A model generated the notes under the pieces. The model ran no database searches. It was not told where the DNA came from and saw only the letters and a list, made by a program, of their open reading frames with translations. Of a DNA stretch of 64,000 bases, positions 1 to 64,000 are shown piece by piece. Position numbers and translations under genes: made by a program. How positions within the stretch are numbered: position 1 is the stretch's first letter; each line of letters begins with the position of its first letter. This DNA comes from Cinnamomum chago (taxonomy: Eukaryota; Streptophyta; Magnoliopsida; Laurales; Lauraceae), in assembly GCA_038049695.1 (NCBI GenBank), contig CP142452.1:71615501-71679500 (forward strand). The letters run 5' to 3'.

Positions 1-59
1 GAGAGCAAGCAAATCTTTCAGAAAGGCGGTTAAGGTAATGGCTGATGCTTGAATGCAGG

Positions 60-960
60 GAGAGTGCAGCGACGAGGGGAGGAAGAGAAAGAGGAGGAGG
101 AAGAAAATAAAGAAAGAAAAGAAAAGAGGGGAAGAAGAAGGTGGGGGGTAGGGCTGCCCAACCGGAAATCCGGTCTGGTTTTTGGACCGGAATCCGGTCG
201 GACCGAATTTCCGGTCCGGCTTAAATGAGTGGACCGGACCGGACCACTTATAAGTGGTCCGGTCCAAAACAGTCCGGTCTGGACCACTTAAGTGGTCCGG
301 ACCGGTTTCATTAGTTTTTTTTTTTTTTTAAGTTTTTTTTTTTTTTTTTTCATTTTCAGCCAATTTCCTGCCTCTTTTTCCAAATGTAAGAAACTAGATC
401 TTCGATTTCACTATGGTATTTGACTTGAGAATTTTTTATACTTAAAGTTTTGTATTAAAAAAATTAAAAAAAAAATTATTAATCCGGTCCGGTCCGGTCC
501 GGACCGGTTTTTAAAAGGTCCGGACCGGACCGGACCGGATATAACCGGTTTTTCAAAACCGGTCCGGTCCGGTTTTGTGCAGCCCTAGTGGGGGGTGTGC
601 TGGTGGTGTGCGCAAGTGAGATGAGTAGCTATGCAGGGTGATGTGCAGGTGGGGAGGAAGAGAAGGAGGAAGAAGAGAAAGAAAGAAAAAGAAAAGAGGA
701 GAAGAAGAAAGTGGGGGGGGGGGGGGGGCTTGCAAGTGGTGAAAGCAGGGGCCGTGAAAGGGATGATAAGAAGAAAGAAAGAAAGAAAAAGAAAAGAAGG
801 GATGAAGAAGGTGGGGGGCATGTAGGTGGTGTGTGCAGGTTAGATGGGCAGTGATGTGGGTGTGGGCAGTGGAAGGTGTGGGCAGGTGTTGTGGAGGGAG
901 ACAGGGGAGGAAGAAGAAGGGAAAGAAAGTAAAAGAAAGGAGGGGAAGAAGGGGCTCGAC
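60..960. repeat. Purine-rich imperfect minisatellite
   Basis: The stretch holds at least four imperfect copies of a GA-rich block (about 78-148, 652-728, 760-818, 895-957). Each runs from gaggaagagaaag-like sequence through gaaagaaaaagaaaag to gaagaaggtgggggg. The blocks are separated by GT-rich spacers such as ggtggtgtgcaggt. On the minus strand the tract is a long C/T run, which gives low-complexity open frames rich in Ser, Pro, Leu and Phe that I do not treat as genes. The hAT-type element at 149-587 interrupts the first block. A G run lies at about 711-728. Confidence 0.7.
149..587. mobile_element. Nonautonomous hAT-type element with CCGGTCC repeats
   Basis: The element has terminal inverted repeats: TAGGGCTGCCCAACCGG at the left, and the complement of CCGGTTTTGTGCAGCCCTA at the right. 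It is flanked by a perfect 8-bp direct repeat GTGGGGGG (141-148 and 588-595). TAGGG-like termini and an 8-bp target duplication are typical of hAT elements. The 439-bp interior has no transposase. Both ends are filled with short palindromic CCGGTCC/GGACCGG repeats around an AT-rich centre. Because the flanking DNA is itself G-rich, the 8-bp match is somewhat less decisive than in the other copies of this window. Confidence 0.75.

Positions 961-963
<3 letters not shown>

Positions 964-1002
<39 letters not shown>
964..1002. repeat. (TG)n microsatellite
   Basis: An uninterrupted TG dinucleotide run of about 18-19 units lies between the last purine block and a short GC-mixed spacer. Confidence 0.9.
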
Positions 1003-1003
<1 letters not shown>

Positions 1004-2005
1004 TGGAGGTGAGCGAGGGATGAAGTGCAGTGCAGGTGGGTGCAGTAACTGGGGGAAGAAGAATATGAGGAGGAATAAGAGAAATGAAAGAATTGAAATG
1101 AGGAGCGACGCTAGCATTGCTGCAGTCAGAGACAAGTGACGCTAGCGTCGGATGAAGGAACCCTTTTGTAAGGCCCTAAGGGGAACATTTTCGTGCGACG
1201 TCCGTATACCGGGAATTTTCTATAAAATCCTCAAAGAGAAAAAATAGAAAACCGTGAGAGAAAAATAAAAAAGAAAAACCAATTCCCCAAAATCTAAAAT
1301 AAAGAAAAAGGATATAGAAATTGGTGCACATGATAGGGCTAACTTTAAAACTTCCAACATGGACCCAATTTTGGTGGAGGGCCATGTTTAGAAATTATAA
1401 CATGTGGCCCCGCCTTTAGGAATTAGAATATGAGGTCCACTTAAAAAAAATTATTGTACATGGAGCCCATATGTATAAATCACTATCTAGGATACACTTT
1501 TAAAATCATAAACTTCTAAAACTTTCAAATCATCATAATAGATATATTAAAAAATTTAATTCAACTAAAGAAGACTCCTTTTGACTTAACTGGTTACAAG
1601 ATAGAATTCTTGTATCATTTGGATTCTTTAATATTCTATCAATAGTAGATATATTAAAATTTTAAATTCACCTAAAAACAAGGTTAATAAAAGTGGGATC
1701 TCGATGTAAATATTTAAATTTCTCTCCAATCAAAATAGAAATCGAAATTGGAGTTTCAATTTCGCAATTGAAATCAAAATTGAGCTTCAATTTTAAATTT
1801 AGTTGTGAAATCGGACTCCAATTTTGCAATCAATTTTGAAATCAGACTCTAATTTGATAATCAAATAATATACTTATAATATATAATAATAATGTGTCAG
1901 AAATCAATTTTTAACGTGCATCCAGCAGCTCTCGCCTCTCGCTACAAAAAAAATCATATATATATATATATTTTTCATGTCTAAATGAAAACCGAGAAAA
2001 CCGAG
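1003..2005. other. Intergenic, AT-rich, no gene seen
   Basis: No coding frame with recognisable protein content was found here. About 1745-1860 holds short imperfect repeats of the type aaatcgaaattggagtttcaattt. The block at about 1150-1235 (aaggaaccc ... attttcgtgcga ... ataaaatcctc) resembles the block at 63228-63350 at the other end of the window, which suggests a dispersed repeat. Confidence 0.6.
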
Positions 2006-2866
2006 TAAAACTTGAGCTCTATTTTAATTTTTTTTTCCCAATAATCTATTTTTTTAAAGGGAAAATTACGGGAAAAATCCCCATAGCACACCTGAAGTAA
2101 GGAGAGGCCCCAACATCAGTTTAGAGACGGGACGAGTCATTTGGGTGGGTTTTTGTATTTTTTTTTGTCGTTTAGCAATGTTGGCGATATCGACAATTAT
2201 ATTGTCGATATCGACAACTATGCGTAAACCCTTTAAACATCGCTCCATATCTGCAGTTCTTTGTCAAAACTTTTTCATCGACTGCAACCTATGCTGTGGT
2301 GAATTTCCTTCTCACAAAACACCGCAAAAATTACTCTCAATGGTGGTTGGATTCCATTAATAGGTTGGTACACACAATAAACATCTTCCTATATTACATC
2401 ATCTACCATAAAATGTCATAAGTTTGAATCATTTTCAGTAATGACTTCTTTCAGTTGTGGTCTGAACCCTAAATGGAGTCATTTGAAGGCTGTACAAGTT
2501 GTGTAAATGCATATTTGTATGTAGCTTTGCGTAAAGATTACCATTTGTGTAGTAAATATCATTTTCGTTTTGGGCTTGGTTAATATCACTTTCGTTTTGG
2601 GTTTTTAGGGTTTGAAAATGTTTTTTTTTTACAGGCGTTGTTTTTCTCTATTGCATTCTTTCATTAAGTGGCACTTAGTATAGTTTTTTTATTACCACAT
2701 TACATAGCTCTAATATGACTATAAACCTAATTTTATGATCAAATAAGGCCCAGCATAGGCATTTTAATAGTGGCTAATGGTTTAGAAATATACACTTGCT
2801 ATGTTTTTCAAAATGTATGTATCTTTCATATTTCTCTAAATTATGTTATTGTGATTTGACGATAGC

Positions 2867-3231
2867 ATGTCAGTTAGCGAGGTGTTGGTCATATTCCACT
2901 ATGATGGTGACTTCTAATTCGATATAATCTGTCCGGTGTACAATGGAGGAAATCAGAAGATAAGATATTTACCGACGGATATAACATATGACTCACTGGT
3001 TAACGAAGCAACTGAAGCATCTAATGAGAACTCATCAATCCAGAGATTAAGCATACAATACCTTCATCACAATGGATGGACATTTTCAATGGCAAGCATC
3101 GACGACGACAATGATTTGAAGAGAATGTTCAAAGCATCGGGGAATGATATCCATGAGATATATCTATATGTCTTCAAAGAGCCCAAGGAGAACAATGGAG
3201 GTATGTGCATTGGTTGTATTTGCAGGAATTG
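2867..3231 (+). pseudogene. MULE-type transposase N-terminal fragment (PB1-like), broken
   Basis: Reading from the ATG at 2867 gives MSVSEVLVIFHYDGDF, an in-frame TAA, then FDIICPVYNGG and a continuous frame of about 95 residues. It contains YLPTDITYDSLVNEATEASN, YLHHNGWTFSMASIDDDND and IYLYVFKEPKENNGG. This matches from memory the N-terminal beta-rich region that precedes the transposase core in plant MuDR-like proteins. No transposase core, zinc knuckle or DDE motif follows; the frame ends at 3231. It is therefore a truncated, stop-containing remnant inside the 22-bp-flanked insertion. The family call rests on pattern memory only. Confidence 0.5.
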
Positions 3232-3612
3232 ACTGCTAATGTATATGGGTTCCATGTTGGCTTGAAGATTGCAGAAACTTTTTGGTCCGATTGGTGATGT
3301 AAATAGGTTGTTCAAGGCTTGAACAGTGCAGTTCATTCTTTGGGTTGGCTGCTGATGTAAATGGACTAGTTGGATGTAAATGGGCTGCGCATAACATATT
3401 TTCAACATTGAAAAATGGATAAATGTAAATGGGCTGGTTGGTGATGTAATGTAGGAATGTGAATGGTGATATAAATGAGGTTTATCTAAATTTAGATTAA
3501 GTTGTATTCAGTTGCTCCATGTTATTTGTGCTTAAGTATTTCCTTTCACCATAAGTGCAACTTTATGTTTGGGTTCACACTTATTTTTAAACACAACCTT
3601 TCAAGCAGCTAC

Positions 3613-4010
3613 AAACTTATAAGTTTTAATTCATCCCACTGACGAAACTAGTCGATACCAACAACTTTAAGTTGTCGATATCGACAACGTTTATACAATA
3701 CAACAGCTGCTGACTTACAACTTTTAATTCATCCCACTGACGAAACTAGTCGATATCGACAACTTAAAGATGTCGATATCGACAACTTTTTTTCATTTTA
3801 GTAGCTCCTGAATTACAACTATTAATTTATCTCATTGATGAAACTAGTCGATACCGACAACTTAAAGTAGTCGATATCGACAACTTTTATCTATTGTAGT
3901 AGTTTCTGACTTACAACTTTTAATTCATACTCCTGACAAAACTAATCGATACCGACAACTTAAAATTGTCAATATCGACAACGTTTATATATTCCAACAT
4001 AAACTTTCTT
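3613..4010. repeat. Four ~97-bp tandem repeats with GTCGATATCGAC palindromes
   Basis: Four imperfect units start acttacaacttttaattcatc and continue with cgaaactagtcgata(c/t)cgacaactt, then gtcgatatcgacaac. The 12-bp perfect palindrome GTCGATATCGAC occurs at 3674-3685, 3749-3760, 3772-3783 and 3870-3881, with further one-mismatch copies. The same palindrome occurs at 2204-2215 near the other end of the insertion. The array ends about 190 bp before the SAC3B start codon, so it lies in what should be promoter or 5' UTR territory. Confidence 0.75.
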
Positions 4011-4197
4011 AAAACTTTTAATTCATCCCACATCACTTCATGAAAGCCTGTGCGGCAATGATAGCAAAAAAATAAAACTTGAGCTCTATTTTAAACTCGA
4101 AGAAGCTTATGGTCCGCAGCACCTACCCTCCATTCAGCAGCACTTCAAAACACAAGCAGAGGTTAAGCAGACGTTAGAGAGAGAGACAGATGCTTTG

Positions 4198-4379
4198 ATG
4201 GCTGGTTTCGGGAAGAACTCGGGCCCTTTTGCCTTTGGCACGGCCGCAGGACCTTCTCTCCCCCCCAGAACCCTTCCCCTTTTTGGAGCTTCCTCTTCTC
4301 AATCTCCATCTCCATCTCCATCTCCATCTCCATCTCCTCCTCCCAACAATCCCACACCACCCCACCACCAATCTCAACG
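4198..4379 (+). CDS. SAC3B: SAC3B coding exon 1 with (SP)n hexanucleotide repeat
   Basis: The exon encodes MAGFGKNSGPFAFGT, a Pro/Ser-rich stretch, and ends with HHQSQ plus two bases of an Arg codon before the donor gtaatg (phase 2). A TCTCCA hexanucleotide repeat at 4303-4338 encodes alternating Ser-Pro. Because the unit is six bases, length changes stay in frame. The phase-2 donor joins the A that opens each copy of the tandem 126-bp exon. The next coding exon is 7.6 kb downstream, with the antisense LINE between them. Confidence 0.8.
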
Positions 4380-7300
4380 GTAATGCTTGCTTTCTCTTTC
4401 CAATTGCTAAATCATCTTTTTATTCTTTATCACTGCCATTTCATCACACACTTGGATGATTCTCTGGGGTTCTCTGCTTTAGTGCTTTTCTCCAGCGTTT
4501 CATAATTTGGGCTTCCACCCACTCTGTTGATTTCGACTTCTTGCTGGGTTTATGAAGAATATATTTGATTTGTATTTTTTTGGGCTGGTTTTGTATCTGA
4601 TATGAGTTTATCCGATCTTTTTTTTTTTAGAAATTTGTATCGAGTTCTGTTTTTTGGGATTTTCATTTGTTTCGTAGATTGCGTTGTTAGGGTTGGATAT
4701 CTGGGATTTGATTTTCCACTTTAAGATTAAAGAATCCCTCAAAACTGAATCTAATGTTGCCCTGAGAGTTACCCAGTTGAAGGGATTTTAATTGGGCATG
4801 GCTGGTATAGAATCCTATTGTCCCTTCCTGAGTTTGTTTGATTTTAGTTGTGAATTACTGGTTTGGCGATCTTCAAATGACTATATAGGAACTGGATCAT
4901 ACTTCTCCTATAAACTGTTTTGAACTTTCTATGGGGCCCCTCCTTGATGCGTGCCAGTAGTGGGGATTGGGAGCTCTTAATGTTCATTAGGGTATATATA
5001 TGATATAGGCATGATTCAAGCACCATAATTTCTTTTTGAAAAAAGTGACTACATTAAAAAAAGAGAAGGAGAAGGCTATACAGTATAGGAGAGGTATACT
5101 GCTAGAAAACAAAGCCCAGACAAAAAGCTACGGACCTATCGCACCCCTAAAGAAAACAACAAAAGGAAAAAGACAATATTATAAAGGATATTGTGACGAG
5201 AAGCACCCTCCTTGGCTAGGCGCTTAGCTTCTGTGTTGGCACTTCGATCAATATGGCAGAATGAGACTTGAATGCCCTTCGCACGATCAAAAATCTCCCC
5301 AATCACACCAGCCACCTTCCAAGGTGCCTTAGCAGATCCCAAGGCCCACTGGATTGCGCATAAAGAATCCCCCTTCATTAATCACATTGTGAAGGTTCAA
5401 CTGCTTTACTTCTATTAGGCCGGTCTCAATAGGCAGTAATTCTACTACATTTGCTGAGGTGAAACCTGCCGGCCCTGAGAAGAAAAGAATGGGCTGGCCC
5501 ACATCATTCTGGATAATACCTCCCACCCCTGCCACTCCCGGGTTGCCATGGGCACTACCATCAAAGTTCAGTTTCAGACTGCTTGTAGGCGGAGGGACCC
5601 ATCTGTGAATGGCATTAGGCTTTGCCGAAGAGGAGCATGGCACTTCTATCCAATTTCTTTGAATCACATCCACCGGGAAATCTCAAAAGGGGTCAAGGGG
5701 AGAGACCCAGGAAGCTACAAGATATTTAATCTTATCCCTAAGAAGGACCTCATTGATAGCTTTGTCTTGAAAACAACGGTTATTTCTCTCCTTCTAGATC
5801 ACCCATAACATTGCCATGAATGAAGATCTCTACATAATACGGCCTCTAGAAGAACCAACTCCCAAATTCCATGCATCGAAGAGAGGAGACAAATTGGAAG
5901 GAAGAACCCCACTCACATCAAACCAACTAAAAACAGAGTTCCAAAGGAACTCAGCAACGCTACTGTCCTCGTCAGCCAAGCACATGGGACAAGCATTTAC
6001 AGTACACAACTTCCGACGTCGGAGATTATCAATGGTTAAAGTACCTCCAAGTAATGCTATCCATGAAAAGGTGAGGACCCTTGGAGGAGCTTTGAACTTC
6101 CACAACTGGACAATATTGGAAGGACCTGAATCATTCCTACTGAAAGCAGTATAACAAGAGGCAACGGAAAAATTCCATCTGTAGAGCAAGACTAAATCCT
6201 TGAATCTCTACCATCCACTGGGATGTAGACCTCCTCAATTAGAGCCAAGAACAAGCAGAATTGATCCTTTGCCACTTGAGTGAGGTTCCTTCTAAAAGTA
6301 GGTCCCCATACAAATTTATCTCCTACTTTCTCCACATAATTGTTCACCATCCTTCACCAGAGCTCTTTTGTTCTTTGTGCAATGGAAGAGGTCTGGGAAC
6401 TGGGACGCCAAAGGAGGGTCCCTAATCCAAGTATCTAACCAGAAGAGGATGCTATCTCCCTTGCCCACATGCAGATGGGTGAACGTAGAGAAAAGCTCCT
6501 GGACAGACAAGATGCCTTTCCAAATTCCTGAATGATGACGAGAATCATTGCGCACCTCCCAGCCACCTCTGGCAACACTGTATTTAGAAGAAATCAATTC
6601 CTTTTAGAGCCCAACTGAGTCATCCCCGAGTCGCCATAACCATTTGGCATGAAGAGCTTGGTTCATAGTTTTAATGGATCTAATTCCCAAGCCTCCCCCT
6701 TTTTTAGATTTGCAAACAAGATTCCATCTCACCAAATGGAATTTTTTCTTCATTTCAGATCCTCGCCACAAAAAATCCCTCTGTAATTTTTCTATATGCT
6801 TTATAATCCCGATCGGGCACTTGTGCAAGGATAAGAAGTATATTGGTAAGTTGGAGAGGACTGATTTGATAAGGGTGATACTTCCTCCAATAGATGGATA
6901 ATTATCATTCCAAAGAGCGAGTCTCTTTTCTAGCCTTTCCATCACCGGAGTCCACAAATGATTGGGTGGAGCACCAATTCAGAGAGGCAACCCCAAATAG
7001 GTTGAAGGAAGCCCACCAGCCTTGCAACGCATAAGACCCACCAAGGCGAGCAAATGACCTTCAAGCACTCTTACACCAATCAATTCACTTTTGTAGAAGT
7101 TAATCTTGAGCCCTGAGATCGCTTCAAAACACAACAGAGTTGCCTTAACATTCTTAATTTCGTCCTCATCGGCATCACAAAAGAGAAGTTTGTCATCAGC
7201 AAACTGTAAATGGCTGATTGTAGGGGCATTAGTGCCCATCCTAAATCCATTGACACCAGCTGCTGCTTCAGTCATATGACTCAAAGCCTCGCCCACAATA

Positions 7301-10300
7301 ACAAACAAGAAAGGTGAAAGAGGGTCTCCCTGGCGAAGACCTCTAGATGCCTTAAAAATACCTTTGGGAGAACCGTTTACCAAAATGGAGTAATGAGCTG
7401 ATTGAACGCATTCCATAATCCACATCCTTCATCTCTGCCTAAAACCCATGGGACACATGAGATATAGAAGGAAGTCCCAATCGACCATGTAGTAAGCCTT
7501 CTCGAGGTCCAACTTACAAATCAAGCCTGACTTTTTCTCCAGGTTTTTAGAGTGAATGCACTCATTGGCGACGAGAACCCATCCAAAATCGGTCTCTTCT
7601 TGATGAAAGCTCCTTGATTTAGGGAGATCAGATTAGGCAACACCCTCTATAGACGAGTAGCCAACACCTTTGCAAGAATCTTATAAATAGATCCGATCAA
7701 ACTAATTGGGCGAAAGTCCTTGATACATCGGCTCCAGACTTCTTAGCGATAAGCATAATGAAAGTGGCTCCTAAGTGCCTAGAGAGTTTACCTTTAGCAT
7801 GAAATTCTCTCATAAAAGCTATCAAATCTTCTTTATTATCTCCCAGAACTGTTGGAAGAATGCCAATGGAAAACCATTGGGACCAGGAGCCCTATCATCC
7901 CCCAATTCAAAAGCTTCCGTTTTAATCTCTTCTTCCAAGAATTCACTTTCCAGCAAAGAAGCAACATCGAAGCCAAGCACATTGATATGCAAATGGTCCA
8001 AAGTGGGCCGATTCCAAGAATCTTTTGAATATAAAGCCTTGAAGAATTGGATAATGTGTTCGGATATACTACTTTTATCTTCAAGGCGTCTATCCCCATC
8101 CAACAATATGACGATTTTATTTGTCCTGTTTCTGAAAGAGGCAAAACTATGGAAGAACTTGGAATTCTTGTCCCCCTCCATAATCCATTTAACTCTAAAT
8201 CTCTATCTCCATTTAACCTCCTCGCCTATCACCTTTTTTTGAAAAGAATTTTGCAAATGGAGTCTCGTAAAAGAATTACCCAATTCCTCTTTATTGTCAA
8301 TCTCTAGAATTTCTTGCAGAAGACAGTCCATAGCGTGATCCGTGCTTCGATAATAATTAGCGGCCCAATCCTTGATAAACATCTTGAGTTTCTTTAGTTT
8401 AGTCACAAGTTTGTAACCTTCCCAATCAATCACCAAAGTCTCTTTCCACCAACCTTGTATTAATTGGGGAAATGAATTCTCCCCGAGCCACTTCAGGTCA
8501 AACCGGAATGGCGACGCCCCCCACCATTCTTTCCTAGAATCTAGGAGAATCGGGCAGTGGTCAGATGTTGGTTTAGGAAAAGCTTTCTGCAGCATACTTG
8601 GGTATATATCCAACCAGTCTCCAGATAGGAGGAATCTGTCCAACCTAGACTAAATTGGGTGCTCTTGGTGGTTCGACCATGTGTAATTTGCCCCATGTAG
8701 GTGCAAGTCCTGGAGAGCGTGCAAATTAATCCAATCGGAAATTTTTTCTTCATCTCAGCCAAGACATGACAGCCTCCCATTCTGTCTTCAGGATATCTGA
8801 TTATATTGAAATCTCCTCCTAGGCACCAAACCACTTATTTCTAATGGAGTCCAATTCCCTCCAAAAGCTTTCTCTACTGCCGCTACCAGAAGGCCCATAA
8901 ATAGAAGAAATGATCCACTCCTTATTTAACTCCACATCCCTCACAACAGCTGAAACAGAATAGAGCCCAATCCAATGATCTAACACCACCCATTTTCGAG
9001 AATCCCACAATAACATAATACCCTCCGAAGAGCCCACATCATTTAACCCCACCCAATAGAAGAGTCTAGACCCAGTAATTTGCCTCACTATATTATCATC
9101 CAAAGAACTAATTTTGGTTTGATGAGAGATGCCCTTGATTGCCTAATAACCTTCTTGACTATAGTCAATAGCCCGCCAGTTTGAGCTTCCCTGACCAAGA
9201 ACATTCCAAGAGAGAATCATTTACAGACTTTGCTGTCCACCTGTGAGCGCTGTTCAGTCTTAGCCTTGCTGCTTGCCCCCTCCTGCTTACTTCCACCTTT
9301 ATTTATCATAATTAATGGTGCACCGATGACCTTGCAATTCTCTGGATCCTTTCCTCTTAGAATTATCTAGAGAGAAAATTCTTTATTTAGTTTTTGACGA
9401 AAGTCGGCAAACTCAAACAAACTCTCCCAGCCTTTGTTGCACTTACTAACAAAAGCCCCACGACCTCCCTGCAAAGCTTCAACTTCTCCGGTAGCCACTT
9501 GGAAGAGGTAGAGTTGGGATGGGGCCCCTTAATATTCGTGGAAGATACTCTGCCCACGTTATCTTGAGATTCGAAACATCGTTCGGTGCTAGGGGTTGAC
9601 AGGGACAGTCTGTCCACACCGCTAAGGAGGGGGTTGTTCCTCTCACAACATGACTTTGAGGGGGAATTGAAAGTAGAATTTCCCTCTCTTCTTTTAGTAT
9701 TTGAAACCCACCCATCGTTGGTCGTTGTGTTTGACGAGTTTGGTGAATCGTCAATCATAGCCCTTAAAGGATTAGACTCTGGGGTTGATACTATTCTCAT
9801 AGGAGTTGTCGACTTGATCACCACTGACAGAGAGCTTTGCGTCTTGTCGGCAAGCTTTAGGGAACTAGTTTGTGTGGCTCTTGAAGTAGCCATGTCTCCG
9901 TAATCCATGGAGAAATCTGTGATAGGGAAGGGATCGATCTCCGACCCTCTAGAGGACGTCGATTGCAGAAAGGGCCACAATCTTAGACGAGCTGGAAGAA
10001 TCTCTTGCTCTTCTCCACTGTCGATTACAAGAGAGGGCCAGGATGCCCTAAAAGTTCTCTTCACAGACTGTCGAAGATGACATATTATGGGGGAGACAGT
10101 AGCTTTCGACTTTAAGTCGAGGTTTAAAAGGGTCTCTTGTGGACCTTCTTTATATAATAATTCCTAGGCCTCTACTGCCACTGGCTCGTCATGTTGAGGT
10201 TCATTAAAGTGGATGTGGATCCGGCCCATACTATCTAAATGAAGTGCGGCATCGTCAGTTTTGAAATTCAAATTTGGACGTCTGATGTCATTATCTTCAA

Positions 10301-13300
10301 GCTCCATCTCTGAGCCAGATTCAACACAATCACTGGATTTCTCCACAACGAAGTCATCATCCTCAAAACCTTCACCATCAGAGCTATGGATAGAACGAGC
10401 TATGCCTCCATCTCTCTTATCCCAGCCTTTATCAGATTTCCCTTTTTGTTGAGGGACTGTTAGATCTACCTCCACCTTCACCGGCACTTGGATATCATCC
10501 AACCACAGGCCTAGCTCCTTCGGGAGACCTTTCGTTTCATCTCACAACACCTTCACTTTGCCGAATAGAAGGTTCTCTTGCTAGGTTGTTCTGAGATCGA
10601 CCTCTAGAGCCCGGCCCACATAGTCACCAAGAAGCTTGAAAACACCTTCCCTCCACACATGTAAGGGGACGCCTATAAACTGCAACCAAACTTCTCCTGT
10701 TGGCCTCCCTATAACCTCCATATATCTACAACCCGGAAGGGGGAGTCCTCTTCATCTTTGAGGGATAGTAGGAACTCTTTTGCCTCGATCTCAGAGACAA
10801 ACCACAACCAGACCGCGCCAGGGTCTAATAGCCTAACCTTTTGAGGTTGCTTCCCCTGTTGAGACTCCAACCAGGTATGAACCCTCGACAAGCCATGCTC
10901 TGGGTGCTTCAGGAATCCAACCAGACTATTGGTGAGGGATCTTTTGCCTTCTTGAATCACCCATGGTGCCACTCTCACCGTAGGAGACTCTCCTCCCTAA
11001 AGAATTCACCCTTCTTGAGGTGAGGAACCAAGGGATGCTGTCAATCGTCTGAGAGGATTGAACCATGGGTTATCAAGAGAGGAGACAGATTTCCCAGGAT
11101 CTCCCATAATAGGCTTAGACGTTTGCGATTGACTAACTGGGAGGACTTTGCCTTCCTTCTTTGGTTTGCTAACTCCACGTTAATCCTCCCTCCCTAGGAT
11201 CTGCCATTGGCCAGCTCTATGGCTCGTTCTGCTTCTCTCATCATCTCAAATCTGACGAAGGCAAAACCTCTGCCTTTACCGCTTACTAATTCGTTTGGAA
11301 TGAAGGAGTCTAAGATTTTGCCTGCCTTGCAGACCATTGCTCTGAGCTTGGGAGAGGAGATGGAGGCTGGAGGGTTGGAAACAAATAGGGAGATGGTCTT
11401 CTCTCTCAGCTCTAAGATTTCTCTTGGAAGAGGTTTGAGGTTTGCAGCCATCTGAGATCTCTGCTGTTTTGGTGGAATGTTAGCTACTGAAACTCCTAAG
11501 ATCTTGCCATCTAAGGGTCCCAAAGTTTAACGTTTAGGAATTGCCTAGATGACTGTTAAACTTTAGGGCCATCAATTAAGTGGTCAGAATAATTGGATTC
11601 CTCCGATATTCTATGTACCTTAATCCACAGAAAGAGCTCATTCCCATCCATACCCCACAGTCGGCCTGCATGGCTGAAATTTCCTATTGGAACTTTTGGC
11701 AATTGGGTGGTGTCATGGGCACCACCTACTAAAATTTGGTATCAGTAGTCGTCCACTTTCCACTTTCCATCACTGCTTGGTCATTATGGTGCTACAAAAC
11801 TCAATTTTTTCTATATGTGTACCTTGTCAACCCCAGAAATCAAGATAGATATTGGTGTCATCATTTTTTTGCTAGGACTTTAAGTTGCATTCTTTGTACA
11901 AGAATCTGCTTATGCATACAATTGCATTATAACGGCTTCTTTGTGTGGAAGAACTTGTAGGTCTTCCAAATTTAGTCACAATTGTATTTTTGCTAATTTC
12001 TACTTCCCTTGTTTGGTAGATTGGGCACTCGCACGCATTTTTCTCATGACAATCGACCTCCTGAAGCTTTAAAGAGAACTCGGTCACCTCCTTTGGTTTA
12101 CGGGGGCAACCATTCTATTGTGTACCCTAATAAAGAAACTCAGGGGTAAGTTTTCAATGCAAAGCCTTGTTAGTTTTCTCTCTCTCTTTTTTTTTTTGGC
12201 TAGGACTTTAAGTTGCATGCTTTGTACTAGAATCTGCTTATGTATATTGTACACAATTTCATTATAATGGCTACTTCGCGTGGAAGAACTTGTAGGTCTT
12301 CCAAATTTAACCACAATTGTATTTTTGCTAATTTCTAGTTCCCATCTTTGGTAGATTGGGCACTCGCATGCATTTTCCTCCTGACAATAGACATCCGGAA
12401 GCTTTAAAGAGAACTCGGTCACCTCCTTTGGTTTACGGAGGCAACCATTCTATTGTGTACCCTCAAGAAGAAACTCAGGGGTAAGTTTTCAATGCGAAGC
12501 CTCGTTGGTTTTCTCATTTTTTTGCTAGGATTTTACGTTGCATGGTTTGTGCAAGAATCTGCTTATGCATACAATTGCATTATAATGGCTCCTTCGTGTG
12601 GAAGAACTTGTAGGTCTTCCAAATTTAATCACAATTGTATTTTTGCTAATTTCTAGTTCCCATCTTTGGTAGATTGGGCACTCGCACGCATTTTTCTCTT
12701 GACAGTCGACCTCCTGAAGCTTTAAGGAGAACTCAGTCACCTCCTTTGGTTTACGGGGGAAACCATTCTCTTGTGTACCCTCAAGAAGAAACTCAGGGGT
12801 AAGTTTTCAGTGCAAAGCCTTGTTGGTTTTCTCAATTTTTTGCTAGGACTTTAAGTTGCATGCTTTGTAAAAGAATTTGCGTATGCATACAATTGCATTA
12901 TAATGGCTCCTTCGCATGGAAGAACTTGTAGGTCTTCCAAATTTAGCCACAATTGTATTTTTGCTAATTTCTAGTTCCATTCTTTGGTAGATTGGGCACT
13001 CACACGCATTTTCCTCTCGACAATAGACCTCCTGAAGCTTTAAAGAGAACTCGGTCACCTCCTTTGGTTTACGGAGGCAACCATTCTATTGTTTACCCTC
13101 AAGAAGAAACTCAGGGGTAAGTTTTCAATGCAAAGCCTTGTTGGTTTTCTCAATTTTTTGCTAGGACTTTAAGTTGCATGGTTTGTGCAAGAATCTGCTT
13201 ATGCATACAATTGCATTATAATGGTTCCTTCGTGTGGAAGAACTTGTAGGTCTTCCAAATGTGATCATAATTGTATTTTTGCTAATTTCTAGTTCCCATC

Positions 13301-16300
13301 TTTGGTAGGTTGGGCACTCGCATGCATTTTCCTCCTGACAATAGACCTCCTGAAGCTTCAAAGAGAACTCGGTCACCTCCTTTGGTTTACGGAGGCAACC
13401 ATCCTATTGTGTACCCTCAAGAAGAAACTCAGGGGTAAATTTTCAATGCAAAGCCTTGTTGGTTTTTTCTCTTTTGTTTGTTTCATGCGGAGCCTCTTTT
13501 TTCCTTTTTTTTTATTATCCGTGACTGTAATGCAAGTTTCATTGTTTATGTAATTATGAAGTCAGTAGCTCTTTTTTTTTATTTTTGTTTTGTATTTTCT
13601 TGGTGAGCACAATATTATGGCTCATGACAATCTCAGCTACAATGGTTTTCCATTTTCTAATATGACTTATCAGACATGTTGGCTCAAATACAACTATTTG
13701 GAGAAACATACTTACTCCATTCTGTTGTATCCTTTTGGAGCCTCTTGTTGTTGAGGGATACTCAGGTGGCCTCACTAACTAGGTTTCCTCACCAAATTTG
13801 AGACAATAGATACTGATCTCTTTATAGTTGCAGTGAAGAATAATGGAGGGTGGATCGATGTGGAGTCTTTTATACACATCTTGGAGCCATGCTAATTGAG
13901 TCTTCAGACATTCGAGATTGCAAGGAGCCTTTACACAAGGCTAAAAGAGGGGTTTTCACCAATTCACAATAGGAATAGAGAAAGATGCTCGTTGATTTAA
14001 TGAGGATCCTTTACACCTTTAGATAGAGTAGCAGCCATCCATTTCTAGTATCTTAATTAGAGATTACAATTTCTAATTATGAACCCGTAAGATTTTGGCT
14101 AACAAATTAGCTGAACTTAAAAACATATTATAATTAAATGGATCCTCTATGACCACCAAACTTTCTAGAATACGAAGATTGCAATTGACTGGGCATGTGA
14201 CATGACCATAATAACCCTTATTTAACATGTGATTAATTTATCACTTAAGTTATGGGCCCTCCTAGTGGATTGGGCCTATGCTAGTATTCTTGGTCCTTAT
14301 TTTATGAGTCTTCAAGGAGGCATTTGGCCCATGACCTGCATTAGAAGAGCATGAGTTTTATCATTTCATGTTTCGAAATCAGCAAATGTAGAAGCCGACT
14401 CATTTGCTAAAATAAGGGTGGGAATGGTTTTCACATCTCTCTCTCTCTCTGGTGCGTGAAAACATCATCATTAAAGCCTTGTTCCAACTACGTTGGGGTT
14501 AGCTTCATGTAATTTTTTTTTCACTTTTCCAGTCTATCTTGGGTCAAATACTTTGATACGCTTGCTATTTCTATCCATATCCTCTTTGGCTAACCCCTTT
14601 TCTTAAGGGGCCATCAATTTGTATAGAAAAACTTTTCCTCATAGGTGTCGTTGCTGGTCGTAGTTAAACATCTCGAACGAGTATCTCTTAATTTATGACC
14701 TATTGATACTACTCGAATGCACTTATTTCTTCTTTCTTAGTTGTACCATACATCCATTTCAACAGTCTCATCTTTGTTGCACTCATTTTTTGCGTGTGTT
14801 TTTTCTTGATTGGCTAGCATTTTGTTCCATAGGTCAAAGCTGGTCTAATCGTTGTCTTGTAAATTTTTGTCTTCTACTTTGTTCTTATGTGTTAATCACA
14901 AGGCACTCTGGAAGAAAGTCTTTATTTCAACCATTTAGCTCTTAACTCATGTTCCACATCCCCCCAATATGCCTCATGAATGGTCTTGTAGGCATTCATT
15001 CTCTCCACTATATCCGTTCTCAAAGCCTTTGAGAAAACTAATTAAATCATGTACCTCATCATCCTCTAGTCCATATCCATCTTGGAGATTTGAAAATTGG
15101 CCAGAGTATTTGACAATTGACTACTCTCCTTGTTTCAAATAAAAAAATTGCCGAAAATAGTCTTCATTTTCAGAATACCATTTTTCATATTTAAGTGCAT
15201 ATTTGGCTCTTTGAAGTGCATTCTAGAATTTCTGGATATGTAATTTCACAGTGACTTGGATGTAAGAATGAACTAATCCTTTCAGTAGATCTCGTCACCA
15301 CGAGCATGTTTGAGAAAATGGATCTAAAGTCAGACGTAAGATGACTCCAATATCGCGAAAAAAAATGACTCTTGACCTAGTCAAATCCTATTGACTGGAA
15401 CTTGCAGATGATGTCAACAGTGCCTGTTGGGTGCCTATATCAGTACATGCCGAGTTGAATGGGTGTTGCACGGGTTGGATTTGCCTGACACAACTTGAGC
15501 TTTAAGAAGGTAGATGCGGCACGTGTGGGATTCTCTGCCTCGTGTATCATGCTACAGAAAGGAAAAGAAGGGGAGAAAGGCCTTTCAATCCTTTTCTTTC
15601 GCTGACGACGAAGACGAGGAGAGGATGTTCTGCGACGAGGTTTCACGAAGTGAGATGAAGGCGAAGATGATCAATGGTGGCGAGCTGCTACTGCTTGGTC
15701 GCAGATAACGATAGCAATGATTGATGGTGACGATTAACCTGATGATGATTGATGGCAACAAACTAGGTACGTTCTCCTCTACTTCCCTCTTTCTTTCTCT
15801 CTTCTTCTTCTTCTTCTTCTTATTATTATTATTATTTTGATACAGTTTGGAGAGGATTGGGGTTTCGATGTTTTTGGTGGAGGTTTTGGGAATTAGGGTT
15901 TTGATTGGGATATGGGGGCTTCGTTGGGCTTTGATATGGGGGCTTTGCTGGAATCTGGAAGAGGCTCTTGGATTGATGGGTTAGTGACGGTGGTGGGGGT
16001 TTGGGGATGCTTGGATGAATAAGGGTAATCACTCTGATCGATCACGAGGATTGTTCGGCTGTGATGCCAACTAATACAAGCCCTAAAATTAGGGCTTGCA
16101 TGGAGTGTCGAAGCACGTGTCCGCAAACACTTGAACAAGTCTCTGCAGAGAACCTAAACGAGGACGCACCTCAAAGGGAAAGCCCAATTTTTATTAATCA
16201 ACACTTTCCTTGAAAAATAAAGCTCTTACAATGCATATAAATAGGAAAAAAGAAAACTTAGGCACTAAAAAAACTAATTAAACTGGAAAACTAAGGTAAT

Positions 16301-19300
16301 TAGAAACTTATCCTAATTACAGCCCATTAAAAAAATTAAAATCTAATGACATAATTAGTGAATAAAATCCTAAATCTACTTGGGCCCTACACATGTGACA
16401 TGAGGTTGGTCTGCATCAAGTTTGCAGGGAAGATAAGAACGAAGGAAAAAAGGAGGGAGTCAGAAATATATATTTTTTCTTTAACTTGTACCCTTTAATA
16501 GGGCCACTATTAGAAAATCTAAACCACAAAAAATTACCCATTTGCATCTAGAAATAACATATTGCATTATTGATTTGGTAGAATAAATTAAATGTATATT
16601 ACATGGTTTTTTTAATTCTAATATTTTTATATTTTTCTACATATATACCTTATGTTATTTCATTTATATATATATATATTTTGAAACATAACTCTGAAGT
16701 GTTTTGCCGAAATTTCAAATCAGCCAAAACATTTCAGTTTGGAGGCTAAACCGAGTTGGGATCTGAAATAAATTTCTCAACTACATTTTATCTCTTTGAA
16801 CATTCCATTTGAAGTTGCAATTCATATATTCCATCCTTGTATAACTTATTTTAATGCCCTTGTATTCTAATTTCTAAAGCCTCCTACCATCTTTTAAGTT
16901 CCGCATTTTTGCCATCTCTCAATTCATCTATCAATACTATATGTCATTTGCAAACAACGTACACTGAGGTACTTCCTCTTGAATGTGAGCAATTAACTCC
17001 TCTTGCTGTAATTGCTATTGGTCTATCACTCCCACAATCTTTTTTTCTTAAATTTTTTTATCTAATACTATTCCTCCTATATATCTGGCACTGTTCTTTC
17101 TTGTATAGTATAGTTTGTAGCCATTAGTGGGCTCCTGTTCTTGCTTCTTATTGTCTTTCTTGTACATTTCTTCCATTTAGCAAAGCATCTAATATGTATT
17201 TGAACTTTTTTTTTAATATCTTATGCATTTACAAACTTGAATCTATTCAATAATAAATTTCCCATAATCATTTTATATTTGCACGGATGTGAGCATGGTG
17301 AAATCATTTTGAAGGAAAGAAATTATGAGCTGTCCCCAAAACTGTTATACTCACTCTCTCTCTCTCTCTCTCATTATTTTGACTGATGTAGCAATAACCT
17401 TATGCAGACCTTCTGTCTCTCCTCAACGGGGTATTCGGCCGAAGTCTCCAGTCAATATTGCTAATGCACAATTTCAGGAGAGGCCTTTATTGTCTTATGC
17501 TGATCTAGATAATCCTGGAAGCAGGTTTCCAATCGTGCCTCCTGACTTTCAAGCTCAAAAGAGGACCAGGTCACCTCCTTTACCATTGCCTGATAAAGTT
17601 TCTTTCGAGAACCTGCAACATGCTCAAGGTAATACTGAAAGGTAAATGCATTCTAGAATCTATCCTTCTATGCAATTATTATTGATTTCACCTTTTATGC
17701 TGGTAATTTCTTTTTAAAGTTTTGGTCGGTAACAAGTGACAATTTTATTAAAAAGGAAAATACCCACCAAACCAAGCAATGCTGGTCGATCATGTTATGA
17801 ATAACTTGCAACATGGAGTAAATCAAGAAGAGGCAAATCAGTTGGACACAACACCAAGTTCATGATACACAGATTTACATAACAAGGATGACACTCCAAT
17901 TTCTGAGCTTTTTGCAGTGTCATACTTGTATCAGACATGTTTCAGACACATGCCTACACATGTATTAGGGAAATTGTCTCTTTGTAAGTGTACTTCACAG
18001 TATAATTTTTTTTTTTTTTTTTTGAAATGATGAATTTAATAATTCTCTTAAACAGTAATAACATAGTGTAATTTGTATTTTACAGTATTCATTTTTAATG
18101 ATGATTTTAATTAGCATAAGAAACAATGATAATGTAGATATAGTTTCTATTTTTACTTACTCTTTTCTTTAATTAGAAAGGAAGGGGGTGATCTTTGTAT
18201 TTGTTATATATATATATGAAAATTTTCTAAAATGCCCATTTGAAAAGTGGCAAAAACGCCCCTTTTCATTGGTCCAATTAACTGATGCCACCTCAGTTTA
18301 CATTGCATAAAAAAAAATGAAATGAGCCACAAATGTTCCCGATGCTAGCAAACAAAGAGTCCATTAATGCTTTCTTCCTTGTATTTATTTCTATGAGTGA
18401 TTCGGAATCGTCGGTCCATCCTATAATTCTATCAATGGGCATGCATCAAATCTGCATGTGGGTGATACCTTTTTCATGACAACTAAATTCAATGCAAGTG
18501 AAAGTCAACAGGAGCCATTTTGAGAAAAAGTAGGAGTCAGAGATAAAAAATAGGAGTCTTGCTTATCAAGGTTTGAAAACCCAGACTCGGGACCCGACTT
18601 GCCTAGGGCCGAGTCTGAGTTGACTCAGGCGAGTTGGGTGGGACTTGGTTGAGTCAGGTCAAACCTCATTCAGTTCTGAAAACAGGAAAAAGAAAAGAAA
18701 AGGAAGAACAGAGAACAGGCACTGCTTAAGTAGAAAAAAGAAAAAAAAAAAGGAGAAAAAAGTGGCGACCAACTGCTGAAGGGGTGTCACCAGGACCAGC
18801 TGAGCAGCAACAGGTAGAGCAGGCAGTAGCACAGTACACAGCAGGCAGCCTTGCAGTTGCAGACAACCGGCAGGCAGACTGCAGGCAGCAGTCCTCCCTT
18901 CTTTTTTCTTTTTTTTTTTAATCAATGATGCAGGCCGAGTCTGAGTCCCATGGGACCCGACTCGGTAAGTGCCGAGTCTGAGTCAACTTGGACTTGGGCG
19001 ATTTGGAAAACCATGCTGGCCAAACCATGGGTCGGCCAACCCATTGTGCCCAGTCCATAGGCCCAATGGGACATCTGTTTAATTAGAAGTTTAAGTTGTT
19101 TATGAGTCTTAATTAAGTATTTTTGACTTATTTAGAAGTCTTTAAATTAGGTGTTTTCTTTATTTGCATTGTTAAGCAAGTTTTGAGGTTTAGTTTCCTT
19201 TATTGTTTAGGAAAGTCTTGGTGTCCAAGTTATCCTACTTTATATAAGGATGATTATGCCTCAGTTTAAAAAAAAATGCTTATTATCAATAATATTTTGA

Positions 19301-22300
19301 GTAGTGAGAGTTTTTCCTTCAATTATGGTGTTTCTCCTCATAGTAAGTGTGCCCTTGTGGTTGTATCTATCCTTAGATTCAATCAATCCCTCGGGGGATT
19401 GATCTATTCATCAATCGCGGATCCGGGGCTGCATGACTTGCGCTGGCATTTTTAGAGAGAAAATAGGAAGCCATGCGTTGGCATTATTTAGTTCTCTCTT
19501 TTGGTAGACACTTTTTTTTTTTTTTAATCGGTAATAGAACCTTTATTAAAAGAAAAAATGGGGCGAAAAGCACAAGAAATAAAATCAGAAATACATGGGT
19601 ATAAAAGCATTATACCCCACCCACCAAAGCGAAAAAACCAAACAAAACCACCCCCCACAAACAAAAGATTACAGTGATAAACCCATCCATGGAGAAGCTC
19701 TATCCACCCATTGTTTAGCAAAAGACTAACGGGCCAAAGGCAAAAAAAGCGTCCGCCATACTATTGGCACACCTCAACACATGACCAAAAGAGATGACCA
19801 AAGAGGAGAGAAAATAGGGATTTTAAACTTATGTCTAGCTTTTATTGCTAAGAGGATAAGAATGTTATCTCATAACTCCTACATTAACTCCATCATGAAA
19901 AGAAGTTTCGATTGGTTAACCACATTGGGGCGTTTTGCTTTATAAAACACCTGGGCGCTGTGTAGTGCTCCCCATATATATATAATGTGGTATCTATGTA
20001 ATATTTTTGGGCTATTCTTTTGAACCAGAGGTAATAGCATTTTTCTTTTTATTCCTTTTTTTTTTTGGAAATGGGCAAGAGCCCTTCTCTTGAAAAGTGA
20101 AAATGGACTATACTGAGAAAAAGAGAAAAACAGAATCTACTTTTCAAAAGGAAAATACGAAAGATAAATAGCAATTATAGAGGTAATAGACTCAAGGCTA
20201 AAAAAAGTGAGTAGCTGCTGGTTAAGTGCCCATTCGGGGAGCAGACTTGGGCTTGGGTTCTGATCCAAAGGGTTGGATTGGTTCGTCTTAACCAAATTGA
20301 TTATGTTATGACTAAAATGGGGGAAAACAGCCCAAAGAAGTGAATAACACATTCCTGAAAGCGAAGAAGAGAAATAGAACGATTGAAGTAAACCCTCCTT
20401 TGATTGGCTTCTTTAGGCATGTGGACTGATGGACACCGACTGAAGTGAACCTCTAATCTGAACAACCTCAAAGAACTGCACGGCTAATCTTTGGATGGTT
20501 CATCAGCTTTTAGCTGTGGTGTCAGGAGGAATGGTTGTCTTCCAGGAACACCTTGATGTCATGAAACCACAGCTATCATCAATTTGCCTTTGACTAATGA
20601 GCAGCATGCACGATCCCCTCTCACTTAATCTCTGTTGATTCATGAAACCCCATCTTGATGTCATGAAACCGTGGGTTACCAATACCATCAAGTTCTCCTT
20701 TGATCACTAAACAATATCCATGATCCCCTTCTCACATATATCTCTATTGGCTTGATATCAATACCTTCTGGGATTCTCATATTGTCCAAATTACTGCATC
20801 TTTAAGATTCCTTGACACCTGTGGGACCTGAAAAGGATAAGTGGGGTATTCCTTTTCAAATCTCTAAGAGCTGGGCTTAGTTTGCCTTTGGCCCGTTAAC
20901 ACCAAATTTCAGAAACAAGTTTCTCACTTGTTGCAGATCTTTGACACTAGATTTAGTTTTATCTTCTCTGCATTTCATCTCTTTCCTTTTGTCTTTCTTC
21001 CCATATTTGATTTTCATTTGATAAACCACAGCTACCTTTTCCTCTAATATTTTATGCATTCATGAACATTATATGATACATTTATCTTCAACAATCAATT
21101 TTGTTGCATTTGATTAAAGCTCTATGAAATTAATTGCTTAATAACTTCTCGTTTTTTCTTTTATTATTGTGTGTGCCAATTTGACCAAATAACCACTTTA
21201 TTGAGGCCTGCTGGATTCTAAATTGGCATATTCGAACAAGAATTAGTTGCTTCATAGTTTTTTATTTTTTCCCTTTTAGTTCTATCCATTCCTATTTTAA
21301 CCTAATCACCTTGCTCAGGCCTGCTGGATATGCAAAATTTGCTCGAACAAAGTCTCCGGTCAATGATGCTAATGCCCAAGTTCCATGGAACACCTCTTTA
21401 ATTACGCCATATGTTGATCAAGATGATCCCAGAACCAGGTTTCTAAGCAGACCTGCTAATTTTCGTGCCTTAAAATGGACCAGGTCACCCCAATTACCAT
21501 CTGCTGATAAAGTTCCTATGGGAAACGTGACTGTTGAAAGGTAAGTTCATCCTAGAACCTGTCTCTGCAATGGCTACCAGCTTTCATGCTCATCATCTAT
21601 GTTATGAACTAAAATCTAACTATGAAGTTACTCAAGCAGAGGGAAATCTGTTAGATGCAAGGTACTAGAAAACCCTGCTAATGCTGGCTTGAAATTTCCA
21701 CACATTGTTTCTGGAGATACTCCAAATCTAGTGTGCTACATGTCTGTGCATCTTTCTTCATTAGAAGATTGTATTATGCGTTCCAATGCAATCTAACAAA
21801 GAAATCCCTTTAACTTGTTCCTCTTTAGTTTATTATTCTGTGCTCTTTTAGAAGTTTGTGCTTTTCGTCTATTTGGTAGATTAGATTCTCACAAGGACAT
21901 GATATTTGATAATGGCAGTTCTAAAGCTCCACAGGAGATGCAATCACCACCTTTGGCTTTCGAAGGCAACCGGTTTGACAATGAGCTTCATTACCCATTT
22001 GAAGCAGCACAGAGGTAAGTTCCAGTGCACATGCTTAGCTTGATTTTTTTAGCAACATTTTTCTTAAAATTAAGCTTTTGAAAACTGCAGCACACTTAAC
22101 TATAGCTGATTAGCTGTATTTGTCCAATATGTCAATGTAACATGAGACCTGAGCTATTGTCTGACTTCATCACAAAGTATCAAAGTTAATGTATTTAATG
22201 TGGATATGTGCATGCATAGAAAGTTATTCTTGGTCAGGAGCATTTTCTGATTTCTATTTATTCATGGCTGTTGACAATTGGTGTTCTTGTGCATGTCTAA

Positions 22301-25300
22301 ACATTATTCCACAAAGTCTTGCAACTCTATATAATCATTCTTTTTAATTATTATTTTTTTGTTTCCTTTACTTTTTCTGCATCTCAGTTTATGTAATAGT
22401 TTATTTTTTCAGGCCTGCTATATCACCTCCTACATGGGGAAATCAACCAAAATCACCAGTCAGTCATGCTATATCACCTCCTACATGGGGAAATCAACCA
22501 AAATCACCAGTCAGTCCTGCTAATTCTCAAAATCATCAGAAGTCCTTGCTTGGTGCAACTGGTGTTGATGCCAATAATCCTGACACTGGAACCAGGGTTC
22601 CAACCAAGTCTGCAAACTTTCAAGTTCCAAAAAGGACCGGATCACCTGTTTTATCATCTGCCGAAGTTCTTTTGGAGAGTTCTCCTTCCATTCAAGATGA
22701 GAGTGAAAGGTTCTTTTTTTTTTTCCTTCCTGTTAAGTGTCGGTTGGGGGAGTTCGGGGGTTTCCATTTGGCTTTCTTTTGCAGGGGTTTTTTCTGCTCT
22801 TTCCTCACAAATCAGATTCCCTCATCATATACTAATTGACTTTCAATTGCAGAGAAGCACAAGCCAAGGCTAAGCGCTTAGCTCGATTCCGCGTTGAGTT
22901 AAGCCAACCACCATTGGGCCTTTATGATCCTACAAAAAACAAGGTCCCAGGGAATACACATGACCAGGCTTCAGAGGGGAAACAGAAGGTTGTTACAAAG
23001 CACCATCTTGAAGAAGTTGGGGATTTCCCAAATATCAATACTTCATTTGATTCTGGAGGCTTGCATGCATCCAATGCTGTAATTGGATTATGTCTGGATA
23101 TGTGTCCTGGTATGTTATTCAGCTATTAGAGCTAACCACATTCTAACAAATTTGTACTTTTTTGGAGCTTTTCAAGTTCTTAATTATTCAAAGAATAAAT
23201 ATCTGATCTCTGTTCTTATTAAGAAGTTCTGTATGTGTGATGTATGATGGGTTGGTTTTGTGCTTTAGAGTCTGAAAGGGAGGAACGTGAGAGGAAAGGA
23301 GATCTAGACAAATATGAACGCTTGGATGGGGATAGGAACCAAACAAGTGGATCCCTTGCTGTTAAAAAGGTAGTCTGTTGTTGATTTTATAGAATCTTAT
23401 CCAACATTCTTCTTTTGTGCCATAATCATCTTTCTCAATTGATAAGAGGAGGCTTGACGGAAGTTCTTATCTGATTCATACAGTATAATAGGACGGCAGA
23501 GAGAGAAGCAGAATTGATAAGACCTATGCCAGTCTTGCAGAAGACGATTGATTATCTTCTTGGCTTGTTGGACCAACCATATGATGAGAAGTTTCTGGGG
23601 ATGTATAACTTCTTATGGGATAGGATGCGGGCTATTCGGATGGACCTGAGGATGCAACACATATTCAACCGAGATGCTATAACCATGTTGGAACAAATGG
23701 TATTGTTCTCTTCCTGTTTCCTTCATGCTATATGTCTCGTGGAAAGACAAATATTACAGAGTTTCTGGAGTCGCAATATTAAAACATTCAGGCAGAGCTA
23801 AATATTTTAAAATCGAAAATTCTGTAGAAAGTTAGGGATCCGTATGTGTGGCAACTTAATAGCTGACTCCCTATATATTCCAAACATGTTAAAGCTTCTA
23901 TTGAGTGGCCCATAATGTTGAAGTTTTGGACTCAAATAGAGATTATGTATAAAAACTTTACTGAAAGGTCCTACTTCAAGCAGTGGCTTGCTACCTGATG
24001 TTTGCAGTTCAGAGAAAGGCCAAGATAGACTACTAGGATTTTTTGCACTTGGTGATCGTTGGCACTCCTTCCATCCACTATGGGGCTTATCTCATCAACA
24101 TCTTGAACCATGGGTCCCAGTCAGTCTGCTTCATGTACAGGCTGAGGAGGATAAGCAAACTGTAGAACTCTGCAAGCATGAACCTATAGTTCTAAAAGAA
24201 AATTACGATTAGAGATGGAATCAGAAATCTTCGTGATGCAGGACAGACCCGTGGTCCCCATGGGTTGACCTGCCTTTGGACCTAGCCCACCTATAATTAT
24301 ATATTTTTATTTATTTAGACTTTTAATTATGTTTTAAGTTATTTAAGTGGAGATTTTAATCATCGTCGTCGATGTGTTTGGATGGTGCAGGTTAGTTATA
24401 GGTTTTATTATTTTCCTATATAAGCATTGTAAAGCCTTATGGCTGCTCAGTGAATGATTAATGAAACAAAACTAAGTTTGAGTTTTGCTCTCTGCAATCT
24501 CTGCATCTCTCTTGGAAGCGAATGGAAGGAAACCATGGGCGTGAAGCCTGAGAAACTTTGGGTGGAATCCCAACCTATCCCCTATATCTCTCATCTCTTC
24601 TCTGCTTGCCCCGCACCTGGTACCCCGCTCCACATCATTTGATATCAGAGCTGAAGATCGATCCACCAAGATTCGATCGTCGGTAGATCAAATCATTGAA
24701 GACAACCCCACCTTCAGTTTAGTGGAATCTTGATCCAGTACCTCGATCTAATCTTCATCTCGGCAGCATCATGGGATCTCATCAGATCTTTCTCATCTCA
24801 GTTGATATTTCCCAAATCTCATGGCTGAAAAATCCATCTTATAGATCTGGTCCATCTGATCTTCCCCCATCTTCCTTGCATCAACCTAACCGTAGCCGAA
24901 GCCAATAAAAACCATCCCCATGATGCAGCAACAATATCACGGCCTTGCAACAAGACTCGTGGGCCACATGTGGGACCCATGAAAATTTCTGAGTTATAAT
25001 TAGTATTAGTTTAAGTTTAGCAAGGTTGTAATTAGGGTTAGTTTCTAACTTAGGAAGGATTCTTATTTTGTTTCCTAATTTAATTAGGATTACTTTCCAA
25101 GTCCTTAAGCCTCTTTTATTATAAATATGGCACTGTAGAGATTAATAATCTCAGTGATTTTTGAGTAAATAAAATTTCCCTGCGTGGGTTTATCATAGAG
25201 ACTGTCTTCATCGTGATTGTTCCAAGTGGGAACCCTAATTGTGCCCTGGCACTTGCATCATAACCCTAGGATTGCAGCAATTGGTATTAGAGCCGATCGA

Positions 25301-28300
25301 TCCCTTGATCGGACGGCGTGATTATCCCTACCCTTTCCCCAAGCCATCGTTCATCTCCCTGCATAACCCCCGAATCCCCTTCCATCAAGACCAGAAACCC
25401 CTCTGCCGAATCCCTCATCCCTACCATCACCATCGTCCCCATCTCCAATCCATCTACTCCTATAACCCAACTATAGACCATCCTCTTCCCACGTCCACTG
25501 ACCCACCACCTTAATCCAAAAATCCCAACCAGAACCCGTAAACCTCCACAAACCGAATCCTAGCCCCTTTCGTCCAAACCCTTTTTTTCTTCGGTAGCCC
25601 AAATCTCAACAACAAAAAGCAAAAGAACAGAAAGAAGAAGAAGAAGAAGCGAGGTAGAGAAGGACTCGTGTACCTGGCATTGGAGTACACACTGCCGTCG
25701 TCACCACGCCCTGCCGTCGTCACCCAGCCTTGAGCTCTTCACTCCCCACCGAGGGCGCTGCTGCCATCGCCTGCTCTTCGATCACTTGCTTGCCGTCGCC
25801 TCCCCAGTTTCCTTCTCTTCTTTGGAGAATAGCACCTGCTATTTTTTCTTTTCATGCAGCAGAGCCTCCCACCACCTCCTCTCGCCTTCCAGCAATAAAA
25901 AGGCAACCTCTTCCGTTTTATTCTTTTGTTTTCTCTTGCATAGAGAACGAGGCAGCAAGTGGGCCTTACTTGAGTTCAATTCAGGTCATTCACGGGTTAG
26001 GCCAAGTTCAAATCTGGATTGATTTGGGTTGACATCTAGTCCATCCGACCCTTCTTGAGGCCTAACAGATTCTGCTGACATCATCATTGCATCATAGAAT
26101 CTGATCAACAACAAATTTGACCGAGATCAACGGTTGAGATTTCTTCTGATGATACTGGACGCTCATCCACCGTCCTATTTTAGATCCGTTTTCGCCAGCG
26201 TGATCGAGATGAGCAGATCTACACATCAGGTCAGTCAGAAATTTTGAATTTTCTTTACATAAAAATGCCTCCCAAGAAGCATGTAGAAGTGGAGTCCTCC
26301 CATAATGATGATGATTTGAGGGGAACTGTTGGGCAACTATCCACCATGGTGGTTCAAATGCAAGAGACTCTTGCAAGGATTGAGACTCGATTAACTAATT
26401 TGGAAACTCATCGGCGTGAAGATAAACATCGAGATAACTGGGATGATGGAGGACAAAATCGGAATCAACGAGACCCACACGTAGTAAATGTTGATCGCAA
26501 TTTGGGTATTAAACTCGTGATTCCCGAATATGATGGAAAATTGAAGCCAGATGAATTCTTGGATTGATTAGTGTGCGTTGAAAATATTTTTGCCCATAAA
26601 CCAATGACGAATGGTCATAAGATTACACTGGCGGCAACTTGATTTCACAATTATGTTGCGATATGGTGGGCTGAGTTGCAAAAGAAGAGGATATACCAAC
26701 AAATTGATCTTGTTGACACGTGGGCCGAGATGAAAAATTTGTTGAAGCAAAAATTTCTGCCTGTCAATAACTCTAGAGATCTACGTTGACGTTTTCAATA
26801 TTTGAAACAAGAATCTAAGACAATTGTTGAGTATTTTGAGGAGTTTATGACTATGCAAGCCCGCTGTGGTCTGAATGAAGATGATGAAGCATTGACGGAT
26901 ACTTTAATGGGCTTGCACTTGACATTCAAGATATCCTCGCATTCAAGCATTTTGATAATGTTGATGAGATTATTCAGCATCCTATCAAAGCTGAGGGAAT
27001 TTCAAATCATCAAGCCCAAAAACTTAATGCAACTAAATGGGTTATGCAGAAGAATTCCTCAATTGCAGGTTCTAAACCGAGTGCGTCATCGGAGAAAGTT
27101 TTCACCAAGCCCAAAGGTCAAAATAGGCTCACATGCTTTAATTGTAAACCACAAGGGCATCGTGCATCAGAATGTCCAAAATGCATCCATCTCATTGAGA
27201 AGGAAGGTGATGTGAAAGATGTTCTAAATGATCCTAAAGAGAATGAAACAGAGGAAGTTGTGGATACTCTGCCCGAGAAGGGTCTTGAGTCTCTCATAGT
27301 CATCCAAGAAACTACATTGACTACTGCGAAGAAATGGTTGCGAGAGAATATTTTCCGTTCCAAAGGAACAGTCAATGGTATAGAATGCACAGTCGTCATT
27401 GATGGAGGCAGTTGTCAGAATATTATATCCCAAACTTTTGTGGATCGCTTACGGCTAAAAGTTCGGAAGCATCATCGTCCTTATTTTGCTAGATGGTTAA
27501 TGACGGGTGATGAAGTGCAAGTCCGATATGCCTGTCCAGTTACCTTTTCCATTGGTGCAGATTATACTGATATAGGTTGGTGTAATGTGATACCCATGGA
27601 TAGTTGTGATATCTTGTTGGGTCGTCCATGGATGTATGACAAGAATGACACTAATGGCATGCGCGACAACGCATACACATTTATGCATGGTGCAAAGCAA
27701 GTCACACTCCGTCCTCTGAAGCCGATACCACCAAAGAAAGGGTCAAGTTCTCGTCTCACGAAGGAAGCGCTTCACGTGCACACTATCTACAGAAGTAACA
27801 TCAAGAAAAATAGCCGAGTTTGAGGACGAACTCGTTTCCAACCTGGAGAGAATGATGTAGTAGCAATATCACGGCCTTGCAACAAGACTCGTGGGCCACA
27901 TGTGGGACCCATGAAATTCCCATGAAATTCTCTGAGTTTTAATTAGTATTAGTTTAAGTTTAGCAAGGTTGTAATTAGGGTTAGTTTCTAACTTAGGAAG
28001 GATTCTTATTTTGTTTCCTAATTTAATTAGGATTACTTTCCTAGTCCTTAAGACTCTTTTATTATAAATATGGCATTGTAAAGATTAATAATCTCAGTGA
28101 TTTTTGAGTTAATAAAATTTCCTTAAGTGGGTTTATTGTGGAGATTGTTTTCATCGTGATTGTTCCAAGTAGGAACCCTAATTGTGCCCTGACACTTGCA
28201 TCCTAACCCTAGGATTGCATCACCCGCCACTTTTTGGAAATCCTAATCCGAGATCCCCAAATTTCCCAAGCCCTAAGCCAATTTTTCCTAAATCCCAAAA

Positions 28301-31300
28301 TAGGAAATCTTAAACCCCAAATTTTCCCCCAAAATCCAAGCTTTCAAACCTCACTACAACCTTGAATAGAATTAATCCCAAGACCCAATCGAGCCCACAT
28401 CCCTGTTGAGCTCCACAATCGAACTCCCTCGAACTTAGTTTTCTTTCATTAGTCATTCACTGAGGAGCTATAAGGCTTTCCAATGCTTATGTAGGAAAAT
28501 AATAAAACCTAAAACTAATATGCACCATCCAAACACATCAATGACGATGATTAAAATATTCACCTAAATAACTTAAAACATAATGGGTTTATGACATATG
28601 AGTCCACCTGCTGAACTGCTGCAAATTTGTTGTTTTCTTTTTTTTAATACTGTTGCTAGCTGGGTCGAATTAGGTTGTACTTGACCCAAACCTAAACCTG
28701 AATCCAGCCTGGTGTAAGAAACAGTCCTGAAACCAAAGGAACTAAGGAATAAGCTTTCAGTGGATTGGATCAGGTCCAACTAGTCCCGAACTTGACCTAA
28801 ACTAAGCTTGAGCCAAGACTGCCTCGTTGTGTAGGAGAGAGAAAAAAGCAGGGTGAGGCTCCGGTTCTTTTATGCTTCAAAGAAATGGGACGGGCTGCCG
28901 GACATGGAGCTGGTTGGAGACGACGATGGATTTCGGAGCTTGGTGCGAAGATGACGACGATGTTGAGCTCAAAGATGAAGATGAAGATGCTGATGTTGGT
29001 TTTGGAGAAGCTCGATGAGCGGTGGCAGCGATGGTGCCGGGTTGTGGTGGTGCTGGCGTTGCTGCCACGAAGATGAGATGGCCGGCTGGTTTGACGAAGA
29101 TGAAGATGACGACGTGCGCAGGTGCCGGGTACGCTCTGTAACCTTTCTTTTCTTCTTCTTCTTCTTCTTCTTCTTTTTTTTTTTTTTTTTTTTTTTCACT
29201 TTCTTCTATTCCTTTCTCTGCCATATATAAGATGGATGTGTCAGCCATGAGATTTGGGAAATATCAACTAAGATGAGATGAGGGTATAGGGGCTGGGTAC
29301 AAACCTGCCAAACTAAAGATCTGATGAGATCCCATGATGCTGTCGAGATGAAGATTAGATCGAGGTACTGGATCAAGATTCCACTAAACTAAAGGTGGGG
29401 TTGTCTTCAACGATTTGATCTACCGACGATTAAATCTTGGTGGATCGATCTTTGGCTCTAATATCAAATGATGCGGAGCAGGGTACCAGGTGCGGGGCAG
29501 GCAGAGAAAAGATGAGAGATATAGGGGATAGGTTGGGATTCCACCCGAAGTTTCTCAGGCTTCACGCTCATGGCTTCCCGCCATTCCCTTCCAGGAGAGA
29601 TGCAGAGATTGTAGAGAGCAAAACTCAAATTAGTTTTGTTTCATTAATCATTCACTGAGCAGCCATAAGCCTTTACAATGCTTATATAGGAAAATAATAA
29701 AACCTATAACTAATCTGCACCATCCAAACACATCGATGACGATGATTAAAATATCCACTTAAATAACTTAAAACATAATTAAAAATCTAAATAAAATAAA
29801 AATATATAATTATAGGTGGGCTAGGCCCAAAGGCGGGTCGACCTATGGGGACCACGGGTCTGTCCTGCATCATTTCGACTCCAGGAGAGAAGCCCTTATA
29901 CAAAAATAGCATTAGGGCTGTCTAGAAGCCTAGCTTGTTCATAAGCCATCCCGGCTGAAGCTCTGTTTGTTGTCTAATGATCTAAGCTCAAGCTAGAGCT
30001 TGACTTTTTTTGAGGAACAGTTGGGCTCGACTCAAGCTTGGCTTGGTGAGGGGCTCTACCTCAGTATATCATAAGTAAAAATATTCAATCCAAAAGATAT
30101 TTTGATACAAAATATTAAAATTTCTCATGAATATTACATAAATGTACTAATGTAGTTTTTTTTTTAAATTAAATATACTGAATATATTTAAAATATATTA
30201 CGTTAAACTTAAGTTTAGTGACAACTTTTTGTAGTTATCAGCTTAAAATGTTGATATTTGAATTTGAAAATCTGAACATATTGATATCCATAGTTATCAG
30301 AATCTTACGACTCGTATCCTGAATCCCAATTCGTATCCCAAATCTTTAGGAAAATGATTCGTATCTATGGAATGAATCCCATTTACAAATGAATCTTAGG
30401 ACAATTTGATACTCGTTTCATCGAATCTTATGATTCAAGCGATTTGGCTAAGTGAGAATAGCTACAGCCAATATGTTAATTTTAATAATCTTTTACCTTT
30501 TTTTCTTTCTTTATTCTTTCTTTCTTTTAGCGTTTTTATTTTTAAAAGGTTATTTAGTAGTTAACGAAACCTCCTATGAATTTTTTGCGGCTTTGATAAG
30601 GTTTTCAAGATGATTAAAGAACATGCATTTCATTAAAGCATTCGACTGTGCCTATGGTGCTTGTCTATGTCGTCTTCTTTTTTTAATCTATTTTGATTCT
30701 TTTCTTCATGAACACTCTTAACTTCAAGAGATATCCTACTGTGTAAAATTGATGGTTTGGGTTTTATTTTTATTTTTATATTTTGATTTAAAGATAATAA
30801 AAAATATATATTGATACTTTAAACTTATTTAACTATTTATACATCATTTATTTCATATATGTATATGGCACATCATACTGGATTTTATCCCTCATCCTTG
30901 TCCTAGAAGATGAGATTGAATGCTTGAATCAATCCCTAGAGATTGGATAGGCTATCTTTTGAAAGATGTAATAGACCAACAATGTGAGTGGACCCACTAA
31001 TGAAATATCTAAACCATGAAGAAAAATTGCCCCTTCCTTTATAGTCTGCATAAGATTTCACTTTAATGGTCTATGGTTAGAATGCTAACCTTAACAACAC
31101 CTAGATAAAATATTATAAAAATATAAATATTTTGCAGAGAGACCAATTTGACCAATTTGAATTTGAGTGAAATTTCTCACAGAAATAGCGGCAATTCCTT
31201 TGTAGCACACTAAAGATTTCATGTGCGCAATTTCTTCTACGCCATAGAGAGAGGAAGGGAGGGAGTGAGAAATAGCGCGCAATTCCTTTGTAGCCCACTA

Positions 31301-34300
31301 ATGATTTCATGGCCCCCAATTTTATGTATGCTGTATATATATATCCCCCACCCTTACTCTCATAGTACCGTGAGAGTAACTCTCAAAAGACCATCTCCCT
31401 ATATATCTGTGTGTTAGTCTTATTAAGCTCTATTTGAAAGAAAAATGCGAGCGAATGGGTTTGGATGTGACGTGTACTTAGTGGATGTAGGAAAATAACA
31501 AGCAAAGCTTCTTTCGGAAAGAAAGGGGGTAAGAAAAACTTTGTTCTGCTTTTATCTTTGCAAAGAAAGTAAAAGGCGAAAATGCCCTTATTATTTTCTA
31601 GAACTCTCTCTTCTTTGTACAGAGTAAAATATTTTTGAGCGGTAAAAAGGGGAAAAGGCTGATCACATTGATCATCTGGTTCTAACAAAAGGTTCTGTCA
31701 ACTATTAGATTGGGCTTGATTTGTAATCAAGTTCAAGCCAAGCTCAAGGTAGGCTCTGAGCTTGAGTTGACTTGTTTTAATATTTAAGCCAAGCTCAAGC
31801 TGTTATTGGCTCGGTTCAATTATGCCACGAAATAGCAGAGCAAAAACAAAGCTAGATGTGAACAAAAATGTCCATTGAAAAAAGTGGCTAGAGGTCTACA
31901 AAAGGGGAAAAATGTCCCCCCTTTTTTTTTGTAAAGTTCTGTAATTGAATATTTATGGAGTTTTTGATGGAAGCCCACTCTGAAATATCATGCTTACCAG
32001 AGACCACTACACAGAGCTAGAGACTGTTTCAAAACATGATTAAACGTACATCTATTCCTTTCTTTCCAGATCTCCTGGAGAGCAGCTAGAGGCCATCTGG
32101 CCAACCATCAATAATGGTTTGATAGTAATGGTTCACCCAAGAAATCTGGAAAATTGGAAAAACATGTTCTAAACTACAGTAGTAAACTACTGAACTTATA
32201 AGAAAAATGCAAATGGCTAACAGTTTCCCCTTCTTCTCTACATGATGTACCTAGTAGGAAACTTGAAATCCTATGATGATGGTTCAACATCACAATCTTA
32301 TTGGCCGAATCCAACAAATAACTTTGACCCTTGGGGGTGCCTCCTTACTCCACACCCACACTTCAATACATTGAGGTTTGACTCCTTTACTCCATGTCAT
32401 CTTCCAAATTAGATCTTTGGCCAAGACCAATCCAATTGGGTTCCATTCCACGCGTGGACATTGTCTTCATTCATCTTGATTGAGAAGGATGAATCCAGTT
32501 TAAGAGATCTTAATAGCATGGAATCCATGGTCAGATAAGCTCCTATTGAAGGGGACATTCCATAGTAAGTTACTAACAAATCACCGGTTATTTCATAACA
32601 TTCCTCTGACAGTGTCCTGGAAAGTGTTGCAATATTAAATTGAAAATGTTGCAACTTCTTACTTGTCTAAGCATACCCTTAATTTATCTGTTATATGGAC
32701 ATCAGTAAATGATTGTGTTGCGCGTCTTGCTTTCAGATAAGGCTTCACATCATAGCCATGCATGAATTGTGTGAATACACAAAAGGAGAGGGCTTCTCAG
32801 AGGGATTTGATGCACACCTCAACATTGAGCAGATGAATAAGGCATCGGCTGAATTGTTTCAACTGTACGATGACCACAGGAAGAAAGGAATCAGTGTGCC
32901 ATCGGAGAAGGAGTTCCGGGGTTATTATGCTCTTCTCAAGCTGGACAGGCATCCTGGATACAAAGTATTCTTCCATTTAACTCAACTCTTGTTGCTTATG
33001 GGAGTTGTGTGCCACAAATTAGAAACAGTGACAGTTTGCAGTACAAATGGCCATCCTGTTCCATGTCACATTGCTTGAAGGAGATCAGAAATGACATTTG
33101 TCACTTTTGGCTTTGCTGAAAATACAACGTCAGGGGCGATGCAGTTATTAATTTGGAATATGATAATTGGAAAATCTATATTCTCATTTAATGTATTGTC
33201 TACCCTGATGCAACGGAATGGATAACCATCTGTTCTGCACATGTATTACCTGTTAAAGTTTGTGGTGCGCCAAGATGCAACATTAGTGTTAGCCTAAATC
33301 TTATGCCTGAGGTTTGCATGTTAGGTGGAACCCGCAGAGCTGTCACTTGATCTTGCAAAGATGCCTCGAGAGATAAGAAGCACACCAGAGGTTATATTTG
33401 CACGTGATGTAGCAAGGTATGAAGTCATTTTATTATTCACTTTAAGCTAATTCCAAATCATTTTCTCACTGGGCATTGGATTAATGGGTGAAGCAATTGT
33501 ACAATTCCAGAGCTTGTAGAACCGGTAATTTTATTGTGTTCTTTCAACTCGCAAGGAGAGCGACTTACCTTCAAGCATGTTTGATGCATGCTCACTTCAC
33601 CAAGGTATGAAATTCTGATTGAAAAATCCTTACTATTGTAACTTGCAATAGAGTTGCAGTACATTAATGTTTCCTTTTTTTTTTCTTTGAGATGGCAACA
33701 AAAGATTACATTAAGAGGAAAATTACAGTGAGAATGGTGTGGCATAAAAGATTATTGTGTGAAACTGAATTATAAAAAAAATCTCTCCTTTGTTGGCGCT
33801 ATATCTTGATTCTCGAACCCATGACCTAATGTTGTAAACTAAAGGTTTAAACCACAAGACAAGGTAGAGATAAAAACAATTCTCTCCATTTGGGTCAAAA
33901 TGTAAAAAAAAAAGGGGGAAACGAAAAATGTTTATCTGGCAAAGACTCCTATAAACGTTCGAATTTCTATCCAGATTTTACCAAAGAATCTAAAACCGTG
34001 TTTGCAACTCTCCATGTACGGAATAACTTCACATTGCACAGTGCACCTGAACATAACATCCTGATTTCTTTGACCACATGGAAGTCCCCATTATTCTTTA
34101 CTGACACCATTGAATGATTATCTCCTTCCAACACATAGCACAAATGTGTGAAGTGTTTGAATTAAATCCCTTCCTCAAGTTGTCCATTGTGGTTGCCACT
34201 GCCAACCAACAAAAAGCCTCCACCCTCGGAGGAGCTAAGCACAACCAGATGTGAACATGAAGGGCGGACTAGTGAATACAGAACACTTGCCAAGGAGAAA

Positions 34301-37300
34301 GATATTCCAGGAAACTGTTCCAGAAGAAATGGCTCCTAAACGTGAGCATTCTTTTCTTCCATGCAAATAAAAATGATAGAAAGCAAACTCAATAGACTTA
34401 TACTCTGGTTATAGGAAAAAAAATAGACTCAATACTCTGCTTCTTTGGATGGACGTAAAACTCCTAATTGACACATCAGGAAATGTTATCCCTCCAATTT
34501 TCATCATTAATATTGACAGAAAAAAAAAAAAAAAACGCTTTGACGATGAACCTAATAGAACAAGATTTTGATTGGAACTTTTTCTTTTTTCTTTTTTCTT
34601 TTTATTGGAACATTTTCTACAAATATTGTGGCTTGACACATGGATTGGTGATACTTCTTTGGCGTCTCACTTTTCGGAATTATTCAGATATGCCCAAGAT
34701 AGAAAGGCTAAAGTTATCAGTTATTTGGAAAGGGTGGGAGATCACTGTGGGGCCCTGCATTCCGAAGGACCCTTTCTGAGGTGGAGGAATCTCAGTTGTT
34801 TTCACTTTTGGGTCTTCTTGGGCTGGTCCACATTCCAGAGGGAATGGACAGGAGAATTTGGACCCACTACACCGATGGGTCTTTTTCGGTGGCCTCTTTT
34901 TTTGTAGCTTTGATGACGAGGTCTTCCTCTCGCTAGCCCTTTTGCACGTCGTTGGAAGATGAAAGATCCTTCGAGAGTTTTCGCTTTTGGATAGCTGGCA
35001 TTCAGTGTTGTGTCTTCTATGGATAATCTCCAATGTCGAAATGGAATTCTGCTGAATGCTTGTCCCTTGTGCATGGTGGATGAAGAGACAGTAGACCATC
35101 TACTGATTAATTGTAGAGCGGCTCAAGTCTTGTAGAGGTGTATTCTTGGTTGGTTTGGTTGTTGTTGGGTGTCCCCTCACTGCATCCTCGCTTTCTTTGA
35201 AGCGTGGACCTTGACGATGGGTTTGGCTTGGGAGGGTGGTTGGTGGTGGGGTTGGGGTGTGTTCTTGTTGAGGTCCTTTTTGGCTTCTATATGGGTGGTT
35301 TGGAAGGAGAGAAACTCATGGTGGTTTTAAGGCCATTTTTATATGGTTTATTTATTTTGCCATTACATGAGATGGAATTATAAACTATCCTGATCTACCA
35401 GCCTAGGAGTCATCCCTGGGGTCCTCCATGCGCTGCCTGTTTTGCCTGAGTATGCTTCGCCTTTGTCCTCTGCCCAAGTATGCTCTTCCGTCGTCCTCTG
35501 CCCAAGAACACTCAGGACCATGCTCTGCCAGTACTAGGTGTCAATCCCTAGCACTGCGGTTGAGAAGGGATGCCCATTTCCACTTGGGCTATCCCTAGCA
35601 ATCTCTTCTTCTTTCTGCTTTATGGGTCTCTTGTACTCCTTTTCAGGGGCCTTCTCTGTATGGTTTTGATGCGTTGAATGGAGATTGCTTTCTCCTCTAT
35701 CTACTACCCCACTCAACACGGCTTGGTCCCCACCCCCATTTGGCTGTTTCAAATTAAATTTTGATGGAAGCGCGATTGGTAACCTTTGTCTTGTTGGCAT
35801 TGGAGTTATCTGGGACTGGAATGTGACAGAGATCCTTTCCTACTCTGGCCCTGTGGGAGTTTGTTCGGTAAATTGGGCTGAGCTGATTGCTCTGTGGATG
35901 GGTTTGCATCAAGCTCTTTGATTCAACCTTCAGGGTTTCTTGGTGGAGGGTGACTTGCTGTGTGCCATCCGATGGGCTGCAGGTTCTTGCTTGGCTCTGT
36001 GGGCTTTGGAGTATGTAATGAAAGAAGGCTTAAGACCTGGCTAGAAACCTGGTAATGGAAGAAGTCTTAGACCTGGCTAGAAACCTGAATGCTTCCTTTC
36101 ACGATGTCAAGTGGGCGGCCAATCAGGTGGCTGTCTGGCTGATAGCATACCGATGAGGAAATCTCGCAGCAGAGTGATTATTTCTAACAATCTCTCTTAT
36201 TTTTATATTTTTCCTTACTGTTTACTTTGGTTTCGGTCTTGGTTTAATTGTCTAGCTTGTCTACTGTCTCTCCTGTACTGCTTTGGTATTTTAATGAAAG
36301 TTACCATAAAAAAATATTCTACAAATATTGTACTAGTATCTAGTATCCTGTATTGATGATCGTAGTGTGTTCTAATTCTGGGACACTGAGCATAAGTATG
36401 TGATGTATATTTAGCTTTTCAAGGATTCAAACTCTCACACCTGCACGTGCACACGTCCCTAACCAGCCGAGCAAACAGCCAGGATGAGTACAATGTATTT
36501 GTTGTTAATTATACAGGTACAATTCGGGGTGGCAACAGAATGGGTCCGATTGCACTATGGGTAACATGTCTTGTATAGGTCCAACCTGAACCTTGCTGCT
36601 GCTGCTGTTTTTTTTTTCTTGCTTGGAACCTGGCTTATTTATTAATTGGGTTGAAAATGTAAACCCAAACCCACCCTGAAGTTAAGAGTCAAACTCAATC
36701 TGCAATTAACAAGTCAGGTTCAGGTTGGGTCACAGTTTATGGTGTTTGTCAGGTTGATTTTGGTTTCAGTCAGGTTGGTGGGCAAATAACAATAAACTCG
36801 AACTGAATCCGACCCATTTAGTAATCAGGTCGAATGTGTCAACCTGGGTCCAACTTAAAAATAGGAAGGGTGAACCCAAACCCTTAATTACTATTGGTCT
36901 GGTTTGGGCAGGCTTGGTGGGTCAGGACAGGACTTGCCAACCCTAAATACTGTCTCATTACGAATATGATAGTAAGCTCCAAGTCATTAAATTTATGACT
37001 TGCCAACCACTCCATTGAAGAATTAGCATGCCTCTTATAAAGCGAATAAGCATGCCTTTATAAAGCTTATGGAGCTTATAGCTGGTCAGTGGTGTGTACT
37101 GGCTGGCACAAAATTTGCATTAGTTGGTTTTTCACGTTTGACATTTTATTTATCGATATGTCTTCTACCCCTGAAGGCTGATGGTAGCTCACTTGTTATG
37201 CTGTTTCACATTGGTATGTGCTTGACTTATACATATCACGTGCGGCTGATGCAATGTAATACTTTTTTGATCAGTTACGAACCCAGGCGATCGCTTCTTT

Positions 37301-40300
37301 ACACAGTGGTCTACAGAATAATCAAGGAATTCCTGTTGCACAGGTTGTCAAATGGCTAGGCATGGAGGTAAGTGCAGCTGTAATTGACATAATGTTGCGT
37401 TCTTCCCTAGAACAGCAAGATCCTATCTATCATTTATCTGGGTTTCGTGTTTCTGCTACCAGGGAGAAGATATAGAAATCCTTTTAGAATATCATGGGTT
37501 CTCAATAAAGAATTTCGAAGATGCCTATATGGTGAAAGATGGGCCGTTTCTTAACGGCGATGTGGATTTTGAGACTAAATGCTCACAACTTGTTCACCTG
37601 AAGAAGTCGAGAACAATTGTTGATGATGTTTTGTCCAGTCAGGTGTTATCTGTTCCTAGTGAAGTTGAAAAGATTGTACCAAATAAATTGAAAAGATCTA
37701 TGTCTAGTGAAGATCATAAATCTGTTAGCTCAATCAGAACCAAAAATTTGTCTGATGTGGCTGATGAAGATATGCCCGACTATGAAGATGATCCTATTCC
37801 TATCTCTAAAAGTTTCCACCAAGTCCATCCAACTTTTGAAACTCCATCTTCAAGTGATCAGGAGGATGAAAATGACTCTCAGATGGATGAAATGTCTTTG
37901 CTGTTGCCGCCAGACGAGTCGTTTCGTCATTATATGTTAGAAACTGAGGTGGGTGATTTAGCTGCTGGTGCTCCTATGAACAGCTCACCAGCCATAAGTC
38001 AGTGCTCACTGTCAAAGGAAATGGTATCCCAGTCTCCAAAAGGAAGGTTTTCGCAGAACGATATATTTGGAGTGCTGCATTCTCCCCGCACCGTGGCAAA
38101 TCCAGTACCTCAAGAAATTGTTATCAGACACCAAGAAAATGAAGAAATGATGCCTTCTCAAAATGATGAAGTTGCTGCAGCAAAACTCAAAATGATCCTA
38201 CGGTTTGTTGCTTGTATGATTTTATTCATTAATAAACAATGCTTGATAAGTCAGCTTAATTGATTGTTCCTTCTTTGCTCTCTCTGGTCAGGATATGGAA
38301 ACGGCGATCTTTAAGACAAAGAGAGTGGCGAGAACAGCGTGAGATGGCTGCAATTGCTGCATTGAGTTCTCTGTCACTAGGATTTCCAATACGGCAAAAC
38401 CAAGTAGTACGTGATATTTTAGATACGTTGCTTTTCGTTCATCTTAATTTGTCTTCGATACCTTCAACCAACTGTTAAAAAAACCCTTCAACCATTCTTT
38501 TTCTTAGGATCATTATATTGTGGCCTCTGCATGGCCACATCAGATATTGGGTTCTTGTTTGTGGTTTCTTCCTGTGAGGTTCACTTTCTGAAAAGAGAAA
38601 AACGTCAACAGTTTCTTTTTGCAGAAGGAAACCTGCAAAATGCAAATACCAATTTGACATGACTATTTTGGGCCCAAAAATCATGTTTTGGTGAATTGGG
38701 ATTTCAATTAGTATTCAATCCAAGCAGAGACATTGGGTTATCCGAACACTAACATTTATTTATTTTTTAATCTTCCTATTTCATTCACTCTTATGAAGCG
38801 ATGGAGTCATGCTGGTGAACTCAATATTGATAATGTGGTGAGAGAGAGGCTCTATTTACAGACAAAATCATGGTCGAGACTGAATGTTTCAGAAGTGGTT
38901 GTGCCAGTGCTTAAGGAAAGAAATTCAGGTTCCAAGTTCATTTGCTGGAAACTGATTGCCTGTTCTCAAATGAATGATATAGGGAGAGAAAAATCAACAC
39001 AAAAGATCCAAAGTAATCATTTGTCAGGCACATGGTTGCGCTCAAAGCTCATGAGTAGTAGAAATCAAGTTGACAATGAGCTGCTAATTTCTTCTTATGG
39101 CCTGTCTATATGGAGCGAGTGGGTCAGTGATCCTCAAATCTGCTGTTTATCTGTCGTCAGAGATATAGCATTTGACAGCAGCAACCCAGTTGTGGAAGAT
39201 GATGCAGTTTCTGGTGTGAATGCTGTTTTGTTTCTTGCCTCAGAGAGGATCCCATGGGAATTTCAAAGAACCCGACTGCATAACCTTCTAATATCGCTAC
39301 CGTTGGGCTCCAGCTTGCCTCTTCTGATCTTAATCGATGGTCCATATGAAAAAGATGTACCCGATCCATCCTTTCAAATTGTTAAGAAACTCAGCCTTCA
39401 TGACATTGATAGGACACAGATATCTACCTTCTCAGTTGTCTTCCTCTGTGGGAACTGTTCTCCAGAAAACATTAATGGGTTCTTCAGTGATGATAAGTTA
39501 AGAGAGGGCCTGAAATGGTTAGCGAACAAGTCTTCTCCTCAACCTGTTCTACTTGAGGTTAAGACGCATGAACTGGTTTTAAGCTACTTGGGTTCTATGT
39601 TGGAGGCCATTGAAAGCAAGGGAAATTCTGAAGTGGGCCCAGAGGATTGCATCTTGGCCTTCAACAAAGCATTGGATCAATCAGTGCAAGATATCTTGGC
39701 GGCAGCAGATCTGAACCATTCCTATTGGCCGAGTCCTGAGATTTATATGCTGAACAAGTCAAGTAGTGAGCATAGAGCTGTGAGCTTGTTTCTACCAGTC
39801 ATAAATTGGAGTTCTGCTGAAAGAATTCAATCAACAATAAACCCAATAAAGGATTGCAAACTCCCTTCTTTTGGCACTGACTTATCTTGGCTGCACAAGG
39901 GTTCTGACATGGGCAAGGAGATTCAGCACCACAAGTTGATGCTTGAAAAATGCTTGAGTTGGTATCTGAACCAAGCAAGTAAAATGATGGGTGAGGATCT
40001 AGCAGTAAGGGAGGCATCTGTAATTCTGCAAACTTGTGCTGGTCTTGAGCTTGATGGTTCGACTTATCGTATTGTTCCTCGGTGGGTGATGATTTTTCGC
40101 CGGATTTTCAATTGGCGATTGATGAATTTGGTTCGTGGGACTTTTTCTGTAGCTTATGTTTTGGGGCATCCTAGTACACCCAATTCTGATTCATCTAACA
40201 TGAATCATCTGTTCACACAATCGAAATTGAGAGATACTGACATGAGGACGAATGTATTGAAGGGGCTGGATGACTTTGGTTTACGAAGGCATCAGTGGTC

Positions 40301-40646
40301 ACATTATCCAACAACTGAATTGACTCTTGATGAAATAATTGAAGTTGGTTGCCAGCTCCCATTTGGTCCGCCTAACGAGCCAGTCTCTGCAGCTGTTCAG
40401 CCTTTGGCACCAACCATCAATAATGTCAGTGAGGTTTTAGAGGCCGCCCATAGTTCTCCTGGAGATGGCGAGAATCTGAGGCAGGATGGGTTTGCAGAAG
40501 CTGGTAATAGTTCTTTATCCCATGAGCAAGACAAAAGCAGTGAAAAGGTAACAAAGGTGAAAGAGGCTGATAGGTTGAGCATGTTGTTGGAGCAATGCGA
40601 CATGTTGCAGGACATGATAGGTGAAAAACTTGCCATCTATTTCTGA
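4198..40646 (+). CDS. SAC3B: SAC3 family protein B (TREX-2 mRNA export scaffold), 20 coding exons
   Basis: SAC3/GANP proteins form the scaffold of TREX-2, which couples transcription to mRNA export at the nuclear pore. I chained these GT-AG exons with consistent phase: 4198-4379, 12020-12145, 12355-12480, 12673-12798, 12991-13116, 13309-13434, 17408-17641, 21319-21540, 21880-22014, 22413-22709, 22853-23109, 23269-23369, 23484-23699, 32737-32964, 33325-33416, 33511-33604, 37275-37367, 37463-38202, 38292-38406, 38799-40646. The sum is 5,484 nt, 1,827 residues, somewhat longer than the Arabidopsis protein as I remember it. Residues ~645-950 carry the SAC3/GANP domain (GLCLDMCPESEREERERKGD, RPMPVLQKTIDYLL, HELCEYTKGEGFSEGFD, DKHPGYK-like, ACLMHAHF). 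The C-terminus (ADRLSMLLEQCDMLQDMI) matches plant SAC3B. The donor of exon 19 (38403 or 38406) is uncertain. The ATG at 4198 was chosen because MAGFGKNSGPF resembles plant SAC3B N-termini. Confidence 0.88.
4303..4338 (+). repeat. Coding TCTCCA hexanucleotide microsatellite
   Basis: Five perfect TCTCCA units followed by TCTCCT encode an (SP)n tract in SAC3B exon 1. Replication slippage here would change the protein by Ser-Pro pairs without a frameshift. Confidence 0.85.
5136..9225 (-). pseudogene. LINE ORF2: endonuclease / reverse transcriptase / RNase H, multiply broken
   Basis: Reading the minus strand, the endonuclease begins near 9220 (MILSWNVLGQGSSNW). It continues with WIISSIYGPSGSGSRESFW (before 8820), GGDFNIIRYPEDRMGG (about 8820) and SDHCPILLDS (about 8560). 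The reverse transcriptase has DRAPGPNGFPLAFFQQFW (about 7900), GLRQGDPLSPFLFVI (about 7340-7300) and the catalytic LQFADDKLLFCD (about 7200). The zf-RVT region has FKAPPRVLTFSWIALLGG, CTVNACPMCLADEDS (about 6000). RNase H has LKLNFDGSAHGNPGVAGVGG (about 5570) and ends near 5136. Frame breaks occur near 8820, 8640, 8180, 7820, 7425, 6960, 6600, 6310 and 5380. No intact enzyme can be made. Confidence 0.85.
9387..11523 (-). pseudogene. LINE ORF1 (RRM-like and DUF4283-like regions), broken
   Basis: The first segment (11523-11194) reads MGPLDGKILGVSVANIPP and then an RRM-like stretch with ISLFVSNPPASISSPKLRAM and GKGRGFAFVRFEMMREAERA, ending at a stop. A second open segment (10978-10709) has GAVWLWFVSEIEAKEFLLSL, resembling the DUF4283 region of plant LINE ORF1 proteins. 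Acidic and Ser/Thr-rich linkers follow (10502-10164, 10064-9387). Several stops and frame changes separate the segments. In LINEs, ORF1 proteins bind RNA and chaperone the element's transcript. Confidence 0.65.
11866..13473 (+). repeat. Five-fold tandem amplification of a SAC3B exon with its flanking intron
   Basis: Five units each contain about 153 bp of upstream intron (from ttttttgctaggactttaag), a 126-bp exon and about 40 bp of downstream intron (gtaagttttcaatgcaaagcc). The exon starts are 12020, 12355, 12673, 12991 and 13309, so spacings are 335, 318, 318 and 318 bp. Every copy keeps the ttggtag acceptor, the gg|gtaa donor and an open frame. Introns are nearly as similar as exons, which indicates recent duplication or ongoing conversion. 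The 71-codon minus-strand frames that recur in each unit are shadows of this duplication. Confidence 0.93.
12020..13434 (+). CDS. SAC3B: SAC3B exons 2-6: five in-frame copies of a 42-residue repeat
   Basis: The exons are 12020-12145, 12355-12480, 12673-12798, 12991-13116 and 13309-13434. Each is exactly 126 bp and begins and ends in phase 2, so any number of copies keeps the frame. Each encodes LGTRxHFxxDNRPPEALKR, then TRSPPLVYGGNHSIVYP and QEETQG. Variants seen: copy 1 has NKETQ, copy 2 has RHPEAL, copy 3 has RRTQSPPL, copy 4 has LGTHTH, copy 5 has PEASKR. The RSPPL-centred motif also occurs in the single exon at 21880-22014 and in the N-terminal part of other plant SAC3B proteins as I remember them. 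Together the copies add 210 residues to the disordered N-terminus. Whether all five are spliced in cannot be seen. Confidence 0.85.
14467..14990 (-). mobile_element. RTE-type LINE 3' fragment
   Basis: The plus strand reads catcatcattaaagccttgt followed by tccaactacgttggggtta, and later catccatttcaacagtctc, cactcattttttgcgtgtg and ccataggtcaaagctggtc. This is the familiar complement of the 3' end of plant RTE LINEs, with a short CATCAT tail at 14460. No coding frame is intact. The right limit is approximate. Confidence 0.6.
15840..16418 (-). mobile_element. LTR (minus strand) with primer-binding site and leader, partner LTR missing
   Basis: On the minus strand an LTR runs from TGATGCAGACCAACCTC (16418) to about 16081. 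It has a TATA-like TATTTATATGC near 16230. It is followed by TTGGCATCACAGCC (16080-16067), close to the initiator-Met tRNA primer-binding sequence, and then by about 240 bp of Pro/Ser-coding-like leader. No second LTR was found. It resembles the LTRs at 24234-24637 in start sequence and organisation. Confidence 0.5.
17408..22709 (+). CDS. SAC3B: SAC3B exons 7-10: alternating symmetric N-terminal exons
   Basis: Exons are 17408-17641, 21319-21540, 21880-22014 and 22413-22709, all phase 2 to phase 2. Exons 7, 8 and 10 are related to each other: GIRPKSPVNIANAQFQ / ARTKSPVNDANAQVPW / NQPKSPVSPANSQNHQ, then a DxDNPGSRF-like turn and KRTRSPPLPLPDKV / KWTRSPQLPSADKV / KRTGSPVLSSAEV. Exon 9 (SHKDMIFDNGSSKAP, MQSPPLAFEGN) is related to the five-fold repeat exon. 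The N-terminus therefore grew by duplication of two kinds of symmetric exon. The region is Pro/Ser-rich and probably disordered. Confidence 0.85.
17642..21318 (+). other. SAC3B intron with LINE tails and repeats
   Basis: The intron between exons 7 and 8 holds minus-strand LINE 3' ends. One is near 17720-17870 (ttggtcggtaacaagtgac then aattttattaaaaagg). A second is at about 19512-19800 (poly-T, then cggtaatagaacctttatt). A third is at about 20055-20360 (poly-T, then gggcaagagcccttctctt). It also holds a GACTCGG-type repeat at 18580-19020 and a possible + strand solo LTR at about 19045-19435 with TTATATAAGG near 19240. None carries an intact ORF. Confidence 0.5.
18580..19020. repeat. Palindromic GACTCGG-type nonautonomous repeat
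   Basis: The left side reads ggtttgaaaacccagactc and cgggacccgacttgcc. The right side reads gggacccgactcggtaag and atttggaaaaccatgctgg. The two ends are thus roughly inverted, with repeated GAGTCTGAGTTGACTCAG-like palindromes. No clear target duplication was found. The centre is purine-rich and contains no gene. Confidence 0.45.
22417..22518 (+). repeat. 51-bp in-frame tandem duplication in SAC3B exon 10
   Basis: The 51-bp unit beginning gctatatcacctcctacatg is present twice in a row (22417-22467, 22468-22518) with one base difference near the end (tcat versus tcct). It encodes AISPPTWGNQPKSPVS(H/P), so 17 residues are repeated without a frame change. Confidence 0.93.
22853..23699 (+). CDS. 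SAC3B: SAC3B exons 11-13: start of the SAC3/GANP domain
   Basis: Exons 22853-23109, 23269-23369 and 23484-23699 encode REAQAKAKRLARFRVELSQP, a linker, and then the highly conserved GLCLDMCP|ESEREERERKGDLDKYE, RLDGDRNQTSGS, YNRTAERE and RPMPVLQKTIDYLLGLLDQP to ITMLEQM. The splice phases are 1 and 0. The last exon ends at atg|gtatt. The following intron is 9.0 kb because of nested LTR elements. Confidence 0.9.
24234..24637 (+). repeat. LTR, left arm (+)
   Basis: It begins TGATGCAGGACAGACCCG and ends with CATCA. It contains tcctatataagcattgtaaa (TATA box, near 24413-24432). Leader sequence with TATCAGAGC follows directly. Confidence 0.75.
25280..25295 (+). other. Primer-binding site of the gag element
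   Basis: ATTGGTATTAGAGCC directly follows the 5' LTR. It differs by one base from the TGGTATCAGAGC primer-binding sequence commonly used with initiator-Met tRNA in plant retrotransposons. Confidence 0.7.
26265..27823 (+). pseudogene. Retrotransposon Gag-protease polyprotein, broken
   Basis: The frame starts MPPKKHVEVESSHNDDD, has a coiled-coil-like segment (GQLSTMVVQMQETLARIETR) and RNLGIKLVIPEYDGKLKPDEF, then stops at 26565-26567. Gag continues past further stops with WWAELQKKRIYQQIDLVDTW and ESKTIVEYFEEFMTMQARCG. A frameshift near 26930 leads to a CCHC zinc knuckle (CFNCKPQGHRASEC at 27134-27175) and a protease-like region (VVIDGGSCQNIISQTFVDRL, DILLGRPWMYD). The frame ends at 27823. The family is clear, but the copy could not make a full product. 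Confidence 0.8.
28433..28584 (-). repeat. Partial LTR copy (minus)
   Basis: This matches the middle of the 404-bp LTR (ttcattagtcattcactga, then gcaccatccaaacacatca, then acttaaaacataat). It lacks both ends. It has the same orientation as the right-arm LTR and lies 0.9 kb from it, so it may be the decayed 3' LTR of a minus-strand element. Confidence 0.7.
29469..29872 (-). repeat. LTR, right arm (-)
   Basis: This is the inverted counterpart of 24234-24637: on the minus strand it starts TGATGCAGGACAGACCCG at 29872 and ends CGCATCA at 29469. The leader adjoining it on the minus strand carries TTTGATATTAGAGCC. Confidence 0.75.
29913..31829. mobile_element. Possible hAT-like unit with 7/8 target duplication
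   Basis: The left end reads TAGGGCTGTCTAG with AATAGCAT before it (29905-29912). The right end reads ttatgccacga with AATAGCAG after it (31830-31837). Both ends carry aagctcaagctag/ccaagctcaagc-type repeats in keeping with other elements here. The right terminus is degenerate and no transposase is present, so this is a weak call. AT-rich DNA with low-complexity frames fills the middle. Confidence 0.3.
32737..33604 (+). CDS. SAC3B: SAC3B exons 14-16: rest of the SAC3/GANP helical core
   Basis: Exons are 32737-32964, 33325-33416 and 33511-33604. They encode IRLHIIAMHELCEYTKGEGF, NIEQMNKASAELFQLYDDHR, SVPSEKEFRGYYALLKLDRH, then VEPAELSLDLAKMPREIRST, and ACRTGNFIVFFQLARRATYL to LMHAHFTK. All three match the plant SAC3B core closely. 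Splice signals are tttcag/gtattc, gttag/gtatga and ttccag/gtatga. Confidence 0.9.
34630..36316 (+). mobile_element. 5'-truncated L1 LINE with 15-bp target duplication
   Basis: The identical 15-bp sequence TTCTACAAATATTGT lies at 34615-34629 and 36317-36331. Between them is a sense-strand LINE 3' part: LDTWIGDTSLASHFSELFRY, then a zf-RVT region (MDNLQCRNGILLNACPLCMV), RNase H (FKLNFDGSAIGNLCLVGIGV) and the tail TTTTAATGAAAGTTACCAT followed by an A run. It is related to, but not a copy of, the antisense LINE at 5030-11525 (LDTWIRDPPLASQFPDLFHC there). Stops break all frames. Confidence 0.9.
36425..36490 (-). mobile_element. tRNA-derived SINE-like fragment
   Basis: The minus strand reads GCTCGGCTGGTTAGGGACG, a spacer, then GAGAGTTTGAATCC. 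These resemble the A and B boxes of tRNA-derived promoters at about the right spacing. The fragment is short and no tail was identified. Confidence 0.35.
36524..36945. mobile_element. hAT-like nonautonomous repeat, no target duplication seen
   Basis: The left end is TCGGGGTGGCAACAGAATGG and the right end is GGACTTGCCAACCCTA, an imperfect inverted pair. The interior is rich in repeated gggtcaggtt/aacctgaacc-type motifs. Flanking 8-mers do not match, so the edges may have decayed. Confidence 0.4.
37275..38406 (+). CDS. SAC3B: SAC3B exons 17-19
   Basis: Exon 37275-37367 encodes LRTQAIASLHSGLQNNQGIP and VAQVVKWLGME. Exon 37463-38202 encodes GEDIEILLEYHGFSIKNFED, SQLVHLKKSRTIVDDV and a long acidic, Ser-rich, probably disordered stretch. 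Exon 38292-38406 encodes IWKRRSLRQREWREQREMAA and IAALSSLSLGFPIRQNQ, a basic helical segment conserved in plant SAC3B. The exon 19 donor could be at 38403 or 38406; both keep the frame. Confidence 0.85.
38799..40646 (+). CDS. SAC3B: SAC3B last exon (exon 20), MID-like and C-terminal region
   Basis: The 615-codon exon begins RWSHAGELNIDNVVRERLYL and QTKSWSRLNVSEVVVPVL. It continues through CWKLIACSQMND, GLSIWSEWV, AVLFLASERIPWEFQ, LPLLILIDGPYEKD and IVPRWVMIFRRIFNWRLMNL, and ends KEADRLSMLLEQCDMLQDMI then GEKLAIYF. The acceptor ttatgaag at 38798 was chosen because it restores the conserved E(L/F)(N/D)ID motif in phase 0. An upstream in-frame ATG at 38733 belongs to the intron. Confidence 0.88.
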   Translation, partial: RWSHAGELNIDNVVRERLYLQTKSWSRLNVSEVVVPVLKERNSGSKFICWKLIACSQMNDIGREKSTQKIQSNHLSGTWLRSKLMSSRNQVDNELLISSYGLSIWSEWVSDPQICCLSVVRDIAFDSSNPVVEDDAVSGVNAVLFLASERIPWEFQRTRLHNLLISLPLGSSLPLLILIDGPYEKDVPDPSFQIVKKLSLHDIDRTQISTFSVVFLCGNCSPENINGFFSDDKLREGLKWLANKSSPQPVLLEVKTHELVLSYLGSMLEAIESKGNSEVGPEDCILAFNKALDQSVQDILAAADLNHSYWPSPEIYMLNKSSSEHRAVSLFLPVINWSSAERIQSTINPIKDCKLPSFGTDLSWLHKGSDMGKEIQHHKLMLEKCLSWYLNQASKMMGEDLAVREASVILQTCAGLELDGSTYRIVPRWVMIFRRIFNWRLMNLVRGTFSVAYVLGHPSTPNSDSSNMNHLFTQSKLRDTDMRTNVLKGLDDFGLRRHQWSHYPTTELTLDEIIEVGCQLPFGPPNEPVSAAVQPLAPTINNVSEVLEAAHSSPGDGENLRQDGFAEAGNSSLSHEQDKSSEKVTKVKEADRLSMLLEQCDMLQDMIGEKLAIYF

Positions 40647-42160
40647 TAACATATACCAACTGTTATGGGGTTTTCTTAATCATGATTGAAGGAGATACCC
40701 TTTTCTTGCATCATAAATTATTGGCTGGAATTGCTGCTTCCTGGAAGGATGGAACATTGCTCAGGGCGCACAACACCGCCAGTCTGATTATAACATGAGA
40801 AATCTGTTGATTTGTCTGGAATCCAAGGATTTACTAAAGTTTTGTCATCATTGTCACTGTCCCTTGCTTTCTTAGTATCTGTTGTAAAAATCTGATAGAA
40901 TGCTTGTCCTGTCTGAGTGATGAATAGGGCTTTTGCATGGCTCAATCAATTATGTTTTTAGGAATGCATGAATGATAATAGAAGTGGTGCCCAACAGTGT
41001 GCACATCATCATCAGCTGGTGGTTCACATAAGCTTGAATCCACCCTCAGGACTTGTACTATATTGATTGATTGAACCGTGAGATTATTATTATACTGGGT
41101 CATATATTACCTGCAGATAATCATCATCATGAGTTTGATCAGAATCGTGGGCCGAGTAAAGCAATCATATTTTTGATGATAATGCTTTGTTTGAAAATTA
41201 TTAGTTTTTTTTTTAAACCTCGTTGCGGCTGATTTGGAGAAATCTAAGAAGTAGAAAGAACAGAATGAGTGGGGCTGCCTCTTGCAAAATCTGAGCTGCT
41301 CAAAATGAACACCCTTGTTATGGGATATCTCAAAAAATAAGAGTTGGTCCTACCATAAAACCGAACATTGATTGATAAGGCGAGTAACGAATATGATTAA
41401 TAAGAACAATGTTCTCCCGCAAGCGGATTGTACATTACAGTTCGTGGGGCTCACTTAGATATATGTCTATCAATGGGACAAGCGTACATGGAAAGATCCC
41501 TTTTTATGGACAAGTGGAAGCCAAAAAATAAAATTAAAAATAAGTAACAGCCCCACCAGATAATACTAGCCCTTGATTTAACTTTCTTAGAGTTTAATGG
41601 CGTATTTCTTTTTTAAAGAAGAGTTTAACGGCGTCTTAACCATATCTTTTTATTAGATTCAGTCCAACAGTTTGTGTGAATGTTCAACGTGAAGAGCATC
41701 AAAGGGACTGCACTGGTCAAATGTGGGGGCAAGTGGACTCGATAGAGATGGACTGCACATACATGGAACTAAGGATGTTTATTTTGAACCACTCTGATTT
41801 TCAATAAGTGAGCCCACTGTGGAGTTATACTTCTTAGGCCAAATTTGTCCCAGTCAAAGCCTCAGATTATCCATTGTTTGTGGGGACTACGGAAGATAGT
41901 TATAATCAGAATAAAAATAAAAAAAAGGGAGAATTCTATAAATATATGCAAATAGAATTTAAAATATATTTTGCCTTAATTACTTCTTTGCTAACTTCAC
42001 ATTTTTCTGATAGTCTCTACAACACTGCTTCCTCCCCCACCCTGTTTTTCCAAATGGACCCCGCCCCAAATTTTAATTTCTCAAGAACAACGTTTGTAAC
42101 AGTGCAGCGTTGGATATGTTTCAGCCCAACCCGGCTCATACCATGAACACTCCTAAGTGG
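40647..42160 (+). other. SAC3B 3' UTR and convergent intergenic DNA
   Basis: The first several hundred bases after the TGA probably include the 3' UTR. AATAAA-like signals are not obvious near the stop. From about 41100 the DNA is AT-rich with no recognised gene or TE domain. Confidence 0.5.
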
Positions 42161-42168
42161 GTCCCAAG

Positions 42169-42573
42169 TAGGGATGTAAACGGGTTGGTTCTAATCTAGG
42201 TCTTTACTGGACCTGGAACGGAACCGTTAATGAGAAAATGGAATTGGAACGGAACTGGTTTCTTGGTTTAAGAACCGGATCTAATGAGAAAATGGAATTG
42301 GAACTTGAACCGGTTTTGGGACGGATCCGCGTCTAAGTAAAGAATGATAGGGAAAAAAAAAAAAAAAAACCTAACTTTTTGGAGGGTTTCTAAAAAAATG
42401 AGGTAATATGTCAGATCCTTGGTTCCAGAACCAAACCCAAACCTGCTTAGATCACAATTCCGAAAAAGGACTCGGACCTGTTTACTTATTGCCGTTGGGA
42501 CCTAAATAAGGAGATTTTTAACGCGTCAGAACCTCCGGGTAATCAAAGAATTTGAGACCCATTTAGATCCTTA
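42169..42573. mobile_element. Nonautonomous hAT-type element, perfect 8-bp target duplication
   Basis: The termini are TAGGGATGTAAACGGGT (left) and the complement of ACCCATTTAGATCCTTA (right). GTCCCAAG flanks it at 42161-42168 and 42574-42581. The 405-bp interior has repeated ggaacggaaccg/aaccggttt motifs and no ORF. It belongs to the same family as 55005-55384. Confidence 0.88.
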
Positions 42574-42581
42574 GTCCCAAG

Positions 42582-44831
42582 AAAGTCCACACAAGTTGGA
42601 TGAAAAAGCCCACAAAGTAAGGAAGAGAAGTCCACAGAAGTAAAAAGGAGGTATATCCTCGAATCAATCCCCGGGCAACCAGGTGAAGTTGGGTCTGCAG
42701 ATACTAGAAGGACCCAAATTGCTCCTATGCAGATGTCTTGCATGGCATGAGACAGCCCATAAGCCCCACATGATCATTCCAATCCCATCACCCATGCAAC
42801 CACCACAACCCCCCCACAGATCCCCCGTTGGATTGAAATCAAAATATATGATGCATTTTAAAGATTTTTATCTAAGGGCTGATTCCATCTAGATCTTTCA
42901 ATGCCCTAGCTCATCCATGGTTGGTGGAGCCCATCTGGAGGCTCCCATGCTCCATCCAACCCTACACTACCCACCGATTGTTGAATTGAAAAGAAAAGCC
43001 TTCTAAAACTGTCAAAGAGTTGAGGTCCCCAGATCAAGGGGTCAGCATGATCAAACGGGTCCATCCAGATCTTTAGATCCCTCTCATCCATGATTGGTGA
43101 GGACTAAGGTGGGCCCCACAAGGCAGTCCACAGGGTATCTGCATAGGAGGCCGGCTCATATAGTCCAAGATTAGACCCATTTGGGTCTAGGAGCAGGAAC
43201 ATTGAATGGACCCAGCCCAAATAAAATTTGGGTCCAGTATATCATCAAAATGCACGCATGCACGCCCCCAGAAGACACTTTTTTTCACCCAAGGGACTCC
43301 CACACATCAACAGTGTGGAAATTTCAATCCACGCCACATAAGCAGGACCCAACAACCAAAGATCACATCTGTAAATCATCCATTTAATATAAAACAATCA
43401 AACAGAGAACTCATGGTGATGGCTCCATTCAGATTGAAGCCTTTTCACTTTTGCTGTTGGCCGGTTACTGTGTGTACCAGTTGATGTATACTCAGACCAG
43501 CCATCTGTAAGTCATGAATGCAATTATATCTTATGAAAATTGAAGACCATGAATATAAACTTAAAGCCTCAATCCCAATAAATTATGCAAACATTACAGC
43601 AACGCTTGATGTTGCAGAACTTAAGAGCCTTAATCCCAGTAAATTATGCAAACTTTACAACAACACTTGATCTTGCAGCTCATAGAGCAGTAAAATGAAA
43701 TTATCCTTAACAGGTGGAGAAATCCACAGCAGTAACAGCTGAAAAACAGGAAGAAAGAACGAAATAAAAGCACCTTTTCTTTCTACAATCCATGAAAAAA
43801 CTTCCTACCTTTTTGTGATCCGTGTATTGGGCTCCCCAGAAGCTTGCGCAAACATCCATAGCCACTTCCTTTCACCACCGCCTTTTCCGTTAAGTTAGCA
43901 TGTTTAAGGTAGAGGGGTCAAAGATTTAGTGTCTGATAGCCACAGATAACATAAAAGCTCAATCAAATATTTACAAGGGTGTGGTTTCTACTTCCGAGGG
44001 TCAGGAAATGCTTAGAAAACTATGATTCTTGAATTAGATGCATTCCAACAAACACATTAAATAGCTCCTCGCTCTGTTGTAGTAAGATCAGATTCTAAGT
44101 TCTCCCACTGACCTGCCATCCATATTTGACAAGTTAGTATGGCATGCAGATAACTGAATGAATATGAAGGACAGACTTCCACAAGCAACATTCGGCACAC
44201 TCAAATAGCAAGCAGTATCTATATTCTAGCAGAAGAGTAGGTCATCTATTTTTTCTTCCTTCTCGATAAATTATAATAATATGTTTTATGCTATGTAATC
44301 AGTGATAAGGAAAGCATAAACCATATAGAGCACGTCAATTTTACAGGTTTTATGTTCCCCAAATCAATATAAGTATACCCGTGTTTCCCATTTCAGCACT
44401 ACCCTACAGTGCCAGATCCATCTGTTCTGTGGCTCACCCACAATATTCGGAGCACCTATTATGATTTTTGGGTGCATTACAAGGGTGTCTATGGTGTTAT
44501 GGCACCATAGAAACAGGTACATTCCTAGAGCAATGTTTCCTTCAACATAGTTGTGTCTACTGAACAGATGGAATATGAAGTACCTCATAAACAAAACTAA
44601 ATTTCCCAAGCATGCTTAGTTTTGGAAGTATTATAAATAATTCCCCTAATTTCATCCAAAAATAAGGTCCAACTATGAGTAAGCATATTACTTTGATCAT
44701 ATTAGCAGCATAATATCAAGCAAATTGCAGAAGCCCATCATAGTATGCTCACTGTCACAAAACAAACAAATCATAGTAAGCTTGGAGAAAAATGCATGAT
44801 ATAATGGACATGCAACAGCATAGCCACAAAC
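42582..44831. other. Intergenic / PP2C 3' side
   Basis: No independent gene was found. A 60-bp near-duplicate occurs at 43565-43685 (cctcaatcccaataaattatg and ccttaatcccagtaaattatg). On the minus strand 43893-43806 contains a short open stretch GGERKWLWMFAQASGEPN that ends in a stop, which might be a terminal PP2C exon. The splice phase can only be met with a weak donor, so I do not call it. Confidence 0.4.
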
Positions 44832-45056
44832 CGTTTCCAAAGAGTTGGGATGTGTAGGCGATGGTGCAACAGAAGCAGGATTTCGGTCAGCAGGAAACTC
44901 ATGCAGATTAGGCTGCACTTCTGAGAAACTCTCACTCCTTAATGGATGATCTTCTGACCCCATAAAATGTAATTTTTCAGTTCTTCCCTTTTCAGCCACC
45001 AGTAGAGCTGCCTTGGTGTCAACTACACTTGTTCTATCAGTTGAACCAGCACCTGA
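44832..45056 (-). CDS. Possible alternative third exon of the PP2C gene
   Basis: Two codons before the exon 2 stop, a GT donor (AAT|GTATGA) and an acceptor (gatcag|TCAGGTGC) define a 97-bp phase-0 intron (45153-45057). The exon then reads SGAGSTDRTSVVDTKAALLV, ESFSEVQPNLHEFPADRNPA and SVAPSPTHPNSLET, ending at a possible donor at 44831. If not spliced again, the frame runs to a stop at 44697. The sequence resembles C-terminal tails I remember from related phosphatases in other plants, but the final exon is not resolved. Intron retention would give the 355-residue form. Confidence 0.45.
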
Positions 45057-45147
45057 CTGATCACATCCCAAGAGAATAATCATCACTGACGAATTCAAAG
45101 ATAATAAACGAGTTTCGGGTGATCAATGGAGAGAGCTAGAGACAATT

Positions 45148-48100
45148 TCATACATTGTCAAGGTCATTGACGTGTACAATAATGATCGTTATATCATCAG
45201 TCCGGTTCTCATGCTCCAACCATAGCCTATATGACTCTGCAGCAATAGCAGAACAGGCATCCCGTGGATCTGTGAACTTATTGACCTATGCATGCGAAAG
45301 AATATTAGTGTTATATGATGCTGGACTAAATGTAATAGAGCTTTCTTTTTTGTATAAGTAGCAAAGGTTAAGACATGGTCCATATTTCGGTATATTTGCC
45401 AAATGTTTACAGGGATGGACCTCACATGAACTGCTTTTGGGGACAGGCAAATAGAACAACTAGATGTATTTCCTTTGAGAGAGAAGGATGATGAACAAAG
45501 GATGAACAAAAGTAAATAAAAATACAGGAATGTCTTAGTCGATTCAAGACTCAAAAGTAAATAAGAGACTACAATCTGAAATGTCTTTAGAGTTTGAGGC
45601 AAGGTTCTAAAGGGAACATCAACACTGAACGGCCTTCTTAATGCTGTTACAGGGAATGGAAAATGACGTTGGGCCCCAAACATGCATAGCCAACCATGAT
45701 CAATACATACCTATAGTCCCCTCAAAACTGACTCGCCACCTGTGAATTGGCACCCACACAAATTTAAAACTCATCCATAAAATCCTAAACCTGATCCAAG
45801 GATTAGGATGACCAGATGGGCATGACATTTTGCCCGCTCCTAAACCCTAAACCTCATAATGTCAACCCCACCACACCGCCCACTCCCCCCTCATGATGCT
45901 CTTTCTATACACCCACCCCCACCCTTCTTTTCCCCTTCTGATAGGAATGCATCCATGTGGATGCTGTGTGTGCATTGTGTTTTTGTATTAGAATTGAGCA
46001 CTGTAGATAGCTCCCATCTTTCAGCTTCAATTAACAGTGAGGCTGACCATGAACTTCTAAAAACTTACGGAATGGGTTACCAAGGGAGTTTCCTTTTACA
46101 CATGTGAAAGGAAAATAGGTTTTACATATGTAACATTTGCACATGTAAATGTTACATGCAAGTGTTACACATGTGAAACACATTACCATGTTTGTCAATA
46201 TCATCATTTTCACATGAGTATATGAGTAGATCCAACAGGTTTAGATTTATTTGGAATTTCTTGAATGTTTTTCAAAAAATTCTCAAAATCCATGAAGAAT
46301 AAAGGTATGAAACTTTAATTCATGATTTTTAGCATTAATACAAGAACATTGAACGGTTCAGATCCGAACTCAGAGGCCCACAGAAGTCCAAGAAATTAGA
46401 TATATAGGTTGGGGTTTTTTCTGAAATTGCTCAGAATCTATGAAGATCTAAGATGATCAGCTTCAAGATCTTGAGGATCTATTAGTTCAATAAACAAATT
46501 GAATGGTTTGGATTAAAAATATGGGCCCACAGGAATTAAATAAATAAAGGTCTTTGATGGGCCCCACAAGTGAAAAATCACCATGTAACTCACTATAGTA
46601 GTGCTCTTTTTTTTTAAATGACACTGTAGTAGTGCTTTTTGGTTCAGGGGGTGTGAATCACTTTCACACCTACATAGGTGTGAAATTTTTTATGTGTAAA
46701 TGGCCAGATTTAAACATCATTTTCACAGCTCATTTATGTACCACATGCATAAATCAGTGCAAAAAATGTAACGATGAGTAAACATTACACATGGGAATCA
46801 TTTACATATGTAAATGAAGGCAAACAAACGACCCCTATGTTTCCATTGGCCTGTTTTGAGTGATATTCCAAACTTTCTTTATAGCCTTAATTACAACTCC
46901 CCATTCTCTTACAAGATCCAAATAGGATATTCCATTACACTTTTCCTTCCAGGTCCCATTGGAGCATCCAGAATCTTCTACTTCCCATAGAGCTCTTATT
47001 GTGCCCAACTTGCCTTAAGAATGCACTTCTTTCCATAATCCCCATGTAGTTGCAAAGGTAGTTATTTACATAATCTTTGACCCTTCTCGAAATCAGACCG
47101 TCTGACCAATCTTCATGTGCCCCATGGAGATTGGCATGTCAGCATTTAATCAAATGGATGCTAGCATCTTTTCAAGTACTTGCATTTAATCAAATTGATG
47201 CTAGCATCTTTTCAAGTACTTATGTGCACTTTCCAAGAAAATGGAGGGAGGGAGAGCAGAATGACCATGGGTTAAATGACTAAAAGTGCAGCAATGAAAA
47301 ATGCAACAGAATTTATAATTATAACCAGAGTGTAAACAGTTCTAGTTCCACATGAGATTATGGAATGAGCTTTTCTCAACTTTTGGATCCACATGGGAAC
47401 ACTAAGAAATGAGAAAGAAGAAACAGAGAATACAGAAACAAAAACAATAAAAAGTAGTAATTGGAAATGTGAATTTTCATTGCCTACTCCTCAATGAATG
47501 TTATCATGCTTGGTTTATTGACCAAATAGATGATAATATTATCACCCCACACGTTATCAAATAAGAATTCAAATATTCAAAAAATATAACCAAGTAGAGA
47601 ATCAGAAATGTGACTTTTCAATAACAGATATCATACTTGGTTTATGAACCACATCTTATCATACAAGGAACTCAAATATCACCAACAGAACTTCTTTAGA
47701 AATGGTGACAGATAAAAATAGAAGAAGAAGAAGATCGGATGCATGAAAAAACAAAATAGAGTTAAGAGTGCAATAAAGTAGGATGTTGAAAATTTTGTTA
47801 GGATTTAGGATGGATCATTCTTTCCAATGGTGAAGAAAATGGAATCTAGATTAAGTGGGATACCCTCTCCTGCCATTCCAACCCATGCCACAATTATTGC
47901 CAACTTATTTTGTAGTTTTTTTTTCTTTTTTGGTACCCGGCTAGGGGATGGGACCCATAAGAAACCCTAGCTATGGTGAAGAAGCCTGTTCATGCAGGAA
48001 GAGGAAGAGCAGCCCCAGAAGCCCCAGCCATAGTTAAAAAAGCCTGCCCCACAGCAAGAGGAACCGAGGAACCGAACCATTGGTAGTTAGGTGACAAGCG

Positions 48101-49277
48101 GGGTATCTTAACCAACTTGGCAACCGCTTATTCTCTTTATTACTTTTTTTATCAGTATCATGATTAGAAACTAAGGAAAACAGTATGTGAACCAAGTTAA
48201 TTTATGATTTCGACATACCCCAAATGCAAACAGAAAGACAACCCTGCATTGTGCCAAAATATTCAAATGAAAGTTTGATCTATCATAAACCCAGAGCACT
48301 CTTCTGAGTGGATCTTTTCTCTCATCATGAGTTAGTAATGGTCTTACCATATCAACCACAGCTTGACTGTTGAGGAATTCAAAAACTCCATCGCTTGCAA
48401 CCACAAAGAAAAGATGATCTGGTGTGAGTTGAACCACTGAGACCTCAGGAACAGCAATGACACCGATATTCTCAGCTGTGGCATCTCCCACACTCCTTGT
48501 AAATGCAGTCCCAGGGTACATCCCATTCTGTACCCAAAGCCTTGGAGGGTCCCCCTCATCCTTTTCTTCATCACCCCAACTCTGAATATCTGGATCCTTG
48601 ATCCCTTCCAACTGATCCACACTCAAAACTCTAGCACCACAGCGCTTAACCCGCTCACACTCATCCATCCGAAACGGGGTCTGATCAAGTGAAAGATCCT
48701 CTGCAAGAACAGAATTCTCACTCCTAACGCCAATTACAGCTCTAGAATCACCCACATTCGCTACAAAAATTGTGTCGCCACTAACAAGAACTGTAATTGC
48801 AGTTGTTCCACTCATAGAATCATCAATCTCACTCTCATGAAGAGCGGAATTAGTAGCTAGAAACGCCGAATTATATGCTTCTACAGGATCATCTAATAAG
48901 GCAGGATTGCTTGACAAGATATCTAGCAACCTATCGCTTACAAACTTGGAACACTGGGCACCAAATTGCCCGTGCCCATCAAAGACCCCAAAAAAATGGA
49001 GATTTGGGTTGCCTTGGAATTGGGTTTTAATGCAGAAACTGTCCTGATTTTCCTTATCAGGTGAGTCTGGATAGTGACCCCTCTGTGTGAGGAATGAGTA
49101 CTGCAAATGGAAACTGTGAGAAGGAATGGGGACCGAATATACCGCGCTTTCATTGAGAATGTACCGATGGTTCTGGAGGGAGTTGGCATGTGGACTGGCA
49201 TCTCTATAATCATGATTCTCCTCATCAGAGACTGGAAGTTGGTATTGACCACAGCACTTTCCATGAACACAACCCAT
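45148..49277 (-). CDS. Protein phosphatase 2C, At3g06270-like (PP2C 35 type)
   Basis: PP2C enzymes are Mn/Mg-dependent Ser/Thr phosphatases. Exon 1 (49277-48348, 310 codons) and exon 2 (45285-45148, 45 codons plus stop) join as [20 protein letters not shown] in phase 0, giving 355 residues, the usual length for this group. Seen motifs: [39 protein letters not shown] (metal-binding DGHG), [73 protein letters not shown] and [14 protein letters not shown]. All metal-site aspartates appear present. The N-terminus MGCVHGKCC fits N-myristoylation and palmitoylation, suggesting membrane attachment. The intron is 3.06 kb (donor ATG|GTAAGA). The 3' end faces SAC3B. An alternative 3' splice adds exon 44832-45056. 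Confidence 0.92.
45286..48347 (-). other. PP2C intron 1 with repeats
   Basis: The 3,062-bp intron holds a 40-bp tandem duplication (47142-47221) and a region rich in acatgtg/cacatgtaa palindromes (46083-46160 and 46640-46840). The ends of that region resemble a MITE of unknown family. No exon was seen. The open frame at 45683-45189 is an artefact of reading through exon 2 and its flank. Confidence 0.6.
47142..47221. repeat. 40-bp tandem duplication
   Basis: The 40-bp unit starting gcatttaatcaaatggatg and ending ttttcaagtactt is present twice in direct succession, with one base difference. Confidence 0.92.
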
Positions 49278-50180
49278 TTTCCGAAGAAGCCAGAAAAGAC
49301 CAAGATCTAGATAAAAAGACCCCTAAAAGAGACAGCAATGAAGTTGTTATTCCTATAGTGAAATCATTTACAAACACAAGGAAGACTTGAGAGTGAAATG
49401 GGTTTTCTTAAAAACAACCACTTCAACGATTAGAGAAGCTTTTCTCCAAAAAGACCCTGTTTGGAAAGAGAATTCAGGATGGAAACTGCCTACAACTGAC
49501 ACCCCAAGAACGGTTTTTGTTGAGTATTTTAGCTTTCTAATGATGATTGAAATCTGGGTTTTTTGTGTACAAGAAGATGGTTGTTTGGTTTTTTTTTTTT
49601 TTTAATTCCACATGCCGTTTTCCACAAGAACCAGAGCAGAAAAAACAGAGGAAACCCACAAAGCCCTAATAAAGAAGAGTACAGAAAACACCAACCCAAA
49701 AGCATTCATTCCCATGTAAGAATTTCACTTTCTGATGGTGATGGCAATCATGGGTTCTTTTCATGGCGCAGTTTGGTGGGTGTAGAAAACATAAGGAACA
49801 CAGGAAGAAGGAAAACCTAAAATAAAAATTAAAACTAACTGTGCAAGTCTAGGTTTTGCTCCATTCCATCATTTGATGCAAGCAGTGAACAGGGTTTCTT
49901 CAACAGATGTTTTGAGCTGTTCCAAGAAGGGGGAAAACATGCATCTCTCAAGAACAGTAGTAGAAAAGTTAAAACCCTAAAAACAGAAAGGCCAAGTGGA
50001 AGATAAAGATGGGGTGGGTTTTTTTTTTTTTTTTTTCTCTTTCTCCCAAGAGGAGAGAGATTGTTGTGTCTGCCTGAACTTTAATGCAGAAAACCCAGGT
50101 TCCAAGAAGCAGACATGGCATACGTCCAAAACCCAATGGAGAAAATCAGGTTCTGAAAAGCCCAGAAAGCAACAGGGCGG
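49278..50180 (-). promoter_or_regulatory. PP2C 5' flank and probable 5' UTR region
   Basis: The DNA upstream of the PP2C ATG is rich in A/G on the plus strand, hence C/T-rich on the sense strand, including a T/A run at 50021-50040. Short open frames on both strands show no recognisable domain. A 5' UTR, perhaps with an intron, is likely here, but no transcription start can be fixed by eye. Confidence 0.4.
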
Positions 50181-51810
50181 GTAGTGACTACTGTGTCCTG
50201 TGAGAAGGAACGGGTTTGTAGTTGTAGTCTTGTAGATGATAATTGAGTTTCTGGTTTCCACTTTGTGAGTATATGAAGAATTCTTCATCAGTTGGAATTG
50301 GATTGGGTTTTGGTTGCTTTTATCTTATACACACAGTTAAGGTCCCTTCACATTAATACTAGCGCTTAAGGTCTTGGGGCTTCACATTAATACTAGCGCC
50401 CTTCTGTAAGACCATCATATATTTGTTTGTGTGTGTGTGTTTTTTTTTTTTCCTCCCTTTCTTTTTATCTTGAAATGGGTCAGATTGTTGATTTACTGAG
50501 AGTCAGGGCAGTGAGTAACTGTGTCATGTGAGAGGGAAATGAATGGGTTTGTAGTTGTAGATGATGATTGAGTTTCTGTTTTCCACGTTGTGGAGTACTG
50601 GAGTACCAAGAATTCTTCATCAGTTTTGTTGGAATTGTATTGGATTTGTTCATTTTATCTTATAGACATAGTTGAGCGCTTGGGGCTTCCCATTAATTCT
50701 AGTACCTAGGGCTACACAAAAAATCCAGTATCACTATAAAATCGGACTGAACCGACCGAATTAGGCGGTTCGGATTGGTTTTATGTAGATTGGTTCGGTC
50801 AACGATTTGAAAATCATAGAAACCATTTTATATCGGTCGGTTATCGGTTTGAACCCATGATTAACCGTCTAAACCGAACCGACGTATGTTTTAACTTGAG
50901 TTTGAATTTTGACTATTTTAGCCTAAGGGGAAGCGCTTGTATATTATACTTACATGTTACATGTTTGATGAAAGTTCTACAAGAAGTGTGCATTATTGAG
51001 CTTTTAGCAGCGCTGTCGAGGGGTTTTGTCTGATCTAAGAGAAAGTGAACTATGAAGAGGCTCATCTCAATTAATTCAAACTTGAGTCTACATTCCACTC
51101 GAACCCTTCTTGTTGACAAAAAAAAAAGACTAGTTCCTTTTGTGTTGCATTCATTGGTTTAGATCAAGCAATGTAGTCTAGTCTAGGTTTTATGCAGATA
51201 AATATGTACGTGCCTGACTATTTTGTTGGAGTATTTTACTAAAAGATTTGAATTACTTCAGCTCATTGACCTGAAAAGTTAGCCGAACCTTGCCCGGTCC
51301 ATTCAATCAGGCGATCGGATGATGGATGGAAAAGGTTCATCCATCGTTTGATATATGCTTCATTGGTTGAAAAGAATTATGAAATATATTTTAGTGTTCA
51401 TTACAGCTTCAACTCATTCCATTTGATGGACCAAGTTTGAACTGCAATTTTTTTGTGAGAAAAATAATAAAATAAAATAAAAAACAAAAAATCGTAACCA
51501 AACTAGTTCGGCTCGATTCGATTTGATTTGAGCACATGGGTGGTTCGGTTCGGTTTGAAAAAATAGAAAACCGATAGGTTTTGTTTGGTTGATGGTTTTC
51601 CCTTTAAACAGATCCGAACGACCCATGTGCACCCCTACTAGTACCCTTCTGTAGACAATCATATATGGGTCTTTTTTTTTTCCTCTCTTTTTTTTTTTGC
51701 TTGAAATCTATGGGTCTATGTTTATTGGTAGAAGGTATTTGAAGATGTGCCATGCTTTTGCTATTTAGATTGTTGATCTAATGAGAGTTGTGTTATATTT
51801 CTAAATTTGG
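50181..51810. repeat. Tandem segmental duplication upstream of PP2C, second copy split by a hAT-type element
   Basis: Copy A (about 50181-50505) and copy B (about 50506-50706 plus 51638-51810) share gggtttgtagttgtag, attgagtttctg, aagaattcttcatcag, ggggcttc and cttctgta..ac.atcatata in the same order. Copy B is interrupted at CTAGTACC by the element at 50707-51637. Copy A therefore preserves the equivalent uninterrupted site (ctagcgcccttctgtaag). Confidence 0.82.
50707..51637. mobile_element. 931-bp nonautonomous hAT-type element, perfect 8-bp target duplication
   Basis: The termini are TAGGGCTACACAAAAA and the complement of ATGTGCACCCCTA. CTAGTACC flanks both sides (50699-50706, 51638-51645). 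Both ends contain repeated ggttcggtt/aaccgaacc motifs around a non-repetitive centre without a transposase. The duplicated flank supplies an uninterrupted site nearby. Confidence 0.88.
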
Positions 51811-54283
51811 TCAAAATTGAAGAAACAAAGATGTGATCCATCAGTGACCAACAAATAATCTTCCTTTTTATTAAAATCGAACGGCGGAGGATGAAGAATG
51901 AATAATGGGAATCCTTCCTTGTAAATCAAATCATAGGATAGTGATCTTGTTCTCGTTGAATCTCCATCTTATATCATTCTCTTACTACCTCTTTTCTTAT
52001 ATCATTCTCTTACTACCTGTTTAATAATATGCTTGTTGGAACCATTTTACCATGAGTTCCTACAAACAAAGGGGCTCTAAATATGAATTAGTTCATGACC
52101 CCTTTCATAAAACTCTGCGTATAAAAACCTAATTCAGCCTTCTTTTGCTACAGTTTCAATTCAGTTATCCATTCCATATTCTACAAACTTATACTTAAAA
52201 ATCATTTTGCAACTAGTCTAGAGGCCCACCCAAAAATGTTTTTTTGCAATCTGAGCAGCTCTGATCGAAAAAAAAAAACATGCATTCCACTTGTAGATGA
52301 ATTTATGCATGATTACCTCCATCAAATCCCTTATACAAGAAATCTTGAAAGTAAATTGTTGCTTACAACTTTTTGTGATCATACATGTGATTTTTCTCTT
52401 GAAATTCTTATGATAGAATGATTGGAGGTGAGTGTTGTTTAATCATTATAGACAAAAGAGGATACATCTCTATCACTTAAAGGCAAGGGTTATGATAGCA
52501 GAGAAATATTTTGAAATGAGGGGCAGTATCTTGAGGTTGTTGTTGTCCATGTAAATAAAGAGGGGGGCAAGACCTGGTTTAACTCACTCAAAAAAGTGAA
52601 ATAAAGTTCTTTGATTCCATGAAATTTGAATAAAGGAAAGAGACAAGGAACTATCACACGTGCCACCGTTAAAAGTAGGGGCAGCTAGAAAAATCTGATG
52701 TGGTGACTCAGATGTGACTAGCCTATATGGGTTAAATGTGGGTTATAGATACCTGGCCGACAGGCATGCTGATAAAACAGGCTTGATCCATCTAATAAAC
52801 GGGTCAGATACAAGTTGGGCCTCAAGTGGGTCCCTCAAGTCCATGATTGGGTATCAGTGTAGCACTTTTGATACTATGGTCATCCCATGATTAGGTATTT
52901 GGCCAATTTTATAATTATTGAACCTACACTCACATTTGGATTGAGTCTAAAAAATAAAAATAAAAAATTTACCGCTCACCATTGGATTGAGTTTCAAAAA
53001 AGATTTATGAGTGAGACGCCGTTAAACTTTTAGGCTATTAATGAAAATCATGGTGTGGGATAATCCGGTGAGACTGATTTTTTTGCTCTCTTTTGTCTAA
53101 AAGGAGACCTTTCTACTCCTACTATTGATACATGTGCATCTAAGCGGACTCCCCCAAGCTGGAATGCATATAATTGATATCGGCTCATATGAGAACATTC
53201 TCTCGGAAAGAGACACTAACTAACAGGGAAAAATATGTTCACCTTACAAAACAGACTAGGGTCCTGTCAACAGAAATACTCTTTTCTAAAAACACCATAT
53301 GAAAAGGAGCATGATCCTGAAATTTTCTTCCTTTCGGAAGTGATCATGTGTTTCTCTTTTTCATTCTAATCCAAAGGTGTGGTACTCACCAACTCATGTC
53401 TATGAAATTGCAGGGAAAGAATCTTTATAATATGTTATATCTGGACCATTCATCTGCCCAGTTCTTGGATGGATTGATCATATCTCTGAAAATCATATAA
53501 AATCCGAATGATCTTAACCTTTGAAAGATTAATTGAACATTGATTGACTGTTCTACTAATCATCAAAATTCCCCCTCAAGAAATCGACCATTCAAATGTT
53601 TATAATCAGAGAACACTAGGCTGTGGCCAATCTGAGGTAGGTCACACACCCAATCATGTGCCATTTGATAATAATGAGACAATCAACTTGTGGAGAAGAA
53701 GCCATGAAAAGACATTGTAAACTTTTCCAGCGACAGAATAGTAATACTGATACGTTCAGTACTAACCATTTTCAAAGATAAGAAAGGTATTTTGGTTGTA
53801 CCCAAAAGGAGGTCCCCAGCAGTGTTTTGTATGTTTCTCTCCTGCCCACCTCACAACCTTGGAACTCTCTTTCACGAAGGAATGTCGATCTGAAAGAAAG
53901 AGGAGAGAGAGAGAGAGAGGAAAGGGAAATGTGGGGATGAAAGCAAATATGGGGTGTGTCACTCATTGAAATGATGCAAGCAAAGCAAGAACACAAGAGC
54001 CTTTTTTCACATGGTAGGAAGACCTTGCAATGGATAAATATAGTTTTAGTTGATAGGGAAATATAGTGGGGGAGGGGGAAAAAGCATAACTAAAGTGACC
54101 ACAGCAAATCACCAAGATTCTCTCAAGTTTTGGTTGTACTTGCACTGGCTTCCTACCTCAACATACACTTGCATCTGCAAAAGAGAATGGTAATGGGAGA
54201 GAAAGGGGATTGGTTTTATTTAAAAGAAATGATGGCCTCCTATTCTAACCATATGGTTTCGAGAGATATATAGAGCACTTCAC
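51811..54283. other. Intergenic, no gene seen
   Basis: The stretch is AT-rich with short frames lacking domain features. A (GA)n run lies at about 53898-53921. A 28-bp cattctcttactacct-type duplication occurs at about 51975-52020. Nothing else is supported. Confidence 0.55.
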
Positions 54284-54851
54284 TGTTGGAATTAGTACTT
54301 TTAATATTCCAGCATGAAAATTAAGAAACTCCCCAAGAAAATTCAAAAGTCATTTTGGAAAGCCTAAAGGTCAAATGTGATCTAGAAAAGCTAAATCACG
54401 GGACTTTTTTGTTAGAGATTTTTGTATATACCCCCCTAAATTTTGTAAAGAGACCCCTAAGATTTTAGTATTTACAAATAGGTCACTGCATTTTCATTTT
54501 AATACCTTCGGTTTACCTAGAATTAATAGTCTTCCAACTATGCTAGGTTTTTAGAGCGAAATGACACTTTTGTCCATCTCTTTTTATCCTTATATGCAAA
54601 ATTTCAATTGCTTGGACTCAATCTTATTTCTAAAGCATGTAACATTAACAATTGCACTTAGTGGGAGAGAATAACCCTACAAAACTCATTTTTATTAATA
54701 CAGGGCTCATTTCATTAAATCCAAATTGATTATGATGACAATCAACACATGTACTTATAACCGGTTATGATTTATGCAATCCATACATGACCCACCATTG
54801 GATTGATGAAAGTCTCAAAGTACATGATTATGCTACATGTATAGGGAGTTG

Positions 54852-54981
54852 TGAAAGAAATATTGGGGGAACGGGCAAATGTAAAAAAAATATTAATTTT
54901 TAGAATTTGCGAGGTGGTGATGGGGGAGTGTTTGGCTCTTGTAAAAGAAATATTGGGGGAAGGAAAAATGTTAAAAAAATA
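54852..54981. repeat. 91-bp spaced direct repeat in LTR 1 insertion
   Basis: The sequence gt(g/a)aaagaaatattggggga followed by an A-rich stretch occurs at about 54852 and again at about 54943. It lies in the part of LTR 1 that has no counterpart in LTR 2. Confidence 0.7.
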
Positions 54982-55004
54982 TGATTGAAAGGGCTCTGTA
55001 TGAC

Positions 55005-55384
55005 TAGAGTTGTAAACGGGTATGTTCTGGTCCAGGTCCATGGTGGACCCGGAACTGGAACCGTTAAGGAGAAGGTGGAACCGAATCCGGACCCGGAACC
55101 GTTTCGGAACCGGTTTCTTGGCTCCGGAACCGGAACTGGAACCATATATGGGACGGGTCTGGATCCAGGTCCGGGTTTAGATAGAGAATGATATTATAAA
55201 AAAAAATGATTTTTAGGAGAGATTTTCGAAAATTGAGGTAATATATCGGGTCCAGGGTCCGAACCAAGTGGAACCAAACCCGGACCCATTTACTTATCGG
55301 GGCCTAAATAAGGACCCAGACTCGGTTTTCAACAGGTCGAAACTTTCGAGTAATCAGAGAATTGGGTACCCATTTACATCCCTA
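55005..55384. mobile_element. hAT-type element nested in LTR 1
   Basis: The termini are TAGAGTTGTAAACGGGTA and the complement of GTACCCATTTACATCCCTA. Flanks are TGTATGAC (54997-55004) and TGTACGAC (55385-55392), 7 of 8 matching. Removing it brings gggctctgtatgac next to ccctttgaccatacaac, which restores similarity to the uninterrupted LTR 2. It is related to 42169-42573. Confidence 0.82.
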
Positions 55385-55732
55385 TGTACGACCCTTTGAC
55401 CATACAACTCCCCACACACACACACCCTCCACACCTTTTCAATCATGTTTTGTACAAATTGGTATCACAACTAGGTCGACAAATTTCGAAGCATCGATCT
55501 TGGATTATTTTATGTTGCTAGAAAATATATTTTTGAAGGCTGCATATTGTTTTTGAAAAAAAAAGTTTTTTTTAAGTGGTTTGGGTCTTGTGTTTGAAGG
55601 AAAAGAGAGAATTTGATATTTGAAAACATGGGGGGGGGGGGGGGGATGATTTATTTTTCAAAAAAAAAAAAAAAAGAGTGTGTAAAGTGATGAGAAAAGA
55701 GAATAAAATATGTGATTTTGTTATGAAGACTC

Positions 55733-55943
55733 AAGTGAACAAGTTTCTTCTTTTTATTGGTTTAGGTATTTCAAGAGAACAAGTTTATTCTCTTGATAAG
55801 CACTACCATGGTTGGTGATTAAGAAAACAAGTTTCTTCTCTTTATTTGTTTAGGTGTCTCAATTCTTAAGAGAATAAGTTTATTCTCTTGATATAAATAG
55901 GCACCATCATGGTTTGTGATTAAGAGAACAAGTTTATTCTCTT
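55733..55943 (+). repeat. Array of five hairpin-forming leader repeats
   Basis: The 22-bp motif AAGAGAACAAGTTTATTCTC + TT occurs at 55773-55794, 55821-55842 (variant), 55868-55889 and 55922-55943. A weaker copy lies at about 55733-55753. Each is an inverted repeat (AAGAGAA / TTCTCTT) around an 8-nt loop, spaced 47-54 bp. Between them, ggtttaggt(a/g)t(t/c)tc and gcac(t/c)a(c/t)catggtt alternate, so the higher unit is about 95 bp. The array ends 24 bp before the ORF start. Confidence 0.85.
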
Positions 55944-55967
55944 AACTAAATTTCTTTGTTAAAAAAA

Positions 55968-56336
55968 ATGGTACAAAGAATGGTGATAGTTGAAATCCCT
56001 TTGAAAACTATGTTACAAGAAGCTACAACAAAGCTTGGATGTCTCCCTCCTAAGTATGTATCTCTCAAAAGTGGACTTGACCATGAGCCAAAGTTCATTA
56101 GGACAGATCATTTTATACTTGATGAATATTCTTACTCCATTACTGGGCATCAAAGGTCATTAAAGAAGAAGGTTGAAGAAAGTGCAACATTGCATGCTTT
56201 GAAAGCTCTTCAAGATTTGGATGTAGTCAAAGTGATCAATGGTAACGAGTGTGACGATTATAACCAAGTTCAGAATCTAAAAGAACATGCAGTGTTTTTA
56301 CAAGAAGAGATGAAGAAGTTGAAAGCCACAACATAG
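55968..56336 (+). CDS. Small double-stranded-RNA-binding-domain protein inside an LTR element
   Basis: The 122-residue intronless ORF starts MVQRMVIVEIPLKTMLQEAT. Residues about 10-75 match the double-stranded RNA-binding motif: LQEATTKLGCLPPKYVSLKS, GLDHEPKFIRT, a beta region ILDEYSYSITGHQRS, and the C-terminal helix LKKKVEESATLHALKALQ, which corresponds to the KKxAExxAAxxAL signature. Usual alanines are partly replaced (KKKVEESATLHAL). A hydrophilic tail with a coiled-coil-like VQNLKEHAVFLQEEMKKLKA follows. The ATG at 55968 was chosen over the out-of-context TTG at 55956. The ORF lies between a primer-binding site and a polypurine tract, in the element's sense orientation, where gag-pol would normally be. 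It is open with no breaks. The origin was probably a host dsRNA-binding gene, but which one is unknown. Confidence 0.75.
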   Translation: MVQRMVIVEIPLKTMLQEATTKLGCLPPKYVSLKSGLDHEPKFIRTDHFILDEYSYSITGHQRSLKKKVEESATLHALKALQDLDVVKVINGNECDDYNQVQNLKEHAVFLQEEMKKLKATT

Positions 56337-56442
56337 GCTATGAAGAATTTTTTATGAAGCTCGCATTAAGGGTTATGACAAAAAGAATGAAGAATTGAAA
56401 TTCCGGGAAGGATCGTCGACCCCGATGTGAATTAAATATTAA

Positions 56443-56457
56443 AAGTAAGGGGGAGTT
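56443..56457 (+). other. Polypurine tract before LTR 2
   Basis: AAAAGTAAGGGGGAG lies directly before the start of LTR 2, as expected for the plus-strand primer of an LTR retrotransposon. Confidence 0.65.
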
Positions 56458-56870
56458 CTATTGGAATTATTATTTTTAATATTTTAGTATGAAAATCAAG
56501 AGAGTCTCCTAGGGAATTCAAAAGTCATTTTGGAAAGTTTAAAGGTCAAAGGTTATCTAGAAAAGCTAAACTTCATGGGACTTTATTGTTATCTTGAAAT
56601 ATGTAAAGTTATGTGTTTTGGAAGTGTCCTTAGGCCGGTTATATAAGTTTGCGCTTCAGTTATTTTCTAAGGTGTGAAGAAAGTACGTCTTTAAAGATAT
56701 TCAAGTGCTTGGTGCAGTCTTCTTGTTATTGTGTGATGAAAATATATGTAGTTTGTTAAGTGTCTTGCAAATTTGATTTAGAGAAGGGGCTCCGTTCGGC
56801 CTGTTGGCCGTCCAACCCCACACTTCACATCCTTATATTTCTACAAAGTTGTATAAGAGCATTTATTCAA

Positions 56871-59100
56871 AGTGGTATTGAGATCATGTTTTCTAAAATT
56901 TACTTGATCCAACCTTTTCATATTACATGCCCATGTGTTGACCAAACTCCAGCGTGGAGAGACACAGAGTCTAGTAATTCAGATGAGTTTGACCTAGTTT
57001 TTGGCAGACATTTAAAAATTAGATTTCAAAATGAATGAATAAATCGGTCGCGCACCCAACCAATACAAACAAACAATTGCTACAACATGATCTTACCATT
57101 TTTCAAATGATGAACTCCTAAAAGCCTGAAATAGCCTGGAAGTTTTAACCTCATATTCTCAACCACTCCTTATTTGGTCTTATTTGGATCTTGTCCTGTG
57201 CAACATAACATCTCCACAATTGCAACATCATATTTTTTTTTTCTGGTGAGAAGACAAGAACATGAGACTAAAAAGAGAGTACAGTTGGTGTGCAAGTAAA
57301 ATAAAAGAATCCTACTTGACATACGATGGTGCAAAGTTTATTCATGGAGGGGCCACTATATAAAAATACAAAAATCTTGAAGGGGCCATATTTAAAAATT
57401 ACATAAAATTTCTAAAACTACAAAGGGTTTTTTGAAATTTGTGGTGGTGGTGGTGGTGGTGGAGGGGGATAGGGATGGCAACCTCCCCTGGTTCCGCTAG
57501 TGATTAGATTTGAACTCATCACCTTTCATTTCTAGAAAGTTTAAGTTCTATTGTTTATTATTATAGAAAAAAATAAGATTTTTACATTACAATTCACTAT
57601 ATATTAAAAAAAAAAACTCATTTACAATTTACTACTTCTATCTATATTCTCTTCAGCTACCGCTTCTAAGATGTTGAATAGAAAAACCAAGCAAAACCTA
57701 TGACTTGTTTTATATTCAAAGAGTTATTGTAGCTTGGTGGAGTTGGCTTTAGGTTTATGTGCTATAGTTTTATTTTTTTTATATATTTTCTTGTAGTTAT
57801 TTTCTGCTATTTATTATCCTTACTTCCTTTTGCATATTCCAATGGTGTGTTTTACAAGGTATCAATTTAGTGAATCTTTTGTGAACATCACACAAACTTG
57901 TTATTAGTACTTAAAGGCACATGCCAATAATGATAGAATCTATTTTGAATTCTATCACAAGTTTTTGTTTTGTTTTACTTCTATATTTGGAATTCTAGCA
58001 TTACTGAGAGTTGGAAATTTTGTTTTTGTTTTTTTGTACATGTTATTATGTATAAATGATAAATTTTTATTTTAGTTTCAGCAAATATCAACACCTTAAA
58101 TTTGAACCAGTTTCTTATTTAACATAAGAATTTTCATTGTTATATTACTTTCCATTTTCTAATTTTTGTACATTTAAGCCAGTAAGATTTTAATTATGAT
58201 TAATTTATAAAACTAATTATATTTTTAAAAATGGTGACTCCTATCATTACTACTATGACTAATCTTTTTTATTACTTATTTTTTGATGTATATATATAGC
58301 CTATGCTTTAAGCACCAGTGGTTAAGATAGTTTGGATGAAAAGTAAAGTGAAAATGAGAACCTCTTTTCACAAAGGAACTTCTTTTCTCCTATTTCAATA
58401 TTTTAGAGAAGAAAATTAAGTTTCCTCAACTATCTTTTTCAAGTTAATCCCTTGTTAGCTTAATGATGAGACACCTCTTTCCATCATAGAGGAGAATCTA
58501 TATGAGAGAAGACTAGAGATCTCCCCATCTCACCTCATTTTTACCACTAGCGAGGGAGTTCTCTATTTGTCATTTTCTCCTCATCAAATTGGCCCTAAGA
58601 TGACACCACAACTACCCAAATTTTAGAAGTAGAGCATAGCTGGAATGGGGTATCTAGAATTGCCTATTGTAAAAATTACTTCAGATGTCTTTCTCACATG
58701 AATTGCGTGGGCCTTCTTGTTTCAACCTTACTGATGTGCAGTGGGGGAGGATCCCACATTTGTCTATTCCATACCTAAATGCAATATTATATTGGATTTT
58801 TGTCTTTCAATTCCTAGACATATCTAAGGATGCACAAGGGGCAAGTGCTCATTTGTCTTTCTGTTTGCTGGATGTATACTGGGAGTGATGGCAGCCAGAA
58901 AAATAGGTTTTCTTTCTTCTTTGAGAAATGATTTAAAAATATTCAATTATAGCTGTAAGGGCCACAATTCCAAACCCAAACCCAGCTCCAGAGCCATGTG
59001 ATTAGATGACCCATGGGCTGATTAACACACTGAAAATTGAGAACGGCTCCTTACTCGAGTAGTAAGGAGTGACAATTATCACCTGACCGTCTATGGTATA
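56871..59100. other. Intergenic, AT-rich, no gene seen
   Basis: The first ~150 bp may be internal sequence of a second LTR element. A SINE-like minus-strand B-box (GTTCAAATC, about 57505-57520) lies next to a (GGT)n run at about 57440-57462. The rest is AT-rich with no recognisable coding content. Confidence 0.5.
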
Positions 59101-59119
59101 TACCTGGGAACGCCATCTT

Positions 59120-59230
59120 TTTCACGCGTGTACGGGCTCCTTTCCCACTTGTGTGGATTTTTTTCACACGTGTACGGGCTCCTTTTCCACTTGAGTGGGC
59201 TATCTTCCTGCGTGTGTGCGGGCTCTTACT
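59120..59230. repeat. Three short GTGTACGGGCTCC repeats
   Basis: The motif cgtgtacgggctcctttcc followed by cacttg(t/a)gtgg occurs twice, and a third, changed copy (cgtgtgtgcgggctcttac) follows. The same words (gtgtgcgggctttctt, tgtgggctcctttttccac) occur in the SINE-like units at 61294-61945, so the two loci are related. Confidence 0.65.
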
Positions 59231-61293
59231 TGGGTCCCAGTCCCAGCCCCCTTGAATGGGTTACAAAAAAAAAAAAAGACACACTGAACATTCTAGGTAG
59301 ATAGGCCCTATCTTGAATGGGCCCATGCATGAAATCGCCCAGTTGGGAGAATTCTAACCTTTTATCATGGAAAGAAAATACGGCAACCACCCATATTCGA
59401 CAGGAAGTAAGGCCAAAGATTGAATGTCTAAAATATGTAATCGGGTTAATTTTTCTTCCTCGACCCTCTTAGGAATGATGCGGTTGTGTAAGGAGAAGAA
59501 TCTATGATAGAGAGCAAAATTGCTTTTTTTGTGACTCATTTTTCTCATTATTTGATGTGACATTTTTATTAACAAAAAAAGGATAAAAATTAACTGGTTT
59601 TTATGTGATAGAGAGGATTTAAGTTCTATAAGACATGTTTGTTTGTAAGAAATCTGAGAATCTCTGTTTGAGAATAGAATGACGTACTCTCAGTGTAATC
59701 CCAAATTATCAAGTATAGATCAAAATTCAAAAAGCAGGAATTTGGGAAAATCAAAAGGGTCAAAGTGACCTTTTAGTATGTTGATACTCATAATTAGCAA
59801 CCAAAGGTAGAACCACACCATTAGAAATCCTCAATACCTACAATTTTCACTAGAAATACCTCCAAAAAAACAGACACATAGAGGGTCTGGGAGGATATGT
59901 GAAAGTAGAATTCCTCTCTAATGGAAACGGGAATTTACAAAGCATGAAATCCTCTTGTTACCCAAATATGCCCTAAATGACATATTGAAGGCTTTGACAT
60001 TGGATTCACAAATATCTCCTACAACTACGAAAGGCAAAATAATGGAATCCTCCTCCCTTTCCACTGAAAATTATTGTTGCAAATTTTCTTTGAATTCAAA
60101 ACAATTACAAGCAAAGAAAATTTATAAGCCTAAAGATAGCACGATGTTATATATTTCTAGAGGAATGCACATGGGTTAATTTGCACTAAATAAATAGGGA
60201 CTTTTTTCTGATGGATCCAAAACATACTATAAGTGGAACCCTTATAATTTGAATAGCCAATAACCATAGTTCTCAATTTTGTTTCAGAACAATTTTTATT
60301 TGGCCTCTAAACTAAACTGTTTCGGCCAATTTCAAGTCTCAACAAAATGTTTTAGAGTTACATTCTTGAAAAAAATAAAAAATAAAATTATATAAATATA
60401 TATGTCGAAAATTATAAAAATTATATTCAAATTTAAAAATAATATATAAATTGAGCAATTAATTTATTTCACTGTTATTTCTATATGGTCAAAATTTGGA
60501 AATTGTCCTTTTCTTTTCAATGAAGTACTAAATTTTATAGCCTTTTTTTTTTTTACAATTTTCTTATGAAGAGTTTATATTTGATCAATCTAATAGTAGA
60601 TATTTTCTCCTATTAGAATAAAATTTGGTGAGGGCCCTAATTCCTATCAAAGTGAAGTTGCAGCCACCGGGTCTTATTTGTCATTACTTATTACTTATTA
60701 GAGTAAAATTCACTTAAGACCCTATTTCCTATTAAAGTGAAATTTAGTTAAAGCCCTATTTTTTATTCGATTGGAACTTGCTTAATTTTCATTTCATATT
60801 AGTGTGAAATTTGGTCATGGGTTGAGGCATTTATATTTGATTGGTTAAGTTTGGAGGTTAATAAATGGGTTGAGGCATTTGTATTTATATTTATTATGTA
60901 TGGCTATGAAATTTATATATATTTGATGTTAGGGTAGCAAGGGTACGTACCCTGAAAGCATCTCTCCACCTGTGGAGTTGGGTGGGACAAATCCTGTTGG
61001 GGTCATATACTGATGGGAACCCGTCATCATCAGAAAAATTATATTAAAAAAAGCTGCTTTGATCAGTCAAGACTGATAAAATGGACAGCTGACAGAAAAG
61101 GCAGTGGTCCAAATTGATTTTCAGAAGCTGTTCAATTAGAACAAATTTTGAGCCAAGTCAAACCAAATCTATTTCGCATTTAAAGGTTGCCCATTGTTCT
61201 ACTGCTGACTTGGAGGCAGACAAGGACGACCCTGATCTAGTAGGCACACAAGGATACCAGCAACACCCGCTCCCACAGTTCCTGCCACATATC
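59231..61293. other. Intergenic, no gene seen
   Basis: The DNA is AT-rich. About 60700-60900 holds imperfect repeats of the type cctatttcctattaaagtgaaatt and gggttgaggcatttatatttg. No coding frame is supported. Confidence 0.5.
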
Positions 61294-61945
61294 AAATACC
61301 TGACAAGGTGGTTTAAACTTTCTTCTATCGGCTAATAGGCCAATTTAACGAAAAATAAGAAAAAAGTTTCATAGCATAAAAAACAGTGTGCGGGCTTTCT
61401 TTCCTAATGTGTGGACTCCTTTTCCATGTGAGTCATGTGAGTTAGCTGTCAACAATAAAGACTGTCCGGTAATTCAAGAGAGAACTTTATTAGAAAAATC
61501 ATCTACGCAGATCAATACCTGACAAGGTGGTTTAAACTTTCTTCTCCTGGCCGCTAGGCCCACTCAGCAAAAAAAGAAAAAGTTTCATAGCATAAAGGAC
61601 CGTCTCTTTCCATGTGTGCGGGCTTTCTTCCCCGTATGTGTGGGCTCTTTTTCCACATGAGTCAGCAGTCAACAATAAAGATTGTCCGGTAATTCAAGAG
61701 AGAACTTTATTAGAAAAATCATCTGCGCAGATCAATACCTGACAGGGTGATTTAAACTTTCTTCTCTTGACCACTAGGCCAACTCAGCAAAAAAAGAAAA
61801 CGTTCCATAGCATAAAAGACCATCTCTTTCCACATGTGCGGGCTTTCTTCCCAGTATGTGTGGGCTCCTTTTCCACATGAGTCAGCTGTCAACAACAAAT
61901 ACTGTCCGGTAATTCAAGAGAGAACTTTATTAGAAAAATCATTTG
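61294..61945 (-). mobile_element. Trimer of tRNA-like SINE units
   Basis: Three tandem units of about 215-225 bp start at about 61294, 61514 and 61734 (plus-strand order). On the minus strand each unit reads GCTGAGTTGGCCTAGTGGTC then AAGAGAAGAAAG and GTTTAAATCACC. This resembles the A box (TGGCNNAGTGG) and B box (GTTCRANNC with C-to-T changes) of tRNA-derived Pol III promoters, about 35 bp apart. The body includes TAATAAAGTTCTCTCTTGAA and the GCCCACACATACGGGG-type repeats. Unit 1 is the most divergent (AATTGGCCTATTAGCCGAT). Confidence 0.55.
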
Positions 61946-62048
61946 AGATGTAGATTACACCAAAAATGCCTTCGTAGTTTTCCTCGCACGCTTTCGTTTT
62001 TTCTTTTTCTTTTTGTGAAGTCAGATTTGCATGGGGAGGGTCAAGGTC

Positions 62049-63232
62049 TTTATAACACGAAAAAACCCTAGTTTCCCCTCTTATCTTCCTCCCTCCTCTC
62101 TTCCTCAAATCCAATGGGGTTTTTTAGTCTATTTTATGAAGTTCTCCTCTCTTTTTTAATTTTTCTTTTTCATATCATGTGTTCTTTCTTTTTTTCTTTT
62201 TTCGCTTTGACGAAAGAAAGTGAATATGAATGTCTATCTCAATTCACCCAACTAAGAAAGCTTGTCCTTGAGTTGGATATTTGTGCAATTGTTTTCTTCC
62301 ACTGAGCCATACTTATAATTGAATATTCTTGCTCTTTGAATTAAAGATTCCCTTGCACCTAGTTTTCTTTTCAGAGTAGTATTGTGCAGTAAATCCATTT
62401 GAAATGCTTACTTTGGGTGAGTTATGAAAATTTAATATAAGAACAAAAATAAAAAGATAAGAATCACTGAGAAATAGTAGACCTCAAGTGTCCCTCTCAT
62501 CATTCCATCTCTGGCTATGGAGTATATTACTTCATCCCCCTCTTGAAGGATATGCTAAAAATGAACATTTAAATTGGGAAGCGACACTTTGCAACTCCCT
62601 ACATATTGAGATAAGCCTCTGGTGTCCCAACAAAATGTGTTTACTACATATGAGAAACAATCGATTTGTAACACCCCACTGTAATGAGAGTTTCATAGCT
62701 TGCCATTTGAGTTGTACTGTATATTCTACACTTTAAGAGCATGTTTAGTGACAAGCAAGGAATCCATAGATCTGATGATTGTTTACTACTACTGGAAGAA
62801 GGATTCCTCGATGGAGATTTGTATAGTTGAGGATCTTACATTGATATTAGTGTGTATCGATGCATATAGTTGAAAAAAATAGAGTTAGGTGTGCAAATCC
62901 ACTTAAATGATGATTTTCAAATCTTATGGGGGGTGGTCGGATATGAAAATCCTAACAAATGAAGATTTTCATTCATCCAAATCCTCAGGAATTTACAATT
63001 GCTAAAGATGGATTTAACAAAACTTTAGGGAAACCAAAAATCTTTTCCCTAAAGTTTTGGTCGCCACGTGACCTAAATGCTACTATCATAAACCACATTA
63101 TTACCATAATCTGCAATTAGTTTCATCAAGAAAAATGTAAAAGAAAATAGCCTAGTTTTACTTACAAACTACATTGGGTTTGGGAGAGAGGAGGAAGATA
63201 AGGGGGAAACTAAGATTTTTCGCGTTTTAAAG
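62049..63232. repeat. Inverted pair of 5'-UTR-like segments
   Basis: The plus strand at 62049-62116 reads tttataacacgaaaaaaccc, tagtttcccctcttatcttc and ctctcttcctcaaatccaatg. The minus strand at 63232-63172 reads tttaaaacgcgaaaaatctt, agtttcccccttatcttcc and ctctcccaaacccaatg. The two are about 70-75 percent similar by eye and in opposite orientation, 1.05 kb apart. Such sequence looks like the 5' leader of a plant housekeeping gene. The frame after the first ATG (62114-62305, 63 codons) has no recognisable domain. Confidence 0.5.
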
Positions 63233-64000
63233 GAACCCAGCGGAGGGTAGATATCGACACTCCCTTGGATAACTTCCGTGCGAGGGAAATTAAGAGGACA
63301 TTTTTCGTGTGGTTCGCATCTAAGGTGATTTTTCTAGTAAAATCCTCACACACACAACACCAGCAAAGGATAATCTCCAAAACGCTCGACTTTAAAAACG
63401 CCCCTTTTTGGTCCCTCTATTTTTTGTCATGGGCCCCACCTTGAGTCAATCTATTCTTTTCATACACATTGCCCTCATGAATAGCCACAAGTTTAAATTT
63501 GACACTCATCATTTTCCTCACTACTGGATTGAAATCATAATAAAATGATGTCTCTAAACAATTAAATTTTAGGGCCATGAATCAAAAGGTTATGATGATC
63601 TTATGGAGTCAAAATTCTACATATAGGTGAGTCTCATGTAGATATTTTCATCCAATGGACTTACATTATATCATCATGTATCCTAATGGGCCCAACTAGG
63701 AGGGAGGTTTTCTCCTAAAAACGCACAGGTGCTATCTAATGCTATAATGATAGGTGGGTCCCGTGACGAAAAAAGGGTGGGTGGAAAAATGGCTATCAGG
63801 TTCTGGATGCCCCTATTTACATGGGCCCCGCCGAGTGTGCACTCATTCAAATGGATGGTACACCGTTGGATCGACTATACACCAATCCGAATGGATTGTA
63901 CACCGTTAGACTTATGACCCCGGATGAAGATGATGGGATGATTAGTTCGAGCTGATTTTTTGCAAAGAGGAGGGGCCAGAGAAATCTTTCAATCCCCACA
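62306..64000. other. Intergenic, no gene seen
   Basis: Apart from the inverted leader-like segment, the DNA is AT-rich with short frames lacking domains. The block 63228-63350 resembles 1150-1235. At 63850-63910 a ~50-bp near-duplicate (atggatggtacaccgttgg / atggattgtacaccgttag) occurs. Confidence 0.5.

Follow-up and report, generated by a model that had tools for sequence, protein, structure and literature searches.

The LTR element at positions 54284 to about 56895 of the window (the whole 64,000-nucleotide stretch analysed, C2:71615501-71679500 of a 14-contig genome of 1.06 Gb) is an old and damaged member of a genome-wide repeat family whose sole recognisable gene encodes a double-stranded RNA-binding domain (dsRBD). 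The copies have a common layout: an LTR, a tRNA-Met-type primer-binding site (PBS), a hairpin-rich leader, one open reading frame (ORF), a polypurine tract (PPT) and a second LTR. The internal region measures about 0.8-1.1 kb. An initial annotation of this one copy had proposed a non-autonomous LTR element with a dsRBD as its only gene, and the proposal is borne out by copies with the same LTRs that are repeated through the genome. The window copy has the following parts.

54284-54414, plus strand: first part of the 5′ LTR, which begins TGTTGGAATTA and is 84% identical to 56458-56591
54415-55384, no strand assigned: foreign DNA inside the 5′ LTR, which includes a repeat (54631-54990) and a hAT-like MITE (55005-55384)
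55385-55456, plus strand: 5′ LTR tail (U5), which ends in CA and aligns to the 3′ LTR tail
55460-55471, plus strand: PBS-like site TGGTATCACAAC, with 10/12 letters of TGGTATCAGAGC
55733-55947, plus strand: leader array of palindromes (AAGAGAACAAGTTTATTCTCTT-like), each about 25 bp long, directly upstream of the ORF; fold z -4.3
55968-56336, plus strand: ORF of 122 codons with a single dsRBD (residues about 12-82), shorter than the ORFs of relatives
56442-56455, plus strand: polypurine tract AAAGTAAGGGGGAG, kept in relatives
56459 to about 56895 (end approximate), plus strand: 3′ LTR, with at least 44 genomic matches, some of which are pieces of one LTR
56849-56860 and 56873-56885: two decayed PBS-like units in the 3′ LTR tail, the second recognised by eye against L019 and L021

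Both ends of the proposed LTRs can be matched within the window. The starts align at 84% identity (54283-54414 versus 56458-56591; blastn, E ~1e-36), and the ends (55382-55466 versus 56790-56879) align with a score that none of 500 dinucleotide shuffles reached, a match that plain blastn missed. The 5′ LTR tail also matches the LTR tails of genomic copies, best in L012 (80%, E 8.5e-14). The PBS-like and PPT-like sites hold up as well: relatives carry TGGTATCAGAGC-like sites at the place where the window has TGGTATCACAAC, a 10/12 match of a quality (at least 10/12) found at five plus-strand positions of the window, and AAAGTAAGGGGGAG is conserved among relatives. The 3′ boundary, previously set at 56870, has to be moved, as the 3′ LTR extends to about 56895. 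Absent from the earlier description, too, were the nested insertions that split the 5′ LTR. The repeat at 54631-54990 is also present in L039, and the hAT-like MITE has the terminal inverted repeats TAGAGTTGTAAACGGG.../...CCCATTTACATCCCTA and is flanked by an 8-bp duplication (TGTATGAC/TGTACGAC); relatives of this MITE lie in L029, L034 and L020 and at 42169-42573 of the window. No clear target-site duplication was found in the flanks of the window copy that we examined. Its LTR pair is 86% identical over only 129 nt, the lowest value among the 9 pairs examined, and because of this low identity the window copy is probably older than the other paired copies.

Two genome searches with the LTR gave at least 44 and at least 56 matches, in which a single LTR is sometimes represented by several pieces. 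Of the candidates, 40 out of 143 and 40 out of 163 were scored, so that copy counts are lower bounds. All 31 LTR loci that were fetched have starts resembling that of the window 5′ LTR (71-84%). The ORF is present at 16 of them (11/20 plus 5/11, the former count leaving out a 50-bp ORF piece in L017); at the remaining 15 the pattern of matches resembles that of solo or broken LTRs. A genome search with the protein gave at least 49 matches, of which 5 are other dsRBDs and 44 group into 31 places, the window included; flanks were fetched for 19 of these 31 places, and the counts of LTR linkage refer to the fetched places only. Two LTRs surround the leader, ORF and PPT in L009, L010, L011, L012, L013, L016, L029, L035 and L070, and perfect 5-bp target-site duplications flank three of the nine LTR pairs (AGATG in L010, CTACT in L012 and GGCAC in L070), that of L012 standing twice in tandem on the 3′ side. 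LTR pairs in the relatives are 92-97% identical (the alignments for L013 and L016 extend beyond the LTR), and therefore some copies are fairly young. At the level of the family, then, paired TG...CA LTRs, duplications, PBS and PPT place these elements among the LTR retrotransposons. The initial annotation had left room for repeats that are not LTRs elsewhere and for an ORF confined to this locus. Other copies, too, have these repeats as LTRs, and a unique locus is ruled out by the LTR matches, by the ORF at 16/31 LTR loci and by its occurrence at no fewer than 31 places in the genome.

Gag-pol was not recognised in the copies examined, where the internal region consists of leader, ORF and PPT, nor in a visual check of the first 160 residues of the longest ORFs (at least 110 aa, up to four per locus) at 10 further LTR loci. 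An autonomous partner was not found among the scored LTR candidates (40/143 and 40/163). Three database proteins, from public contigs, represent further copies read in other frames or with frame shifts: P0001 covers the ORF, whereas P0002 and P0003 take in the ORF region and continue across the PPT into the LTR start, and all three differ from the fetched copies (best identity 50-69%). A longer C-terminus in another frame of the window, considered on the basis of P0001 and P0002, was dropped because the genomic copies show it in the ORF's own frame. Scans of viral and prokaryote contigs gave no relative. Two unusual arrangements were seen among the copies. In L016 (C4:82168500-82176500), a tandem LTR-internal-LTR-internal-LTR structure has its middle LTR in common, as after unequal recombination. 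At C1:34150588-34304413 there are eleven LTR matches, ten of them spaced about 12.9 kb apart, which suggests a long tandem array with one LTR per unit.

The domain encoded by these elements is, by sequence comparison, a genuine dsRBD (PF00035). The window ORF matches DRB2 (E 4e-5), RNase III (0.002), DRB3 (0.0045) and DRB4 (0.014) in phmmer, in agreement with the dsRBD first read from it. It has no match to Pfam dsrm, and an NCBIfam search did not match the dsRBD either. The absence of a profile match, which the initial annotation had held to be decisive against the domain, is thus literally true of the window copy in Pfam, but is overturned by the phmmer matches and by five of five relatives tested, in which dsrm exceeds the gathering cut-off (E 1.4e-6 to 1.8e-9); one relative's ORF matches DRB4 at E 1.6e-8. 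A chance resemblance to the motif is ruled out by the same DRB and dsrm matches. The recognisable parts of the motif are KTVLQEA, GPDHEPKF and KKKAEES, with GPDHxPKF and KKKAEES as conserved stretches. The reading of an intact sense ORF survives in part: 122 codons are open, but the frame ends early, as relatives run about 30 codons longer and the family protein, about 153 residues long, carries a single dsRBD at its N-terminus. Two AlphaFold models of the element protein are of low confidence (pLDDT 37), and seven alignment rows bring the value to no more than 37.5. At 37.5, the DSSP order of alpha-beta-beta-beta-alpha followed by a long helix serves only as a check of consistency, and with low confidence the C-terminal part is predicted to form one long helix. 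We infer, with moderate confidence, that the family protein binds double-stranded RNA.

As to the origin of the domain, the genome holds 42 Pfam dsrm matches, every one of them above the cut-off, and eight of these are family copies by position. When 5 element dsRBDs were placed in a tree with 29 of the 34 non-element matches, they fell into a single clade (100/95; recovered in 99% of 200 bootstrap trees) on a stem of 1.08 changes per column. This clade is separate from the genome's DRB-type dsRBDs and does not group with the DRB family, although its deep placement is poorly supported. Among the best seven matches for each element row, non-element dsRBDs score 22-38 bits versus 86-128 bits for another element copy. 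Given a single clade, a long stem and no close non-element dsRBD, the capture would be old, or the donor would lie outside the compared set. Recent capture of a host dsRBD gene, as originally suggested, finds no support in an element clade that stands on a long stem outside the compared groups, and recent capture from a DRB-type gene of the same genome in particular is unsupported. A separate locus came to light in this comparison: L071 (C9:66655600-66658900) carries a DRB-type dsRBD exon in a large inverted duplication (834 bp at 97%; 594 bp at 98.7%) and is possibly a hairpin locus, and dsRBDs near-identical to this exon occur at C1, C2 and C3.

Several copies of the ORF carry early stops. 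The window frame stops at codon 123, and its sister L027 has the same early stop. Among 17 aligned copies, five from several clades (L009, L013, L025, L035 and L038) have a stop in place of codon 82, where the dsRBD ends, and a stop at codon 54 is common to L014, L015 and L032. The codon-82 stop is TAG in four copies and most other copies have CAG; this TAG may have arisen by C-to-T change at a methylatable site, and the stop could represent either a mutation hot spot or a shortened form of the protein. Because stops are shared among copies, those with a shortened protein probably still multiplied, and because such copies are linked to LTRs, the protein probably can act in trans or is dispensable to individual copies. 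Frames of 147 and 152 codons remain open in two copies that differ at about 14% of sites.

The signs of selection on the ORF are weak and inconsistent. Median pairwise omega is 0.48 (13 copies), with values of 0.42-1.21 at dS under 0.15 and of 0.29-0.63 at dS of 0.3 or more. Against a null in which the substitution spectrum of each pair is preserved (pairs are not independent), 8 of 13 deeper pairs have fewer amino-acid changes than expected at p < 0.05, for example L016b-L013 (0/400), L016b-L010 (0.003) and, with W denoting the window, W-L010 (0.018) and W-L013 (0.020). The other five do not reach significance (W-L011, 0.090; W-L012, 0.125; W-L016b, 0.168; L016b-L011, 0.090; L020-L016b, 0.102), and none of six shallow pairs lies below the null. 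For the dsRBD codons alone, 2/5 pairs reach p < 0.05 (0/3 of those involving the window), and 2/5 do so for the C-terminal part. After correction for spectrum (136 pairs, 17 copies), omega is 0.87 and 1.06 in the shallow bins and 0.74, 0.75, 0.78 and 0.87 in the deeper ones. Shared and singleton variants do not differ significantly in N/S (2.33 versus 2.71, p 0.32; 0.17 without C>T/G>A). P0002 shows no third-position excess relative to the window, with 17 differences at second and 14 at third positions of the ORF codons; the corresponding counts for P0001 are 5 and 8. Strong purifying selection is unsupported by the corrected omega, the shared-versus-singleton test and the codon-position counts. 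We read these data as neutral decay of inserted copies on top of a weak constraint in the source lineage, which is no proof of function. The earlier suggestion that an open frame signals selection is therefore weak: 8/13 deeper pairs suggest constraint, but the shared-versus-singleton test is non-significant and copies with shared stops probably still multiplied.

The leader upstream of the ORF was compared with its shuffles in 14 copies. It folds better, at z below -2, in nine of them, the window included; z is -1.4 to -1.5 in L014 and L015 and near 0 in L011, L027 and L038. A further peculiarity lies in the LTR tails: 11 of 26 LTRs contain at least two PBS-like sites, usually at a spacing of 24-30 nt, versus a background of 0.056 per 400 nt. 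Tandem tail units that each contain a PBS (TGGTATCAGAGC), many ending CATCA-like, are seen in L009, L010, L011, L013, L016, L017, L018 and L026, and in 5′ LTRs one PBS-like unit is the real PBS. As judged from literature listings, we found no earlier description of PBS arrays in LTR tails.

The reading that we favor, and consider moderately probable, is that of a multi-copy family of short non-autonomous LTR elements that is mobilised in trans and whose dsRBD protein binds structured RNA, perhaps that of its own leader. To judge from the anatomy of the copies, element RNA would be packaged, reverse-transcribed and integrated by the proteins of an autonomous partner. The element's own RNA is proposed as the target because a structured palindromic leader precedes the ORF; this transcript might be the protein's main ligand, and binding could shield it from Dicer-type processing or aid its packaging. 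A more elaborate version, which strikes us as rather improbable as a whole, would have the protein coat the hairpin-rich transcript, hide it from Dicer and RdDM and deliver it to the partner's particles, with the PBS-rich LTR tails helping to win the partner's reverse transcriptase; the lineage would then be a hitchhiker marked by an RNA-guarding protein and not by gag-pol. It is also conceivable, if doubtful, that the protein blocks silencing more broadly, by sequestering dsRNA or small-RNA duplexes or by competing for Dicer with the DRB proteins of the host, and that element and partner alike would profit from this. Among solved structures, the dsRBD is indeed nearest in sequence to plant DRB2/3/4 and RNase III, and action in trans would suit copies that were mobilised despite early stops; plant viral silencing suppressors are described as binding dsRNA in the available text of PMC11728184. 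The protein has a single dsRBD, however, and the selection signal is weak.

That same weakness lends some weight to the idea, which we hold only tentatively, that the ORF is carried as a functionless passenger, captured long ago and still recognisable because active source copies were few and young. An omega near 1 in shallow pairs and of only about 0.75 in most deeper bins, the non-significant shared-versus-singleton test, the shared stops and the six of six shallow pairs not below the null all agree with such drift. They have to be set against an ORF recognisable at 31 or more places, the 147- and 152-codon frames still open in copies about 14% apart, and the 8/13 deeper pairs below the null. 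Finally, the ORF could be an accessory gene of a full-length gag-pol element, with the short copies as its internal deletion derivatives. Some plant LTR elements do have accessory ORFs, located between pol and the 3′ LTR, as described in the available text of PMC7264820, but the paired copies share their leader-ORF order and an internal region of about 0.8-1.1 kb, and no gag-pol was seen by eye at the 10 further LTR loci (40/143 and 40/163 candidates scored), which makes this origin improbable.

In the open literature, with subscription papers and preprints lying outside that scope, we found no earlier description of an LTR family with a dsRBD as its sole gene. The closest structural analogs are TRIM and other small non-autonomous LTR elements such as Cassandra, which in the descriptions available to us are likewise short, with two LTRs, PBS, PPT, target-site duplications, tandem forms with shared LTRs and no gag-pol. 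TRIMs are short, non-coding elements, whereas the dsRBD family retains a protein gene: its ORF occurs at 31 places or more and adjoins an LTR at 16/31 LTR loci, so that the absence of coding capacity that defines TRIMs does not apply. To plant DRB proteins (DRB2/3/4) the element protein is similar in dsRBD sequence and RNA-contact motifs. DRB proteins have two dsRBDs; the element protein, in contrast, has one and a different C-terminus. The DRB4 chain matched the element ORF twice.

Plant LTR retrotransposons are well known to carry accessory ORFs, according to the available text of PMC7264820. In Tekay elements of sunflower, maize and sorghum an extra ORF likewise lies within an LTR element, and the maize and sorghum proteins have predicted-structure similarity to a DRBM protein, and a role in silencing was suggested for these Tekay elements. 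There the ORF stands beside gag-pol and the sunflower one is without a known-domain match, as given in the accessible part of PMC11728184, whereas the family described here has a Pfam dsrm gene alone. An orchid Gypsy element that gained an AlkB-type RNA demethylase is comparable as an LTR element with an RNA-acting domain, but is 25 kb long with Gag-Pol and differs in domain and activity (PMC9289625, in its available text). Maize Bs1, an example of host-gene transduction, also has host-type coding sequence within an LTR element (PMC7264820, same text); unlike in Bs1, the dsRBD family is without a recognisable recent donor, and its gene defines the whole family. Such a family touches on two open questions, namely how retrotransposons handle plant RNA silencing and how elements without gag-pol persist. 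With a single dsRBD gene, it makes binding of element RNA, change in small RNAs and help in packaging testable, and it would give a sequence-level case for a role that fold similarity alone had suggested for the accessory proteins of Tekay.

Other repeats are present elsewhere in the window, whose gene and repeat content appears to be that of a flowering plant. By eye, the stretches at 5830-10541 (minus strand) and 26184-27823 (plus strand) resemble a plant LINE with reverse transcriptase and Gypsy gag/protease fragments.
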